From: Paracoccaceae bacterium
GTDB taxonomy: Bacteria; Pseudomonadota; Alphaproteobacteria; Rhodobacterales; Rhodobacteraceae
Assembly (NCBI GenBank): GCA_021296235.1
Contig: JAGWAS010000001.1
Coordinates: 1 to 64,000, forward strand
Direction: 5' to 3'
DNA: 64,000 nucleotides
Numbering within the stretch: the stretch's first letter is position 1; the number at the start of each line of letters is the position of its first letter. Below are positions 1-64,000 of the stretch, in pieces. The position numbers and the translations under genes were made by a program. The notes beneath the pieces are model-generated. The model saw only the letters and a program-made list of their open reading frames with translations. It was not told where the DNA came from and did no database searches.

Positions 1-1700
1 TCCAAGAAGAATATGATGCCAAAAACTGGAAGCAAAAATATGATCGACAACAAGCCATCGGCAGCGGCTCCCTGCAACCCGTCGCGCAAATTCTGGAATG
101 TCATTCCCGACACGGCCAAGTCGCCGGCAGGACGACGGTGGAGAATGCCTGGCGGAAGACGCATGAAGCGATCCCAAACGGCAGCTTCCACACGCGAAGC
201 CGAGCGCGCTTCCAGCCGCATCATTGCCATGCTTTGAAAGAGGTGCAGCAGAGCACCGAGAAGGCCAAATCCCGCCACCGCAACAGCCGCCGCATACAGC
301 GTTCCAACGCTTGTTCCCACCGCGATCTGATATGCAACGAATCCAAGTGCCAATCCCGGCAACAATCTTATCAAACCACCAGGAAGCCCGGCCATCACCA
401 GCCGTGCGACATCGGCAGCCGATCCATGCAGGGCAATCCTCAGCAGGTCTGCTGGCTTCACGTTCCCTGGCGGCAATGGCCGATAGAACATCCAAGCCTC
501 GTGCCGCAGCGCATCCGCGTGATCCGCCGTTAACCGGATTCTTCGCTTGTTGACCGGGTCAATTTCCCGGTAGCCCCCAAACTTTCCCGGCAGCAGTGCT
601 ACGGGCTGGCCGTTTGCAGCGCGGAATGCCAGCAAAGCGTTGCTGTCGCCGCGCCACCAGTTGTCTTCATTTGTGAGTAGCACGCGTCTGGCACGGACGC
701 CTGAAACGTTAAGAATGTCAACAAAGGGATTGATGGATTTCACAGGCCCTGTGTGCACAGGAAACTTGAATTCAATTCCTTCATGTTTGCCTATGATTTG
801 AAGGGCATCCCTCAGTGTCTTTTCCTCATCATCAAAATCCCGGTCAATCGGCATGTCGTAAATGTTCAACAGTTTCCGTTGAGCATCTTTTTCAGCTGTA
901 CGACGGCTGATTATCCGCGCTCGTTCGAGATTCGCATCATCAACCACCGCCAATCGGCGGTTGATTCGTTCCAGGGCGAAGGCAATCGTGTGAAATGAGG
1001 CCAGTGCCGACTGCAGCATGCCTTGTCTCGCCAGTTCTTCAGTTGATTTACCTGAAAGTGTTGCCTCGCCGAGCAAAGTAAGCCAGCCAGAGCGTGTCAG
1101 TGGTATTACGGCCTCGTGCGGACCACTGGCCCCAACAAGTTCCGCTTGATCAACAATGTCCATAAAGAGGCTGGTGCCGCGCGGGGGTTCAGAAACCCAA
1201 ACCACGCCACGCCGCACCGACAAGATACCGGCCATCAAGTTCTGTGTCGTGCCGGGTTCTGCCAGCGCAGTTGGGCGAGGAGTACGAGTTACAAAACGCG
1301 AAAGCGTGTCAGTAACGGCAATCAGCCAAGTATCAATCTGTTCCGCCAACTCTGCCGGATCAACCTCCGACAACAGGGATACTGGAAGGCGTTTCAAAAT
1401 GGTGCCTGGCAATCCCTTGGCAATCAGGTTGAGCGTCGCATCTTCATCATTCTCCGGTTTGTCCGGTGCAAGTCCCGGTAATAGCCAACCCGATTCACGG
1501 CGCAGCAAGAACTGCGCCGCTGACTGCTCCACCCCATTCTTGAATTCAAACAGGAAAAGATTGACCGCGCCTTGATCAATGAACCAAACACTGTTTGGGT
1601 CATCAAGCTTGACCGGCAAATTGCCGGCACAGGGCACGGATTCGCCGGAGCAAGCGGCCAGTTCGGCGATTGACTTGTACTGCTGCCTCGAGTCCTGCAT
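1..1700 (-). CDS. NHLM-type peptide/bacteriocin export ABC transporter, permease/ATPase family; C-terminal part lies outside the window
   Basis: Not in the ORF track because it runs off the left edge. Reverse translation from CAT at 1698-1700 stays open to position 1: MQDSRQQYKSIAELAACSGESVPCAGNLPVKLDDPNSVWFIDQGAVNLFLFEF...WWRGDSNALLAFRAANGQPVALLPGKFGGYREIDP...FFL. The layout (N-terminal sensor-like region followed by ABC membrane helices) and the TGATG overlap with the C39-ABC gene fit the NHLM partner transporter. Confidence 0.8.
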   Translation of the reverse strand, partial: MQDSRQQYKSIAELAACSGESVPCAGNLPVKLDDPNSVWFIDQGAVNLFLFEFKNGVEQSAAQFLLRRESGWLLPGLAPDKPENDEDATLNLIAKGLPGTILKRLPVSLLSEVDPAELAEQIDTWLIAVTDTLSRFVTRTPRPTALAEPGTTQNLMAGILSVRRGVVWVSEPPRGTSLFMDIVDQAELVGASGPHEAVIPLTRSGWLTLLGEATLSGKSTEELARQGMLQSALASFHTIAFALERINRRLAVVDDANLERARIISRRTAEKDAQRKLLNIYDMPIDRDFDDEEKTLRDALQIIGKHEGIEFKFPVHTGPVKSINPFVDILNVSGVRARRVLLTNEDNWWRGDSNALLAFRAANGQPVALLPGKFGGYREIDPVNKRRIRLTADHADALRHEAWMFYRPLPPGNVKPADLLRIALHGSAADVARLVMAGLPGGLIRLLPGLALGFVAYQIAVGTSVGTLYAAAVAVAGFGLLGALLHLFQSMAMMRLEARSASRVEAAVWDRFMRLPPGILHRRPAGDLAVSGMTFQNLRDGLQGAAADGLLSIIFLLPVFGIIFFL

Positions 1701-3931
1701 CAGCCTGATTTCACCAGATTGAAATATGTGCCATCCAAGTCTGCAATCAATTCATCGTGTGTGCCGCGCTGAACTGCGACGCCCTTTTCGAGCACAACAA
1801 TTTCATCGCAATCCCGAACTGTGCTCAACCGATGTGCAACGATCAGGCAAGTTACACCTCGGCGCCTCAAGGCGTCATCAACATTTTCTTCCGTGGCTGC
1901 ATCCAGCGCACTGGTCGCCTCGTCCAAAATGAGCATGGTCGGATTTCCCAGAAGAGCACGGGCAATTTCCAACCGTTGCCGCTGGCCGCCACTGAAGTTC
2001 ATCCCACCTTCCTCAACAAGTGTCGAGTATCCCTGCGGCCGAAGCAGGATTTCGTCGTGAATACAGGCGTCCCGCGTTGCTGCGAAGACGGCCTCATCCG
2101 GAACAGCTGAATTCCATAATGTCAGGTTGTCGCGCAGGGACGCGGAAAAAAGAACGACATCTTGATCAACCATTGAAATGGACTGCCGCAATACTTCCTC
2201 GGGAACCTCATCGCGCAGATGGCCATCAAACAAAATTTCGCCCGACCAGGGCTGAAAGACCCCTGCAACCAAACGCGCCAAGGTCGATTTGCCAGACCCG
2301 CTGGGACCAACCACGGCGACCCTTTGCCCCGGCTTGATCACAAGATTGAAATCCTTGATCAAGGGGGGGCGGCTCTTATTGAAGCCGAAGGTGACGTTGC
2401 GCAATTCGAGATGGCCCGCAAGTTGGAGTCGGCCATTGAAGGTGGGTATCGATTCCGAATCCGGATCCCGGTTTTTGAAAACGGGATCTTCAGCGGTTTT
2501 GGAAATGTCTTCGAGTCTCTGCAAATCGGTTTCGAGCGCTTGGCGCTTGTGGCCGAACTCCAAAAAACGCCCGATGGGCGCAAGGAACAATTCTGCCAAG
2601 ACATAGAACCCAACCAACATGCCCAAGGTCATTTCGCCGGTGATTACCTGGCTTCCACCGATGCCCAGGACAACCGCGCTGCGGAGTGCGGCGATAAAAC
2701 CCGGAAGTGCGGCATTCACGGAACCAAGTTCGGAATAGCGCTGGCGCGCGTGCAATTCGCGTGCCTGCTGCCCACTCCAGCGTGAGAAAAAGCGGTCATC
2801 CGACCCCGTCATCCGCAGGTTGTCCGCATGACTCAACATTTGCATGCCCACGCCAATCAGCAATCCCTGTTCACGCCTCATCGCATGGCTCCGAACAGCC
2901 CGGTGCGTGTTCAGGAAATGGGCCAGCAATCCATGCAGGAGGGCCAGCAGCAACACGGTCAGTGTAAGCAGAACATCGTAGGCCAACATCGCGACAACCA
3001 GCACTACGCTCATTGCCATTTCGAAAATCAGTGCAAGATACTGGTCCGTCAAATTCTTCGCGATTCTGTCAATTGATGAAACCCGGTCCGTTAAGTCACC
3101 AACCAGCCTGTGTTCAAAAAACTCAACCGGCAACCGCAGCAGCCGCGAGAGGCCCCGACTGTAGCCGATTACCGAAATTCGGGTTGCGAAACGCTGCAGA
3201 AATCGGTGCTTAAGGAAAGAAAGGATGTAAACCAGAATACCGGTGCCAAGCAGTGCTGCCACCAGCCCGCCCCAAGGTCCATGGCTTTCCAGGACATCAT
3301 CCACGAAGATGCCGAGAGATGCGGGAATTACAAGCGCCAACAAAGTCAGCATTAGTCCGCATGCAACAATTACGGCCAATGCACTCCATGACCCGACGGG
3401 CAAGGAGCCCAATTGCTTGGAAAGGCTGGGCTGCTCGCCGCCCGGGCTGAATTCACTGCTACGCTCGAACCTCAGCGCAATTCCACTGAAACTTCCGTTG
3501 AATTCTTCAGCAGAAATTCTGCGTCGTCCCGTGGCCGGATCATTGAGCAGGAAATCGTCGCCATCAAAGCCTTCGAGAACGACAAAATGACTGAATTGCC
3601 AGAATAGGATCAGAGGTAGTTGCAACTTTCTGAGTTGATCGACACGTACACTGAGTCCACTGCATTCAAGCCCATAGTGCCTGGATGCGCGCACGATACT
3701 TGCGGCACTGCTGCCGTCGCGGCTCACCTCGCATCTTTCGCGCAATTCTGTAAGCGGAACCCAGCGCCCGAAATAGGCAAGTACGCTGCCAAGACAAGCG
3801 GCACCGCATTCCGAAGCGTGCATCTGCAGCATAATTGGCGTTGTTGCCCTGCGCCTCGAAAAGTCAGTTGCGGTTTTGTCGCCTGTTCTTTGATTCAAAC
3901 CCTTGATGCCCTCAATTTGGGTATGCCCCAA
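1700..3931 (-). CDS. NHLP-family peptide export ABC transporter with N-terminal C39 peptidase domain
   Basis: 743 aa. C39-like N-terminus (MLQMHASECGAACLGSVLAYFGRW...HFVVLEGF...LLNDPATGRR), ABC membrane region, Walker A GPSGSGKST, signature SGGQRQRLEIARAL, Walker B LILDEATSALD. Confidence 0.88.
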   Translation of the reverse strand: MGHTQIEGIKGLNQRTGDKTATDFSRRRATTPIMLQMHASECGAACLGSVLAYFGRWVPLTELRERCEVSRDGSSAASIVRASRHYGLECSGLSVRVDQLRKLQLPLILFWQFSHFVVLEGFDGDDFLLNDPATGRRRISAEEFNGSFSGIALRFERSSEFSPGGEQPSLSKQLGSLPVGSWSALAVIVACGLMLTLLALVIPASLGIFVDDVLESHGPWGGLVAALLGTGILVYILSFLKHRFLQRFATRISVIGYSRGLSRLLRLPVEFFEHRLVGDLTDRVSSIDRIAKNLTDQYLALIFEMAMSVVLVVAMLAYDVLLTLTVLLLALLHGLLAHFLNTHRAVRSHAMRREQGLLIGVGMQMLSHADNLRMTGSDDRFFSRWSGQQARELHARQRYSELGSVNAALPGFIAALRSAVVLGIGGSQVITGEMTLGMLVGFYVLAELFLAPIGRFLEFGHKRQALETDLQRLEDISKTAEDPVFKNRDPDSESIPTFNGRLQLAGHLELRNVTFGFNKSRPPLIKDFNLVIKPGQRVAVVGPSGSGKSTLARLVAGVFQPWSGEILFDGHLRDEVPEEVLRQSISMVDQDVVLFSASLRDNLTLWNSAVPDEAVFAATRDACIHDEILLRPQGYSTLVEEGGMNFSGGQRQRLEIARALLGNPTMLILDEATSALDAATEENVDDALRRRGVTCLIVAHRLSTVRDCDEIVVLEKGVAVQRGTHDELIADLDGTYFNLVKSG

Positions 3932-4083
3932 CTGACTTGAAACTTGCCCGGTTCGAACTGCTGGCTAGTCAATAGGCTGCCCTTCTTGCACGGTCAATGT
4001 CGGTTTACCCAGGAGCTTCTGCGATAAGGTTGTCGGGTTACCTGCAAATGTTTGGATGAATTCCAAAACGTTCGATTCTGCAG

Positions 4084-4635
4084 CTATGAACGCTGCAATC
4101 CCAATACCGAGATCGGAGATTTTCTGCCGAGTTCAATGACGATCCGGCATTCCTTGCCCGCAACGGAAGCAACATCAAGAAATTCATCAAGCACCATGTC
4201 GACGCGCAACAATGACACCGGAAGCGCTGACTCAATCGCCGAAAGTTCCTCGGACAGTGGAATGGTGGAAATTGCCGCGATCTCTCCGTCAAATGTCTCT
4301 GCATCTCCGTTTGCCAAATCCAATTTCACCGCCGCAAGCATCCCAACATTGATGTTCGGCACAGCATCACCATCAACCAAAACAAGCACCTGAACGGTTC
4401 GGTTGCCCTCAAGCAGCTCTTTGCCTGGTTCGACCACAACACCGTCAACCGAAAGGGTGCGGGTTACGTTGCCAAAGAAGAGCCATGCCGCAAGGATGAA
4501 CAGCAAAAACGCAATGGCAGCGACAAGAATGCGCTCCCGCGGCGTGGAAATTGTCAGTAACCGGTTTAGTTGCTCACGTTCCTCCTTTGCCTCGGCAACA
4601 GTGTCATGAAATGAGTCAAATGGATTGTTGAACAC
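4084..4635 (-). CDS. Short HlyD/membrane-fusion-like subunit of the NHLM export cassette
   Basis: 183 aa, one N-terminal TM helix (ILVAAIAFLLFILAAWLFF) followed by a beta-rich adaptor-like region (VDGVVVEPGKELLEGNRTVQVLVLVDGDAVPNINVGM). Directly upstream of the C39-ABC gene on the same strand. Confidence 0.6.
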   Translation of the reverse strand: MFNNPFDSFHDTVAEAKEEREQLNRLLTISTPRERILVAAIAFLLFILAAWLFFGNVTRTLSVDGVVVEPGKELLEGNRTVQVLVLVDGDAVPNINVGMLAAVKLDLANGDAETFDGEIAAISTIPLSEELSAIESALPVSLLRVDMVLDEFLDVASVAGKECRIVIELGRKSPISVLGLQRS

Positions 4636-5178
4636 GATTGTGACGAGCCTTCATGCAATGATCAAGCAAGGACGAAGTATGACTGATTCGACCCGAGCGA
4701 ACTATTTAAGGATCACATCCTGTCCCAACCAACAGAGTCAAGACTGCAAATTTGGAAACTCAATCCGCTTCGATGCTTCCCGGAACAGGTTGGATCAGCG
4801 GGAAAGGCAAGCGGATTCCCGATCAGGAGTCATTGGCACCGCGATCAGTTTCAAGGTGATCAGGTATCGGACCCATGCAACCCGCAACACAACGGCCCAC
4901 CCTGCAACCGTCGGGACGGCAACTGCAAATGTTGGCACAACGAGCACTCAATATCCACGCAGATCGGCAACGCTGTCGCGATTTGCCGTTCCGGACGCGA
5001 TTGAGAACAGCGCAAATTTGAAACAGCAATCAAGACAAGCCATTTTTTGTGCCACTGCGCAGCCAATGAAAACCAATGGAAATTCCTCAATTCGGCAACC
5101 TCCGTTTCCGGGCTACATTTGTTTGGCGCTCAGAGACGCGATACACACATCAATCCAGTCTCGTGAAACAGGATTGAT

Positions 5179-6393
5179 GTGAAACAACCGGCAGCCGGAT
5201 TCACCAACTTTGAGCTAACGCGGGAGTTTTTTCATCTTCCGCCCGGTTTAACTTATCTGGACGGAAACTCACTCGGTCCGCTTCCGCGAAAGCTGCCCGC
5301 GAGTATCAACCGTGTGTTGGCGGAACAGTGGGGAGAATTGCTCATAGGGGCCTGGGAGCAGGCGGAATGGATGGTTCAGCCGTTCCGAACGGGTGATCGC
5401 ATCGGCGACCTGATTGGCGCCCCACCCGGAACTGTCGTTGTTGGTGACACACTGTCGGTTAAAGTCTACCAAGCACTCGGTGCAGCACTGGCCATGAATC
5501 CCGGCAGAAGGATCGTGCTGACGGACAGTGGCAATTTTCCATCAGATCTCTACATGGCCGAGGCACTCCTCAAGACTGTGGGTGAAGGACACCAATTGAA
5601 GGTTGTCCCGCCCACCGAGGTTTGCGCTCAACTCAACGAGGACGTGGCGGTTCTCATGCTGACAGAGGTTGATTACCGCACTGGTCGGCGGCATGAAATG
5701 ACGACACTGAACAAGATTGCCCGCGAATGTGGAGTCATCACAATTTGGGATCTTGCACATTCGGTTGGTGCAATCGAGGTGGATGTTTCAGGCTCGAATG
5801 CGGATTTTGCAGTCGGATGCACTTACAAATACCTCAATGGTGGACCTGGGGCACCGGCCTTCATCTATGTGTCCAAGGCAATAATCGATTCCGTCGAGTC
5901 GCCATTGACCGGCTGGTTGGGACACTCAGCGCCTTTCAAATTTTCACCAAGTTACGATCCAGGCCCGGGAATCGCACGAATGCGGATTGGCACACCTCCC
6001 GTGGTTGGCCTCTTCGCGCTTGATGTCGCACTTGATGTTTGGGAACTCGCAACCATCGGGGATGTGGCGCAGCGTGCAGCGGAACTCACTCAATCATTCA
6101 TTGCCGGAGTTGAAAGGACCTGCCCGGAAATTGAACTTGCGTCACCACGGGACCCTGCATCAAGGGGGAGCCACGTATCTTTCCGCCATCCTGAAGGGTA
6201 TGCGATCATGCGGACTTTGATCGCCAATAGGGTCATTGGCGACTTTCGGGAACCCGACATTATGAGATTTGGATTCGCTCCGCTCTACAATGGAGACGGT
6301 TGCGTCTCGACGGCAATCCAAGAGTTGCGGAAGGCAATTGATCTCAAACCTTGGGAGTCCGAATGTTTCAAGGTCAGGGCGGCGGTAACTTGA
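5179..6393 (+). CDS. kynU: Kynureninase
   Basis: 404 aa, GTG start. FFHLPPGLTYLDGNSLGPLP, VVVGDTLSVKVYQALGAAL, WDLAHSVGAIEVDV, CTYKYLNGGPGAPAF (PLP-lysine region), all characteristic of kynureninase. Confidence 0.95.
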   Translation: MKQPAAGFTNFELTREFFHLPPGLTYLDGNSLGPLPRKLPASINRVLAEQWGELLIGAWEQAEWMVQPFRTGDRIGDLIGAPPGTVVVGDTLSVKVYQALGAALAMNPGRRIVLTDSGNFPSDLYMAEALLKTVGEGHQLKVVPPTEVCAQLNEDVAVLMLTEVDYRTGRRHEMTTLNKIARECGVITIWDLAHSVGAIEVDVSGSNADFAVGCTYKYLNGGPGAPAFIYVSKAIIDSVESPLTGWLGHSAPFKFSPSYDPGPGIARMRIGTPPVVGLFALDVALDVWELATIGDVAQRAAELTQSFIAGVERTCPEIELASPRDPASRGSHVSFRHPEGYAIMRTLIANRVIGDFREPDIMRFGFAPLYNGDGCVSTAIQELRKAIDLKPWESECFKVRAAVT

Positions 6394-6735
6394 ACGTTCC
6401 GACAAGGAATGAGGGCCAAATCCCAAAACAGTGCGACGGCTCAACCGGGACCTCGGGCAGGCAATTCAGCTTGGATTGCACGGATGCCAAACAAGGCATG
6501 TCAATTTGTCGTCGGGATCGAACCAAAATCGGCAACAAAGGTTCAAGTGATTGATTGTCGAACCGCTGCTGCTTGAGTCTTCAGCAGCCGTGCGGCCGGT
6601 GGCGTGCGACATGAACTCCACCGCACCCAACCTAGCAAAATTTCTTTCCAACGGAATCGAAGCCGCCCCAACCGGGTGCTCGCTGCAGGCAGGCCAATTG
6701 CTGAGAACGCAATCGCCCACCCCGGCAAAGAACCA

Positions 6736-6811
6736 TGGTGCCCTCAGAGAGACTCGAACTCCCGACCCCCTGATTACAAATCAGATGCTCTACCGGCTGA
6801 GCTATGAGGGC
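6736..6811 (-). tRNA. tRNA-Thr (anticodon TGT), CCA encoded
   Basis: Reverse complement GCCCTCATAGCTCAGCCGGTAGAGCATCTGATTTGTAATCAGGGGGTCGGGAGTTCGAGTCTCTCTGAGGGCACCA folds as a cloverleaf: acceptor GCCCTCA/TGAGGGC, anticodon loop TTTGTAA, T-loop GTTCGAGTC. Confidence 0.95.
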
Positions 6812-6970
6812 ATCGAGGATGCAATAGGCTCAGCTCGGCGCAGATGCAACATTCCCAAGACCGTATTGTCGGATTGAGCCTTTCTGCAACACGCAGGCCG
6901 ATATATTGCAGTCATGCACCGAAACGAGGGTGCGGACGCAAACTTTCCACCGCGAAGGGAGCACCAAAAG

Positions 6971-7183
6971 ATGGAATGGCTCATGGCATTGGGATTTGCA
7001 ATTTGTCTTGCCGGCCTTGGTGGGATCATTCATTGCATACTGCGCGCAATGAGGTTGAGGCACTCCGCCCTGCCTGAATCGGAAATGAGGAGTCAACTTC
7101 AACGCCTTGTACCGGTCAACTATGGATCCGTGTTGCTTTCCATTCTTGGTCTGTGCCTGATCGTTGTCGGGATGATGCTGTGA
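6971..7183 (+). CDS. Small two-TM hypothetical protein
   Basis: MEWLMALGFAICLAGLGGIIHCILRAMRL...VNYGSVLLSILGLCLIVVGMML; two hydrophobic helices. Start chosen inside the 6914 ORF. Confidence 0.55.
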   Translation: MEWLMALGFAICLAGLGGIIHCILRAMRLRHSALPESEMRSQLQRLVPVNYGSVLLSILGLCLIVVGMML

Positions 7184-7202
7184 AGATCCGCCGGGGCACA
7201 AC

Positions 7203-7949
7203 TCAGGCTGCAAGCACCGATTCAACCGATTGCTCAATTAGAAGAAGGCAATCCGGACTCGAAAATCTGTGGTCGGCCCCCTTCACCAAATGCAATCTGA
7301 CGTCGGTGCCGGTAACATGTCCAAGCAAACGGATAGCCACCTCCTGATTGACATCCTCATCCGCCGTGCCCTGGAGAAATCTGGCAGGGAAAGGCAAATG
7401 AAGGGGATTCTTCAGCACCAAATTGGTCATCCCGTCATCAATCAGTCGTTTGGTTATAATCATGGGGTTGTCCGAGCGGTCGCTGGGCACCTCCACCTTT
7501 CCGTCCTTTTCCAATGCAGCCAGTTGAACCTCCGACAGGCGGAATTCCCTGAAATCCTCGGTAAAGTCCGGCGCTGCGGCAATTCCGACGAACCCCAGCA
7601 TCCGCTCCGGAATCCGCGTTGCAAGTATCAAGCCTATCCATCCGCCCATTGACGAACCCACCACAACTTGAGGACCATCGGTGAGCCTTGAAACGGCGTC
7701 CATCGCATCCTCGGTCCAGTCGCTGATGCATCCATCCTCAAACCGGCCGGAGGAACGCCCGTGCCCCGTGTAATCGAACCGCAAATACGCTCTACCATCG
7801 CGTTTTGCCCAATTCTCCAGGTGAAGTGCCTTCGTTCCATTCATGTTCGAGCTCAATCCGCCCAGGAAAACAACCCCCGGCTGCTGTCCCTTGGTCCGGC
7901 AGTAGGCCAGGGATCTGCCATTTCCCAATTCAAGATGCCTTGTCTCCAT
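7203..7949 (-). CDS. Alpha/beta hydrolase
   Basis: METRHLELGNGRSLAYCRTKGQQPGVVFLGGLSSNMNGTKAL...RFDYTGHGRSSG...VVVGSSMGGWIGL (nucleophile elbow GSSMGG)...GADHRFS. Start placed at the internal Met because the upstream part overlaps the thrS leader region. Confidence 0.88.
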   Translation of the reverse strand: METRHLELGNGRSLAYCRTKGQQPGVVFLGGLSSNMNGTKALHLENWAKRDGRAYLRFDYTGHGRSSGRFEDGCISDWTEDAMDAVSRLTDGPQVVVGSSMGGWIGLILATRIPERMLGFVGIAAAPDFTEDFREFRLSEVQLAALEKDGKVEVPSDRSDNPMIITKRLIDDGMTNLVLKNPLHLPFPARFLQGTADEDVNQEVAIRLLGHVTGTDVRLHLVKGADHRFSSPDCLLLIEQSVESVLAA

Positions 7950-8171
7950 TAATTTCGTCCTTCTCTTCACAACTGAAGAAGCCGCCGTTGAGCCGGGCGG
8001 TCGATCTGGTCTGAATACCCAAACCCCGCCTGAATGCGGTAGATGCATGGAACCCACAACATTTTTTTCCGCAGCAACTTGGATTTTGTCATTGACCGGG
8101 TGGCGGTTATGGCTATTTCACCAACTTCCCGCAACCGGGCGTTTCGTGGGCGCCAAACAGACGAGGACTCC

Positions 8172-10136
8172 ATGACTTCCAGCATCACCCTCACCTTCCC
8201 CGACGGTTCCGAACGACAGTTTGATTCTGGCATAACTGCCGGCGAAGTTGCGGCCAGCCTGTCCATATCGCTCCGGAGGCGAGCGATATCCGCAGTCTTC
8301 AACGGCACCCACTGGGATCTTCAGTGGCCAATGGAGGTCGACGGATCTATCTCCATCAACACCATGGACGATGAGGGTCATGCACTTGAACTTGTCCGCC
8401 ATGGCCTGGCGCACGTGATGGCACGGGCCGTTCAGGAATTGTGGCCGGAAACGAAGGTTACGATCGGGCCGGTCATCGAAAATGGCTGGTATTATGACTT
8501 TGACCGCGAGACTTCATTCACGCCTGTCGATTTGGAACTCATTCAACAGCGCATGAGGAAGATCATTTCGCAGCGTGAGCCGGTGCGCACCGAAATCTGG
8601 GAGCGGAGTGGCGCCATCAAGCACTACCGGAACCTCGGTGAACCCTACAAGGTTGAACTCGTCGAAGCCATCCCACACAATCAACCGGTTCGCATGTACT
8701 GGCACGGGGATTGGCAGGATCTCTGCCGCGGGCCACATCTGGGAAATATCGGTCAGCTTCCCGCCGATGCATTCGCACTTCGAAGCATTGCCGGTGCCTA
8801 CTGGCGGGGTGACTCGCGCAACAGGATGCTTCAGCGAATTTACGGTGTTGCGTTTCGGCGCAAGGAAGACCTCAAAAGTCACCTCAAGATGCTGGAGGAG
8901 GCTCAACGGCGCGACCACAGGCGGCTGGGAAGCGAAATGGACCTGTTCCATTTCCGGGAGGAAGCACCAGGCATGGCCTTCTGGCACCCTCGGGGCTGGA
9001 CGATCTACAAGCAGTTAAAAGCGTACATGTCACGCAGGCAGGCCGTGCACGGATATGTAGAGGTCAACACACCCACAATCGTGGACCGTTCGCTGTGGGA
9101 GGCGTCCGGCCATTGGGATAAATTCCAGGAACATATGTTTTTGGTTCATATCGATTCCGAACAGCAGGAAAATGGCAAGATCAACGCACTGAAACCGATG
9201 AACTGCCCCTGCCACGTTCAGATCTTCAACAAGGGTCAAAAAAGCTATCGCAACCTGCCGCTGAGGATGGCCGAATTCGGGTCGTGTGCCCGGTTTGAGC
9301 CGTCCGGAGCTTTACACGGCCTCATGCGGGTCAGGGGATTTGTGCAGGATGATGCGCACATCTTCTGTGAAGAGGCGCAAATCGAAGGGGAAACCGCCAG
9401 CTTCATCAAAATGTTGACCGAAATCTACACTGATTTGGGTTTTCCGGAATTCAAGGTGAAGTTTGCTGACAGGCCGGAACTCAGGGCTGGAAGCGATGAG
9501 ATTTGGGATCGGGCGGAGGGTGCACTTGTTTCCGCAACCCAAGCCGCCGGTTGCGAGTATGAGCTGAATCCAGGCGAAGGAGCATTCTATGGCCCGAAGC
9601 TTGAATTCGTGCTCACCGATGCCATTGGCAGGGACTGGCAGTGCGGAACGCTTCAGGTTGATTTCGTGATGCCGGAAAGGCTTGATGCGAGCTATGTCGG
9701 CCGCGACGGCGAGAAACACCGCCCGGTCATGCTTCATCGGGCCATTCTGGGAAGTTTCGAACGCTTCATTGGCATGCTCATCGAAAATCACTTTGGGAAT
9801 CTGCCATTTTGGCTGGCGCCGAGACAGATTGTCGTAGCCTCGATTGTGTCCCACGCCAACGAATACACAGAAGAAGCGGTGCAACGGCTCATCCAAGCGG
9901 GAATTCGTGCCGAAGCCGACACCAGGAACGAGAAGATCGGCTACAAGGTAAGAGAGCTGGTTACCGGAAGAGTTCCGGTGATCTTCGCAATCGGAGAGCG
10001 CGAGGTCGCCGAGAATACAGTGTCGATTCGCACGCTTGGTAAAACGGGAATGGAAATAGTGCCACTGCAAGACGCAATCGACAGGTTTGCAGCTTTGGCA
10101 AAGCCGCCCGATTTGGTGGACGGAGATCAAATTTGA
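8172..10136 (+). CDS. thrS: Threonine--tRNA ligase
   Basis: TGS-like N-terminus ([31 protein letters not shown]), class II motifs ([60 protein letters not shown]). ATG at 8172 preferred over the ORF-track start at 8043. Confidence 0.96.
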
Positions 10137-10239
10137 TCGGAATCGGCGACACTTCACGTCAATTTTTTGGAACAGGAGTTGAAGACCGGCCCCAAGGCAT
10201 TTAATTGGATAACACGGAATTTCGGAAAGGAAGCCAAAG

Positions 10240-10782
10240 ATACCCCGAAGACCATACAACGCGCCTCCTGCGCGTCATACGGGCCCCCGTGCGAACGATC
10301 GCATTGAGGCACCGCAAATCCGCCTGATCGGAGCTGACGGCGACAATCTTGGACTTAAAACCCCTCAACAAGGGATTGAACTTGCGAAACAGGCGAGTCT
10401 TGATTTGGTGGAGATATCTCCAACCGCAGAGCCGCCCGTCTGCAAGATCATGGATCTCGGCAAGTTCAAATACGCGCAGCAGAAACGTGAATCCGAATCC
10501 CGAAAGAAGCAGAAAACCATTGAGGTCAAGGAAGTAAAATTCCGCCCCAACACCGACACCCATGATTACAATGTCAAGCTCAGGAGCGTGGAACGCTTCT
10601 TGGGAAATGGTGACAAGGTAAAGGTCACGATGCGTTTCCGAGGGCGGGAAATGGCTCACCAGCAAATTGGACAAGATCTGCTGGAACGGGTCGCCGAGGA
10701 CATCAGCTTGGTTGGAAAGATTGAGGAATTGCCCAAACTTGACGGCCGGCAGATGTACATGATGATCGCTCCGGCCAAGTAA
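10240..10782 (+). CDS. infC: Translation initiation factor IF-3, probably started at a non-canonical codon
   Basis: [102 protein letters not shown]...MYMMIAPAK. Conserved N-terminal residues lie upstream of the ORF-track start (TTG 10405); no ATG/GTG/TTG exists between the in-frame TAA at 10210-10212 and those residues. Confidence 0.9.
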
Positions 10783-10926
10783 TCGACCGCCTGCAAGCTC
10801 GCTGCGGTGATTGTTTGATCGACGGTCCACGGCATTCGGACAATTCAATTCTGCGCTTGTTCAGGTTGGGTACTGCACTGCTTTTGAAGTCCGGCCGGAT
10901 TGCCGGAAGTTGGCTAACCTGGAGGA

Positions 10927-12144
10927 ATGCGGGATGATACAAGGGCCAAGCTTGCTTGGGCGGCAACCGTGCAACCTGTAGTCATTTGTGCAGCCAAACG
11001 CACGCCAATCGGTTCGTTTCAGGGCAGCCTTTCCAAAATTTCCGCAACAGATCTCGGGGCAGTTGCAATTGGTTCACTTTCGGCTTCCGTGGGGTTTGAT
11101 CCCTCGGCGGTGGACGAGGTTGTATTCGGTTGCGTCCTTGCTGCAGGCCTCGGACAAGCGCCCGCCCGTCAAGCCAGCATCGGTGCGGGATTGTCTGACA
11201 GCATCCCCGCAACCACCATAAACAAGATGTGCGGCTCTGGAATGAAGGCGGTCATGCTTGTTCATGATCGTTTGGCTCTCGGGCATGCCGACATGGCCAT
11301 CGCCGGCGGAATGGAAAGCATGACAAATGCCCCTTACCTCATTCCAAAATTGCGATCCGGGGCAAGGTTGGGACATGCCGGAGCTGCCGACCACATGTTT
11401 CTCGACGGGCTTGAGGACGCATATGAAAAGGGACGGCTGATGGGCACCTTCGCTGAGGATTGCGCCTCATCATTCAGGTTCTCAAGGGAGGATCAGGACG
11501 ATTATTCGCTCCGTTCCCTGCAGCGTGCCTTGCAGGCACAGCGTTCCGGAGCATTCGCTGCCGAAATTGAAGACGTCATTGACAGCCGCAATGGTGAGGT
11601 CGTCCTGTCGGTCGACGAACAGCCCCAATTTGCAAACCCCGAACGCGTACGCATGCTGAAACCCGCTTTCCGGCCGGACGGGACGGTTACCGCGGCAAAT
11701 TCCTCATCAATTTCCGACGGAGCTGCGGCCCTGCTGATCGCCACTGAGGGATTCGCGGAATCGAATGGATTGCCGACGCGGGCCCGAATTGTCGGCCACG
11801 CTACTGCCGCTGGCAAGCCTGCCCTCTTTACAACCGCACCCGCCCTTGCCGCCAAAAAATTGCTGCAACTGGTTGATTGGTCTGCAGCCGATGTTGGCTT
11901 GTGGGAAGTGAACGAGGCGTTCGCGGTTGTTGCGATGGCATTTGCCAGGTTGGTTCAAGTTCCTCAGGACCGGATGAACGTGAATGGCGGAGCATGTTCG
12001 CTCGGCCACCCGATCGGGGCATCCGGCGCCAGAATTTTGGTGACACTCCTGCACGCCATGGAGGCAAATAACATAAAGCGCGGTGTCGCCGCGATATGCA
12101 TTGGCGGCGGCGAAGCGACCGCGCTTGCCGTTGAGCGACCCTGA
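10927..12144 (+). CDS. Acetyl-CoA C-acetyltransferase (thiolase)
   Basis: 405 aa: VVICAAKRTPIGSFQGSLS, INKMCGSGMKAVMLV (active Cys), NVNGGACSLGHPIGASGARILVTLLH, AAICIGGGEATALAVE. Confidence 0.94.
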   Translation: MRDDTRAKLAWAATVQPVVICAAKRTPIGSFQGSLSKISATDLGAVAIGSLSASVGFDPSAVDEVVFGCVLAAGLGQAPARQASIGAGLSDSIPATTINKMCGSGMKAVMLVHDRLALGHADMAIAGGMESMTNAPYLIPKLRSGARLGHAGAADHMFLDGLEDAYEKGRLMGTFAEDCASSFRFSREDQDDYSLRSLQRALQAQRSGAFAAEIEDVIDSRNGEVVLSVDEQPQFANPERVRMLKPAFRPDGTVTAANSSSISDGAAALLIATEGFAESNGLPTRARIVGHATAAGKPALFTTAPALAAKKLLQLVDWSAADVGLWEVNEAFAVVAMAFARLVQVPQDRMNVNGGACSLGHPIGASGARILVTLLHAMEANNIKRGVAAICIGGGEATALAVERP

Positions 12145-12159
12145 CCGGACCGTTCGCCG

Positions 12160-13080
12160 TCAGCCCTCGCCCAATGCGGCCACATTTATGGTGTCCTTCC
12201 ACCGCCTGTGAATCCAGTACCATTGCTCCGGATGGGCCCTAACCCGGATTTCAAGGCTTCTGTTCAGCTCCTGCGTCATTTCCGAATGGTCGCCATGCCT
12301 AATTGGCATCTCAAACTCAACATCAAACTCCAGCCCGTCGGGGCGGCGGACTGCATAGAACGGGACCAAGAGTGCGCCGGTCTTGACGGCAATCCGGGCA
12401 ACTGCCGTATTGGTCCTGGTGGGCAAGCCCATGAAGTTGAGTTGATCCCCCTCTCTTGAATACTGATCATTGAGTATCAATGTGATCCCGCCATCCCTGA
12501 CAAATCTAACGAACTCCTTCGTGCCAACGTTGCCGCGCGGAAATACCGGTTCACCGATCCGTTTCATCGTCCTGACGTAGTGCCGGTTGAAATATGGATT
12601 GTTCATCGCCCGATAGACGCAACCGACCTCATGACCTCTCCTGATTAGCTGCACCCGGCCGGCCTGGGGATTTCCAAAGTGGCCGGTTACCAATATGACG
12701 GGCTGTCCCGCAGCAGCGGCCCGTTCGATTTCCGACAGCCCTGGACCCACCGGCATTCTTTGCGAAACGTGTCGGACAAACTGATCGGTCGCATAGGTTT
12801 CCATGAAGATGCGAGTGAAATTGCACACGCAGCCGCTGAAGATTCGCTTGCATTCGTCTTCCGGCATGTCGGGGAAAACATGCTTAAGGTTCCCGTAAAC
12901 ACGTTCCTTGACGTCAGTCAGGGGAGCAACAACACGTTCAATGAACGCTCCCGCCGACCTGACCCTTCGTTCATAGGGCATCAGCCTCGCGGAGGCAAAA
13001 AAGAGCCGAAGGCCGAGATCGATTGCAAATTCGGAAACTTTGCCGTCGAGTTCAACAATTCCTGGTGTTCGTGCGGTCAT
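12160..13080 (-). CDS. Lipid A biosynthesis (lauroyl) acyltransferase family protein
   Basis: LVTGHFGNPQAGRVQLIRRGHEVGCVYRAMNNPYFNRHYVRTMKRIG...LILNDQYSREGDQLNFMGLPTRTNTAVARIAVKTGALLVPFYAVRRPDG, i.e. HtrB/LpxL-type acyltransferase motifs. Confidence 0.85.
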   Translation of the reverse strand: MTARTPGIVELDGKVSEFAIDLGLRLFFASARLMPYERRVRSAGAFIERVVAPLTDVKERVYGNLKHVFPDMPEDECKRIFSGCVCNFTRIFMETYATDQFVRHVSQRMPVGPGLSEIERAAAAGQPVILVTGHFGNPQAGRVQLIRRGHEVGCVYRAMNNPYFNRHYVRTMKRIGEPVFPRGNVGTKEFVRFVRDGGITLILNDQYSREGDQLNFMGLPTRTNTAVARIAVKTGALLVPFYAVRRPDGLEFDVEFEMPIRHGDHSEMTQELNRSLEIRVRAHPEQWYWIHRRWKDTINVAALGEG

Positions 13081-13969
13081 TTCCTTGCTCAATTTTCCCG
13101 CCTGTTTTCGTAGCTTCCCTGTGCCAGATGTAGAGACCGGAAGCAGCAATCACAAATGCGCCGACATAAGTCCAGAAATCGGGAAATTCATTAAAGAAGA
13201 TCATTCCGTAAATGGCCGAAAACACAAGTGCCATGTAACCGAAAGGGCTTACAACTGATGCTTCTGCCAAGAACAGCGCCCTTATGATGAGATATTGACC
13301 GGCGGTGCCAAACATCGCAACGAGAGTCATCGGCAGAATATCTTCAAGCGCAGGAGTCGACCAACGAAACGGCACCACGACTGAAGCAATTATCGTGCCC
13401 AGGATCGTCGTGAAGAAGAAGCTCGCGGCAATGCCCTCGGTTCGGGACAGAAACCTTGTGGCGATTGCGTAGCCGGAGAAGGACAGAGCAGCGATTAGCG
13501 GGAAAAGGGCATAAGGCGAAAACACCGATGTTCCGGGCCTGATTATGATTATCGCTCCTGCCAAACCGATGCATACGCCAAGCAGGCGCCGCCAACCGAA
13601 TTGTTCACCAAGAAGGATCCAGGCTGCAATGGCGATTACCAACGGGTTGATCTGCAGGATGGCGGTTGCGGCGGCAAGGTCGATATTGGAAAATCCAATG
13701 AAAAAGCTGAGTGTGCCGATGTAGAGGAGAGCCGATCTGAGCAACTGAAGTCCGGGACTGCGAGTTCGCAGAACCACACCGGTCGTTCGCCATACCAACA
13801 GTCCCGCCAGCAGCATCTGGCCGATATACCGCACCCAAACAATCTGCATGACATCATATCTCGACGAGAGACCCTTTCCGACCGCATCCATGCTTGACAG
13901 GAAGAAGATCGCCAGAATCATCATTGCGATTGCCTTGGAGGAGGAGGACAGTCGGGTCAAATTTGCCAT
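13052..13969 (-). CDS. DMT-superfamily (EamA) transporter
   Basis: 305 aa, about 10 hydrophobic helices, two EamA-like halves (FLSSMDAVGKGLSSRY...VMQIVWVRYIGQMLLAG; FPLIAALSFSGYAIATRFLSRTEG). Confidence 0.88.
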   Translation of the reverse strand: MANLTRLSSSSKAIAMMILAIFFLSSMDAVGKGLSSRYDVMQIVWVRYIGQMLLAGLLVWRTTGVVLRTRSPGLQLLRSALLYIGTLSFFIGFSNIDLAAATAILQINPLVIAIAAWILLGEQFGWRRLLGVCIGLAGAIIIIRPGTSVFSPYALFPLIAALSFSGYAIATRFLSRTEGIAASFFFTTILGTIIASVVVPFRWSTPALEDILPMTLVAMFGTAGQYLIIRALFLAEASVVSPFGYMALVFSAIYGMIFFNEFPDFWTYVGAFVIAASGLYIWHREATKTGGKIEQGNDRTNTRNC

Positions 13970-14215
13970 CCGTTGCCCCTGCCAAGTATGGTTGATTCCG
14001 TAGACGCCCGATGGGAAAACTGGTTATCGGCACCTGGAATGATCTTCGTTACCCGTCAGAGCAAAAGAACGATAGCGGAATTTCGTGCGACTGATAATGT
14101 CCGGCTGCCGACAGGATCACAGCTATGGGCTCAGACAGGATTCGGTTCCTGCTCACCCCGCCATTTGCTTCCGCCAATCTCGGTTACGAAATCAACAGGA
14201 AGGTGAAACAGAAAA

Positions 14216-15712
14216 ATGATCAGAAGCGGAAGCGAGTATCTCGCGTCGATTAGGGATGATCGGGTTGTGTTCATCAACGGCGAGCGGGTTAAGGATGTGC
14301 CCACCCATCCCATGTTCAAGCCAATCGTTGACATACGCGCCAAGATCTATGATCTCCAGCATGCCGCGTCCACCCGAGATGTCATGACCTACCGGGATGC
14401 CGGCGAGAACTTCGCAATCGGTGTGAAACTTCCGAGATCACAGTCGGACTGGTGGGACAAACGCCGGGCAGTCAACACAGTCTTTAACGAGATCGGCGGC
14501 GTGGTAACGCGCGTGGGTGATGAAACCGTCGGTGAAATGTGGTCGCTGTTTGACGGGCAGGATGTTCTCAATGAGGTCGATTCACAGTTTTCGGAGAACA
14601 TCCGCAATCACATTGATCGTGTTGTGCAGGCCGACCCCTTCCATGTCTCGGCAAACACCGATCCGAAGGGGGATCGGTCCAAGCCGCCGCAGGAGCAGGA
14701 CCCCGACATGCTTCTGCATGTCGTCAAGGAGACGGACGAGGGTATCGTCGTGCGCGGCGCCAAGTTCGAAACTGCCGCTCCGTATGCCAATCAGGCATTC
14801 ACAAAACCGACGATCGCCAATTGGGGCAACGAGGCCTATTCCGACTATGCGGTCGGTTTCATCTGCGACCTGTCGGCCTCCGGCATCAAGATGATCTGCC
14901 GCACAGGCTTTGCCGGCCGTTCGCCGGTTGCGGACTATCCGCTCGCGAACCGATTCGACGAAATCGACAGTCTCGTGATTTTTGACAACGTCCTGATCCC
15001 CTGGGAAAATGTACTATTCTACCGGCATACGAGAGCAGCGGCGTTCATCCGCGCCACATTGCACAGGTATTCGGCATTCGCATTTGTCCAAAGAAATCTG
15101 GCGTTTGCCGACCTGATGATCGGGGCCGCACTGTGGAACGTGCGCCAAACCGGCCTCGACAAGCAACCGGCGGTGCAGGAAAAACTGGCGAAGCTGGCCG
15201 TCTACAGGGAAGGAATAAATGCACACCTGACCGCAGCGGTGGCCTTGGCCGAAATCAGTCCCGGCGGATTGCACATGCCAAATCAATCCCTGCTGTACAC
15301 CGGGCGCGTGCATGCGTGTTCGCAATGCCACGAAATGGTTCATATCGCCCGCGAACTCTGTGGCGGCCAGATTTGCGTAACCCCGGACAGCGCCGCTTTC
15401 GAAGATCCCGAATCTGGAGCCTGGCTGCAGAAATACTACACGGTCAATGAAGACTGGATCGCCGATGACCGCCGCAGGTTGCTTGCATTTGCAAGGGATC
15501 TGCTCAATTCCGATTACGCTGGCCACCGCTTGACGTTTCAACTGTTTGCGCAGTCGCCGCCGTTCGCCCACCTCGGCGCGGTCTATCGGAATTTCGGCTG
15601 GGATGGTCCGCTTGAATTCGTGAAGAATTCCGCAGAGCTCTCCGACGGCGTTTGCAGCGAGCGAACACTTGACGGCTGGCTTGAGTCGCAGCCGCATCCG
15701 GATGCCGGCTAG
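14216..15712 (+). CDS. 4-hydroxyphenylacetate 3-monooxygenase (HpaB/PvcC)-family oxygenase component
   Basis: 498 aa: RSGSEYLASIRDDRVVFINGERVKDVPTHPMFKPIVD, YANQAFTKPTIANWGNEAYSDYAVGFICDLSASGIKMICR, VLIPWENVLFYRH. Group D two-component flavin monooxygenase family. Confidence 0.9.
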   Translation: MIRSGSEYLASIRDDRVVFINGERVKDVPTHPMFKPIVDIRAKIYDLQHAASTRDVMTYRDAGENFAIGVKLPRSQSDWWDKRRAVNTVFNEIGGVVTRVGDETVGEMWSLFDGQDVLNEVDSQFSENIRNHIDRVVQADPFHVSANTDPKGDRSKPPQEQDPDMLLHVVKETDEGIVVRGAKFETAAPYANQAFTKPTIANWGNEAYSDYAVGFICDLSASGIKMICRTGFAGRSPVADYPLANRFDEIDSLVIFDNVLIPWENVLFYRHTRAAAFIRATLHRYSAFAFVQRNLAFADLMIGAALWNVRQTGLDKQPAVQEKLAKLAVYREGINAHLTAAVALAEISPGGLHMPNQSLLYTGRVHACSQCHEMVHIARELCGGQICVTPDSAAFEDPESGAWLQKYYTVNEDWIADDRRRLLAFARDLLNSDYAGHRLTFQLFAQSPPFAHLGAVYRNFGWDGPLEFVKNSAELSDGVCSERTLDGWLESQPHPDAG

Positions 15713-15751
15713 CAGACCGCAAACGCCGCAGCTGAACCGGAGGGCGCAACC

Positions 15752-16951
15752 GTGAAAGCCAGCGACGATCCCGGCCGGGAACGGTTCATCTCCGGAATGA
15801 GCCATGCAGCCAACACGGTTAGTGTTGTTACAACCGACGGCCCGGCCGGTCGATCGGGCGTAACGGTGTCGGCCATGTCATCGGTGTCGGCGGACAGCGA
15901 GATGCCGACGCTGCTGATCTGTGTTCATCATCTCAGTCCGGTTTGCGGTGGCATTCTTGGCAATCGCGTGTTCTGCGTGAACCTGCTGCGCGATGATCAG
16001 TCATTTGTTGCGGACACATTTGCCGGCAGAGTCCTTCCTGCCGGCGAAGACAAGTTTTCCTGCACCATGTGGGCAACTGGCAAAACCGGCGCACCGGTTG
16101 TTGTCAATCACCTTGTTGCCTTTGACTGCGAATTGATTCAGAATTTTCGGGTCGGCAGCCATGTCATTTTCGTAGGGCAGGTTGTGGAGACCATCATCCA
16201 CGACGGCCATGCCCCGCTCATCTATGCCAACCGTGGATACGGAACTCCATTGCGGTTGGATGAAGCAGCAGTCACAGGCCAAGTTGATGAACCGAACAAT
16301 CTGCGCATCGGCTGCTTCTTCACCTTCGCTCCGGTCTACCTCCCGCGGCTGATCGCCGAGCTTGAGCGGCAAAACCAAGAAATTGACGTCTCGTTCATCG
16401 TCGGTCACCAAGGGCAGGTCTTGGAGGCACTTCGCTCGAATGCCTGCGACATTGCCTTGAGTTACGATCTTCAGTTGGACCGGCAGATCAGGATCGAGCA
16501 ACTGGCAGAAGCCAAGCCATACGTGTTGCTTCCGGCCAGCCACGAACTTGCTTCATTGGAGCGCGTGCCCATGCATGATTTGGCCAAGCTGCCAATGATT
16601 CTTCTGCAGCGTCCGCCAAGCGAGCAGTATTTCCTTGGATTGTATCGCGAACTGGGAATTGAGCCGAACATTCGCTTCAGGACACCATCATTTGAGATGG
16701 TTCGAGGTTTGGTTGGCCGAAATCTCGGCTACAGCCTGCTCACTACGCGACCGGCAACGAATACAACCCATGACGGCTGCTCCGTGGTCGCGCTTCCGTT
16801 GGCGGACGAGGTTTCGCCCGGCAGAATTGTCCTGGCAACCGTTAAGGACAGGGAACTCAAACTTGCCGCAAAGCAGTTTGCCAGCCTGTGCAGGAAGTTC
16901 TTCACCAAAGCTTCAGAGGGATTGCAGAAGCATGATTCACGAGAGAATTAG
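15752..16951 (+). CDS. Flavin reductase (HpaC/RutF-like) fused to a C-terminal LysR-type effector-binding domain
   Basis: 399 aa, GTG start. N-terminal ~170 aa reads as a flavin reductase (FISGMSHAANTVSVVTTDGPAGRSGVTVSAMSSVSADSEMPTLLICVHHLSPVCGGILGNRVFCVNLL). C-terminal ~205 aa reads as a LysR substrate-binding domain without HTH (NLRIGCFFTFAPVYLPRLIAELERQNQEIDVSFIVGHQGQVLEALRSNACDIALSYD...GLVGRNLGYSLLTTRP). Confidence 0.85.
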   Translation: MKASDDPGRERFISGMSHAANTVSVVTTDGPAGRSGVTVSAMSSVSADSEMPTLLICVHHLSPVCGGILGNRVFCVNLLRDDQSFVADTFAGRVLPAGEDKFSCTMWATGKTGAPVVVNHLVAFDCELIQNFRVGSHVIFVGQVVETIIHDGHAPLIYANRGYGTPLRLDEAAVTGQVDEPNNLRIGCFFTFAPVYLPRLIAELERQNQEIDVSFIVGHQGQVLEALRSNACDIALSYDLQLDRQIRIEQLAEAKPYVLLPASHELASLERVPMHDLAKLPMILLQRPPSEQYFLGLYRELGIEPNIRFRTPSFEMVRGLVGRNLGYSLLTTRPATNTTHDGCSVVALPLADEVSPGRIVLATVKDRELKLAAKQFASLCRKFFTKASEGLQKHDSREN

Positions 16952-17351
16952 AAGGTTCAACACAAAGGACACATATCCGGAGCAAGATCTTGACAATGAT
17001 CTTTGTCAAGCCGTGGTTGCAAGCGGAAAACTTGTCTTCCTAAGGGGACAGGTATCGCAGGATCTCAATACGAACGAAAGCCTTTATCCGGGTGATGCCC
17101 GCATGCAGGCCAGAAAGGCCATGGAGAACATTGAACTGCTGCTTCGCGAATCCGGCAGCTGCATTGAGCACATTTGCCGGATCGTTGTTTACCTGACCGA
17201 CATCCGCCACCGAAATGACGCGTACCGGGAAATCGGCAACAGCTTGCGCGGGGTGTTTCCCTGTTCGACCGGATTGGTGATCACCACCCTCGCCCGTCCG
17301 GAATGGTTGGTCGAAGTCGAGGCAACGGCAGTTATCCCCGAGGAAGGTTGA
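16932..17351 (+). CDS. RidA family protein
   Basis: IRRFNTKDTYPEQDLDNDLCQAVVASGKLVFLRGQVSQDLN...ARMQARKAMENIELLLRESGSCIEHICRIVVYLTDIRHRNDAYREIG...VFPCSTGLVITTLARPEWLVEVEATAVIP. ATG at 16932 overlaps the end of the upstream fusion gene. Confidence 0.9.
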   Translation: MIHERIRRFNTKDTYPEQDLDNDLCQAVVASGKLVFLRGQVSQDLNTNESLYPGDARMQARKAMENIELLLRESGSCIEHICRIVVYLTDIRHRNDAYREIGNSLRGVFPCSTGLVITTLARPEWLVEVEATAVIPEEG

Positions 17352-17355
17352 TCCA

Positions 17356-18036
17356 ATGACATTCTCGATCCTGGGGCTGTGCAATCGGACCGGCATGATC
17401 GGCACTGCAATTGCAACTTCGTCGATTTGCGTGGGAGCACGGTGCCCATGGGTCCGCACCGGTGTCGGTGCGGTGTCGACCCAGAACATAACCTTGCCGT
17501 CCATTGGCCCCTTGGTTCTCGACCGACTTGAGGAAGGCAGAACTGCAGGCGAAGCCCTCAACGACATCATGGGATCAATCGATCAAGGCGAATACAGGCA
17601 GGTCATCGTCATCGACAACGTTGGGCGCTCGGCGGGAATTTCCGGAGCAAAAACGCTTGGTACATACGCCATGAAGGCGGGTGAGAGCTGCATTGCAGCT
17701 GGAAATCTCCTGCACAGCGAAGAATTGCCACAGGTCATGACAAAGTGTTTTGAGGAATGTGCCGATGAGCATCTGGCAGGCAGGCTGCTGACCGCGCTGG
17801 AGGCTGGTCTGCACAAGGCCGGCGGCGAGGAGGGGTCCGTCCATTCCTCGGCAATCCTGGTGCATGCAAATCAAGTCTGGCCACTTGTGGATCTGAGGGT
17901 TGACTGGGATGACAGTGACCCCGTGCTGGCGCTGAGGAAACTGTGGGCCGATTATGAGCCGCAAATGGAGGATTACATTACAAGGGCACTCAACCCTGCG
18001 GCTGCCCCAAGTTACGGAGTTCCCGGTGATGAGTAG
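17356..18036 (+). CDS. DUF1028 domain-containing protein
   Basis: MTFSILGLCNRTGMIGTAIATSSICVGARCPWVRTGVGAVSTQNITLPSIGPLVLDRL...ALEAGLHKAGGEEGSVHSSAILVH; DUF1028 (Ntn-hydrolase-like) pattern. Confidence 0.88.
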   Translation: MTFSILGLCNRTGMIGTAIATSSICVGARCPWVRTGVGAVSTQNITLPSIGPLVLDRLEEGRTAGEALNDIMGSIDQGEYRQVIVIDNVGRSAGISGAKTLGTYAMKAGESCIAAGNLLHSEELPQVMTKCFEECADEHLAGRLLTALEAGLHKAGGEEGSVHSSAILVHANQVWPLVDLRVDWDDSDPVLALRKLWADYEPQMEDYITRALNPAAAPSYGVPGDE

Positions 18037-18077
18037 GAGTTCGGTGCAGGAATTCGCCGTCCAGGTTTGGAATTGCC

Positions 18078-20153
18078 TCAATCGGCAAGCGCGACCAACT
18101 CGCGCCTGAACGAAACGCAATCGGGGTCGATCACACCGCTGTCCAACTCCTCGGCGAACTTTCTGCCGGCGAATACGGCGTGCGCAATGGTTGCAGGTGC
18201 TTGTGCATCGCCCAACACGGCCAGCAATTCGATTCCTGCATCGGACCATTGCTCCTTCCGGGAATTGAGGTCCCGATAGAGTGTGTCGTTTGGGATTCGT
18301 GATGTCACAGGCACCACGCAATCTGCTTCAAGCTGGGTTTCGGCACCGGTGTAACCGCAGGAAAATTCAACAACCCCATCATCGGTTCCGGTCAGAATCA
18401 TGTTCGGCAATATGGTTACGCCCATCTCCAGCAGCCGTCGCTGGATCACATGCTGTTCCATGGTGTTGCGGGTCCAAGTGGAAACCTCGGATGCGGGGGT
18501 AACCAAGGAAACACTGAATCCCTCCGTTGCCAGCAGTTCTGCAAGCACACCTGCCATGTAGTAGTGATCATCATCCCAGATCACGACGCTCCTTCCGGAA
18601 GGCCGTCTGCCGTCAATGAGTTGGTCAGGATCAAGGATCTCGGCGTCTCCAGAGAAGGCAATTGGCATCGTCCAATGATGCCCAACCCCATCCGATCGCC
18701 AGTACGAACCGGTTGCCAGCGCAATCCTCGAATAGTCGAGTTCCATGATTTCATCGGCAGTCAGTTCATGTCCAAGAAACAATTCGACGTTCGGCAGGCC
18801 AATAAGCTGCTGCAGGCGGTAATCCCGCACCCTGATCCAAGCGGCCAATCCGGGCAGGGATGCCTCCCTTGAAACTCGACCGCCCAACTCGCCGTTTGAC
18901 TCAGCCAAGGCCACATCATAGCCGCGCTTTCCCAGCATTTGGGCAGCCTCCATGCCGGCAGGGCCTCCGCCGATGACCAAGACTGGTTTTTCAGACTCCC
19001 GCGGCCTAATGCGCTCCGGATGCCAACCACGTCGCCACTCCTCTCCCATCGCGGGATTCTGCGTGCACCGGATCGGCGACATGGTGAAATCTCCCGAAAC
19101 GCAGATGTTGCAGCCAATGCATTCCCGGATGTCTTCGGTTCGATTTTCTTCGATTTTCTTGGGAAGGAATGGATCGGCTATTGAAGGGCGGGCACAGCCG
19201 ATGAAGTCAAGCATCCCCTTCTGGACCAGTGAAACCATTCTGTCCGGAGAAGTGTAGCGTCCAACCCCCACTACAGGTTTTGTTGTCAAACCCTTGATGT
19301 TCCTGAAGTAATCCTCTTGAGCCCCTTCGGGGGAAAAGCGAGAGGTTCGGCTGTCATTTTCCCAGCCGGCAAGGCACACATCCCAGAGATCCGGGAGTTC
19401 AGCGAGCATGCCAATCATGTCCTCGACCTCAGCCCTTTCAAGCCCATCCGATCCCATCAGCTCGTCAAGCGAAATCCGGCATGGCACGGCGCAGGCCCCT
19501 CCGACCGCATCTTTGGTTTCAATCAGGATTTCCCGAAGAAGCCGCACCCTGTTCTCAAGGCTGCCGCCGTATTCGTCGGTGCGCTGGTTGTATCTGCGGG
19601 ACAGGAAATGATGAAAAAACCCGAGGGCATGGCCGGCATAGACATAGACAAGATCGAACCCGGCCCGCCTGCCCCGCACGGCCGCATTCCTGTGCCAGCG
19701 CCTGATGTTTCGGATGTCGTCCAAATCCATTTCACGCGCTTGCACCGGATCGTAGGTGAAGCTCGCAACCGGCAGCGCCGTGGGTGCCATCGGCACCTCC
19801 CTGCCATAGAGATTCGGTCCGTTGAGGCCATTGTAGGCAAGTTCGATTCCGGCAAGCGCGTTGTGCTCATGAATGCGATCGGCCATCTTCGCAAGCATTG
19901 GGATGTCTCTGTCGTCCCAGAGACGCAGTTCAATGAATGGGTTGATATCGGAAGTTGGATGTATCTCCACCTGTTCGGTGCAAACCACAGCCCAACCGCC
20001 TTCCGCCTTTACGCCCCGCATTTGAGCAACCGCACTTGGATCTCGGTAACCCATGCCGTTGCAGTGGGGCACCTGATAGAATCGATTTTTGGCGGTAACC
20101 GGCCCGATCCGGACCGGCTCGAACAGGATGGCGTAGCGGGCGTTCACGTTCAC
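18078..20153 (-). CDS. FMN/4Fe-4S/FAD oxidoreductase of the trimethylamine/dimethylamine/histamine dehydrogenase family
   Basis: 691 aa: OYE-like TIM barrel (LFEPVRIGPVTAKNRFYQVPHCNGMG, SRRYNQRTDEYGGSLENRVRLLREIL), Cys cluster CIGCNICVSGDFTMSPIRCTQNP, NAD(P)/FAD fold PVLVIGGGPAGMEAAQMLGKRGYDVALAE. Confidence 0.9.
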   Translation of the reverse strand: MNVNARYAILFEPVRIGPVTAKNRFYQVPHCNGMGYRDPSAVAQMRGVKAEGGWAVVCTEQVEIHPTSDINPFIELRLWDDRDIPMLAKMADRIHEHNALAGIELAYNGLNGPNLYGREVPMAPTALPVASFTYDPVQAREMDLDDIRNIRRWHRNAAVRGRRAGFDLVYVYAGHALGFFHHFLSRRYNQRTDEYGGSLENRVRLLREILIETKDAVGGACAVPCRISLDELMGSDGLERAEVEDMIGMLAELPDLWDVCLAGWENDSRTSRFSPEGAQEDYFRNIKGLTTKPVVGVGRYTSPDRMVSLVQKGMLDFIGCARPSIADPFLPKKIEENRTEDIRECIGCNICVSGDFTMSPIRCTQNPAMGEEWRRGWHPERIRPRESEKPVLVIGGGPAGMEAAQMLGKRGYDVALAESNGELGGRVSREASLPGLAAWIRVRDYRLQQLIGLPNVELFLGHELTADEIMELDYSRIALATGSYWRSDGVGHHWTMPIAFSGDAEILDPDQLIDGRRPSGRSVVIWDDDHYYMAGVLAELLATEGFSVSLVTPASEVSTWTRNTMEQHVIQRRLLEMGVTILPNMILTGTDDGVVEFSCGYTGAETQLEADCVVPVTSRIPNDTLYRDLNSRKEQWSDAGIELLAVLGDAQAPATIAHAVFAGRKFAEELDSGVIDPDCVSFRRELVALAD

Positions 20154-20170
20154 TGTTGCCGGGATGGTGG

Positions 20171-20197
20171 GCGGCGGGGAGCAGGTTTCCCCGCCGC
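20171..20197 (-). promoter_or_regulatory. Intercistronic RNA hairpin between the solute-binding-protein gene and the TMADH-like gene
   Basis: GCGGCGGGGA-gcaggtt-TCCCCGCCGC: perfect 10-bp stem, 7-nt loop, beginning 5 nt after the stop codon (20203-20205) on the minus strand; no T-tract follows. Confidence 0.75.
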
Positions 20198-20202
20198 GTC
20201 AA

Positions 20203-21237
20203 CTATTTCTTAAGTCGTGTCCAGATGGCATCATAAACTTCCTGCGTTGCCTGATCGCAGACCTGAATGAAGGTGCCCGCAGGTGCGTCCGCCGGGGGTA
20301 TGGCTTCCGGCTGCGACTTCAAACCCTCTTCAAGAAGGTCGACCACTCCTTTGACGCCGGCACTGTAGCGGGCAAAATTCGTTACCGCCGCCACATTTTC
20401 CGGCTCCAGCAGGAAGTCCATGAATTTGAGTGCATTATCCCGGTTGGGTGCATCCTGAAGCAGTACGACATTGTCCATCCAGACGATCAACCCTTCTCTC
20501 GGATAGGAGTATTCGACATTGGCTCCTTCCTCCCGGGCCTTTGAGGAAAAGCCGTTCCAAATCATTCCGACCGCAGCATCACCGGACACGAGCACATCCT
20601 TTGCACCATCGGAATTGAACGACGCCCAATGACCTTTGGCCGATTGAAGGAGATCGTCCAGCGCCTTGAGTTGCTCGCGATCATTCGTGCACTGTGGAAT
20701 TCCCAAATGCATTGATGCAAGGAGCATGACCTCACCCTGAGAATCGAGAATGTTGATCCTTCCCTTCAACTCATCCGGCGGGTCAAAGACAATTGCCGTT
20801 GTCCTTATGTCCCCGGCATACACATCACGGTTGACCGAGAAGCTGGTTGATCCCCACTGGTAGGGTATTGAGTGTTTCCGTCCCGGATCAAACGGAACTT
20901 CCAGCCACTGCGTCTCAATGTTGTCCATGTTGGCGAGTTCCCCGTCGGCGATCGTGTCAAGGAGCCCCTCGCCGATCATTATCTCGACCATGTAATCGCC
21001 TGGAACCGCAACGTCATAGGTTCCCATTTTGCCGGCCTTGAGATTCGCCAGCATGGCCTCGTTGGAATCGAAGGTGTCCATGGTGACCTCAATTCCGGTT
21101 TCCGCAGAAAACTTGTCCAACAGCTCTTGGGGAATGTATTCAAACCAATGATAAATCGATAACTTGCCCTCGGCTGAAACCATTCCGGCCGGCATCAATG
21201 CGGCGGCTGCCAGCGCAAGCGTCAGTTTCCTCAGCAT
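20203..21237 (-). CDS. Polyamine-type (PotD/PotF family) ABC transporter substrate-binding protein
   Basis: 344 aa, signal peptide; GKLSIYHWFEYIPQELLDKFSAETGIEVTMDTFDSNEAMLANLKAGKMGTYDVAVPGDYMVEIMIGEGLLD. Confidence 0.9.
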   Translation of the reverse strand: MLRKLTLALAAAALMPAGMVSAEGKLSIYHWFEYIPQELLDKFSAETGIEVTMDTFDSNEAMLANLKAGKMGTYDVAVPGDYMVEIMIGEGLLDTIADGELANMDNIETQWLEVPFDPGRKHSIPYQWGSTSFSVNRDVYAGDIRTTAIVFDPPDELKGRINILDSQGEVMLLASMHLGIPQCTNDREQLKALDDLLQSAKGHWASFNSDGAKDVLVSGDAAVGMIWNGFSSKAREEGANVEYSYPREGLIVWMDNVVLLQDAPNRDNALKFMDFLLEPENVAAVTNFARYSAGVKGVVDLLEEGLKSQPEAIPPADAPAGTFIQVCDQATQEVYDAIWTRLKK

Positions 21238-21272
21238 TTCCGAGCCCTCCTCTTCGTTCTTCCCACAGAAGA

Positions 21273-22109
21273 TTAGCTGCCGCGTTTTCCGGAACGGCTT
21301 CGGCCACCCCGGTTTCCCAAACTGCCAACCATGTAGGAAACACTAACAAACAGACTCGAGACCAGCAACAGCAAGGTCGACAGTGCCATGATGTTGGGTT
21401 TGATCCCTTGCTTAACCGCTCCAAATATTGCCGTCGGCAGGGTCTCCACTCCGGAACCCTTGATGAAGTTTGTTATTATGAAATCATCCAGAGAAATAAT
21501 GAACGCCAGAAGAAATCCCGCCAACACGCCGGGCATCATGAGCGGCAACAGCACATGGCGGAAAATCTGTCCGCGATCGGCATAGAGATCCTGTGCGGCT
21601 TCCTCGTAGTGTGGTTCAATCCCTTGAAGGCGTGCGGCAATCGGCAGGAACGCAAATGGAATGCAAAACACGACATGGGCAATCAGGATCGAACCGTAGC
21701 CGAGGACAAGCCCTATTGCACTGAAGAAGATCAGCGTGGCAACAGCGGTAACGATTTCAGGGACCATTATCGGCATGGTCAGCAGCGCGAAACTGAGAGC
21801 CTTGCCGCGAAACCAACCTCCCCGAACCATTCCCAGCGCTGCCGCGGTTGCAATTGAGGTTGAGAGGATTGCGGCGGCCGTCGCGATCGTTACCGAATTC
21901 CATGCCGCCGACTTGAATTTCGCTGATTCCGTGCCAACGAACACCTCATGGTACCAGCGCAGGCTGAATCCGCCCCACACCGTTATCGATTGTGATGCGT
22001 TGAAGCTATAGCCCATGACCACAACGAGAGGCGCATAAAGGATGAAAAGACAGGCAAGGGTTGCCGAAAGAAAACCCGGATAGTGCCTTACGGCGGAATT
22101 TCGTGCCAT
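21273..22109 (-). CDS. Polyamine-type ABC transporter permease (PotC/PotI-like)
   Basis: 278 aa, 6 [52 protein letters not shown]. Confidence 0.9.
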
Positions 22110-22110
22110 G

Positions 22111-23031
22111 CTATCCCACCTCCGTTCTGGACTGCTGGCGGGCGTGAATCATCAAAGCGATCAGAACCATTGAAAGCAGGATCATTGCCACAGCGGCACC
22201 GAACGGCCAATTTCCGGCATTTCCCTTGAACTGTTCCTCAATCAGCGAACCGATCATGAAGTTTTTGGCGCCGCCCAAAAGATCCGGGGCCAGGAAGGCG
22301 CCAAGACTTGGAATGAAGACCAAAATGCAACCGGCCACGATCCCGGGTCTCACCACAGGAAACACCACCCGGCGGAGAATTGTCCACCGGCCCGCATACA
22401 GGTCGGCTGCCGCTTCCGACAACGAAAAGTCGTATCGTTCAACCGAAGCATAGACGGGCAGTACCATGAAGGGCAGGTAGGAATAGAAGAGGCCGAGTTG
22501 AACCGCAAAATCGGTGTTGATGAGCGTCAACGGCTGCGAAATCGCTCCAAGTGCCAGAAGGAGTTCATTCAGCGGCCCGTTGTCCCTGATCAGGAACTTC
22601 ATTGAGACGGTCCGGATGAGGAGATTGACCCAATAAGGCACGGTAACGAGAAAAAGCCAAACCATGCGGTGGCGGCTATCCCTTGTGGCAATGAAATAGG
22701 CAGTCGGAAATCCCAGGATAAGGCACAGGACGGTAGCCACAGCGGCTTGAAGGATGGATCGGCAGAAGATCGTGATATAGGTCCATTCGATCGTTGGCGG
22801 TTCATCACCAAACAATCCGCGGTCGAATATGAACTGATCATAGGCGGCAAGGGAAAATTCCCAAATAACCCCTCCCCTGAATTCCTTCGTAAGAAATGAG
22901 AAAACAAGCATCAGAAAGACGGGAACCAGAAGGAATACGCCGATCACCAACCATGACGGCAACAACAGCGCCGTCCTGACGGATCGAAAGGCCCCCGACC
23001 GGTTCAGCCTGTCGTTACCTGCTCCAGTCAT
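22111..23031 (-). CDS. Polyamine-type ABC transporter permease (PotB/PotH-like)
   Basis: 306 aa, [63 protein letters not shown]. Confidence 0.9.
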
Positions 23032-24119
23032 CAGTCCGCAAGGACGCGCGCTGCGCCATCCTCAATCCTGAGTCCGACCCGATCGCCGGTCCGGAACCGC
23101 GACATGTCGGAGCCAAAATTCTGGCACCGCACGAGCAGTGACATCCCACCATCGATCTTGACGCGATACTGTGTGTCGGTGCCGAGATAAACGGCCTGGG
23201 ACACTACACCTTCAAGGCCCCCGGCCTGCGGATCGGCGATCAGGCCAATTTTTTCGGGCCGCAAGAGGATGACGCGCTTACTTCCGGATGGAGCTGGCGC
23301 GGCACCTCCGCAGCTTACGATGTGGCCGTTTGGAAGCCTGTATTGGCAGAGGCCATCTGCTTTGCCGGCAAGTTCGGCGTCAATGAAATTCGCCTCCCCG
23401 ATGAAATTGGCAACGAACCTGTTCAACGGATTGTCATAGATTTCCCTGGCATCGCCCGTCTGCTGTATCGTTCCATCCGACATGACCGCAATCCGATCGG
23501 ACATGGCCAATGCCTCCTCCTGATCATGAGTAACGAAGACAAATGTGATGCCGGTGTCCTTCTGCAGTTGCTTTAGTTCAAGCCTCATGGCTTGCCGCAG
23601 CTTCAGATCCAGTGCCGAAAGTGGCTCATCCAGCAGCAGAACCTTTGGTCCCGGAGCGATTGCCCTGGCCAACGCGGCCCGCTGCTGCTGTCCACCCGAC
23701 AGCTGATGCGGCCGCCTGTCCGCCAACTTCTCAAGATGGACCAGGCCAAGCATGCGCTGGACGGTTTCATTGATCCTACTTTTGTCGAACCCTTTCATTC
23801 TCAGGCCAAACGCCACATTTTCGGACACCGTCATGTGGGGAAACAAGGCATAGTGCTGGAAAACCGTGTTGACCGGTCGCTTGTGTGGCGGCAGGCCCTC
23901 CAATTCCTGCCCGTAGAGCAGAATCTGCCCTTCGCTGACATCTTCAAATCCTGCAATAAGCCGAAGGAGAGTGGTTTTTCCGCATCCTGACGGCCCGAGA
24001 AGCGTGAAGAACTCGTTGTCCGGGATCGACAACGATGCGCTGCTCAACGCCACAAAATCTCCGAAGCGCTTTCCGACATTTCGGATCTCGACTGCGATTG
24101 ACTGTTTGTCGGTGGCCAA
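23031..24119 (-). CDS. Polyamine-type ABC transporter ATP-binding protein (PotA/PotG-like)
   Basis: GPSGCGKTTLLRLIAGFE, LSGGQQQRAALARAI, VLLLDEPLSALD, TOBE-like C-terminus. Start placed at TTG 24119 (LATDKQSIAVEIRNVGKRFGDF); the ORF track starts at 24173. Confidence 0.9.
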   Translation of the reverse strand: MATDKQSIAVEIRNVGKRFGDFVALSSASLSIPDNEFFTLLGPSGCGKTTLLRLIAGFEDVSEGQILLYGQELEGLPPHKRPVNTVFQHYALFPHMTVSENVAFGLRMKGFDKSRINETVQRMLGLVHLEKLADRRPHQLSGGQQQRAALARAIAPGPKVLLLDEPLSALDLKLRQAMRLELKQLQKDTGITFVFVTHDQEEALAMSDRIAVMSDGTIQQTGDAREIYDNPLNRFVANFIGEANFIDAELAGKADGLCQYRLPNGHIVSCGGAAPAPSGSKRVILLRPEKIGLIADPQAGGLEGVVSQAVYLGTDTQYRVKIDGGMSLLVRCQNFGSDMSRFRTGDRVGLRIEDGAARVLAD

Positions 24120-24241
24120 GAATTCACCTTCGACACAACGGAGGCGATCCAATGGCCGCAAACGGGCAATCAAACTCCCCCCAGGATGGTTTGCCTACAA
24201 TATCGCAGGGGGGTGTTGAATGCTCGGGGCACATCCCGCCG

Positions 24242-25510
24242 TCATGCGCGCCCCTTCCAAGGAACAAGAATGCGCTCCAGGCTGCGCATGAGAATGTCAA
24301 TTCCGTAGCCGACGATACCAATCAATATGATGCCCATGACGACAATATCGGTGAGTTGAAATTTGGCCGCGGCAACGATCATCTGCCCTGCACCCTTCTC
24401 GGCCGCAACCAATTCGGCTGCCACAACCGTGCCCCAGCACACGCCCATGGCAACACGCGCACCGGTAAAGATCTCTGGAAGGGAATTGGGAACGATCACG
24501 TGACGCATGATTTGCCAACGGGATGCGCCCAAGGAATAAGCGGCGTGGATTTTTGAAATGTTCACACCTGAAACTCCGGCTCTGGCCGCGATGGTCATTA
24601 TCCAAAGGGCCGCCAGGAACAAGAGAACGATCTTTCCGGTTTCATCGATTCCGAACCAGATAATAATCAGAGGAATCAAGGCCAAGGGCGGAACCGGCCG
24701 CATGAATTCCACGATTGGATCAAACCACCCACGAAACCAGTTGGACAGTCCCATGGCATATCCGAGCGGAATGCCAACAATGCAACCAATGGCAAATCCG
24801 GCCAAAACGCGAAGCAGCGACCACCCCAAATGCTCAATCAGCGTGAAATTTCTGTAACCCTTTGAGGCAATTTCAACGAGTCGGGACCACACATCCTCGG
24901 GAGGAGGCAGCCAGATCTTTTCCATCTGCCAACCCTCGGTCGGTTCAAAATTGAGTGAACCCTTTGGCGTCATCAACACGGTGCCGTCTGCAATCTCCAC
25001 CTTGGTTTCAGAGTCAATCGGGCTCCCGTTGATGGCCACGATGCGATAGCCTTCATCCTTTGAACCTTCATCATTGCGAGAACTACGTATCAGCCCACTT
25101 CGTCCAGCCTGAATCGTAACCGAGTCATCCTTGGCAAAGCCTGTGTCGTCACCCTTTGTTGCCGGGGCATCAACTATTTCCCCAACGCGGTGCACGCGAA
25201 CGAACACCGTAGCGTCGTCCTTCTCGCCTGCGGCGTTCTCAGCAGTGTAACTGAATGACGTATCGCCGATGAATGGACCGGGGACATGAAACAGCGTCAG
25301 TTTTGAACCGGTAAAGGCGCCCCAAATCAGAAAGATGCCCACAATTGAGATGATTGTTGCTGCACGATCAGGGATCACGGCACTTTCGTCGCCAAATGTT
25401 ACGGTTTTCAATGATGTGAAATCAGCCCGTGACTTCACAAATCTGGACACGACGCGAACGATGATGAACGCCAGGATGAATGTGGCCACATAGATCAGTG
25501 CAATTATCAC
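24242..25510 (-). CDS. Taurine/sulfonate-type ABC transporter permease (TauC-like) with extra extracytoplasmic domain
   Basis: 422 aa. C-terminal BPD_transp core (GWSLLRVLAGFAIGCIVGIPLGYAMGLS...FMRPVPPLALIPLIIIWFGIDE...AAYSLGASRWQIMRHVIVPNSLPEIFTGARVAMGVCWGTVVAAEL) preceded by a ~120-aa hydrophilic insertion. Confidence 0.88.
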   Translation of the reverse strand: MIIALIYVATFILAFIIVRVVSRFVKSRADFTSLKTVTFGDESAVIPDRAATIISIVGIFLIWGAFTGSKLTLFHVPGPFIGDTSFSYTAENAAGEKDDATVFVRVHRVGEIVDAPATKGDDTGFAKDDSVTIQAGRSGLIRSSRNDEGSKDEGYRIVAINGSPIDSETKVEIADGTVLMTPKGSLNFEPTEGWQMEKIWLPPPEDVWSRLVEIASKGYRNFTLIEHLGWSLLRVLAGFAIGCIVGIPLGYAMGLSNWFRGWFDPIVEFMRPVPPLALIPLIIIWFGIDETGKIVLLFLAALWIMTIAARAGVSGVNISKIHAAYSLGASRWQIMRHVIVPNSLPEIFTGARVAMGVCWGTVVAAELVAAEKGAGQMIVAAAKFQLTDIVVMGIILIGIVGYGIDILMRSLERILVPWKGRA

Positions 25511-26313
25511 GAGACATTCTCCTTTCTGCCCATAATTTCTTCTTCCATGTCCCAGATCATCGACAGGATTTCTTCACGGGTCTGAGAATATCCGTCAATC
25601 TTCTTGATCTCGCGCAGGTCCGCCCCCACACCCATTTCAGCAAATGGCAGCCGATATTCCTTGTGGACACGGCCCGGGCGAGGCGCCATTACCAACAGCC
25701 GTTCGCCAAGCAAAAGTGCCTCTTCAACCGAATGCGTAATCAGGATGATTGTCTTTCCTGTTTCCTTCCAGAGTCGCAGAACCAACCCCTGCATCTTTTC
25801 CCGCGTTAACGCATCGAGTGCACCGAGTGGCTCGTCCATCAAAATGACTTCGGGATCATTTGCAAGACACCTTGCGAGGGCAACGCGCTGCTGCATTCCG
25901 CCGGACAGTTCATAAACTGCCTTCTCCTTGAAATCCTGCAGACCCACGGTTTCAAGCAAATGATCAACTATGTCGTTGCGCTCCGACTTGTCCATGCCCT
26001 TCATGTTCGGTCCAAATGCCACATTCTGGTGGACATTCATCCATTCGAAGAGTGCTCCCTGTTGGAAGACCATTCCGCGTTCAGATGCCGGTCCCGTAAC
26101 CGCAACTCCGTTCAGTTCAACCGACCCGGCCGTTGGCGCCAAAAATCCCGCCAAAATGTTCAATAGCGTGGTCTTTCCGCAACCTGACGGACCAAGTACC
26201 GAGACAATCTCACCGCTCTGGATTTCAAGGTTTATGTCCAAAAGCGCCTGAACATGACTGTTGTTTGCCAGTTCGAAGCGCATGGAAACGTCGCTGATGC
26301 ACAAGCCCTTCAT
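25507..26313 (-). CDS. Taurine/sulfonate-type ABC transporter ATP-binding protein (TauB-like)
   Basis: MKGLCISDVSMRFELANNSHVQALLDINLEIQSGEIVSVLGPSGCGKTTLLNILAGFLAPTAGSVELNGV...LSGGMQQRVALARCL...ILMDEPLGALD. Start at 26313 because the longer ORF would include the hairpin at 26341-26371. Confidence 0.9.
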   Translation of the reverse strand: MKGLCISDVSMRFELANNSHVQALLDINLEIQSGEIVSVLGPSGCGKTTLLNILAGFLAPTAGSVELNGVAVTGPASERGMVFQQGALFEWMNVHQNVAFGPNMKGMDKSERNDIVDHLLETVGLQDFKEKAVYELSGGMQQRVALARCLANDPEVILMDEPLGALDALTREKMQGLVLRLWKETGKTIILITHSVEEALLLGERLLVMAPRPGRVHKEYRLPFAEMGVGADLREIKKIDGYSQTREEILSMIWDMEEEIMGRKENVS

Positions 26314-26340
26314 TTGGTTTTTCCCAACTTGCAAGGTGAT

Positions 26341-26371
26341 GTGTGCTGCGGCAGTTGCTTCGCCGCAGCAC
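26341..26371 (-). promoter_or_regulatory. Intercistronic RNA hairpin between tauA-like and tauB-like genes
   Basis: TGTGCTGCGGC-agttgcttc-GCCGCAGCACA: perfect 11-bp stem, 9-nt loop, beginning 9 nt after the tauA-like stop (26381-26383) on the minus strand. Confidence 0.75.
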
Positions 26372-26380
26372 ATCGCAGAT

Positions 26381-27439
26381 TTACTGGCCGGAACTCAGCG
26401 GGCCGGAATTCACCGCGCCCGAATACGTGTCCCGAGACGATGGAATGTTACCGGTTGCCACGAAGAAATCAGCGACCTGTTTCAGGAATGCCTGCGTTCC
26501 ACCTCCGAGCCACTTATCGGAAAGCTGCTCGTCAACCGACGGAAACAGGAATGTTGCCAAGGTTGCTGCAGAGGTTTCTTCGTCATTGCCGGCATCATTG
26601 GCAATAACCGGCAACATTTCGGCCGTATGCTCGCCGGAATTCCACATTGCGTTGGCTTCTGCCGTGACAGCCACAAACTTCGCCACGATTTCAGGGTTCT
26701 CCTCCACGAACGCGGCAGGAGCTGAAGTGACGTCAAAGACATGAATCCCAAGTTCTTCCTTCTCCGCACCGGTCATCAGAACATTGCCGTAATCCAACAT
26801 TCGGCGGAGTGCGCCACCCCAGCCACACGCCATGTCGAGCGAACCCTGAGAGAGCGCCGCAGCACTTTCGGCAGGTGCCATGTCAACGACCTCAAGTGAA
26901 GCGACCTCAATTCCGAAGTGCTCCATCTGCTTCAGGAAGCCATAATGCGCGGCAGTCCCTATCGGAACTCCAACCTTCTTGCCGGCAAGCTCTTCGACAC
27001 TTTCCTGGTCAATCTCATGTCCAGCAGCAACCACACAGTTGTCGTTGTCGGAATAGGAAACCGCAACATCAATGATCTGCAGGTCCTGTCCAGCCGAGGT
27101 CGCAACCACGAATGGAGGAACGCCTTGGCTAACAGCAATGTGAATATCCCCGGATGCCATTGCCGCTGACATGGCTGTGCCGGTGTCAAATGCACGCCAA
27201 TTGACCTTCACGCCAAGTGCCTCGTCGTACGTGCCGTTAACCTTGGCATACTGGAAAGGCATCGGCCACTCCAGAAAAAAGGCCACCGTAATCTCCTCAA
27301 GGTGGCCATCCGCAGTGGCTGTTGATGCACCGATGGTGGCGGCGACCGCAGTCATGCCAACAGCTGCATTGCGAGCGGACCTTAGCAACGACCGTAGTGC
27401 TGCCCCAGTTCCCAAATTGCTTTTCATATTGTCCTCCAT
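26381..27439 (-). CDS. Taurine-type ABC transporter substrate-binding protein (TauA-like)
   Basis: 352 aa with signal peptide: ITVAFFLEWPMPFQYAKVNGTYDEALGVKVNWRAFDTGTAMSAAMASGDIHIAVSQGVPPFVVATSAGQDLQIIDVAVSY. Confidence 0.88.
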   Translation of the reverse strand: MEDNMKSNLGTGAALRSLLRSARNAAVGMTAVAATIGASTATADGHLEEITVAFFLEWPMPFQYAKVNGTYDEALGVKVNWRAFDTGTAMSAAMASGDIHIAVSQGVPPFVVATSAGQDLQIIDVAVSYSDNDNCVVAAGHEIDQESVEELAGKKVGVPIGTAAHYGFLKQMEHFGIEVASLEVVDMAPAESAAALSQGSLDMACGWGGALRRMLDYGNVLMTGAEKEELGIHVFDVTSAPAAFVEENPEIVAKFVAVTAEANAMWNSGEHTAEMLPVIANDAGNDEETSAATLATFLFPSVDEQLSDKWLGGGTQAFLKQVADFFVATGNIPSSRDTYSGAVNSGPLSSGQ

Positions 27440-27959
27440 CCTCGTTTCAAGCCAATTTTGGCCATGGGCGACGAGGATTAACTGCAGTTGCCAGCCTTGT
27501 CGAACAAAATCATGCGCACAATTGGTGGATTGAACTGTCGTGCCCGGCGATTGCTGTTACCATTCGACGTCAATCATAAATTCAAAAAAAGGAACCCTGC
27601 ACAGGGCAATGGTCAAGTCCTGATTTTGCTGGATAATTCAGAGGGGAGGTATTCCTGTTGCAGTGCAAACTCGACATCGCCTGCGGCACATGGAGGGCGG
27701 CTTGCCTCCGGCTTTTCGATCACATGAGGTCCCTCACCTGCCGTTTCATTTGCTGGCATGGCGACCATTTCATGCAGGGAAACGTTTCCGGCAAACCACC
27801 GACATGACCGCCACAGGCGAAAACGAACGCTTACCTACAATTTCGGAAATCTTCGAAGATCGCCATTATCCGTAAAGACGACCCAAAGCGGGACAAATTG
27901 AAGCGCTGATTGCGAGCCGGACTGCAATCGCGGAATGTACGAAAATTGTCTAGCCGCGG

Positions 27960-28751
27960 TCAGTTCAAGAAGCTTGCACCCACGATAACGCCAAACCCTT
28001 TCTGCTGCAGAACAATCAATTCCCGTTCCCGGTCATCCCGACCGGACCAGCTAGATATGGTGCCGGTGAAGGTTCCACTCGGTTCCCAACTTCCCAGATA
28101 CCGCAGATCGGTTACGACGTTGGCATAGGAAATTTTCCGGTTTCTGTTTTCGCCCGCCATGACATCAACCTCTTTCGGGTTGGCATGGTAGCGGAAATAA
28201 AAGACATCAAGCTCCCGCCCCTTCGCGAACACACCCCCTGCCGGATCCATGCTGATATCGAGACTTGAAGTGCCGTCCCCAGAAACAACATCCGATGCTA
28301 TCAGGTCAAAGGGCTTTGTGCCATCCAGCGCCCCAATTGCAGCCTTGATTGCGGCACGGTTGCTGCCGACAGCAAACACCTGTCCCTGCACAATCATCTG
28401 AGGTGTGTAGATCATCGACTTGCGCCTTGACCTTGCATAGTCGCGCTGCCTCTGTGTGAAGGTTGGATCGGCCATTTGATCCTTCCATCCGAGATAGTCC
28501 CAATAGTCGACATGCAATCCCAACGGAATGAGTTCTGCGGAGCGTCCCGACATGAACGGCAATTTGCCCGGTTCGGCATTGGCAAGCTCTGTCAGGAATT
28601 CATCGGCCGGCGGACATGACGAGCAGCCTTGAGACGTGTACAGTTCAAGAATGACAAAACTCGTCGGTGGCTCATCCGAAAGGGAGGCACCAGCAACAAC
28701 CGATCCAACGGCGCCTGCCAACAGCAGGCTCCAGAGTCGACCATGATTCAT
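27960..28751 (-). CDS. DUF1223 domain-containing thioredoxin-like protein
   Basis: MNHGRLWSLLLAGAVG...VILELYTSQGCSSCPPADEFLTEL...LHVDYWDYLGWKDQMADPTFTQRQRDYARSRRKSMIYTPQMIVQG. Confidence 0.9.
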   Translation of the reverse strand: MNHGRLWSLLLAGAVGSVVAGASLSDEPPTSFVILELYTSQGCSSCPPADEFLTELANAEPGKLPFMSGRSAELIPLGLHVDYWDYLGWKDQMADPTFTQRQRDYARSRRKSMIYTPQMIVQGQVFAVGSNRAAIKAAIGALDGTKPFDLIASDVVSGDGTSSLDISMDPAGGVFAKGRELDVFYFRYHANPKEVDVMAGENRNRKISYANVVTDLRYLGSWEPSGTFTGTISSWSGRDDRERELIVLQQKGFGVIVGASFLN

Positions 28752-28827
28752 CCCAAATTCCCTTGATCCGCGATTGTCTGCCGCACGCTGGTTTATCCGC
28801 AGCGACCGGAACCCAAGAGAATTGAAT

Positions 28828-31524
28828 TCATGCAGCCTGCGCAAGCCTTCTCAAGACAAATTGAAGTACGCCGCCATTGAAAAGGTACTCAACCTCAACT
28901 TCAGTGTCGACTCGACAACGCAACTGCAACTCCTTGACGGCTCCGTCGGAGAAATCGACCCGGCATGAGGTTGTCATCCGGGGCGTGATGCCTTCTTCCA
29001 ACCCGTTGATTGTAATGGTTTCGTCGCCGTTCAACATCAACCCCTCATGATCTTCCTCGTTGAGAAACTCGAAGGGAACCACACCCATTCCGACCAGGTT
29101 GGATCGATGAATTCGTTCAAAACTGACTGCGATAACCGCCCTTACGCCCAGCAGCCTCGTGCCCTTGGCTGCCCAATCGCGCGAGGAACCGGCTCCATAC
29201 TGTCGTCCGGCAAAGACCACCAATGGCGTATTTTCCTTCTGGAATTCCATTGCGGCTTCGTAGATCGTCGTCTGGGCACCATCCGGCCCAATCGTGAATC
29301 CGCCTTCAACCCCTTCCAGCAACTGGTTTCTCAATCTGATATTGGCAAAAGTGCCTCGCATCATGATTTCATGATTGCCGCGGCGCGCGCCGTAGGAATT
29401 GAATAGGCGCCGCTGCACCTGCCGCTCAACCAGATATTCGCCGGCCGGTGATTCGGCAGCGAAGGAGCCGGCCGGCGATATGTGGTCGGTGGTTACCATG
29501 TCACCCAAAACCGCGAGAATCCGCGCATCCCTTATGTCTGTGATGCCAGGCGGCTCCGCAGAAATTCCATCAAAATATGGCGGGTTTTTGACATAAGTCG
29601 ACGTTACAGGCCAATCGTAGGTTTGGCTTGCAGGCACGGGAACCGCCTGCCATCTCTCGTCGCCCAAAAACACCTCTGCGTATTTGCTGCTGAATGCCTC
29701 ACGGGTAACCGTCCTTTCAACCAATTCCGCAATCTCCTCGGATGTCGGCCAGATATCCTTCAGCCAAACACTGTTGCCGTTCTTGTCGGTTCCGACCGGT
29801 TCCCTGGTTAGATCGACATTCATGTCGCCGGCAAGCGCATAGGCAATCACTAGGGGTGGTGAAGCAAGGTAGTTCGCTCTTACATCCGGATTGATCCGGC
29901 CTTCGAAGTTCCGGTTTCCAGACAGGACCGAAACCGCGACCAGATCGCCCCTGCCGATAGCTTCAGAGATTTCCGGTCGCAACGGACCCGAATTTCCAAT
30001 GCAGGTTGTGCATCCATAACCGACCAGATTGAAACCGATGGCATCAAGATCCTCCTGCAGCCCCGAGGCCTCCAAATATTCGGTTACCACCTTCGAACCG
30101 GGGGCCAGCGATGTCTTGACCCAAGGTTTGCTGTTCAAACCCAGTGCTCTGGCCTTGCGGGCCAAGAGACCGGCTCCGATCATGACATATGGATTTGAGG
30201 TGTTGGTGCATGACGTGATTGAGGCGATCACGACTGATCCGTCACGCAGGGCATATTTCTGCCCTTCAACCGGCAACTCCGCAAGGGCGGTCCCGCTGCG
30301 GTTTCGATGTTCGATGGCCACCTCTCGGAATGCCTTCGCCGAAATGTCCAGCGGCGTGTGTTCCTGCGGGCGCCTTGGGCCGGATATCGCCGGAACCACA
30401 TTTTCAAGTTCAAGGTGCAGCCGGTCCGAGTATACGGTTTCCCCGCCCGTGCGGCGCCAGATCCCGTTTTCCTTGGCATAGGCCTCCACCAGGTTGACAA
30501 GTGCCTCATCCCGGTTGCTTTGGCGCAAATACCGCAATGTCTCCTCGTCAACCGGAAAGAACCCACAGGTTGCACCGTATTCCGGTGCCATGTTGGCGAT
30601 CGTCGCCCTGTCCGCTATCGGCAATCGATCAAGTCCCGACCCGAAGAATTCGACAAACTTCCCGACGACACCCTTTTCTCTCAACATCTTGACCACCGTC
30701 AGCACAAGATCGGTTGCCGTTGTTCCTTCGGGAAGTGCTCCGGTCATTTCGAAACCGACAACCTCCGGAACCAACATGGAAAAGGGCTGACCCAGCATTG
30801 CCGCCTCCGCCTCGATTCCGCCGACACCCCAGCCAAGGACGGCCAAACCGTTCACCATGGTGGTGTGGCTGTCGGTTCCGACGACCGTGTCGGGAAACGC
30901 TATTGTTGCTCCGGACTCGTCCCTGCCCGACCAAACCGTGCGACTCAGATATTCGAGGTTCACCTGATGGCAAATTCCTGTACCGGGAGGCACAACCCGG
31001 AAATTGTCGAAGGCAGATTGTCCCCATTTCAGGAACTTGTACCTTTCCATGTTGCGTTCATATTCAAGCTCGACATTCGACCGGAACGCCCGCGGATTGC
31101 CATACTCGTCAATGGAGACCGAATGGTCGATGACGAGATCAACCGGAATCTGTGGGTTTATCTTCGTGGGATCCCCTCCAAGTGCCTTGATGCCGTCGCG
31201 CATCGCCGCCAGGTCGACCACGGCCGGAACGCCGGTGAAATCCTGCATCAGCACCCGAGCCGGGCGGAAGGATATCTCGGCGGTGCAGCGTCCGCCAAGA
31301 TTGCACCAGTCCGACAACGCAGAAATGTCATGATCACGCACCGAGGATCCGTCTTTGAATCTCAGCAGATTTTCCAGAACAATGGCAAGGGACGCGGGCA
31401 AGCACGAAAAATCGCCAAGGCCCAACCGTTCGGCCGCAGCGATCGAGTGGTATCCGTAGGTCTCCGAACCGACCTTTAACTGCCGTCGCGTCGCAAGCGA
31501 CTCTTTCCCAATCGACAAAGTCAT
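28828..31524 (-). CDS. acnA: Aconitate hydratase
   Basis: 898 aa: VVGTDSHTTMVNGLAVLGWGVGGIEAEAAMLGQP, SITSCTNTSNPYVMIGAGLLARKA, GYGCTTCIGNSGPL, VFAGRQYGAGSSRDWAAKGTRLLGVRAVIA. Confidence 0.97.
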   Translation of the reverse strand: MTLSIGKESLATRRQLKVGSETYGYHSIAAAERLGLGDFSCLPASLAIVLENLLRFKDGSSVRDHDISALSDWCNLGGRCTAEISFRPARVLMQDFTGVPAVVDLAAMRDGIKALGGDPTKINPQIPVDLVIDHSVSIDEYGNPRAFRSNVELEYERNMERYKFLKWGQSAFDNFRVVPPGTGICHQVNLEYLSRTVWSGRDESGATIAFPDTVVGTDSHTTMVNGLAVLGWGVGGIEAEAAMLGQPFSMLVPEVVGFEMTGALPEGTTATDLVLTVVKMLREKGVVGKFVEFFGSGLDRLPIADRATIANMAPEYGATCGFFPVDEETLRYLRQSNRDEALVNLVEAYAKENGIWRRTGGETVYSDRLHLELENVVPAISGPRRPQEHTPLDISAKAFREVAIEHRNRSGTALAELPVEGQKYALRDGSVVIASITSCTNTSNPYVMIGAGLLARKARALGLNSKPWVKTSLAPGSKVVTEYLEASGLQEDLDAIGFNLVGYGCTTCIGNSGPLRPEISEAIGRGDLVAVSVLSGNRNFEGRINPDVRANYLASPPLVIAYALAGDMNVDLTREPVGTDKNGNSVWLKDIWPTSEEIAELVERTVTREAFSSKYAEVFLGDERWQAVPVPASQTYDWPVTSTYVKNPPYFDGISAEPPGITDIRDARILAVLGDMVTTDHISPAGSFAAESPAGEYLVERQVQRRLFNSYGARRGNHEIMMRGTFANIRLRNQLLEGVEGGFTIGPDGAQTTIYEAAMEFQKENTPLVVFAGRQYGAGSSRDWAAKGTRLLGVRAVIAVSFERIHRSNLVGMGVVPFEFLNEEDHEGLMLNGDETITINGLEEGITPRMTTSCRVDFSDGAVKELQLRCRVDTEVEVEYLFNGGVLQFVLRRLAQAA

Positions 31525-31738
31525 TTTTCTTCAACACCCAAGTGAACTTGAGCCTTAATTCAATGCAAACACGGAAACGTCAAGACGATTGCCTGTCCGC
31601 TGCCCTCCGGGGACATCCCGCCCGCAATTTGCTTGCAGCATCCAAAAAAGACAGAAAGGAGTTATTGAATGATGAAGAAGGAAGAAAAGACTGACGCAGT
31701 TCACCCACGCATCCGATCCAATTGAACGGGAGGCGGGA

Positions 31739-32368
31739 TTGAACGCCGATACCGAACGGCAACCGTCAATCCGAGCCAGCGGCATCTCTTGTCGGCGCGG
31801 CGGCAGGACGGTGTTTGGTGGCCTGACATTTGCGGTCGGGCCCGGTCAGTTCCTGGAAATCACGGGCCCCAATGGCTCGGGAAAAACCACCCTGCTGCGG
31901 GCACTGGCCGGAATCGAGCCGATTGCGGAGGGAACGCTTGATGTCACCGATGACGATTTGGCACTTCTGGGCCACAGGGACGGGCTAAAGGGAGATTTGA
32001 CGGTCGAGGAGAACCTCCGCTTCTGGGCCGAAATGCATGGCAGGCAAAACTATCGGGAGCTCATGGATCGCTTTGAATTCCTCTCGATCGGGCAAAGACC
32101 GGTGCGGTTTCTTTCGGCAGGTCAACGCAAGCGAGCAGCACTGGCTTCGCTGATGGCATCCGAACGGCGCATCTGGCTTCTGGACGAGCCGCTTACGGCG
32201 TTGGACCCCGGTTGGGCGGGCAAGGTGATTGATGCGGTGACCGAACATTGTGCGACGGGAGGCATTTCCGTCATCACAACACTGGAAAAAACCATCCCGA
32301 GTGCCGCCGCGATGGTTGATCTGTCGCCAACGTCCGGAAACACCAGGGCCATTGGAGGACAGAATTGA
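31739..32368 (+). CDS. ccmA: Heme ABC exporter ATP-binding protein
   Basis: 209 aa: FLEITGPNGSGKTTLLRALAGIEPIAEGTL...RFLSAGQRKRAALASLM...IWLLDEPLTALD; followed by ccmB and ccmC. Confidence 0.92.
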   Translation: MNADTERQPSIRASGISCRRGGRTVFGGLTFAVGPGQFLEITGPNGSGKTTLLRALAGIEPIAEGTLDVTDDDLALLGHRDGLKGDLTVEENLRFWAEMHGRQNYRELMDRFEFLSIGQRPVRFLSAGQRKRAALASLMASERRIWLLDEPLTALDPGWAGKVIDAVTEHCATGGISVITTLEKTIPSAAAMVDLSPTSGNTRAIGGQN

Positions 32369-33021
32369 AATCCCTCCTGTTGCACGAAATAAATTTGGCC
32401 TTCCGCGCCCGGGGGCGATTCGCGCTTCCGCTTGTGTTTTATCTGGCTGTTGCATTGCTGATCCCATTCGGAATCGGACCGGACACGGAAACGATCGGAC
32501 GTTCATCAACCGGAATATTGTGGGCTGGAGCGCTTCTTGCCAATTTGTTGCCGCTGCAGCACTTGTTTCAGGAGGATATGGATGACGGCACAATCGAAAG
32601 ACTGACGGTCTCCCCCCTTCCCCTTGAGTTCTTTGCGCTGGGAAAGATCATTGCAAACTGGCTGGCGACCGGATTGCCAATTTGCCTGGTTGCTCCGTTT
32701 GTGGGAAGCATGCTGAACGTTCCATCCGGAACCGGGCCGGCCATTCTGCTGACCCTGCTGGCCGGAACACCTGCCTTGAGTTCAATTGGAGCCTTCGGTG
32801 CGGCACTGACCGTCGGTGCAGGCAGGAGCGGCATCCTCGCCGCGGTAATTGTCGTTCCGTTCTGCATACCAACACTTATTTTTGGAAGTTCTGCCACAAA
32901 CTCCTTGGCAGCGGGGACGGATGCGCTCGCTCCGCTTACGGTGGTCTTGGCGATTTCATTGGCATGTGTCGCGCTGATTCCAATTGCGTCCGCCAAGGTG
33001 CTGCGTATTAACCTTCGTTAA
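32365..33021 (+). CDS. ccmB: Heme exporter protein B
   Basis: 218 aa, 6 TM: LNLAFRARGRFALPLVFYLAVALLIPFGIGP...GILWAGALLANLLPLQHLFQEDMDDGTIERL. ATGA overlap with ccmA. Confidence 0.93.
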   Translation: MKSLLLHEINLAFRARGRFALPLVFYLAVALLIPFGIGPDTETIGRSSTGILWAGALLANLLPLQHLFQEDMDDGTIERLTVSPLPLEFFALGKIIANWLATGLPICLVAPFVGSMLNVPSGTGPAILLTLLAGTPALSSIGAFGAALTVGAGRSGILAAVIVVPFCIPTLIFGSSATNSLAAGTDALAPLTVVLAISLACVALIPIASAKVLRINLR

Positions 33022-33076
33022 GGATGTACGAAGCGCAATCCAGTGGGCACCATCAAATCCAATCGTGGGAAATTCT

Positions 33077-33805
33077 TTGTCAATCTGGCGGTTTGCAAAT
33101 CCTAAACGTTTCATGATGGTCACCGACAGGCTGATGATCTTCCTGTGGATTGTTGCCGGAACGCTATTGGTTGCGGGTTTGCTGTGGGGCTTCTTCTTCA
33201 CTCCCCCGGACCGGGTTCAGGGATCAACCGTAAAAATCATCTTTCTTCATGTCCCTTCTGCCCTGATTGCGATCAACGCATGGCTGATGATGCTGGTGGC
33301 ATCGATCATCTGGCTTTTGCGCCGCCATCACGTATCTGCACTCGCGGCGAAGGCCGCAGCCCGGCCGGGAATTTGCATGGCGGCGATCGCCATCGCAACC
33401 GGGGCGATCTGGGGAAAGCCAATGTGGGGAACCTGGTGGGCTTGGGAACCGCGCCTCACTTCGATGTTGATATTGTTTGTGACATATGCCGGCTACATCG
33501 CCCTGTGGCAAAATTCCGAAGACAGGAACAGGACGGCGGATCTTGCTGCATGCCTTTGTCTGTTCGGTTCAGTTTTCGCACTTCTGTCGAGGTATTCGGT
33601 CTTGTTCTGGTCGCAGGGCCTGCATCAGGGATCAACATTGTCACTCGACAGGGAAACTCACATCCACAACATTTATTATTTTCCACTTCTGCTATGCATG
33701 GCTGGCTTCATCGCCCTTTTCGTTGTTCTCACCATTGAAGGAACCCGGACCGAAATCAGGAAGCATCAGCTCGAGAGGCTTCTTCGGCAAGAGGTGTCGG
33801 CATGA
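33077..33805 (+). CDS. ccmC: Heme exporter protein C
   Basis: SIWRFANPKRFMMVTDRLMIFLW...TPPDRVQGSTVKIIFLHVPSALIAINAWLMM...GKPMWGTWWAWEPRLTSMLILF (WWD-like domain). TTG at 33077 chosen because family members begin with SIW..ANPKRF. Confidence 0.92.
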   Translation: MSIWRFANPKRFMMVTDRLMIFLWIVAGTLLVAGLLWGFFFTPPDRVQGSTVKIIFLHVPSALIAINAWLMMLVASIIWLLRRHHVSALAAKAAARPGICMAAIAIATGAIWGKPMWGTWWAWEPRLTSMLILFVTYAGYIALWQNSEDRNRTADLAACLCLFGSVFALLSRYSVLFWSQGLHQGSTLSLDRETHIHNIYYFPLLLCMAGFIALFVVLTIEGTRTEIRKHQLERLLRQEVSA

Positions 33806-33963
33806 TGCCCGACCTCGGACACTATGGAGCGGAGGTGCTCTCGGCATATGCAATCGCACTGATTCCGTTGGCAATTCTGGTTGCGGCAACAATTCACGAA
33901 TCTCGGCGAACCAGACGGCAACTCAACAAACTGGCGCACGATGGCGATGCCAAGGAGGATTAA
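33802..33963 (+). CDS. ccmD: Heme exporter protein D
   Basis: Not in the ORF track. MMPDLGHYGAEVLSAYAIALIPLAILVAATIHESRRTRRQLNKLAHDGDAKED; single TM, HYG..V..AY..A pattern, ATGA overlap with ccmC. Confidence 0.88.
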   Translation: MMPDLGHYGAEVLSAYAIALIPLAILVAATIHESRRTRRQLNKLAHDGDAKED

Positions 33964-34513
33964 TCCCCTGTTGGTGCTGCCGCTGGTTGTATTTGCGGTT
34001 TTTTTCGGAGTCATGGCGCTGCAGATTGACCGCTCTGGCAACGACAACCTTCCCTCTGCGTTCGTCGGGAAGGCCGCACCGGCGTTTGAACCACTGCCAT
34101 TTGGGCCGCACATTCCTCCCACGCAAGCAGAACTCCTCGTTCCGGGACCGAAACTTGTCAACTTCTGGGCCAGTTGGTGCGCACCCTGCAGAGTTGAGCA
34201 TCCCAATCTTGTCTATCTGGCAACACTGGGAATCCCGATAATGGGCGTCAACTACAAGGACAGAGAGGCAAACGGGATGACCTTTCTTGCTGAACTTGGG
34301 AATCCCTACAGCAGGATCGGAGCCGATCCTGAAGGACGCATTGCGATCGATTGGGGCGTTTATGCCATACCGGAAACCTTTGTCTTGGACGGGAATGGAA
34401 TAGTCAGGTTTCGCTACCCCGGGCCAATTACTGCAGCCGTGATGGAGGAGCTTATCCTGCCTGAGATCAAACGACTGAGCGGAAATGCCGACCCTGCGGA
34501 ATTGATGCAATGA
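33941..34513 (+). CDS. ccmG: Thiol:disulfide interchange protein, DsbE/CcmG type
   Basis: MAMPRRINPLLVLPLVVFAVFFGVMALQID...PKLVNFWASWCAPCRVEHPNL (WCAPC)...WGVYAIPETFVLDGNG. Confidence 0.92.
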   Translation: MAMPRRINPLLVLPLVVFAVFFGVMALQIDRSGNDNLPSAFVGKAAPAFEPLPFGPHIPPTQAELLVPGPKLVNFWASWCAPCRVEHPNLVYLATLGIPIMGVNYKDREANGMTFLAELGNPYSRIGADPEGRIAIDWGVYAIPETFVLDGNGIVRFRYPGPITAAVMEELILPEIKRLSGNADPAELMQ

Positions 34514-35571
34514 TGCTTCAGATCCGCAAACCGGACGACATGCATCTGCATCTGCGCGACGGTGCCATCCTGGAGAGCGTGGTTGCTGCCAGTGCCGCCG
34601 ATTTCGGTCGGGCACTCGTAATGCCCAACCTCTTGCCGCCAATCACGACCGGGGCGATGGCTGCCGCCTATCGGAATCGCATATTGGCCGCATTGCCGAA
34701 TTCATCGACCTTCAAACCATTGATGGCAATCTATCTGACTGACGAAACCGATCCCGCCGAGGTCAAGGCTGCCGTCAAGTGCGGCCATGCTGTTGCGGTC
34801 AAGCTCTATCCGGCTGGTGCGACGACAAACTCCACCAGTGGCGTTACCGACATCAGCAACGTGCGCGGAGTATTTGAAGCGCTTGCTGAAACCGGCACAC
34901 CCCTCTGCGTCCACGGCGAGGTTGCAGAGTTTGACGTCGACATATTTGACCGGGAAAAGGTCTTCATTGAGAAGGTTCTGGAGAGAATCAGGGCATGGGA
35001 GCCTCGTCTACGCATCGTGCTTGAACACGTAACCACAGCCGAGGGAATCGAGTATGTCAGGTCAAACCGTCCTCGGGTTGCCGCAACCATCACGGTCCAC
35101 CACCTCATAATCAACCGCAACCACATATTCCGCGGCGGCCTTCAACCCCACAATTACTGCCTGCCTGTGGCCAAACGGGAACATCACAGATTGGCTCTGA
35201 TTGGGGCGGCAACCGGAGGTGAGACCAGTTTTTTCCTGGGAACCGACAGTGCCCCGCACCTGGCGACCGACAAAGAATGCGCCTCTGGATGTGCCGGAAT
35301 TTATACCGCGCCGGTTGCTGTTTCCTGCTTGGCCCACATTTTTGAAGATGCCGGTGCATTGAACGAACTTGAGAAATTTGCATCCGTCCATGGAGCGCAC
35401 TTCTACCGGCTTGAGCCGAACTCCGAATTCATCGAACTCAGGAAGAGGGAAACGCCACTGCAGGATGTCGGCAACCCCATTGTCGGTGACGATCGGATTG
35501 TCGTTTTTGATCCAGGCTTCGATCTGCATTGGGAGCCGGTTCGAAAGGAGGAAAATGCAAATGGACGTTGA
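34510..35571 (+). CDS. pyrC: Dihydroorotase
   Basis: 353 aa: RKPDDMHLHLRDGAILESVV...MPNLLPPITT...VKLYPAGATTNSTSGVTD...LCVHGEV...GTDSAPHLATDKECASGCAGIYTA. Confidence 0.96.
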   Translation: MMLQIRKPDDMHLHLRDGAILESVVAASAADFGRALVMPNLLPPITTGAMAAAYRNRILAALPNSSTFKPLMAIYLTDETDPAEVKAAVKCGHAVAVKLYPAGATTNSTSGVTDISNVRGVFEALAETGTPLCVHGEVAEFDVDIFDREKVFIEKVLERIRAWEPRLRIVLEHVTTAEGIEYVRSNRPRVAATITVHHLIINRNHIFRGGLQPHNYCLPVAKREHHRLALIGAATGGETSFFLGTDSAPHLATDKECASGCAGIYTAPVAVSCLAHIFEDAGALNELEKFASVHGAHFYRLEPNSEFIELRKRETPLQDVGNPIVGDDRIVVFDPGFDLHWEPVRKEENANGR

Positions 35572-36220
35572 ATTGAATTCTCATGCTCGACGAACTGCCG
35601 AGCTTCTCCTCGAAATCAAGGCCGTCAAATTCAATGCCGACAACCCTTTCCGCCTGGCATCGGGAAGGCAATCCCCGGTCTACATTGACTGCCGCAGAAT
35701 CATTTCGTTTCCACAGGCGCGCTCCGAAATCTCGGACATGTTGGTCGAATTGATTTCGCGTGAGGTCGGTGAGGCAAACATTGACAACATTGCCGGAGGA
35801 GAAACCGCAGGGATTCCATTTGCAGCCCTTGCGGCTGAACGGATGAATCTGCCGATGTCCTACATCCGCAAAAAGCCGAAGGGACACGGACGCATGGCCC
35901 GCATAGAAGGTGATGTCCAGCCTGGGCAAAGGGTTTTGCTGGTTGAGGACCTCGCAACCGACGGCGGCTCAAAGCTCAGCTTCGTCGAAGCCATCAGGGA
36001 TGCCGGCGCCGACTGCAACCACATAGCAGTAGTCTTCCACTACGGCATTTTTCCGAATGCCGAGGCAAAATTGGCCCGCAACCAACTCAGGATACATCGG
36101 CTCTGCACTTGGCAGGCGCTTCTCAAATTCGCAGAAGGCGATCGCCTTGTCGATGAGAGGACGATGCTGGCGGTCCGGGAATTCCTTGATGCACCGGAAA
36201 ACTGGCGGCCCGCGAGCTGA
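35555..36220 (+). CDS. pyrE: Orotate phosphoribosyltransferase
   Basis: MQMDVELNSHARRTAELLLEIKAVKFNADNPFRLASGRQSPVYIDCRRIISFP...AGGETAGIPFAALAAERMNLPMSYIRKKPKGHG...VLLVEDLATDGGSK. Confidence 0.95.
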   Translation: MQMDVELNSHARRTAELLLEIKAVKFNADNPFRLASGRQSPVYIDCRRIISFPQARSEISDMLVELISREVGEANIDNIAGGETAGIPFAALAAERMNLPMSYIRKKPKGHGRMARIEGDVQPGQRVLLVEDLATDGGSKLSFVEAIRDAGADCNHIAVVFHYGIFPNAEAKLARNQLRIHRLCTWQALLKFAEGDRLVDERTMLAVREFLDAPENWRPAS

Positions 36221-36334
36221 CACCGCCGGACATTGTTGAATCCTGCGAGATCACTCCGAATCTCGGCATCCATGCGCATATGTTGTGGAATCAGATTCAA
36301 AAACTGCTTAGTATAGTCACTGTATTGATGCCGG

Positions 36335-36374
36335 TTTTCCACAACCTTTTGCCCGCGAACATACATTTTGCACA
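36335..36374 (+). promoter_or_regulatory. Two DnaA-box-like 9-mers upstream of dnaB
   Basis: TTTTCCACA at 36335-36343 and TTTTGCACA at 36366-36374, both matching TTWTNCACA, same orientation, 31 bp apart. Confidence 0.4.
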
Positions 36375-36428
36375 TCAGGTGAAGGACTGCGATCACCAAC
36401 CGGTTTCGAACGGCATCGGAGGATTCGG

Positions 36429-37928
36429 ATGGATGATTTCGGCCAAATGCGTGATTTCGACACTTCCTCGGGAGAGTTTTCCGGCCCGTCGATCAGGCCA
36501 TGCAACATTGAAGCAGAACAGTCCCTGCTGGGCGCTATTCTCTCCAACAACGATGTCTTTCAGGAGGCGTCCGACGTTATAGGGCCGCATCATTTCTACG
36601 ATCCAATCCATCAGTATCTCTTCAGGCTGATCAGCGAACGAATCGAACGGCGTGCCATTGCCGATCCGAAGACGCTGAAGCCATTCATTGATCAGGAACC
36701 TGGATTCAGGGAACTGGGCGGCGTCAACTACCTGATCAAGCTTCAGGATACGGCGATCAGCGTTCATGCCGGTCGGCAGTATGCGCAGGAAATCTACCAG
36801 TTTGCGATACGTCGAAAACTGATCGACCTCTACACCGAACTCTCTGAAGCTGCCAGAAACCCTGAAGTTGACAAATCGGCTGGCGACCTGATTGCCGATG
36901 CAGAACAGAAACTCTACGCCGTCGGCGAATCCGGTGAAGGAAATGTGGGTTTCCAATCATTCGTTCAATCAATGTCGGCGGCGGTTTCCGCAGCGAAGAC
37001 AGCAAAAAGCCGCACCAGCGGTCTGTCCGGGCTGTCCACCGGATTCGTCGATATCGACCGCAAACTTGGGGGACTGCAGAAGGCCGACTTGCTCATCCTC
37101 GCCGGTCGACCCGGAATGGGCAAGACCGCACTCGCAACCAATATAGCGTTCAATGTTGCACGGGAATTCAAGGGAAAGGGCACCGAGTCCCCTTCGGGCG
37201 GCTATGTCGGTGTATTTTCGCTCGAAATGCCTTCTTCCCAGTTGGCCGCCCGCATCCTGGCCGCCTCGTCAAGGATTCCCATTTCAAAGATCAGGACGGG
37301 AGATATCGACACTCAAGATTTCGAACGCTACACCAATGCGGCAAGGGGCCTTCAGTCCTACCCAATCTTCATCGATGACTCACCTGCCCTTCCGATATCG
37401 CAGATTGCCGTTAGGGCTCGTCGGCTTAAGGAGTCGACAGGGCTTGACCTCCTGATCGTTGACTACCTCCAATTGGTTCAGGCCTCGACAACCCGGGAAA
37501 ACAAGGTTTATCAGATTGCTGAAATCACTCAGGGACTCAAGGCAATCGCCAAGGAACTGGACATACCGGTCATCGCCCTCTCGCAATTGTCGAGAACCGT
37601 GGAAGGAAGGGACAGCAAAAAACCACAGCTCTCGGACCTGAGGGATTCAGGTTCAATTGAGCAGGATGCGGACATCGTCATGTTCGTGTACCGGAGGGAA
37701 TATTATGTCGAACAGGAGAAACCCGAGGAGTCCGAGGAGGCGGAAATACTGAAATGGAAAAAGAAGATGGAGGACTCTCGCGGCAAGGCGGAACTGATCG
37801 TTGCGAAGCACCGTCAGGGACCGACCGGAACCATCAAGATGGGTTATGAATCAGCTTTCACACAGTTCTGCAATTCGGCAACAGGCGGATACACCGACCC
37901 GCAGACCGAGGGTCGGCCCTCCATTTAG
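36429..37928 (+). CDS. dnaB: Replicative DNA helicase
   Basis: 499 aa: NIEAEQSLLGAILSNNDVF, ADLLILAGRPGMGKTALATNIAFN, LLIVDYLQLVQ, ALSQLSRTVEGRDSKKPQLSDLRDSGSIEQDADIVMFVYRREYY. Confidence 0.97.
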   Translation: MDDFGQMRDFDTSSGEFSGPSIRPCNIEAEQSLLGAILSNNDVFQEASDVIGPHHFYDPIHQYLFRLISERIERRAIADPKTLKPFIDQEPGFRELGGVNYLIKLQDTAISVHAGRQYAQEIYQFAIRRKLIDLYTELSEAARNPEVDKSAGDLIADAEQKLYAVGESGEGNVGFQSFVQSMSAAVSAAKTAKSRTSGLSGLSTGFVDIDRKLGGLQKADLLILAGRPGMGKTALATNIAFNVAREFKGKGTESPSGGYVGVFSLEMPSSQLAARILAASSRIPISKIRTGDIDTQDFERYTNAARGLQSYPIFIDDSPALPISQIAVRARRLKESTGLDLLIVDYLQLVQASTTRENKVYQIAEITQGLKAIAKELDIPVIALSQLSRTVEGRDSKKPQLSDLRDSGSIEQDADIVMFVYRREYYVEQEKPEESEEAEILKWKKKMEDSRGKAELIVAKHRQGPTGTIKMGYESAFTQFCNSATGGYTDPQTEGRPSI

Positions 37929-38026
37929 TGAAGCACCGTCCCCCACCTACGCCTGTAAAACGCAACGGAGCCAATTTCGGCGGCGGGACTTTGGCCCGGT
38001 TGTCGACCTGAACAGAGTGATACCAA

Positions 38027-39070
38027 GTGGCAAGGGCTAAGTTGACGGTCAATCTTGAGGCCATCGCCGACAATTGGCGCAGCCTCCGGCGGCTTTCCCG
38101 GGACGGCACCGACACTGCGGCCGTCGTAAAGGCCGACGCCTATGGTCTGGGTGCTGCCGAGGTTGCCGCAACCCTCCTTCGCAGTGGTGCCCGCATCTAC
38201 TTTGTGGCCCTGGCCGAGGAAGGGGCACAACTCCGCCATGCCCTTGGCGGGGAGGTCGAGATATTTGTGCTCTCCGGCTACCAAAGATGCGACGGCGGTC
38301 TTGTCTCATCCTGCAATCTGATTCCGGTGACTAATTCTGCGGAGCAGTTCTTCAACCATCGGCTGGATTTTCCGGACGGGCCCGCTGCCCTTCAATTGGA
38401 TACGGGCATGAACCGCTTGGGCATGGAGGCGGAGGAATTTCGCATTGTCCGTGAGGCGCCAGCCGGTGCAGCCCCAATTCTGGTAATGAGCCACCTTGCT
38501 TGCGCTGATGAGCCCAGCCACCGGCAGAATCGCAGTCAACTCGAGGAGTTCCTTAGCATGACCGATGGCATGGCAGTGCGCCGTTCGCTTGCAGCGACCG
38601 GCGGAATGTTCCTCGGCCAGGATTTTCACTTCGAGTTATGCAGGCCAGGGATTGGACTCTACGGCGGGTTGCCGCACAGGGGAGCAAGACCAGTTGTGCA
38701 TCTGGACATTCCGGTCATCCAAGTTCGTGATGTGCAACCGGGGGAAACGGTTGGATACGGTGCCGATTGGAGCGCCAACGTGCCCACCCGTGTCGCCACA
38801 CTCTCTGCCGGATATGCGGATGGGATTTTCCGACTTCTCGGTAACAGGTTGACGTTCCACGCCGACGGCATTCCGTGCCGGGCGATCGGAAGAATTTCAA
38901 TGGATCTCATTACGGTCGATGTCAGTCGTCTTCCCAAAGATCCGGAATCGCTTCAACTGCTGGGTCAGCACCAGACGATCGACGATCTTGCCGATTGCGC
39001 ATCGACCATTGGATATGAAATCCTGACCAGTCTCGGGAACCGGTATGAAAGGGTCTACGGAATTGGCTAG
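38027..39070 (+). CDS. alr: Alanine racemase
   Basis: 347 aa: ARAKLTVNLEAIADNWRSLRRLS...AAVVKADAYGLGAAEVAATL...LDTGMNRLGM...MSHLACADEP...GYGADWSANVPTRVATLSAGYADGIFR. Confidence 0.95.
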   Translation: MARAKLTVNLEAIADNWRSLRRLSRDGTDTAAVVKADAYGLGAAEVAATLLRSGARIYFVALAEEGAQLRHALGGEVEIFVLSGYQRCDGGLVSSCNLIPVTNSAEQFFNHRLDFPDGPAALQLDTGMNRLGMEAEEFRIVREAPAGAAPILVMSHLACADEPSHRQNRSQLEEFLSMTDGMAVRRSLAATGGMFLGQDFHFELCRPGIGLYGGLPHRGARPVVHLDIPVIQVRDVQPGETVGYGADWSANVPTRVATLSAGYADGIFRLLGNRLTFHADGIPCRAIGRISMDLITVDVSRLPKDPESLQLLGQHQTIDDLADCASTIGYEILTSLGNRYERVYGIG

Positions 39071-39872
39071 GCATCAACTTTCGGAACCGGTTTTCTGGTT
39101 GGCGTTTCCGGCGGTGGTTGGCCGCCTGGCAATCAGAATCTGCGTCGGCATCGGCAGCATTGTGTTGTTTGCGATCGACGCGCTTGGCCATGTCGTGCGC
39201 CCGCCCTTCCACTTGCGTGAACTCTGGCAGGCAATCCTGAACATTGGCTTCTACAGCCTCCCGATTGTCGGGCTGACTGCGCTTTTTGCAGGTGCGGCCC
39301 TTGCTCTGCAAATTCAGGCTGGCAGTGCCCGGCTCAGTTCGGAAACCGCCGTGCCGGTCATTGTGGCCATCGGCATGGTGAGGGAACTCGGACCGGTGCT
39401 TTGCGGTCTTATCGTTGCCGGACGGGTTGCGTCCTCCATCGGCGCCGAGATCGCCACCATGAAGGTAACAGATCAAATTGATGCCCTTCGCACCCTTTCC
39501 ACCCATCCGACAAAATTTCTGGTCGTTCCGCGGATCATTGCGGCAACCGTGGTTATGCCGGTGCTGGCGGGAGTTGGCGACATCATCGGAATATTGGGCG
39601 GGTTTCTCGTCAGCACTGGCCGCTTGGGCTACAATCCGGATCTCTACGTCGATTTCACCGTGAGGTTTCTGGAAACTTCGGATGTGGTATCCGGTTTGGT
39701 GAAGGCAGCGGTGTTTGGTTTCATCATTTCGGTAATCGGCTGCTATTTTGGTGCGAATTCAGGTCAGGGAGCCAAAGGAGTTGGACGAGCAACCACAAAT
39801 TCTGTGGCCGCGGCATCGGTTCTGATAATTGCCGCCAACTATGCGATGACCGAGCTGTTTTTTCGATCATGA
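39045..39872 (+). CDS. mlaE: MlaE-family phospholipid ABC transporter permease
   Basis: 275 aa: ALFAGAALALQIQAGSARLSSETAVPVIVAIGMVRELGPVLCGLIVAGRVASSIGAEIATMKVTDQIDALRTL. Confidence 0.92.
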   Translation: MKGSTELARHQLSEPVFWLAFPAVVGRLAIRICVGIGSIVLFAIDALGHVVRPPFHLRELWQAILNIGFYSLPIVGLTALFAGAALALQIQAGSARLSSETAVPVIVAIGMVRELGPVLCGLIVAGRVASSIGAEIATMKVTDQIDALRTLSTHPTKFLVVPRIIAATVVMPVLAGVGDIIGILGGFLVSTGRLGYNPDLYVDFTVRFLETSDVVSGLVKAAVFGFIISVIGCYFGANSGQGAKGVGRATTNSVAAASVLIIAANYAMTELFFRS

Positions 39873-40648
39873 AGGTTTCGGTTGCGACCCCCCCTGTGGC
39901 GCCGGACGAGCCGGTGATCGAACTCAGGGAACTCACGAAGTCGTTTCCCGGCAATCCGGTCCTTCGCGGTGTCAGCCTTGAAGTGGCAAAAGGTGAGAGT
40001 TTTGCCCTGATAGGTGGTTCCGGAACCGGAAAATCGGTAATCCTCAAGTGCATTCTTGGCTTGATCCCATGGGACGGCGGAATTGTCAGGGTGAACGGAA
40101 ACAAACCGTCGCTTTCAAGCATTGCGGGCGGTGCCCGCATCGGAATGCTGTTTCAGGGAGGTGCCCTCTTCGATTCGATGACGGTCTTCCAAAATGTCGC
40201 GTTTCAGTTGGTGCGCGGACCGGGAAGGGTTTCGGCGGCGGAGGCACGCGAAATCGCAGCCCGCAAGCTTGAGCGAGTGGGCCTTGAAGCCAAAATCATG
40301 GATCTGTATCCATCTGAGTTGTCTGGAGGCATGCAGAAGCGAGCGGGATTGGCGCGTGCGATCGCAACCGATCCCGACATACTGTTTTTTGATGAACCGA
40401 CGACCGGTCTTGATCCGATCAGGGCTGCGGGGATCAACCGGCTGATCAGCGGCATTGTCGGGGAAAGTGGCACCACCGGATTTACGATAACTCACGACAT
40501 GTCGAGCGTCAGGACCTTTGCCTCGAAGGTTGCCCTGTTGCACTCCGGTCAGATTGTCTGGAATGGTGCTGCGTCCGAACTCGACACTTCCGACAATTCC
40601 TCACTGCGCCAATTCGTCGAAGGATCGGCCAGGGGACCTTTGACATGA
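39869..40648 (+). CDS. mlaF: MlaF-family ABC transporter ATP-binding protein
   Basis: 259 aa: ALIGGSGTGKSVILKCILGL...IGMLFQGGALFDSMTVFQNVAFQL...LSGGMQKRAGLARAIATDPDILFFDEPTTGLDPI. ATGA overlap with mlaE. Confidence 0.92.
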   Translation: MKVSVATPPVAPDEPVIELRELTKSFPGNPVLRGVSLEVAKGESFALIGGSGTGKSVILKCILGLIPWDGGIVRVNGNKPSLSSIAGGARIGMLFQGGALFDSMTVFQNVAFQLVRGPGRVSAAEAREIAARKLERVGLEAKIMDLYPSELSGGMQKRAGLARAIATDPDILFFDEPTTGLDPIRAAGINRLISGIVGESGTTGFTITHDMSSVRTFASKVALLHSGQIVWNGAASELDTSDNSSLRQFVEGSARGPLT

Positions 40649-40737
40649 GGTTGGCGGAGCGGGTCAGGTTTGTTTTCCGACATTCCTGCCGCAACCGGCG
40701 GCCTGCCCGCATTCGATAATCCGAAACAGTCAGGTCA

Positions 40738-42111
40738 ATGGCAAAGATTGGTCCAAAATTTCAGTGCACCAACTGCAAAGCCCTCCATGCAAAGTGGTCG
40801 GGCCGGTGCGACGGTTGCGGCGAGTGGAATACGGTCAAGGAAGTTGGAAGCGACACAGGTTTGGCGAACGCGTCAAGCGGAGGCAAGCTGATCGAACTGG
40901 CAGGTCTCAAATATGGAAGCGGACCGCCGGAACGATCTCTCTTGGGAATCGGTGAGTTTGACCGGGTTCTTGGAGGGGGATTGGTCCCGGCCGGCACCAT
41001 ATTGGTTGGCGGTGATCCGGGAATTGGAAAATCAACGCTCCTGCTTCAGGCAGCGGCGGCATTCGCGGCGGATGGAGGAACTGCAGTCTACATTTCCGGT
41101 GAAGAGTCCAGATCGCAGATCGGCTTAAGGGCGGATAGGCTTGGCCTGTCCGGCGCACCGGTTCTTCTTGGAACGGACACCAACATTTCGAATATTCTAA
41201 CGACACTGGACCGACAGCACCCAGCGGTGGTGGTCATCGATTCGATCCAGACCATGTGGTCGGAACATGTTGCCGGAACACCCGGCTCCGTTGCTCAGGT
41301 TCGGGCGGCGGCTTTCGAACTGGTGCGCCACGCCAAGCAGCGCGGCGCAGCGGTGTTTCTCGTTGGCCACGTAACCAAGGAAGGGCAGATCGCCGGCCCA
41401 AGGGTGGTGGAACACATGGTTGACACCGTGCTCTATTTCGAAGGTGATCGCGGCCATCATTTCCGAATATTGAGAGCGGTTAAGAACAGATACGGACCGA
41501 CCAACGAGGTCGGGGTGTTTGAAATGACCGGCAAGGGACTCCTTGGCGTCGAAAACCCTTCCGCCCTATTCCTGTCCGAACGAGAAAAACCAACCCCGGG
41601 ATCTGTCGTATTTGCCGGAATTGAGGGAACCCGGACACTCCTTGTCGAGATTCAGGCGTTGGTGGCGCAATCGGCCTTCGCATCGCCGAGGCGAACCGTG
41701 GTTGGTTCTGACAGCAGCCGGATGTCCATGATTATTGCCGTGCTTGAATCCAGATGCAATTTGAGCTTTGCTGGCCAGGATGTCTATCTGAACACGGGAG
41801 GAGGAATCCGAGTTACCGAACCTGCAGCCGATCTCGCTGTCGCCGGAGCGTTGATGTCGGGACTGCTGAACCGCTCTTTTCCGCCCTCGGCGGTCGCATT
41901 TGGTGAAATCAGTCTTTCGGGTGCAATTCGCAGCGTTGCCCAAACCGAGAACCGCCTCAGGGAAGCCGCCAAGCTCGGATTTTCCAAGGCCATGGTTCCG
42001 GGGGGATCAAAAAACCTGCCGGTCGAAGGCATCGATGCAAAAGGACTGGACGATCTGCCGGACTTGGTGAACATGTTCCTTGACGACACGCACCAACAGA
42101 GTACCGGGTGA
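40738..42111 (+). CDS. radA: DNA repair protein RadA (Sms)
   Basis: 457 aa: zinc motif CTNCKALHAKWSGRCDGCGEWNT, GGDPGIGKSTLLLQ, KNRYGPTNEVGVFEM, C-terminal Lon-like domain. Confidence 0.96.
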   Translation: MAKIGPKFQCTNCKALHAKWSGRCDGCGEWNTVKEVGSDTGLANASSGGKLIELAGLKYGSGPPERSLLGIGEFDRVLGGGLVPAGTILVGGDPGIGKSTLLLQAAAAFAADGGTAVYISGEESRSQIGLRADRLGLSGAPVLLGTDTNISNILTTLDRQHPAVVVIDSIQTMWSEHVAGTPGSVAQVRAAAFELVRHAKQRGAAVFLVGHVTKEGQIAGPRVVEHMVDTVLYFEGDRGHHFRILRAVKNRYGPTNEVGVFEMTGKGLLGVENPSALFLSEREKPTPGSVVFAGIEGTRTLLVEIQALVAQSAFASPRRTVVGSDSSRMSMIIAVLESRCNLSFAGQDVYLNTGGGIRVTEPAADLAVAGALMSGLLNRSFPPSAVAFGEISLSGAIRSVAQTENRLREAAKLGFSKAMVPGGSKNLPVEGIDAKGLDDLPDLVNMFLDDTHQQSTG

Positions 42112-42118
42112 GGCCCAA

Positions 42119-42691
42119 ATGGGAAATTTCAACTATTTCGACCTGATATCAGTGGGCATCATCCTTGTATCCGCCATTTTTGCCTATTCGAGGGGAATAG
42201 TTCGCGAATTCACATCTATAGCTGTGTGGGTCATCGCGGCGATCGTCGCCTATGTCTCGGCGCCTGGTGCCCTTCCGCTTGTGGGACACATTCCCGTTTT
42301 GGGAGAATTTCTTGAGGACAGTTGCCAACTCTCTGTTATTGCGGCTTTCACAATCGCATTTTCGGTGACTCTCATTGTTCTGACATTCCTCGCGTCAATG
42401 TTGGTGAAGTTGGCGAATCTTCCAGCCATCGGTGCAATAGACAAGGGAGTGGGCATCATGTTCGGCGTATTGCGGGGTGCGTTCGTGATTGTGCTCATTC
42501 TGGTCGCAAATGATTTCCTGTTTGCATCTGGCCAATCCCCCACTGTGGTTTCCGATTCGAGATCGGCAGAACTGCTGGACGGGGCAAAGGTCGCCCTTCA
42601 GCAGCTTGTACCCGCGGACACACCTGAATGGCTCGAAAACATATACGGAAGCGCAATGAACGTGTGTGCCCCGCAACAGGTGGAAACCTGA
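42119..42691 (+). CDS. cvpA: CvpA family protein
   Basis: MGNFNYFDLISVGIILVSAIFAYSRGIVREFTSIAVWVIAAIVAYVSAPGALPLV, four TM helices; downstream of radA. Confidence 0.88.
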   Translation: MGNFNYFDLISVGIILVSAIFAYSRGIVREFTSIAVWVIAAIVAYVSAPGALPLVGHIPVLGEFLEDSCQLSVIAAFTIAFSVTLIVLTFLASMLVKLANLPAIGAIDKGVGIMFGVLRGAFVIVLILVANDFLFASGQSPTVVSDSRSAELLDGAKVALQQLVPADTPEWLENIYGSAMNVCAPQQVET

Positions 42692-42760
42692 TCGCCTTGC
42701 CCGGAATTCCCCAATACCGGAGAGAATTCCCGAAAGCGGTTCAATGCGATTCCATGCGCG

Positions 42761-43525
42761 TTGGACCAGCCACGTTCTGCCCACCCGCGAATTCCGAATA
42801 GGTCAGACTTGCGGGAGCGCACGGAATATCGGAGCGAGCGCGTCGCGCTGGTTACGGGTGCGTCGCGCGGTCTGGGTGAGGCGTTCTCTGAAATGCTTGC
42901 AAGACAAGGGTTTCACGTGGTTGCAACCGCGCGCACCGAAGGCGCGCTTGCGGCACTTTCCGACAGGATCAATAACTCCGGCCGACAATCGACCGCCATC
43001 GCCGCCGACATCACCTCCAGCGATCAGATGCAGCAACTGTGCCGCGCCATCTACGATCGATGGAGGAGATTGGACCTGTTTGTGCATGCAGCGGTTCATG
43101 CCCCCCCGCTCAGCCCTGTCGTGCATGGAGAGATCGCGGATGTCAAAAAGGCGGTTGAGGTCAACTGCACTGCGACTTGGGAACTTATCACATATGTTGC
43201 GCCGCTTCTTTCGCTCGCGAAGCCTGCAGCGGCAGTGTTTTTCGAGGACGACAGGGCAGGCCAAAAGTTCTTCGGCGGCTATGGAAGCTCGAAAGCCTTT
43301 CAGATTGCGGTTGTTCGCAGCTGGCAACGGGAAATCACAACCAGGTCCGAATTGCGGGTTGAGATCATGAAACCAAAACCGATGGCAACGGAGTCGCGGC
43401 GGCGCTTTTTCCCTGGAGAAGACCGCTCGCGCCTTGCGACACCGGAGTCGGAGGCAATCCGGCTCTACGGTTTGCTGAGACACACCGGAAGTGAGCTCAG
43501 TTTCCCCGATGGCGACAAAGATTGA
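42761..43525 (+). CDS. Short-chain dehydrogenase/reductase; start uncertain (TTG 42809 also possible)
   Basis: RVALVTGASRGLGEAFSEMLARQGFHVVATART (TGxxxGxG)...VNCTATWELITYVAPLL...FFGGYGSSKAFQIAVVRSWQREI (YxxxK-like). Confidence 0.83.
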   Translation: MDQPRSAHPRIPNRSDLRERTEYRSERVALVTGASRGLGEAFSEMLARQGFHVVATARTEGALAALSDRINNSGRQSTAIAADITSSDQMQQLCRAIYDRWRRLDLFVHAAVHAPPLSPVVHGEIADVKKAVEVNCTATWELITYVAPLLSLAKPAAAVFFEDDRAGQKFFGGYGSSKAFQIAVVRSWQREITTRSELRVEIMKPKPMATESRRRFFPGEDRSRLATPESEAIRLYGLLRHTGSELSFPDGDKD

Positions 43526-43581
43526 GTTTCCGGGAGCGACCTCGCATTACGGATTCATGTCGAAGCGGCTGCAATTCGAAT

Positions 43582-43599
43582 GGCGGCCGGCGGGCCGCC
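43582..43599. terminator. Possible shared hairpin between convergent SDR and fucU-like genes
   Basis: GGCGGCC-ggcg-GGCCGCC, 7-bp stem and 4-nt loop, between stops at 43525 (+) and 43604 (-). No T-tract, so terminator function is not established. Confidence 0.35.
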
Positions 43600-43603
43600 T
43601 TGC

Positions 43604-44056
43604 TCAGGCATCCGGCGGAATCACACCCTTGCGCAGCATGAAGCATCCATAGAAACGCCGCTCGCCAGTTTGAATTACCGCATATGAGTTTTTGGCAAGA
43701 TCGTAGAATGCGAACCGTTCAATGCTGATCATTGGGCGGCTTGCACCGGCGGAGGCGTCGATCTCCGCCTGAACCTCTCGCTGGACTGGAGGAATTTCAT
43801 TCGCATTTCCGACGATCTCCATTCGTCCGGCGAAATCGTCAACGAATGTGTCAAGAGGATAAACCGACAACACTGCCTGCGCCGCTTGCGCCGCCGTCAG
43901 GTTGTCCATTCGCAGCAGGTCGCCGAAAACTGTTTCGCGCGCAACTGAATCGGAAGGAAAATTCGTGTCTGCGAGGATCAGCACGTCTCCATGCCCCATT
44001 GCACGCAGCACAAACAGCACTTCGGCATTCAATCGTGGATCAATTCCCTTCAGCAT
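43604..44056 (-). CDS. RbsD/FucU family sugar mutarotase
   Basis: 150 aa: MLKGIDPRLNAEVLFVLRAMGHGDVLILADTNFPSDSVA...GERRFYGCFMLRKGVIPP; FucU pattern. Confidence 0.92.
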   Translation of the reverse strand: MLKGIDPRLNAEVLFVLRAMGHGDVLILADTNFPSDSVARETVFGDLLRMDNLTAAQAAQAVLSVYPLDTFVDDFAGRMEIVGNANEIPPVQREVQAEIDASAGASRPMISIERFAFYDLAKNSYAVIQTGERRFYGCFMLRKGVIPPDA

Positions 44057-44202
44057 CGCACTTCTCCCTTCACAATAAACGAACTACCGAAACCCCTGTG
44101 CACCACTTGACTCCTTCATGCGACTGCCGATCCACAGCTGTCCACATGAGATTTGGGATCGCATCTGCCGGACCGCGGGCCTCCTTGTGCATCAAGCAAT
44201 GT

Positions 44203-45267
44203 TCAATTCATCCTCTGGCCCGTCCTGCGGTCAAAAAAGTGCATATTCGACGGATCAGCGGCGAGGTGAATGTGTTGGCCCGGCTTGAAATCCCCGCGTT
44301 CGCGCAGCACTGCAGTTACTTCCTTTCCCATCACATGAACAATGATATGGGTTTCGGCGCCAGTGGGCTCGACAACCGAAATCTGACCGGGAAGCCCGGC
44401 GGCGGCTGGAAACAGATGCTCCGGCCTAACTCCGACCGTTACATCCAAACCGTCTTCAGTGCCGCGCCGGTTCGGCGCCATCAGTCTCTGGCCACCAAAA
44501 TCCACCCACATTTTGCCATCTTCATGCCTGATCGCGGCATTCAGCATGTTCATCGACGGCGAACCGATGAAGCTCGCCACAAAAATGTTGTTGGGACGAT
44601 CATAAAGTTCGAGCGGCGGCCCGATTTGCTCAATATTGCCGGCTTGCATCACCACGATTCGATCTGCCATCGTCATGGCCTCAATCTGATCATGGGTTAC
44701 GTAAACCGTTGTGGTCTTCAGTCTTTGGTGCAACTCCCTGATTTCCGTGCGCATCTGCACCCGGAGCTTTGCGTCGAGATTGGACAGTGGTTCATCGAAA
44801 AGAAAAACCTGCGGGTCCCGCACGATTGCCCGCCCCATGGCGACGCGCTGCCGCTGACCACCCGAAAGTGCACGCGGATACCGATTCAAATATGGCTTGA
44901 GTCCCAAGATCTCCGAAGCCCGGTTTACCCGCTCCGCTATTTCCGCCTTGCCGACCTTCCGCATGCGCAATGCAAATGCCATGTTGGATGCAACAGTCTT
45001 GTGCGGATAGAGCGCGTAGTTCTGAAAAACCATTGCAATGTCACGTTGCGAAGGCGGCAGATTGTTAACCACGCGATCTCCGATCGAAATCCGTCCGGAA
45101 GTAATGTCCTCAAGTCCTGCGACCATTCGAAGCAGGGTTGATTTTCCACACCCAGACGGCCCCACAAGCACCACAAACTCGCCGTCGGGGATGTCAAAGC
45201 CGACTTCGTGGATCACTTCGACGGAGCCATAGCTCTTGCTGAGTTCCCTAATCCTGACATCCGCCAT
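44203..45267 (-). CDS. Sugar ABC transporter ATP-binding protein (UgpC/MalK-like)
   Basis: 354 aa: [57 protein letters not shown]...[40 protein letters not shown]-like C-terminus. Confidence 0.93.
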
Positions 45268-45615
45268 TTAATTCACTGCACCGCTGTTGGCCCGGCGCAC
45301 GATAGGGCGATGCAGCAACCTTGTCCACTCCGTCGCCGATTGCGATCGGTAGAAAAAATCCATCACGCCGAATTGCGCACAAAATTGCCTTGAACGATTT
45401 CTTGGCCCAGATTTCTCCCTCCGGTTACGGGAATGGACAATTCCGGCGAATTGCACAGGAAATTGTGTTTCGGGCATTCAAATTCCCTGGCCGACACCTT
45501 GGGCAAGCCCGTCAAAGCGATAAACAAGTGATGGGCTGCAGTGAACTGCAGGCACCTTGGATTGTCCTGTCGCGAGGATATTCCGCACCCCTTGCCGGAA
45601 CGTGTTTTGAATCGG

Positions 45616-45870
45616 CACTTTCAACGTTGCAACTTTCTGCCCGCTCAATGCCCAGGAACTTCATAACGATCATTGCGCTAACGAGGCATGAAAGGACCGC
45701 TTGGAATATTGCCATCAGCCAACGCAGGAACCTGCAGAAGAGTTAACTCCAACCGCAATTCAAGCTCGAATCCGGCGATGGCTGGCGCAAGTGGAATCCT
45801 GTTCAACTGAAGCAAAAATCCGGCGATGCCCCAGACACCAGAGACGAACATTCCGACTGGATTCGTGCGT
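45616..45870 (-). pseudogene. Frameshifted C-terminal remnant of a TctA-like tripartite tricarboxylate transporter large subunit
   Basis: Frame 1 (stop 45678): NPVGMFVSGVWGIAGFLLQLNRIPLAPAIAGFELELRLELTLLQVPALADG; continues in another frame from 45715: MAIFQAVLSCLVSAMIVMKFLG. Together they resemble the TctA C-terminus pattern GxxGxLxxxxxPxAPxxxGFxLxxxLExxL...DGxxxIF. Resemblance judged by eye. Confidence 0.5.
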
Positions 45871-46200
45871 ATGACAACCACGCTCAATTGCCACCAACAG
45901 CTTTCGTCCCCATTACCCCGGATTCAAGAACATGCAGGTCGGTCCTGAGTGCCAGCCAATGGAAATGAAGAGTGAGCGTTCGAAACAATTGGCTGTTGAA
46001 GAAAACGGTTGCCCACCAACACGACCAGTTGTCCGAACCGCCCGACAACGAAATCTCCACTTAATGGTAGGCGTGGAATCAAATCGCTCCTTCATGTCGG
46101 TGGAATGCCGCCCAATCCTGTCGCGCCCGCAATCTACCCGGCAATGAACCGGATTTGGCAGAATCTTCCGGGACCGTTCAGCAGTTGGTTGCGGTTGCTC

Positions 46201-47490
46201 TTACCACGGACTCTGCTGAGTGGCGCGCACATGGTCGGGCATCCGGTAACTGATCCCTTCCTTGTCGTACTGAGTGGCATCGAAAATCTGCGTGAAGGAT
46301 TGTTCCTGCAACAACCAGCTTTTGGTCAGGAGGTTTGCGATCCGCGATCTCAATCGGTAATAGGAGAGGACCAAATTTCTGCTTCTGATGGTGTTCGGAT
46401 ACCCGTATTGATCTGCCAATTTGTTGCCGATAAGTGCGCGAGAGAGCCGGAAGGCATACAATTGCAGTGATTTTCTTTCCGCTTCGGTCTTGACTCCTGC
46501 CATCTCAGGGATGGCCTTGAACACTGAGCTTGCGACGCTCAGCGCATCATCATCCGGTGGTGGCTCGCACAGATGTCCGATTTCATAGAGCTGCCTTGCC
46601 TCAGCTTCGTTGGTGAAGAGAATTCCCTCCGGCACACCAATGACGCTGCCGCCATATCGCCATATCTTGACAATGCTACTCCGTTCCTCTTCAGTGATTT
46701 TTGAACCCATCGCCATGGCATGCTCGAATTGGCGAATGGAAAAGGTGTAAAGGGCAATTCCGCCCACATGAGCCGCGCTTAGCGGCGTTCCCCATGCATC
46801 GTGATCCCAAAGGTCGGAATCTGCCAGCAATTTTCTCATCCGTGCATGAACGAAACGGATTCGCATGGTTACCTTCCACCCCTCGCCGTCCCGTTTCATG
46901 CCGTTGGGAAAATAGGTCTCGACCATATGCCGGTTGTTTTGCCGGAGCCTTCGTACGGCCCCCGGTCCCAGCCCGGACACGCGCCCAGTGATTGAGAATG
47001 ATTTGCTGACCAAGGTTGAAAAGCCCTCAACCGCGCTTCCAATGGCGTAGGCAATGAGCATGTTGCTCATGTTGCTGAAGAAGGCACTCTGACCAGGCTT
47101 GAATTCGTCGAAATCGACCCAATCCGGCACCTCATAATTGTTGAAGAAGTCTCGCATAATCTGAGGCGCACTACGCAGCGTTTCGTTATCATCCTGCTCA
47201 ATACCGGCACGGATGAACCGATGCATCTGTTTGGGTGGGAGCTCAGCGAGTTCCTCCATCACGGGATCCAATTCAGCATCGCCAATCGTGGTGTGCCTGA
47301 TGTAGTTGTCGGCGACTTTCCGGTCGACATTGCGTGCCTTGGCGTAGCCTGCAGCGTAGCTGGTTGGAACGATCAGCTTGCCCGCTCCCTGCACATTTGC
47401 GGGCGCAGGCCGATCCAAAGGCGCGTGCTCCGAATTGCCTTCATGCGTTTGCGATGTTGCAGCCATTGGATCCAAATTTGCACTCAACAT
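46201..47490 (-). CDS. DUF2236/MpaB-family (latex-clearing-protein-like) putative heme oxygenase
   Basis: 429 aa: FNNYEVPDWVDFDEFKPGQSAFF...GSAVEGFSTLVSKSFSITGRVSGLGPGAVRRLRQNNRHMVETYFPNGMKRDGEGWKVTMRIRFVHARMRKLL. Confidence 0.75.
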   Translation of the reverse strand: MLSANLDPMAATSQTHEGNSEHAPLDRPAPANVQGAGKLIVPTSYAAGYAKARNVDRKVADNYIRHTTIGDAELDPVMEELAELPPKQMHRFIRAGIEQDDNETLRSAPQIMRDFFNNYEVPDWVDFDEFKPGQSAFFSNMSNMLIAYAIGSAVEGFSTLVSKSFSITGRVSGLGPGAVRRLRQNNRHMVETYFPNGMKRDGEGWKVTMRIRFVHARMRKLLADSDLWDHDAWGTPLSAAHVGGIALYTFSIRQFEHAMAMGSKITEEERSSIVKIWRYGGSVIGVPEGILFTNEAEARQLYEIGHLCEPPPDDDALSVASSVFKAIPEMAGVKTEAERKSLQLYAFRLSRALIGNKLADQYGYPNTIRSRNLVLSYYRLRSRIANLLTKSWLLQEQSFTQIFDATQYDKEGISYRMPDHVRATQQSPW

Positions 47491-48239
47491 GACGTTTCCT
47501 CCAAATCAGCGCGCGACGGCAAACTGTCGGTCAACCCCGTCTGTTTGCGTGTGCAACCGAAGGAATTTCCTGAAACCTCACACGAATTCCCTTAGCGTGC
47601 GAGGGTCCCCGAACGAGGAATGGGCACACTGGTGAAACCCTTAATATCCCAGCAAAGCACCTGCGTCCAATAAAAATGGCTGTGAATCAAGCAAGCAGGA
47701 GCAATCGCACCTTCTTGCGAACACGATCCTTTCCGTCAAGATTGCCAAAGGAGGCGTCAAACGCAATCGCTTCTTGGCCCTCATCCAAACTACACTGCCG
47801 CAAGGGACGCCCCAGGCATCAACATGAGTTGGTCGCCGACAGTGCAGTCATGAGGGCGAATATGGTGTGGCAGTGACCGCTGAGAGTTGCATTGCTGCGA
47901 AGTGGATTTTCGGTACTCCACGCCATGTTTCCCGGCACTGCTTGCCTGCTGCCTCACCGTTGGAATTGAGGGCAATGTTCCAACATTGTTGATTTTGGCG
48001 GATGTTTTCGGATTTGTGTATTTCCAAAATATGATGCTCCTTCCGCTTGCCTTCATTCGCGAATGCTTGACAACATCGCACTTGCACTGATTATTGATTG
48101 CCATTCGGATGTCGCTCCACCACGGATTGATTGAATTTCATTGGGTGTGGATGTCGGCAAGATCTGCCAAACGGCCGTTGCGGTGTTGGAAACTGCGATC
48201 TTCTGCAGTGGTCAAGTGCAAAATCAGGAGGATTAATGA

Positions 48240-49919
48240 ATGAAAGTCGAAGTTTTTGATCATTTCCGTCGAAATGGCGCAATCCGACGACGCGATATGC
48301 TAAAGGGGATGGCCGGAGCAGGAACGCTCGCCGCCTTCTCAGGTGTTTCGACCGGGCTTGGCGTTCGGCCGGTTTGGGCCGCCGACAACGCTCAACTGCG
48401 GGCCGAAATGCTTAAGATTCCAGGCGTCGGCATGGGTTCGCCGACGGATTCCGACTGGCAGGCTGTCGGCAAATTGGCCCTGGGCCCGACCAGGGAGGTT
48501 GTTGCCGAAGGTGAATTTTCAGGCGTCGAACTGACGTTTCTGGGTTTGAACAACCAAAATCTGCACAATTTCCTGTTTCGAGGATTTCTGAAGCCGTGGG
48601 AAGCCTATACGGGTGCAAGGATCAACTGGATTGATCTCGCTCAAGCTGACTACAACGCGCGACTGCAACAGTCGATTGCCACCGGCACCGTCGATTTTGA
48701 CATCATCGAAATGGGAGCTCCTTTCGAAGGCGACGTGCTCGGTCGCGGCATGGCCTCCGAAATGCCTGGTTGGGTGGCCGACCTGATCGACATGGACGAT
48801 TACGTGGGCTACCTGCAAGCTCCGGTCGGAACTTGGGACGGCAAGACCTACCGCATTTCGATCGACGGCGATTGCCATACTTTCGCCTACCGCAAGGATT
48901 ACTACGAAAACGAGGATTTCGCCGCAGCTTGGAAGGCAGCCGGGAACGAAAGCGATTGGGCGCCGCCGAAAACCTGGTCCGAAGTTAATGCCCACGCGAA
49001 GTTCCTCATTGGCAAGACCGATCCGCTGACGGGTCTTGACGCCCACGGGTTCCTTGATCCGCTGAAGGGTTGGGGCGGTTTTGGCTTCTATTTCCTTGAG
49101 GATCGCGCCACCGGATACGCCAAGCATCCAAGTGATCCAGCTTGGCTGTTTGACCCCGACACGATGAAACCAAGGGTAAACAACCCCGCATTCGTTCGTG
49201 CGATCCAAGAGGTCATGGACCTGATTGAAGCTGGCGCCTATCCGGCAGATCAGATCAATGCGGATCCTGGAACAACTGCATTCCAGCAATTCCTTGCCGG
49301 AACCGGCTCCGCCCTTACTTGGTGGGGCGATGTGGGTTCAAATGCCCGCACTTCAGACACTTCGGTCGTCGGCGATGTTGTTGGTTTCGACATCATACCT
49401 GCGGGAGATTCCGTCTGGAATTCAAGCACCGGCGCCTGGGAGGATGGAACCAACGAGTCACCCAACATGGCCTATATCGGTTGGGGGGTCTATGTCATGG
49501 CCACTGTCGACAGCGACTCCAAACGACAGAAGGCCGCATGGTCCGCGGCGGCACATCTTGGCGGCAAGGATCTCAGTCTTTGGGCTTCGGCCTATCCTTC
49601 CGGCTTTCAGCCCTACCGAAACTCGCATTTCAGGTATGAAGAGTGGGAAGAGGCAGGCTACGATCGCGCCTTTGTCGAGAACTACCTTGGCTCGAACGCC
49701 GACAGCTACAACCATTCAAACGCAGCGATCGAGCCGCGCATTCCCGGCATCTTTCAATACTATTCGGTTGCCGAAGATGAACTCGCAAAGGGATTTGCGG
49801 GTCAGTACGGGTCTGCTCAGGAAACAGCCGATGCCATTGCGGCGGCCTGGGAGAACATCACCGACCAAATCGGGCGGGATAGCCAGATCGCGCTCTACAA
49901 GGCAAGCCTTGGAATGTAG
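48240..49919 (+). CDS. Carbohydrate ABC transporter solute-binding protein with twin-arginine-like signal
   Basis: 559 aa: RRRDMLKGMAGAGTLAAFSG signal; GVELTFLGLNNQNLHNFLFRGFLKPWEAYTGARINWIDLAQADYNARLQQSIATGTVDFDIIEMGAPF. Confidence 0.88.
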   Translation: MKVEVFDHFRRNGAIRRRDMLKGMAGAGTLAAFSGVSTGLGVRPVWAADNAQLRAEMLKIPGVGMGSPTDSDWQAVGKLALGPTREVVAEGEFSGVELTFLGLNNQNLHNFLFRGFLKPWEAYTGARINWIDLAQADYNARLQQSIATGTVDFDIIEMGAPFEGDVLGRGMASEMPGWVADLIDMDDYVGYLQAPVGTWDGKTYRISIDGDCHTFAYRKDYYENEDFAAAWKAAGNESDWAPPKTWSEVNAHAKFLIGKTDPLTGLDAHGFLDPLKGWGGFGFYFLEDRATGYAKHPSDPAWLFDPDTMKPRVNNPAFVRAIQEVMDLIEAGAYPADQINADPGTTAFQQFLAGTGSALTWWGDVGSNARTSDTSVVGDVVGFDIIPAGDSVWNSSTGAWEDGTNESPNMAYIGWGVYVMATVDSDSKRQKAAWSAAAHLGGKDLSLWASAYPSGFQPYRNSHFRYEEWEEAGYDRAFVENYLGSNADSYNHSNAAIEPRIPGIFQYYSVAEDELAKGFAGQYGSAQETADAIAAAWENITDQIGRDSQIALYKASLGM

Positions 49920-49926
49920 AATCGGA

Positions 49927-49958
49927 ATTGCCGCCGGCGGTTTTCCGTCGGCGGCGAT
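49927..49958 (+). promoter_or_regulatory. Intercistronic RNA hairpin between the sugar solute-binding-protein gene and the permease gene
   Basis: ATTGCCGCCGGCGG-tttt-CCGTCGGCGGCGAT: 14-bp stem with two G-T wobbles, 4-nt loop, beginning 7 nt after the stop codon (49917-49919). Confidence 0.75.
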
Positions 49959-49990
49959 CAACGGCAAATCCAACCAGGTGCAGCGGCGAA

Positions 49991-51106
49991 TTGGCGGGAC
50001 ACGGCGACCTCCTGCATGTTGTAACGGCTGACGAGATCAGCGAGCGGCGAAGAACGTTCGGCCGCCTGCTCGTCTGGGGTTCGCTGGGCCTCATGGTTAT
50101 GACTTTTGCCGCGCTGGGACTTGCCCAATCAGGCGTCATCGAACTGGATTTCAAGGATTGGCGGCCTGCACTTTATGCTTACCTGTTCTGGGCAACCTGT
50201 CTTGGCATTGCCCAAGTCGTACTCCACGGAGAGCAGGGAAAGAGATCGCTATTCATTCTGCCGGCCACGCTGTTTGTGGTTGCAATGGTCATTTTTCCAC
50301 TGATTTTCGCACTCGGCATTGCATTTTCGAACTGGAACCTCTCTTCGCTCGAAGGACGCTCGTTCAACGGCTTCGACAATTTGCGTCAAATGTGGGGCGA
50401 CCCCTTCTACTGGAACGCCTTGAAAAACATGCTGTACTACACGGCTGCGATTCTCGTCGAATACGCAATCGCTTTTGGTCTGGCACTAATTCTTGCTTCA
50501 AACATCCGTGGTCGCAGATTTTTTCGGGTTGCCTTCCTTCTTCCCCTGATGCTGTCTCCGGTGGCCGTAAGCTGGATGATCGGCAAATCAATGATGGAAA
50601 CCCGCTTTGGGCCGATTGCGCGTTTTGCGCGCTGGCTTGGCTGGGATCGGCCGTCATTTTTTGGTGATCCGGAAATTGCTCGGGCCACAATCATGATGAT
50701 GGATGCCTGGACCTACATTCCTTTCATGCTGATCATGATTCTTGCCGGACTGCAGGCAATCCCGCGCGAAATCCAGGAAGCATCGCGTGTCGATGGTGCC
50801 AGCGCATGGCGTGGATTTTGGGAAGTTACGTTTCCGCTTATGTTGCCGGTGTCCATTACCGCCATTCTCATCAGGGTGATCTTCAAGCTCAAGCTTGCCG
50901 ACATCATCATTAACGTAACCTCCGGTGGACCCGGCGGTGCCACCGACAGCGTTACGAGTTTTATATTTCGGGAATATCGGGATCGATCAAATGTTGGTTA
51001 CGGCACGCTTCTGGCGATCGTCTACCTTGTGTTGATTGTAGTGGCGATCACGGCATTCATGAAACTTGTCAACCGTTGGATGAACCCGAAGTACCTTCAT
51101 GGCTGA
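49991..51106 (+). CDS. Carbohydrate ABC transporter permease (UgpA/MalF-like)
   Basis: EIQEASRVDGASAWRGFWEVTFPLMLPVSITAILIRVIFKLKLADIIINVTSGGPGGATDSVTSFIFREYRD. Start uncertain: the ORF-track start (49928) sits inside the hairpin, so a downstream TTG (49991) is proposed. Confidence 0.85.
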   Translation: MAGHGDLLHVVTADEISERRRTFGRLLVWGSLGLMVMTFAALGLAQSGVIELDFKDWRPALYAYLFWATCLGIAQVVLHGEQGKRSLFILPATLFVVAMVIFPLIFALGIAFSNWNLSSLEGRSFNGFDNLRQMWGDPFYWNALKNMLYYTAAILVEYAIAFGLALILASNIRGRRFFRVAFLLPLMLSPVAVSWMIGKSMMETRFGPIARFARWLGWDRPSFFGDPEIARATIMMMDAWTYIPFMLIMILAGLQAIPREIQEASRVDGASAWRGFWEVTFPLMLPVSITAILIRVIFKLKLADIIINVTSGGPGGATDSVTSFIFREYRDRSNVGYGTLLAIVYLVLIVVAITAFMKLVNRWMNPKYLHG

Positions 51107-52019
51107 ACTTCAGATATTCCATGACAGTGATGTTGACCTGCGACATCGCGCCAAGCACTTTACCGGCCGTGTGGTGATCTACGGGGGGCTGTTGGTTTGG
51201 ACGGTCATCTGTCTGTTTCCGATTTACTGGACGCTCACAACGTCCTTCAAACTGGCCCCCAACGTCATGCAGGGCCACCTTGTGCCATTCTTGGATTTCA
51301 CACCAAAGTGGAAGGGATGGGAATCAATCGGCCTGTCGCCACGGCTGATCGGTCAGGAATCCACGGTTCGCGAGGAATTCCTGAAACGGTTCACCAATTC
51401 CACAATAGCTGCATGTGCGTCGTCAATTTTGGCGCTTATTCTCGGAAGCATGGCCGCCTATGGGTTGTCGCGGTTTCAATACCGGTTTGGATTCATGCGG
51501 AATTCCGACATTTCATTCTTTTTCCTGTCGCAGTTGATCCTTCCTCCCGTTGTTTTGGCTCTGCCCTTTCTTGTTCTCTACAAGCAGCTTGACCTGCTGG
51601 ACACGCGAATTGGACTGATCCTGCTCTACACCCTCACCGTTTTGCCGATCGTGATCTGGATCATGCGGGACCAGTTCCAAGCCATACCGGTCGAACTGGA
51701 GGAGGCCGCGCTCGTCGACGGGCTGTCGATATGGGGAGCGTTTATTGCAATCGTGCTGCCGATCGCGCTTCCCGGCATGGTGGCAGCCTTCATCCTGTCA
51801 CTGGTGCTGACCTGGAACGAGTACTTCTTTGCAGCCCTTCTGACATCAACCGATGCAAAGACCTTGCCGGTGATGGTCGCAAGTCAAACCGGCAGTCAGG
51901 GCATCAACTGGTGGGCGATGGCCGCCCTTTCGGCATCCGCAATCTTGCCGCTGATCGTCATCGGCATCCTGTTGGAACGATTCATAATCAAGGGCATGGC
52001 TGCCGGAGCCGGTCGCTGA
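51099..52019 (+). CDS. Carbohydrate ABC transporter permease (UgpE/MalG-like)
   Basis: 306 aa: WTVICLFPIYWTLTTSFKLAPNVM...ELEEAALVDGLSIWGAFIAIVLPIALPGMVAAFILSLVLTWNEYFFAALL. Confidence 0.9.
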   Translation: MAELQIFHDSDVDLRHRAKHFTGRVVIYGGLLVWTVICLFPIYWTLTTSFKLAPNVMQGHLVPFLDFTPKWKGWESIGLSPRLIGQESTVREEFLKRFTNSTIAACASSILALILGSMAAYGLSRFQYRFGFMRNSDISFFFLSQLILPPVVLALPFLVLYKQLDLLDTRIGLILLYTLTVLPIVIWIMRDQFQAIPVELEEAALVDGLSIWGAFIAIVLPIALPGMVAAFILSLVLTWNEYFFAALLTSTDAKTLPVMVASQTGSQGINWWAMAALSASAILPLIVIGILLERFIIKGMAAGAGR

Positions 52020-52251
52020 CGACACATCCATGTGCTGATTGCAGGTTCTTGCCAAATTCACCTGGGCATTCCGGAACGCACGGGAGCACCAAGTGCGACG
52101 CCTGATCACGGTCAAATTCGAAACCGGCTGACTATCTTTCCCGGGATTGGACCAACGCAGCCGCTGTCAGCGCGTCTTGGCCTGACCCTTGTAACTGTTG
52201 AAGCTCTCATGTCCAATGAGTCTCGACCGCAATTGTTGCCCCGCCGACCAT

Positions 52252-53805
52252 TCATTCTTTCGGTTGCATCGACAAAATTGAACTGACGGGATTGCTCGTT
52301 GACAACTGTTTCTCGCCCCCAAGCGCATGTGAGATGTCCCTTGTTTGAGAATACAGTTGCTTGAACAGCTCAAATTGACGTTCGTGAACCGGTTGGCAAT
52401 CGGGTTCAACAATTTCGGCGACAGGGTTCCATTTGACTATGTCGGACGGTCGGGCGGCACCCACCGCGCAAGCACCCAGGAAGGCGTCGCCCAAGGATGC
52501 CCCGATCGTGTTCCTGCACACATGTTGCCGCACCCTCCCTATATCCGACATTGACTGAAGCCATATCCGGTTTTTTGTTCCTCCTCCAACCGCCAACACC
52601 CGCGCAGGTGTCGCCCCAATGTCGCGGTAGGCTTCAAGGACATGTGCGGTTCCATAGGCAATCCCTTCGATCAGGGCGCGGTAGATGTCACCGCGAGTAT
52701 GCGTAAGGTTGAGGCCGAACAGCACACCCTTTGCGTCAGGGTCATGGATCGGTGAGCGTTCTCCTGAAAAATGCGGAAGCAGAAGAAGGCCATTTGATCC
52801 CGGCGGCGATTCTGCGGCTTCTTCGGACAGTTTCTCAAATGCCGACCCGTTCGGCAATTCCCTGGCAAAACGGCTGCGAAACCAGCGGGTCAGCGTTCCG
52901 CTTGTTGCCAGACCGGCCATGGATGCATGGCTCCCCGGATACAACCACGGTGCGTACCAAAGGCGCGAATCTTGCATCTTTCGCTCAACCAATTGGATCA
53001 TGAACACCGTAGAGCCGTACATCAACATCATGTCGCCTGGATCCTGCACTCCCACGCCAACCGCCTCAGCGGCTGCATCTATTGTCCCGACGGCAACCGG
53101 CGTGCCCTCCGCAAGACCTGTTTCGCAAGCGGCATCAGCAGTAACCCTGCCGGCAATCTCCGTGGTCCAGCGCAACTCCGGCAATTGATCGATCGAACAG
53201 ACGTCGTCGGCAATTTCTGTGGACCAGCACTGCCTGTTGACATCGTAAACGGGGCTGAAGTTGGCTGCAGTGTAGTGATCAATCACACACTCGCCTGTCA
53301 GTTTCATGGTGAGGTAGCTGGTGGATGTCATGAATTTGGCCGCCGCCGAAAAGATTTCCGGCCGGTTTCGCCTCAGCCAGAGAATCTTCGGTCCCACGGA
53401 TTGCGAAGTCAGTGCATTTCCGCAGGTCGCCATGATGGCTTCGGATCCGATCCTTCGCGTGAGTTCAGACACTTCCAAATCCGACCGCGTGTCAACACCA
53501 TAGAGAACTGCATTCATAAGCGGACGCCCCGAAGCGTCGACAGGCAGCATGCAGGGACCAATTGCACTTGCCGCAACACAGGCGATGTTGTGCGGATCAA
53601 CCGCGGAACGCTGCAAAAGGTCGCGCGTAACAATTCTGAAATCGTTCCACCAATCGGCATCTGCGCGGTGCTCCGCCCAGCCCGGCCGGGGAACAATCAT
53701 ATCGTGCTGCACAGAGGCATGGGCAATCAAATTGCCGTCCAGATCCGCAAGCACACCCTTTGATTCGTAGGTCCCGATATCGATGCCGAGCACTCTCTGT
53801 GTCAC
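52252..53805 (-). CDS. FGGY-family carbohydrate kinase (xylulokinase/fuculokinase-like)
   Basis: 517 aa: MTQRVLGIDIGTYESKGVLADLDGNL...GWAEHRADADWWNDF...GTIDAAAEAVGVGVQDPGDMMLMYGSTVFMI...RALIEGIAYGTAHVLEAY...LAVGGGTKN. Confidence 0.92.
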   Translation of the reverse strand: MTQRVLGIDIGTYESKGVLADLDGNLIAHASVQHDMIVPRPGWAEHRADADWWNDFRIVTRDLLQRSAVDPHNIACVAASAIGPCMLPVDASGRPLMNAVLYGVDTRSDLEVSELTRRIGSEAIMATCGNALTSQSVGPKILWLRRNRPEIFSAAAKFMTSTSYLTMKLTGECVIDHYTAANFSPVYDVNRQCWSTEIADDVCSIDQLPELRWTTEIAGRVTADAACETGLAEGTPVAVGTIDAAAEAVGVGVQDPGDMMLMYGSTVFMIQLVERKMQDSRLWYAPWLYPGSHASMAGLATSGTLTRWFRSRFARELPNGSAFEKLSEEAAESPPGSNGLLLLPHFSGERSPIHDPDAKGVLFGLNLTHTRGDIYRALIEGIAYGTAHVLEAYRDIGATPARVLAVGGGTKNRIWLQSMSDIGRVRQHVCRNTIGASLGDAFLGACAVGAARPSDIVKWNPVAEIVEPDCQPVHERQFELFKQLYSQTRDISHALGGEKQLSTSNPVSSILSMQPKE

Positions 53806-54914
53806 GGCTGCTCCCGGTCGCGAAGCACAGAAAATTCCGGCCCAACATTTCCAATGCAGGCAATCAGCAACCGGGTCAATTCCTCGAGATCAGCGAGATC
53901 GCAGACCTCCAGACTGGAATGCGAATAGCGCAGCGGAAACCCCGCATCTATGACCGCCGCACCCTCGCCCACAACCTGAACGTAGGAATTGTCTGTCAGC
54001 ACACCGCACTGTGCGCTGCGCTGAAGGGAAATTCCCTCGCTCGCTGCCGTATCAACGAACAGTTCCACCATGGCAGGGTGCGGTATCACGCCGTTCAGCG
54101 TTCCGCGCCCGTGGAAAGAGTACAGGCTGATCCCAGGGCCAGCTCCGAGTTCCATGCTTCCCCGCTCGACCATGCCGGGATTGTCTGTCGCGAGCATGAT
54201 GTCAACCTGTATCGCAATGTCCGGTGCCAGGGCCCGCGCCGCAACGACAGCCCCGCGCAAATTGAATTCCTCCTGAACCGCAAAAACGACATGCACCGTC
54301 GGTCCTCCAACTCTTGCTGTGAGCGCATGTGCAACCTCAAGCAGCACCGCGCATCCGGCACGATCATCCACTGAAGTTCCGGCAATGCGGTCGCCGGCCA
54401 GCTCGACGACCCGAGGACTGTACACCACCGGTGTTCCGATCCGGACGCCAGCCGCTTCCAATTCCGACTTTGAAGCATGACCGGTGTCGACGACAACATC
54501 ACGAACCGGAACAACGACATGCTTTTCTTCCGGCGGCGTTGCATGATGGCTCATATTTGCGATCACACCGGCGACATCGCGTCCTTCAGCAACGCACAGC
54601 GTTACGGCCTGCGATGCAACTGCGCGTTCAGGAACCCCTCCCAATCGCTCGACGCGCACCAACCCATCTTCACGAATCTTGCGCACAACGAATCCAAGCT
54701 GGTCCATGTGGGTGAACAACATGACAGGAGGTGCATCCGGATCGCCTTCGAATGTTGATATGAGATTGCCGAGTCGATCGCTCCTTGAAACGGCACCCAT
54801 TCCGTCCAACATGGCTGCAATCCGTTTGCGGACCCTGTCCTCGTGCCCGCTGAGGCCAGGTATCAGCATCAGTTCAATGAGATGGGAGCGCAGTCGGCTC
54901 TTCACTGCCGGCAC
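53802..54914 (-). CDS. M42-family metallopeptidase (SgcX/FrvX-like)
   Basis: 370 aa: LIPGLSGHEDRVRKRIAAMLDGMG...RLGNLISTFEG...VMLFTHMDQLGFVVRKI...GTSVDDRAGCAVLLEVAHAL...VVFAVQEEFNLRGAVVAARALAPDIAIQVDIMLATD. ATGA overlap with the kinase gene. Confidence 0.88.
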   Translation of the reverse strand: MPAVKSRLRSHLIELMLIPGLSGHEDRVRKRIAAMLDGMGAVSRSDRLGNLISTFEGDPDAPPVMLFTHMDQLGFVVRKIREDGLVRVERLGGVPERAVASQAVTLCVAEGRDVAGVIANMSHHATPPEEKHVVVPVRDVVVDTGHASKSELEAAGVRIGTPVVYSPRVVELAGDRIAGTSVDDRAGCAVLLEVAHALTARVGGPTVHVVFAVQEEFNLRGAVVAARALAPDIAIQVDIMLATDNPGMVERGSMELGAGPGISLYSFHGRGTLNGVIPHPAMVELFVDTAASEGISLQRSAQCGVLTDNSYVQVVGEGAAVIDAGFPLRYSHSSLEVCDLADLEELTRLLIACIGNVGPEFSVLRDREQP

Positions 54915-55717
54915 CTCCTTGCGGCCTTCGCCCTGAGCATGAATTCGACGGCACGGTTCGGGTCGACCGGGTTCCAGGTGTCACCGTCGATCTTGAGAGC
55001 CGAACCTACTATGCAACCGTCCGCGACCTTGAGCACATCCGCAACTGTGTCATGATTTACGCCTGTGTTTGCAAGAACGGGCATGTCGGGCAGCGCCGCT
55101 TTCACCGACGCCAGTTCCGATATCGGTGCCGCCTCCCCAGTGATGGTGCCGGACACCAGCACTGCATCCGGAATGCTGGAAAAAACTGCACTCCTTGCCC
55201 GATCTGCAACGGGCCGCCGATCCAGACTGTCGGCAAATTCCGCCGACACATTGAACAGCATCGCCACATCTTGGCAACCGAGTCGATTGCGATAGCGCAT
55301 GGAGGAGGCCGCGTCCGGGTTCCAGAGTCCCATGTCAGAGGCATGGATGCCGGTGAATATCTCACGGACGAAACTGGCACCTGTGGCAGCGGCAAGTGCA
55401 ACAGTGCTCATCGGATCCCAAAGGACATTGACGCCGAACGGAATCGATATTTCATCCCGCAGCCTTCCGATCAGATAAGCCATGGTCGCGGTTGAGGCGC
55501 AGTCGGCATTAAGTTCATAGGGCCGATCGTTTTCGTTGCCGAACATCACCGCATCAAATCCGGCCGACTGAAGAGCCTGAAGATCGCTGCGCGCCGCTCG
55601 AAGCAAACCCTCAATTCCGGCATCGGCATCATAAAGTGGCGCTCCCGGCAGTGCACCAAAATGCACCATGCCGATGACTGGCCTGACCTGTGCGAATATC
55701 CTGCAAAATCTGTCCAA
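54902..55717 (-). CDS. BtpA/SgcQ family protein
   Basis: LDRFCRIFAQVRPVIGMVHFGALPGAPLYDADAGIEGLLRAARSDLQALQSAGFDAVMFGNENDRPY...GVNVLWDPMSTVALAAATGASFVREIFTGIHASDMGLW...VLANTGVNHDTVADVLKVADGCIVGSALKIDG. TTG at 55717 with upstream GGAGA preferred over the longer ORF. Confidence 0.88.
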   Translation of the reverse strand: MDRFCRIFAQVRPVIGMVHFGALPGAPLYDADAGIEGLLRAARSDLQALQSAGFDAVMFGNENDRPYELNADCASTATMAYLIGRLRDEISIPFGVNVLWDPMSTVALAAATGASFVREIFTGIHASDMGLWNPDAASSMRYRNRLGCQDVAMLFNVSAEFADSLDRRPVADRARSAVFSSIPDAVLVSGTITGEAAPISELASVKAALPDMPVLANTGVNHDTVADVLKVADGCIVGSALKIDGDTWNPVDPNRAVEFMLRAKAARRCRQ

Positions 55718-55817
55718 ACCATTTTCTCCAATCTTTTGGCACCACAAGGAGGCTTCATGAACCTGTTGGTTGTCCGGCCGCTTCCCACTAGAATGCAGCA
55801 TAGGAACGGAGAATGAA

Positions 55818-56846
55818 ATGGCGATCCGAACCAAACATTGGGACCGATTGGGAAATGGCGGGCTGAGCTTTACGGAATTGGGCGTTGGCACTGCGCCTCT
55901 CGGCAATCTGTACCGGGCCATAAGCGACGAAACCGCCCACAGCATGTTGGATCTCGCTTGGGACTCTGGGCTTCGCTATTTCGACACCGCGCCTCTCTAT
56001 GGATTCGGATTGGCGGAGACGCGACTCAACAGGCTGTTGCGGGGCAAACCGCGCAACAGCCTCACCCTTTCAACCAAGATCGGACGAATCCTGCATGCAA
56101 CTGCACCCGAAACCCGCGATGGAATTGGCAAGTGGTTCGAAGTTCCCAGTCGGCAAGAGATCTACGATTATACCTATGACGGTGTACTTCGTTCGCTTGA
56201 ATTCTCCCTGGAACGGCTTGGAATGGACCGGGTAGATATCCTCTATGCCCATGATCTCGACATTTTCAATCACGGCAGCAGGGAAGCACTGGACAATAGA
56301 CTTAAAGAGTTCATGGCAGGTGGATATCGCGCCCTTTCCGAAATGCGCGACCAAGGTGTAATTCGTGCCTTCGGTGCAGGCCTCAACGAATGGGAACCGT
56401 GCCAGTGGCTCGCCGAGCGGGGTGACTTCGACATCTTTCTGCTTGCCGGACGCTATAGCCTGCTTGAGCAGGATGCCCTTTCCTCCTTCCTGCCGCTCTG
56501 CGTTGATCGCGGCATCGGAATAGTGATCGGAGGACCATACAATTCCGGGATTCTTGCAACCGGTCCAAGGGAAGGCGCATTCTACAACTACGACCCCGCT
56601 CCTCAGCGCATTCTCGAACGCGTCGGGCGGATTGAAGCAGTTTGCGCCAGTCACAGAATCAAACTTGCCGAAGCGGCACTGCAGTTTCCGATTCGCCATC
56701 CCGCCGTCGTTTCGGTCATTCCGGGTGGCCAAGGCATTGAGGAAATGGAAACTAATTTGGCGGCGGCACAAGCCTCCATTCCGACGGAACTCTGGGCTGA
56801 ACTGAAGTCGGAAGGGCTGATGCGCGCCGACGCACCCACAGATTGA
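55818..56846 (+). CDS. Aldo/keto reductase (L-fucose dehydrogenase / D-threo-aldose dehydrogenase-like)
   Basis: MAIRTKHWDRLGNGGLSFTELGVGTAPLGNLYRAISDETAHSMLDLAWDSGLRYFDTAPLYGFGLAETRLNRLLRGK...LSTKIGRIL...VISVIPGG-like C-terminus. Confidence 0.9.
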   Translation: MAIRTKHWDRLGNGGLSFTELGVGTAPLGNLYRAISDETAHSMLDLAWDSGLRYFDTAPLYGFGLAETRLNRLLRGKPRNSLTLSTKIGRILHATAPETRDGIGKWFEVPSRQEIYDYTYDGVLRSLEFSLERLGMDRVDILYAHDLDIFNHGSREALDNRLKEFMAGGYRALSEMRDQGVIRAFGAGLNEWEPCQWLAERGDFDIFLLAGRYSLLEQDALSSFLPLCVDRGIGIVIGGPYNSGILATGPREGAFYNYDPAPQRILERVGRIEAVCASHRIKLAEAALQFPIRHPAVVSVIPGGQGIEEMETNLAAAQASIPTELWAELKSEGLMRADAPTD

Positions 56847-56853
56847 ACCGGTC

Positions 56854-57696
56854 GTGATTAAGATCGACGCTCATCAGCACTACTGGAATCCAGCGCGGGG
56901 CGATTATGGCTGGATGCCGAAGAACGACGCCATCCTCGCACGCCCCTATGGCCCACACGATTTGGAACCTGAGCTGAAGTCGAACGGAATTGGTGCCACC
57001 ATCCTTGTGCAGGCGGCAGCAACGGTATGCGAAACCGAATATCTTCTCGGTTTGGCGGACTCGATTCCCGGAGTGGCCGGGGTCGTGGGATGGGTGGATT
57101 TCGAAGTGCCCTCGGACCGCAAGACGCTTGAGCGCCTCGCCGGTCATCCGAAATTTGTCGGTGTCCGCCCAATGATCCAGGACATTCCCGATGACGATTG
57201 GATGTTGCGCAACGACGTGCAGTGGGGATTCCGTTCGGTCGAAGAGTTGGGCCTCACATTCGATGCCCTTGGTTTTCCGAGACATCTCGGGAATTTCCTC
57301 AAGATTCTCAGGAGATACCCGAACCTGCGAACGGTCATCGATCATTGCATGAAACCACAGATCCGCAACCACTCCAAGAGCAATTTCGACTTCTGGGCGG
57401 ATGGAATGCGGCGATTGGCCGAAGAAACCGGTGCATACTGCAAGTTTTCGGGGTTGGTTACCGAAGCGAACGAGATTTGGAACGTTGCGGAACTTGAGCC
57501 CTATTCCGAGCACATATTTGAAGTATTCGGAAGCAGCAGGGTCATGTGGGGGTCGGACTGGCCCGTATGTCGACTCAGAACCGAATACTCCGGCTGGTTC
57601 GAAGCTGCGCATTGCCTTTCAGCAGGCTTGACCGATCCGGAGCGTGCACTGATCTTCGGTGGCACGGCTGTTGAATTCTATGGCCTTGATCTATGA
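56854..57696 (+). CDS. Amidohydrolase family protein (sugar lactonase-like, e.g. L-fuconolactonase)
   Basis: 280 aa, GTG start: IKIDAHQHYWNPARGDYGWM...GVVGWVDFEVPSDRKTLERLAGHPKFVGVRPMIQDIPDDDWMLR...VMWGSDWPVC. Confidence 0.9.
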   Translation: MIKIDAHQHYWNPARGDYGWMPKNDAILARPYGPHDLEPELKSNGIGATILVQAAATVCETEYLLGLADSIPGVAGVVGWVDFEVPSDRKTLERLAGHPKFVGVRPMIQDIPDDDWMLRNDVQWGFRSVEELGLTFDALGFPRHLGNFLKILRRYPNLRTVIDHCMKPQIRNHSKSNFDFWADGMRRLAEETGAYCKFSGLVTEANEIWNVAELEPYSEHIFEVFGSSRVMWGSDWPVCRLRTEYSGWFEAAHCLSAGLTDPERALIFGGTAVEFYGLDL

Positions 57697-58578
57697 GTCA
57701 TTCATGAAGGCGAGGACTTCTCGACGCCCGATTCGGTTCCGGTTCTCCACTTTGCGGGAAACATGAATTGCAGCTGCAGATTGTGCAAATTCCAAGGCAG
57801 ATTCCAAGGCTTTGCCGCGAGCCATCTCGGCAGCCAATGCCCCGACAAACGCATCTCCCGCTCCGTGGGTGGAAACAACGGGGACAGGATTGGCGGTCAA
57901 CCTGAGATCATTCTCATCCCGCCTGACCAAAATCAGGCCGTCGGCACCCAAGGTGGCGATGACTGCTGGTGGACCCAGCGCAGCGAGTTTTTCCGGCATT
58001 TCGGCTCCGCGTGTTCCCGTAAGTTGTTCTGCTTCGCACCGGTTGACAATCAAGAGATCGACGCGATCCAGAAGTTCGGGGCAAACCTGATGCGCCGGTG
58101 CTGCGTTCAGAATAACCGTCCTTTGTTTCCCTGCCTGACGGGCAACGGCGACATTGGCCGCCTCAGGTATTTCGTTTTGGAGCAAAACCACCCCTGCGCT
58201 TTCCGGAACATTGATCATCTGTCCGTCGATGGCGGAATTGGCGCCGGAAACAATAACCGCACCATATTCGCCGGACGAATCGACAATTGCCACGCTCATC
58301 CCTGATTTGCCGTCCGAAACCACCACCTGCGTGCGGTCCACACCGGCGCCGTCCAGTTCCTTGAGCAGCTGTCGGCCAAACTGATCACTGCCAACCCGGC
58401 CGGCCATTGCCGTGCTTGCGCCGAATCGCGCCGCTGCAACCGCCTGATTGCCCCCTTTGCCGCCGAATCGGCAGTCAACAGATTGTCCGATTACGGTTTC
58501 ATCAATGGCCGGAAGGTGCGGCGCGCCAACGACCACGTCCAGATGCAGCGCACCAACAACAAAAACACCTCCGATCAA
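57691..58578 (-). CDS. Ribokinase-like PfkB-family sugar kinase
   Basis: 295 aa: GGVFVVGALHLDVVVGAPHLPAIDETVIGQSVDCRFGGKGGNQAVAAARFGA...VVSTHGAGDAFVGALAAEMARG. Confidence 0.92.
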   Translation of the reverse strand: MIGGVFVVGALHLDVVVGAPHLPAIDETVIGQSVDCRFGGKGGNQAVAAARFGASTAMAGRVGSDQFGRQLLKELDGAGVDRTQVVVSDGKSGMSVAIVDSSGEYGAVIVSGANSAIDGQMINVPESAGVVLLQNEIPEAANVAVARQAGKQRTVILNAAPAHQVCPELLDRVDLLIVNRCEAEQLTGTRGAEMPEKLAALGPPAVIATLGADGLILVRRDENDLRLTANPVPVVSTHGAGDAFVGALAAEMARGKALESALEFAQSAAAIHVSRKVENRNRIGRREVLAFMNDS

Positions 58579-58581
58579 TAA

Positions 58582-59571
58582 TCAAACTGCCCTGAACAGC
58601 GACTTGGACACGATCTTCTGGCTCTTCACCGCGTCCTGTTGTTCGATGGCCGCCCTCAGTTCCGAATTGTCCATCAATTCAACGGCAAGCCGCCTGAGAT
58701 GTTCAGTGTTCGCAATGTTTGCTCGACATTCCTCAACCGGATCCAAGCCGGATTGCTCCGGAAAGGTATCGAAGTAAATGACGCCGTTGAAGTTGATGTT
58801 GGCCAATTCCAAAAACAATTCGATGACCTGTTGCGGGTGAACCGTTCCGACCATGAGACCGTCGTCGCGCTTGCCGTAGCCATCATTGAGATGCACCCCG
58901 AGAAGATTGCTGTTGCGTGCAATGAGATGAACCGAGTGCGCAGGCATTTCATCAGCATAGAGTACATGTGCGAAGTCAAGGGTTACACCGACATTGGGGC
59001 GGTCCACCTCACGCAGGCCAAGAAGTGTCGTTGCCGCGTCAGGCATAAGGGCATAGGCGCGCGGTTCATTCGGTTTGTATTCGATCGCAATGTCAATTTC
59101 CGGATTGTGATCGGCAACCTCGGCAACGGCAGCGACTGTACGGTTCCACAATTCGGCATAGTTCGCCTGAAACGAGTAATCAAATCCATCCTGTCCCAAC
59201 CAGAGTGTCATGAGAGATCCGCCCATGCGCGCCACAACATCAATGCCACTCTTCGTGAGATCGATTGCCTTGCGACGCATGGAAGCATCCGGATTGGTGA
59301 ACGCACCAGCGGCAAAATTTGGTTCTGTGTAGTAGCGCATCGCCAGACCATTCAGGGCCATCCCCTGATCGTCGAGAAACCGAGACAATTCACCGGCATC
59401 GTTCTCGGCAAAGTGGTCCGGATAATTGAGATCTGCAGCCGAAAGTCCGCCCACCCGACCGGCAGCCTTTATCATAGCCTCAACTTGGGATTCGGCCTCA
59501 ACACCAACTTGCGCCTTGAACGCATTGAGCCGCGCCGCATATCTCGGCCGATATTCTCGATCTTCGTTCAA
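58582..59571 (-). CDS. TIM-barrel sugar isomerase/epimerase family protein
   Basis: LNEDREYRPRYAARLNAFKAQVG...IDIAIEYKPNEPRAYALMPDAATTLLGLREVDRPNVGVTLDFAHVLYADEMPAHSVHLIARNSNLLGVHLNDGYGKRDDGLMVGTVHPQQVIELFLELANINFNGVIYFDTFP. Start trimmed to a TTG at 59571; uncertain. Confidence 0.85.
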   Translation of the reverse strand: MNEDREYRPRYAARLNAFKAQVGVEAESQVEAMIKAAGRVGGLSAADLNYPDHFAENDAGELSRFLDDQGMALNGLAMRYYTEPNFAAGAFTNPDASMRRKAIDLTKSGIDVVARMGGSLMTLWLGQDGFDYSFQANYAELWNRTVAAVAEVADHNPEIDIAIEYKPNEPRAYALMPDAATTLLGLREVDRPNVGVTLDFAHVLYADEMPAHSVHLIARNSNLLGVHLNDGYGKRDDGLMVGTVHPQQVIELFLELANINFNGVIYFDTFPEQSGLDPVEECRANIANTEHLRRLAVELMDNSELRAAIEQQDAVKSQKIVSKSLFRAV

Positions 59572-60278
59572 CCGGTTGACATCCCGTCCGCAACGGACAG
59601 TTTGGTGGGATTGCCCGAACCGGCACCATTGGTTTTCGAGGATGTTGGAACCGACCGTTTCCGCCATTCAGTCGGGTGGGTGCATTCTTCAGAATTCAGG
59701 CGGTCAAATTGCCGACCAAATTGACCTTGTGTGCCAACACCGGCCCGTCCGATCCTTGATCGCGTCTGCGGAATTTCTTGTTTGCCGCCCATCGGATTGT
59801 TGGAATGCAACTGTCCATCGCGTTGAAAACAAAGATTGGAAATGTTGATGAATCCGAACGTTCGAACAGGAACATATTTTGGCCAATTGTCAGCACTCTT
59901 TGGATCTGTCTTGCCGTGCAAAGCCGGAAATCCGGCGTTGGTTGAGCCGGCCGCTACACAATTGAACCTCTGCTGAGCGGCAATGCTGGCCCATTGCCCG
60001 CGCTCGCCCGCCCACAGTTCGATCCCGGCACAGTCGAGATGCCAACCGTTCCGGGTGATTGGCACTTTGCCGCTGTGCTCCACATCCATGGACGGATTTC
60101 CCCTGCAAAGGCTGACATGAGAAAGATTGAATGCCATCAAAACATACTCAATCGGGAATGTGAAACCGCCATAACTCGGAAAGTGAGGTCGGCAGGCGTT
60201 TTTCCTCAAACAAAATTCCGCCGGAAACAAAAGGACACGAACATCATTGCTGCCAGTGGAATCGGTTGGACAGTCGGG

Positions 60279-61655
60279 TCAACGAGACTTTGGAGCGAAG
60301 GGATTTTTCTCGGATTGCGATCTCAAGAAAATCCGGATCGGCGTTCCCTCAAATCCGAATGACTGGCGCAGCCCATTCTTGAGGTAACGCCGGTATCCTG
60401 TTGGAACGTGCCGCGGATGCGAGCACATCGCCACGAAACTCGGGGGACGGGTCTTTGCTTGAGTCATGTAGCGAAAGCGTATCGGCTTGCCTCGCACTGC
60501 CGGAGGTGGATGGTTGATCGTCATTTCCTCCAGCCAGCGGTTCAATTGACCGGTGGAAACCCGCCGGTTCCAAATGGATGAAATCTGCAGCACAGCACGG
60601 TGGACATCCTGCAGGCCCTCACCAGTCAGGGCAGAAACGCAAACAGCTGGGGCACCCCTAATGTTGGGCAGCCGGTCATCCAGCCTTTCCCTGATTGCCG
60701 CGAATCGGTGCTTTCGATCCTTAACGGTGTCCCACTTGTTGATTGCAATCACAACAGGGCGTCCCTCCTGTTCAGCAAGATCGGCGATTCTCAAATCCTG
60801 GACCTCAAGCGGAATGGCCGCGTCAAGAAGCAGTATCACGGTTTCCGCGAACCGAACGGCACCAAGAGCATCCGCAACGGACAATTTCTCAACCCGTTCC
60901 GTAATGCGGGACCGCTTTCGCATGCCTGCGGTGTCGTGGATCAACACCTTCGACCCGAACCACTCGGCTGGAATTGCAATCGCATCGCGCGTTGTTCCGG
61001 GTTGCGACCCCGTAACGAGCCTGTCATCTCCGAGCATTCGGTTGATCAAAGATGACTTTCCGGCGTTCGGTCGCCCAACAACAGCAATCCTGAGCGGTTT
61101 GCATGATTCATCGGTTTGCGGTTCAGTGCCTTCTGCGTTGGCATGACCATTGCCCGCCTTGACCAAAATCGCATCACCCACCGCGTCAAGAAGGTCGTGG
61201 ATCCCCTCACCATGCTCTGCGGATAGCGCGATCGGTGCCCCCAAACCGAATTCATGGGCGTCCAGTTGCCCCGCGACCCCGGCAGAACCCTCACATTTGT
61301 TGGCGGCAAGAATGATTGGCTTGGACGCTCTGCGGAGGATCGCGGCAATTTCGTGATCTGCCGGAAGGATCCCGCAGCGGGCATCAAACAGGAAGATGCA
61401 GGCATCGGACAAGTCAAGTGCCCTTTCGGTAACCCTCCAGATACCGGATTCCAGCTCACCGGATCCGGAAAAATCCATCCCCGCCGTATCCAGGACCGCA
61501 ATGCTCCTGTCGCCAAGGAAAGCCTCGCCTTCCCGGAAATCGCGCGTAACACCCGGCGTGTCGTCGACCAGGGCAGCCCGCTTTCCGATCAACCGATTGA
61601 ACAAGGTTGATTTTCCGACATTCGGCCGACCCACAATGGCAATCGTGAAATCCAT
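60279..61655 (-). CDS. der: Ribosome biogenesis GTPase Der
   Basis: Two GTPase domains: MDFTIAIVGRPNVGKSTLFNRLIGKRAALVDDTPGVTRD and RIAVVGRPNAGKSSLINRMLGDDRLVTGSQPGTTRDAIAI; KH-like C-terminus. Confidence 0.95.
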   Translation of the reverse strand: MDFTIAIVGRPNVGKSTLFNRLIGKRAALVDDTPGVTRDFREGEAFLGDRSIAVLDTAGMDFSGSGELESGIWRVTERALDLSDACIFLFDARCGILPADHEIAAILRRASKPIILAANKCEGSAGVAGQLDAHEFGLGAPIALSAEHGEGIHDLLDAVGDAILVKAGNGHANAEGTEPQTDESCKPLRIAVVGRPNAGKSSLINRMLGDDRLVTGSQPGTTRDAIAIPAEWFGSKVLIHDTAGMRKRSRITERVEKLSVADALGAVRFAETVILLLDAAIPLEVQDLRIADLAEQEGRPVVIAINKWDTVKDRKHRFAAIRERLDDRLPNIRGAPAVCVSALTGEGLQDVHRAVLQISSIWNRRVSTGQLNRWLEEMTINHPPPAVRGKPIRFRYMTQAKTRPPSFVAMCSHPRHVPTGYRRYLKNGLRQSFGFEGTPIRIFLRSQSEKNPFAPKSR

Positions 61656-61691
61656 CATGTCTGAAACCGATCCATCGACGGAACGTACCAC

Positions 61692-63113
61692 TTACCGATA
61701 TGCGACGAGGTAGCCCTGCTGGCTAACGATATAGAGAACGCCGTTTACAACGATCGGACCGCTTGCCGCCCCGCCGGCGATGGGCGTGGTGTCGAGCAGG
61801 CCACCCGATACTGGGTCGAAATGCCGGATTTGACCGTCTCCGGAAGCAACAATCAATCGGTCACCGGCAAAAACCGGACCATAATTGGCAAAAACCGCCT
61901 TTCTTCTCCTCAGTCGCGAATTCTTGAAGGACGGCAGGGGCACAGCCCAGATTCGCTCCCCGGAATCGGCATCAAGCCGAACCAATTCGGCGGCGTCAGA
62001 CACCAAATAGACTGAATCAGCAACCGGCCAAACCGGACTGTATGACCCTTCCGTCACAGTCCATTTGGCTTGCCCGCTGACTATGTCCACCGCAGACATC
62101 CGCCCTGCTTGATTGGCTGCGTATACAACATCTCCGCTGACGACCGGACCACCGGAAACTGCGATCAGCGACGAGCGTGCCGCAGGACCTCTCGATCCTC
62201 CGACCTTGGCCGACCAAACGACGAGGCCGGTTTTCGGGTTGACGGCTTGGATCGCACCCGACGGATAGGGCATGATGACCAACCCCCCGGCAATGGCCGG
62301 TGCAGCTCCGCTTGTGATGTTTGCATCTGCCTCCGTGCTCTGCCAGCGCCAACGCAAACGCCCGTTGGTGAGATCAACCGCCCACGCCCTGCTGTCCTGG
62401 GTTACAACATAAACAAGCCCGTCAGAGACCGCCGGTGCCAATGTTGCCGGAGCGTCAAACTTCTGTATCCAATTGTTTTCACCGGTGGTTGCGTCAAGGG
62501 CGTGAAGCTCACCGAAACCCGTTGTTGCAAACAGGATTCCGCTTCCGAACGCCAGGCCGCCGCTTGATGCATCAGTTGCACCCTCACCTTCGGGAACCAG
62601 ATTTCGCGACCAGACAAGCTCTCCTTCATTAGAATGTGCCGTAACCCGCGCCTCCGAGTCCATCGCATATATCAGACCGCCTGCATATACCGGGGACGCA
62701 TTGAGGCGTTGTTTCCTGCTGTTTCCCTTGCCTATTGAAACCGACCAGACCTGCGAAAGCCGGTTTGAAAGTGCAAGGTTCTCCAACCTGTTGCCGGTGG
62801 TTCCGCCAGTTGTCGTCCATTCGGTGTAATTTCCTGCGTCCGGATGAGCCAACGGACGCAACTGGTGCAAATCCGGGTCGAATTGCAGGTCAACGACACC
62901 GCTGACCTCAGGCCCCGAGACAAACTCGGTTGATTCCGAAAGCGGAACACGAACGTCAATCCGTTTGCCCGGAAGCACGTCCTCCCTTTCGGAACAGGCC
63001 ATCAACACGGCCCCGGAAACTAACAGGGCAAGCATCATGACACCGCACGACCTGCCTGCCCTCGCAGATTGTCTATTGTTCAACGCACCCAAATCCTTCG
63101 CAACCTCTTGCAA
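61692..63113 (-). CDS. PQQ-like beta-propeller lipoprotein, BamB-like
   Basis: 473 aa, lipoprotein-like SGAVLMACSERED, repeated PQQ-type blades (VYAGGLIYAMDSEARVTAHSNEGELVWSRNL; GLVYVVTQDSRAWAVDLTNGRLRWRWQS); adjacent to der. Confidence 0.88.
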   Translation of the reverse strand: MQEVAKDLGALNNRQSARAGRSCGVMMLALLVSGAVLMACSEREDVLPGKRIDVRVPLSESTEFVSGPEVSGVVDLQFDPDLHQLRPLAHPDAGNYTEWTTTGGTTGNRLENLALSNRLSQVWSVSIGKGNSRKQRLNASPVYAGGLIYAMDSEARVTAHSNEGELVWSRNLVPEGEGATDASSGGLAFGSGILFATTGFGELHALDATTGENNWIQKFDAPATLAPAVSDGLVYVVTQDSRAWAVDLTNGRLRWRWQSTEADANITSGAAPAIAGGLVIMPYPSGAIQAVNPKTGLVVWSAKVGGSRGPAARSSLIAVSGGPVVSGDVVYAANQAGRMSAVDIVSGQAKWTVTEGSYSPVWPVADSVYLVSDAAELVRLDADSGERIWAVPLPSFKNSRLRRRKAVFANYGPVFAGDRLIVASGDGQIRHFDPVSGGLLDTTPIAGGAASGPIVVNGVLYIVSQQGYLVAYR

Positions 63114-63144
63114 CGGGAATCCGGCGATGGCCGCCGGCCTTCAG

Positions 63145-63837
63145 TTAGGAATCCGCCTCAAGTTCCGCCAGAAAACCTGCAACCCGGTTTGACATCTCCC
63201 GCGGAACACCGGATTCGGAACGCAATATACGCAAAATGGAAATAGCCTCGGCCACCTCGCCCATCCTCTCAAGATTGTGCGCCTTCATTTCCATGGCCAG
63301 CAGCCTGAATTCAGAATCCCTTTCGATCATTCCGTCCAACTCTTTGACCACATCTTCGGGTGGGTCCGTATCCTGACGGATGGCAATCGACTTGAGCAAG
63401 GCCAGATCCCGGTAAACTATTGAAACATCTTTGTTGTTGGACACAAGATCCAAGCGTTCCAATGAATTGTCCTGCATTCCATCGTCCAGCATTGCTGCGG
63501 CAACAATGAAATCCCTGATCGCTCTTGCATCCAAATTGTCGATCTCAATTTTGTCCAATCGGGCAATCCGCTCGGCGGGCGATTCCTCAGAACTCGCGGC
63601 AAGGATTGAATCCCCGACAGCCTCGGCCTCCAAACGCTGGTTTGCCGTTGACCACTCGCGGTATGCCGTGCCGCCGACCAGTGCCAGCACCGCCAGTATG
63701 CCCAACCAACCGTAGCGGCGAAACAGCCGATAGAGTCGATCCCTGCGAACCTCCTCCTTGACCTCACCTATGAACGAGTCGGGATTGCTCAATTTCTTGC
63801 TCCGGGTTTTGCGCGCTTCTACTCCGATCCCCCACAA
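63145..63837 (-). CDS. YfgM-like tetratricopeptide-type membrane-anchored protein
   Basis: 230 aa, one TM (YGWLGILAVLALVGGTAYREW) followed by helical repeats; synteny with bamB-der. Confidence 0.75.
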   Translation of the reverse strand: MWGIGVEARKTRSKKLSNPDSFIGEVKEEVRRDRLYRLFRRYGWLGILAVLALVGGTAYREWSTANQRLEAEAVGDSILAASSEESPAERIARLDKIEIDNLDARAIRDFIVAAAMLDDGMQDNSLERLDLVSNNKDVSIVYRDLALLKSIAIRQDTDPPEDVVKELDGMIERDSEFRLLAMEMKAHNLERMGEVAEAISILRILRSESGVPREMSNRVAGFLAELEADS

Positions 63838-63939
63838 TTTACCAATGCCTATATTGGATGCAAATCTTGTTCCGACCGATGATTGACATTAGACTCAGCA
63901 CAGACCGCCAGCCTCACCCCCAGGGAGCTTGGGATCGTC

Positions 63940-64000
63940 ATGAGATTAGCATCCATATTGACGGCGATCGTCGTTGCCGCCGGTCTGTACGCGTTTGTCA
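63940..64000 (+). CDS. 5' end of a CDS truncated by the window; possibly an RND efflux periplasmic adaptor
   Basis: MRLASILTAIVVAAGLYAFV..., signal-anchor-like N-terminus open to the right edge. Product is a guess from the N-terminal pattern. Confidence 0.35.
   Translation, partial: MRLASILTAIVVAAGLYAFV

Follow-up and report, generated by a model that had tools for sequence, protein, structure and literature searches.

A putative ABC-fed sugar-breakdown operon joining BtpA, SgcX-type M42 and FGGY kinase genes in a Paracoccaceae bacterium

Among the closest known systems to the locus analyzed here is sgc, a cryptic sugar operon of E. coli K-12 that 1672 of 5426 complete E. coli genomes carry. 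Published work describes repression of sgc by SlyA (PMC5797941) and names no substrate. Some nitrogen-containing carbon sources induce the operon, and sgcC and sgcX deletion mutants grew without defect on the carbon sources that were tried (PMC13343008). The BtpA family, to which the sgc protein SgcQ belongs, is widespread and has no settled reaction. Our literature searches, which covered open-licence papers, found nothing relevant linking BtpA with FGGY kinases or with M42 proteins.

The window, which is the whole 64,000-nucleotide stretch of DNA analyzed, comes from a Paracoccaceae genome of 3.16 Mb in 42 contigs. An initial annotation of this DNA recognized an SgcX-SgcQ-like module, and we confirm that both members are homologues of the E. 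coli proteins, with 35% identity between the M42 protein and SgcX and 44% between the BtpA protein and SgcQ. Related loci are nearly all alphaproteobacterial, and no BtpA relative was found among viral contigs.

The operon and its neighbors

Three genes overlap head to tail on the minus strand and form an operon next to an ABC importer for sugars. In order of transcription, they encode a BtpA/SgcQ-family protein (54902..55717; PF03437, E 7.6e-73; TIGR00259, 246 bits against a cut-off of 153), an SgcX-type M42 metallohydrolase (53802..54905; PF05343, E 7.6e-72) and an FGGY carbohydrate kinase (52252..53805; FGGY_N, E 2e-44; FGGY_C, E 5e-26). The closest NCBIfam family of the kinase is the xylulokinase family TIGR01312, but its score of 296 bits is under the cut-off of 380. 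The host genome contains a second BtpA-like match (C36, 30 bits), which covers only part of the profile and was not counted as a BtpA.

The BtpA gene starts with TTG at 55717, preceded by GGAG 8 nt upstream, and reading the junction directly places its TGA stop at 54904-54902. For the M42 gene, the longest open reading frame begins at GTG 54914, but on sequence grounds GTG 54905 is the better start, because a Shine-Dalgarno AAGGAGG, read directly on the minus strand within the 3' end of the BtpA gene (54914..54920), lies 8 nt upstream of it and because this start fits the alignment with relatives. The BtpA and M42 genes then share a 4-nt GTGA overlap, and the 13-nt overlap given in the initial annotation holds for the longest M42 start. 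At the next junction, the M42 stop (TGA, 53804-53802) overlaps the kinase start (GTG, 53805) by 4 nt as first described, although the overlap reads GTGA instead of ATGA. Translational coupling across the junctions of the triad is likely.

The adjacent importer is of the CUT1-like ABC type. Its plus-strand genes encode a TAT-type extracellular solute-binding protein (48240..49919) and two permeases (49928..51106 as the ORF is listed, although the true start may be later, BPD_transp_1, E 7e-17; and 51099..52019, BPD_transp_1, E 8e-15). The solute-binding protein is conserved across clusters and matched no Pfam, NCBIfam or PDB family; the PDB sequence search gave no match and did not name its ligand. 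On the minus strand lie a UgpC/MalK-type importer ATPase (44203..45267; NCBIfam UgpC, 510 bits, above the cut-off of 432) and an RbsD/FucU-family sugar mutarotase (43604..44056; PF05025, E 1e-33), both syntenic in relatives. On the other side of the triad are plus-strand genes for an aldo/keto reductase (55818..56846), whose closest solved relatives are L-galactose dehydrogenases, and for an amidohydrolase_2 protein resembling L-fucono-1,5-lactonases (56854..57696; PDB 4dlf, E 1.5e-36), followed by minus-strand genes for a PfkB/ribokinase-like kinase (57691..58578; PF00294, E 6e-50) and a xylose-isomerase-like TIM barrel (58582..59667; PF01261; PDB 3ktc, E 1.7e-55).

These neighbors could mean that the entire cluster forms a single route for a sugar such as L-fucose or L-galactose, run by the FucU mutarotase, the aldo/keto dehydrogenase and the lactonase, with M42, BtpA and the kinase as accessories. 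The closest solved relatives of the neighboring enzymes argue for this reading, as does their synteny, each being present in roughly one half to two thirds of the 51 full-length loci (aldo/keto reductase in 33, lactonase-like protein in 27, RbsD in 26). We nevertheless consider it doubtful. Both the lactonase-like protein (NF052480, 201 bits against 400) and the mutarotase-like protein (86.5 against 141) miss the cut-offs of the named equivalogs, and an oxidative route would not need an FGGY kinase. Moreover, the triad occurs without any of these genes in three operons (L067, L102 and L137) that have the order DeoR-BtpA-permease-M42-FGGY-SBP-ATPase-permease and whose Peripla_BP_4 and BPD_transp_2 components make the importer CUT2-like. 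Because they are absent from the CUT2 operons, though frequent in the window-type cluster, the fucose/galactose-like neighbors lie outside the minimal unit.

A PTS version of the M42/BtpA locus is found in E. coli, on a Salmonella plasmid and in one further genome (G524). Window-type loci combine the SgcX-type M42 with a CUT1-like importer, so that this type of M42 accompanies PTS, CUT1 ABC and CUT2 ABC systems, in support of the earlier proposal that the module is transporter-independent. The PTS-linked loci (L044, L129 and L134) contain M42 and BtpA but neither an FGGY nor a PfkB kinase, which would fit with phosphorylation by the PTS during uptake; this exclusion is based on one enterobacterial lineage.

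Partners of BtpA

To compare relatives of BtpA, we took from GTDB genomes the 80 loci whose BtpA sequences are closest. Because this set is related by design, we also used two even samples, of 289 alphaproteobacterial and 399 pseudomonadotal genomes. An SgcX-type M42 is present in 77 of the 80 nearest loci, mostly in the order BtpA-M42-FGGY, and in 51 no more than 200 nt separate it from BtpA when mechanical ORF ends are used. Where both FGGY and M42 genes occur, 71 of 74 pairs are adjacent, and all 51 full-length loci have an FGGY kinase; since the loci are mutually related, none of these counts represents independent events.

In the alphaproteobacterial sample, BtpA occurs in about 15 genomes, a full-length M42 in about 24 and both in 3; the genes are adjacent in two of these three, and the third has the same cluster type, broken by a contig end. 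When the pseudomonadotal genomes were searched with a profile built from linked M42s, five gave 488-669 bits, clearly apart from the next M42 at 213. Every one of the five genomes with this SgcX-type M42 has BtpA within a few kb. With the window's own genome left out, 4 of 4 SgcX-type M42s fall among the 18 BtpA genomes (hypergeometric p ~3e-6, kinship ignored). M42 and BtpA thus occur together far more often than background, and their pairing is not due to chance.

The near-constant partner of BtpA is a sugar kinase, and M42 is less constant. Of 107 BtpA loci with enough flank, 95 have an FGGY or PfkB kinase no further than 5 kb away, where about 7% would be expected from 18 kinases per 3.16 Mb genome, a background taken from family counts in three genomes. 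This linkage covers several clades of the BtpA tree, namely FGGY-linked BtpAs with or without M42 and PfkB-linked BtpAs, and in a haloarchaeal locus an annotated carbohydrate kinase adjoins BtpA. Ten of the 107 loci have neither a kinase nor a PTS within 5 kb. Among these exceptions, the kinase is slightly further away or below threshold in L037, L038, L095 and L182, there is no kinase in L125, L126 and L146, and the BtpAs of L033, L034 and L148 are divergent.

Several observations show BtpA without M42. Twelve of the 15 alphaproteobacterial BtpA genomes have BtpA without M42, and in two loci (L046 and L091) BtpA is followed by a triad-type FGGY kinase and M42 is absent from otherwise similar clusters; no SgcX-type M42 was found elsewhere in these two genomes. 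In four Brucella/Ochrobactrum (Brucellaceae) genomes, which represent one lineage, the sole BtpA is flanked by two importer sets, each with an FGGY kinase of its own. One set, which has no M42, comprises a CUT1 importer, SDR, FGGY, HAD and DeoR; in the other, M42 accompanies a CUT2 importer, DeoR and a different FGGY. Most simply, both import routes would depend on this one BtpA, which makes these loci a natural experiment on its common role.

The initial annotation had suggested a two-enzyme step in the breakdown of an unusual, perhaps amide-linked or phosphorylated, sugar. On a strict reading, M42 and BtpA would form one obligatory joint step and the kinase would be incidental. The SgcX-type M42 nearly always lies near BtpA, which fits this idea, and the linked M42s share motifs. 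In the M42 tree, built without suspect rows that are probably wrong-frame ORFs, a single origin is the best tree found and is not rejected, although its lead of 5.4 log units is not significant (AU p 0.64). However, a joint step is not well supported and seems unlikely to us, given that BtpA mostly occurs without M42, lies with gene sets such as the Brucellaceae one that lack it, and has the kinase as its near-constant partner. A tree in which the M42-linked BtpAs form one clade is rejected (AU p 5e-28).

Features of the M42 and BtpA proteins

Alignment with M42 relatives shows that the window protein keeps the metal-ligand and catalytic positions (H69, D183, E215, E216, D238 and H332), and it is probably a dinuclear metallohydrolase. 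It carries the motifs QEEFNLRG and HGRGTLNG. In general form, QEEFN(L/I)RG, an inserted HGRGTLxG and T(D/E)xxYxQ are common to the window, CUT2-linked and PTS-linked M42s and are missing from the other M42s in the alignment (FrvX, YpdE and those of Bacillota and other proteobacteria); at the HGRGTLxG position, the loop of the two archaeal M42s that are closest in the PDB is shorter. M42 aminopeptidases (TET, FrvX, YpdE) share the fold and the metal-binding residues with the SgcX type, but have QEEVG and GGTDA/G-type motifs where the latter has QEEFN and TDxSY, and they lack the HGRGTLxG loop.

An AlphaFold2 model of BtpA built with 42 homologues is, with good confidence, a TIM barrel (pLDDT 88.9, pTM 0.90). 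The top-ranked Foldseek matches are dihydropteroate synthase, tryptophan synthase alpha (TrpA), KDPGal aldolase, HisF, PcrB and ribulose-phosphate epimerase (RPE), most of which have phosphorylated ligands. Matches to TrpA, HisF, KDPGal aldolase and RPE reach E ~1e-7 to 1e-6, but their TM-scores are modest (0.5-0.6) and do not pick out a single reaction, and a PDB sequence search gave only a weak tryptophan-synthase-like match. We describe BtpA as a predicted phosphate-binding-type TIM barrel. Residues that all or nearly all of the 56 compared members keep include H19, N61, R118, R141, R168, D184, G190, G219, G234 and K242 (numbers shifted by one from the alignment output), and their places on the predicted strands suggest a catalytic mouth as well as a phosphate loop at strands 6-8.

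A reading of M42 as an ordinary aminopeptidase and of BtpA as a scaffold or assembly protein, in an operon for processing and not for sugar chemistry, would agree with the aminopeptidases among the fold relatives of M42 and with the naming of BtpA for photosystem I biogenesis (NF045918, a match below cut-off), but is improbable in view of the scores of the window M42 (156 bits at best) and SgcX (187) against the named aminopeptidase equivalog cut-off of 412, the differences at the QEEVG and GGTDA-type motifs, the invariant polar residues of BtpA, which suit an enzyme, and the context of sugar import and kinases.

A proposed pathway and its relation to known systems

We propose, with confidence that is about evenly balanced, that the triad is a catabolic operon for a sugar conjugate, fed by the ABC importer, with the kinase and BtpA as its core and M42 as a feeder for one substrate class. 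Gene order, co-occurrence, conserved residues, the exchange of transporters and the predicted fold come directly from the analysis; from them we infer all the catalytic steps, their order and the substrate. The CUT1-type importer would bring the conjugate in, and the SgcX-type M42 would remove a substituent, perhaps an amide, conceivably an ester or lactone. Phosphorylation of the sugar would fall to the FGGY kinase, in the role that the PTS has during uptake in E. coli sgc, and BtpA would convert the phosphosugar toward central metabolism through isomerase, epimerase, lyase or retro-aldolase chemistry. The M42 step may come before or after phosphorylation; in the PTS version, M42 would have to accept a phosphorylated compound. 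The first suggestion of an amide-linked sugar is still a guess where M42 is concerned, and the companion guess that the sugar is phosphorylated fits BtpA.

Taken together, the comparisons suggest that BtpA-M42-FGGY is a widely conserved sugar-breakdown unit with a core of kinase and BtpA, to which M42 may be an add-on for one imported compound. The operon is intact, and probably used, in alphaproteobacteria such as Stappia, Ruegeria and Hoeflea. The comparison also gives a testable order, with the kinase or PTS acting first, then BtpA, and M42 as feeder. A more tentative idea is that BtpA/SgcQ is a phosphosugar-converting family at a point of convergence, where varied importers, kinases (FGGY, PfkB, PTS) and trimming hydrolases (M42, perhaps M20 and others) feed one reaction. 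If true, this would be the first metabolic role for the family, so far known chiefly through photosystem I biogenesis and the cryptic sgc genes.

Other BtpA clusters resemble the locus in part. The BtpA-PfkB-TenA/M20-phosphotriesterase clusters of Pantoea, Agrobacterium and Paracoccus likewise have an ABC importer and a sugar kinase next to BtpA, in many cases with a zinc hydrolase, but their BtpAs are ~28-31% identical to the SgcQ/FGGY-linked type, the kinase is PfkB, the importer is of the CUT2 type and M42 is absent. The BtpA-FGGY-SDR-HAD-DeoR clusters of rhizobia, Shinella, Labrenzia and Thermus share a BtpA that is 53-68% identical, an FGGY kinase and a CUT1 ABC importer; they differ in lacking M42, in a distant FGGY kinase and in an extra SDR and often a HAD protein. 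The sgc operon (SgcX-SgcB-SgcC-SgcQ-SgcA-SgcE-SgcR) has a PTS and another gene order, whereas the window locus has ABC genes and an FGGY kinase, and neither a SgcC/SgcA PTS match nor the RPE-like SgcE epimerase was found in the 51 full-length related loci. Even so, sgc, like the window locus, unites an SgcX-type M42 with BtpA/SgcQ in one sugar-uptake operon, and the M42s of both carry QEEFN(L/I)RG, HGRGTLxG and T(D/E)xxYxQ.

A BtpA gene between two importer sets in Brucellaceae

In the four Brucellaceae (Brucella/Ochrobactrum) loci, L090, L118, L121 and L123, a single BtpA gene is flanked by two complete importer sets, each of which has its own FGGY kinase. This BtpA is the only one encoded in its genome.

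The importer of the window and further clusters

The solute-binding protein of the window importer is a TAT-type protein of 559 aa (48240-49919, plus strand). It is strongly conserved among the clusters, at about 850-1050 bits, and has no match at a useful threshold in Pfam, NCBIfam or PDB families. Between its gene and that of the importer ATPase lies an MpaB/Lcp-type oxygenase gene (46201-47490, minus strand).

At locus L021 (11899-16776), genes for deoxyribose-phosphate aldolase, ribokinase and aldehyde dehydrogenase lie beside the RbsD gene within the cluster, hinting at a (deoxy)ribose-like product. Locus L071 comes from a genome titled Mycobacterium sp. KBS0706 (G662), which carries three BtpA genes. 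Its cluster looks alphaproteobacterial and closely resembles that of Inquilinus (L079), and the genome name may be a misassignment.

Divergent M42 and BtpA types

The M42 protein of Deinococcus peraridilitoris (L176, 3965-5074) has the intermediate motifs QEEFSIRG and TDGSFMQ. It may be related to the SgcX type but serve in the use of peptides. Its gene adjoins those for a peptide-type importer, an NlpC/P60 protein and a dipeptide epimerase. At five other loci (L127, L128, L135, L136 and L180), a distant BtpA type neighbors a PfkB kinase and a CUT2 importer, together with a phosphotriesterase-like protein, a glutamine amidotransferase and, in some cases, TenA or an M20-type hydrolase.

Non-enterobacterial BtpAs close to SgcQ

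At loci L125 and L126, BtpA has no adjacent FGGY or PfkB kinase, and M42 is likewise absent from the locus. The neighborhood encodes an ABC importer, a PIG-L deacetylase, a Gfo/Idh oxidoreductase and an alpha/beta hydrolase. These two BtpAs are the nearest non-enterobacterial relatives of SgcQ, the BtpA-family protein of the PTS-linked E. coli sgc operon, at 68-69%.
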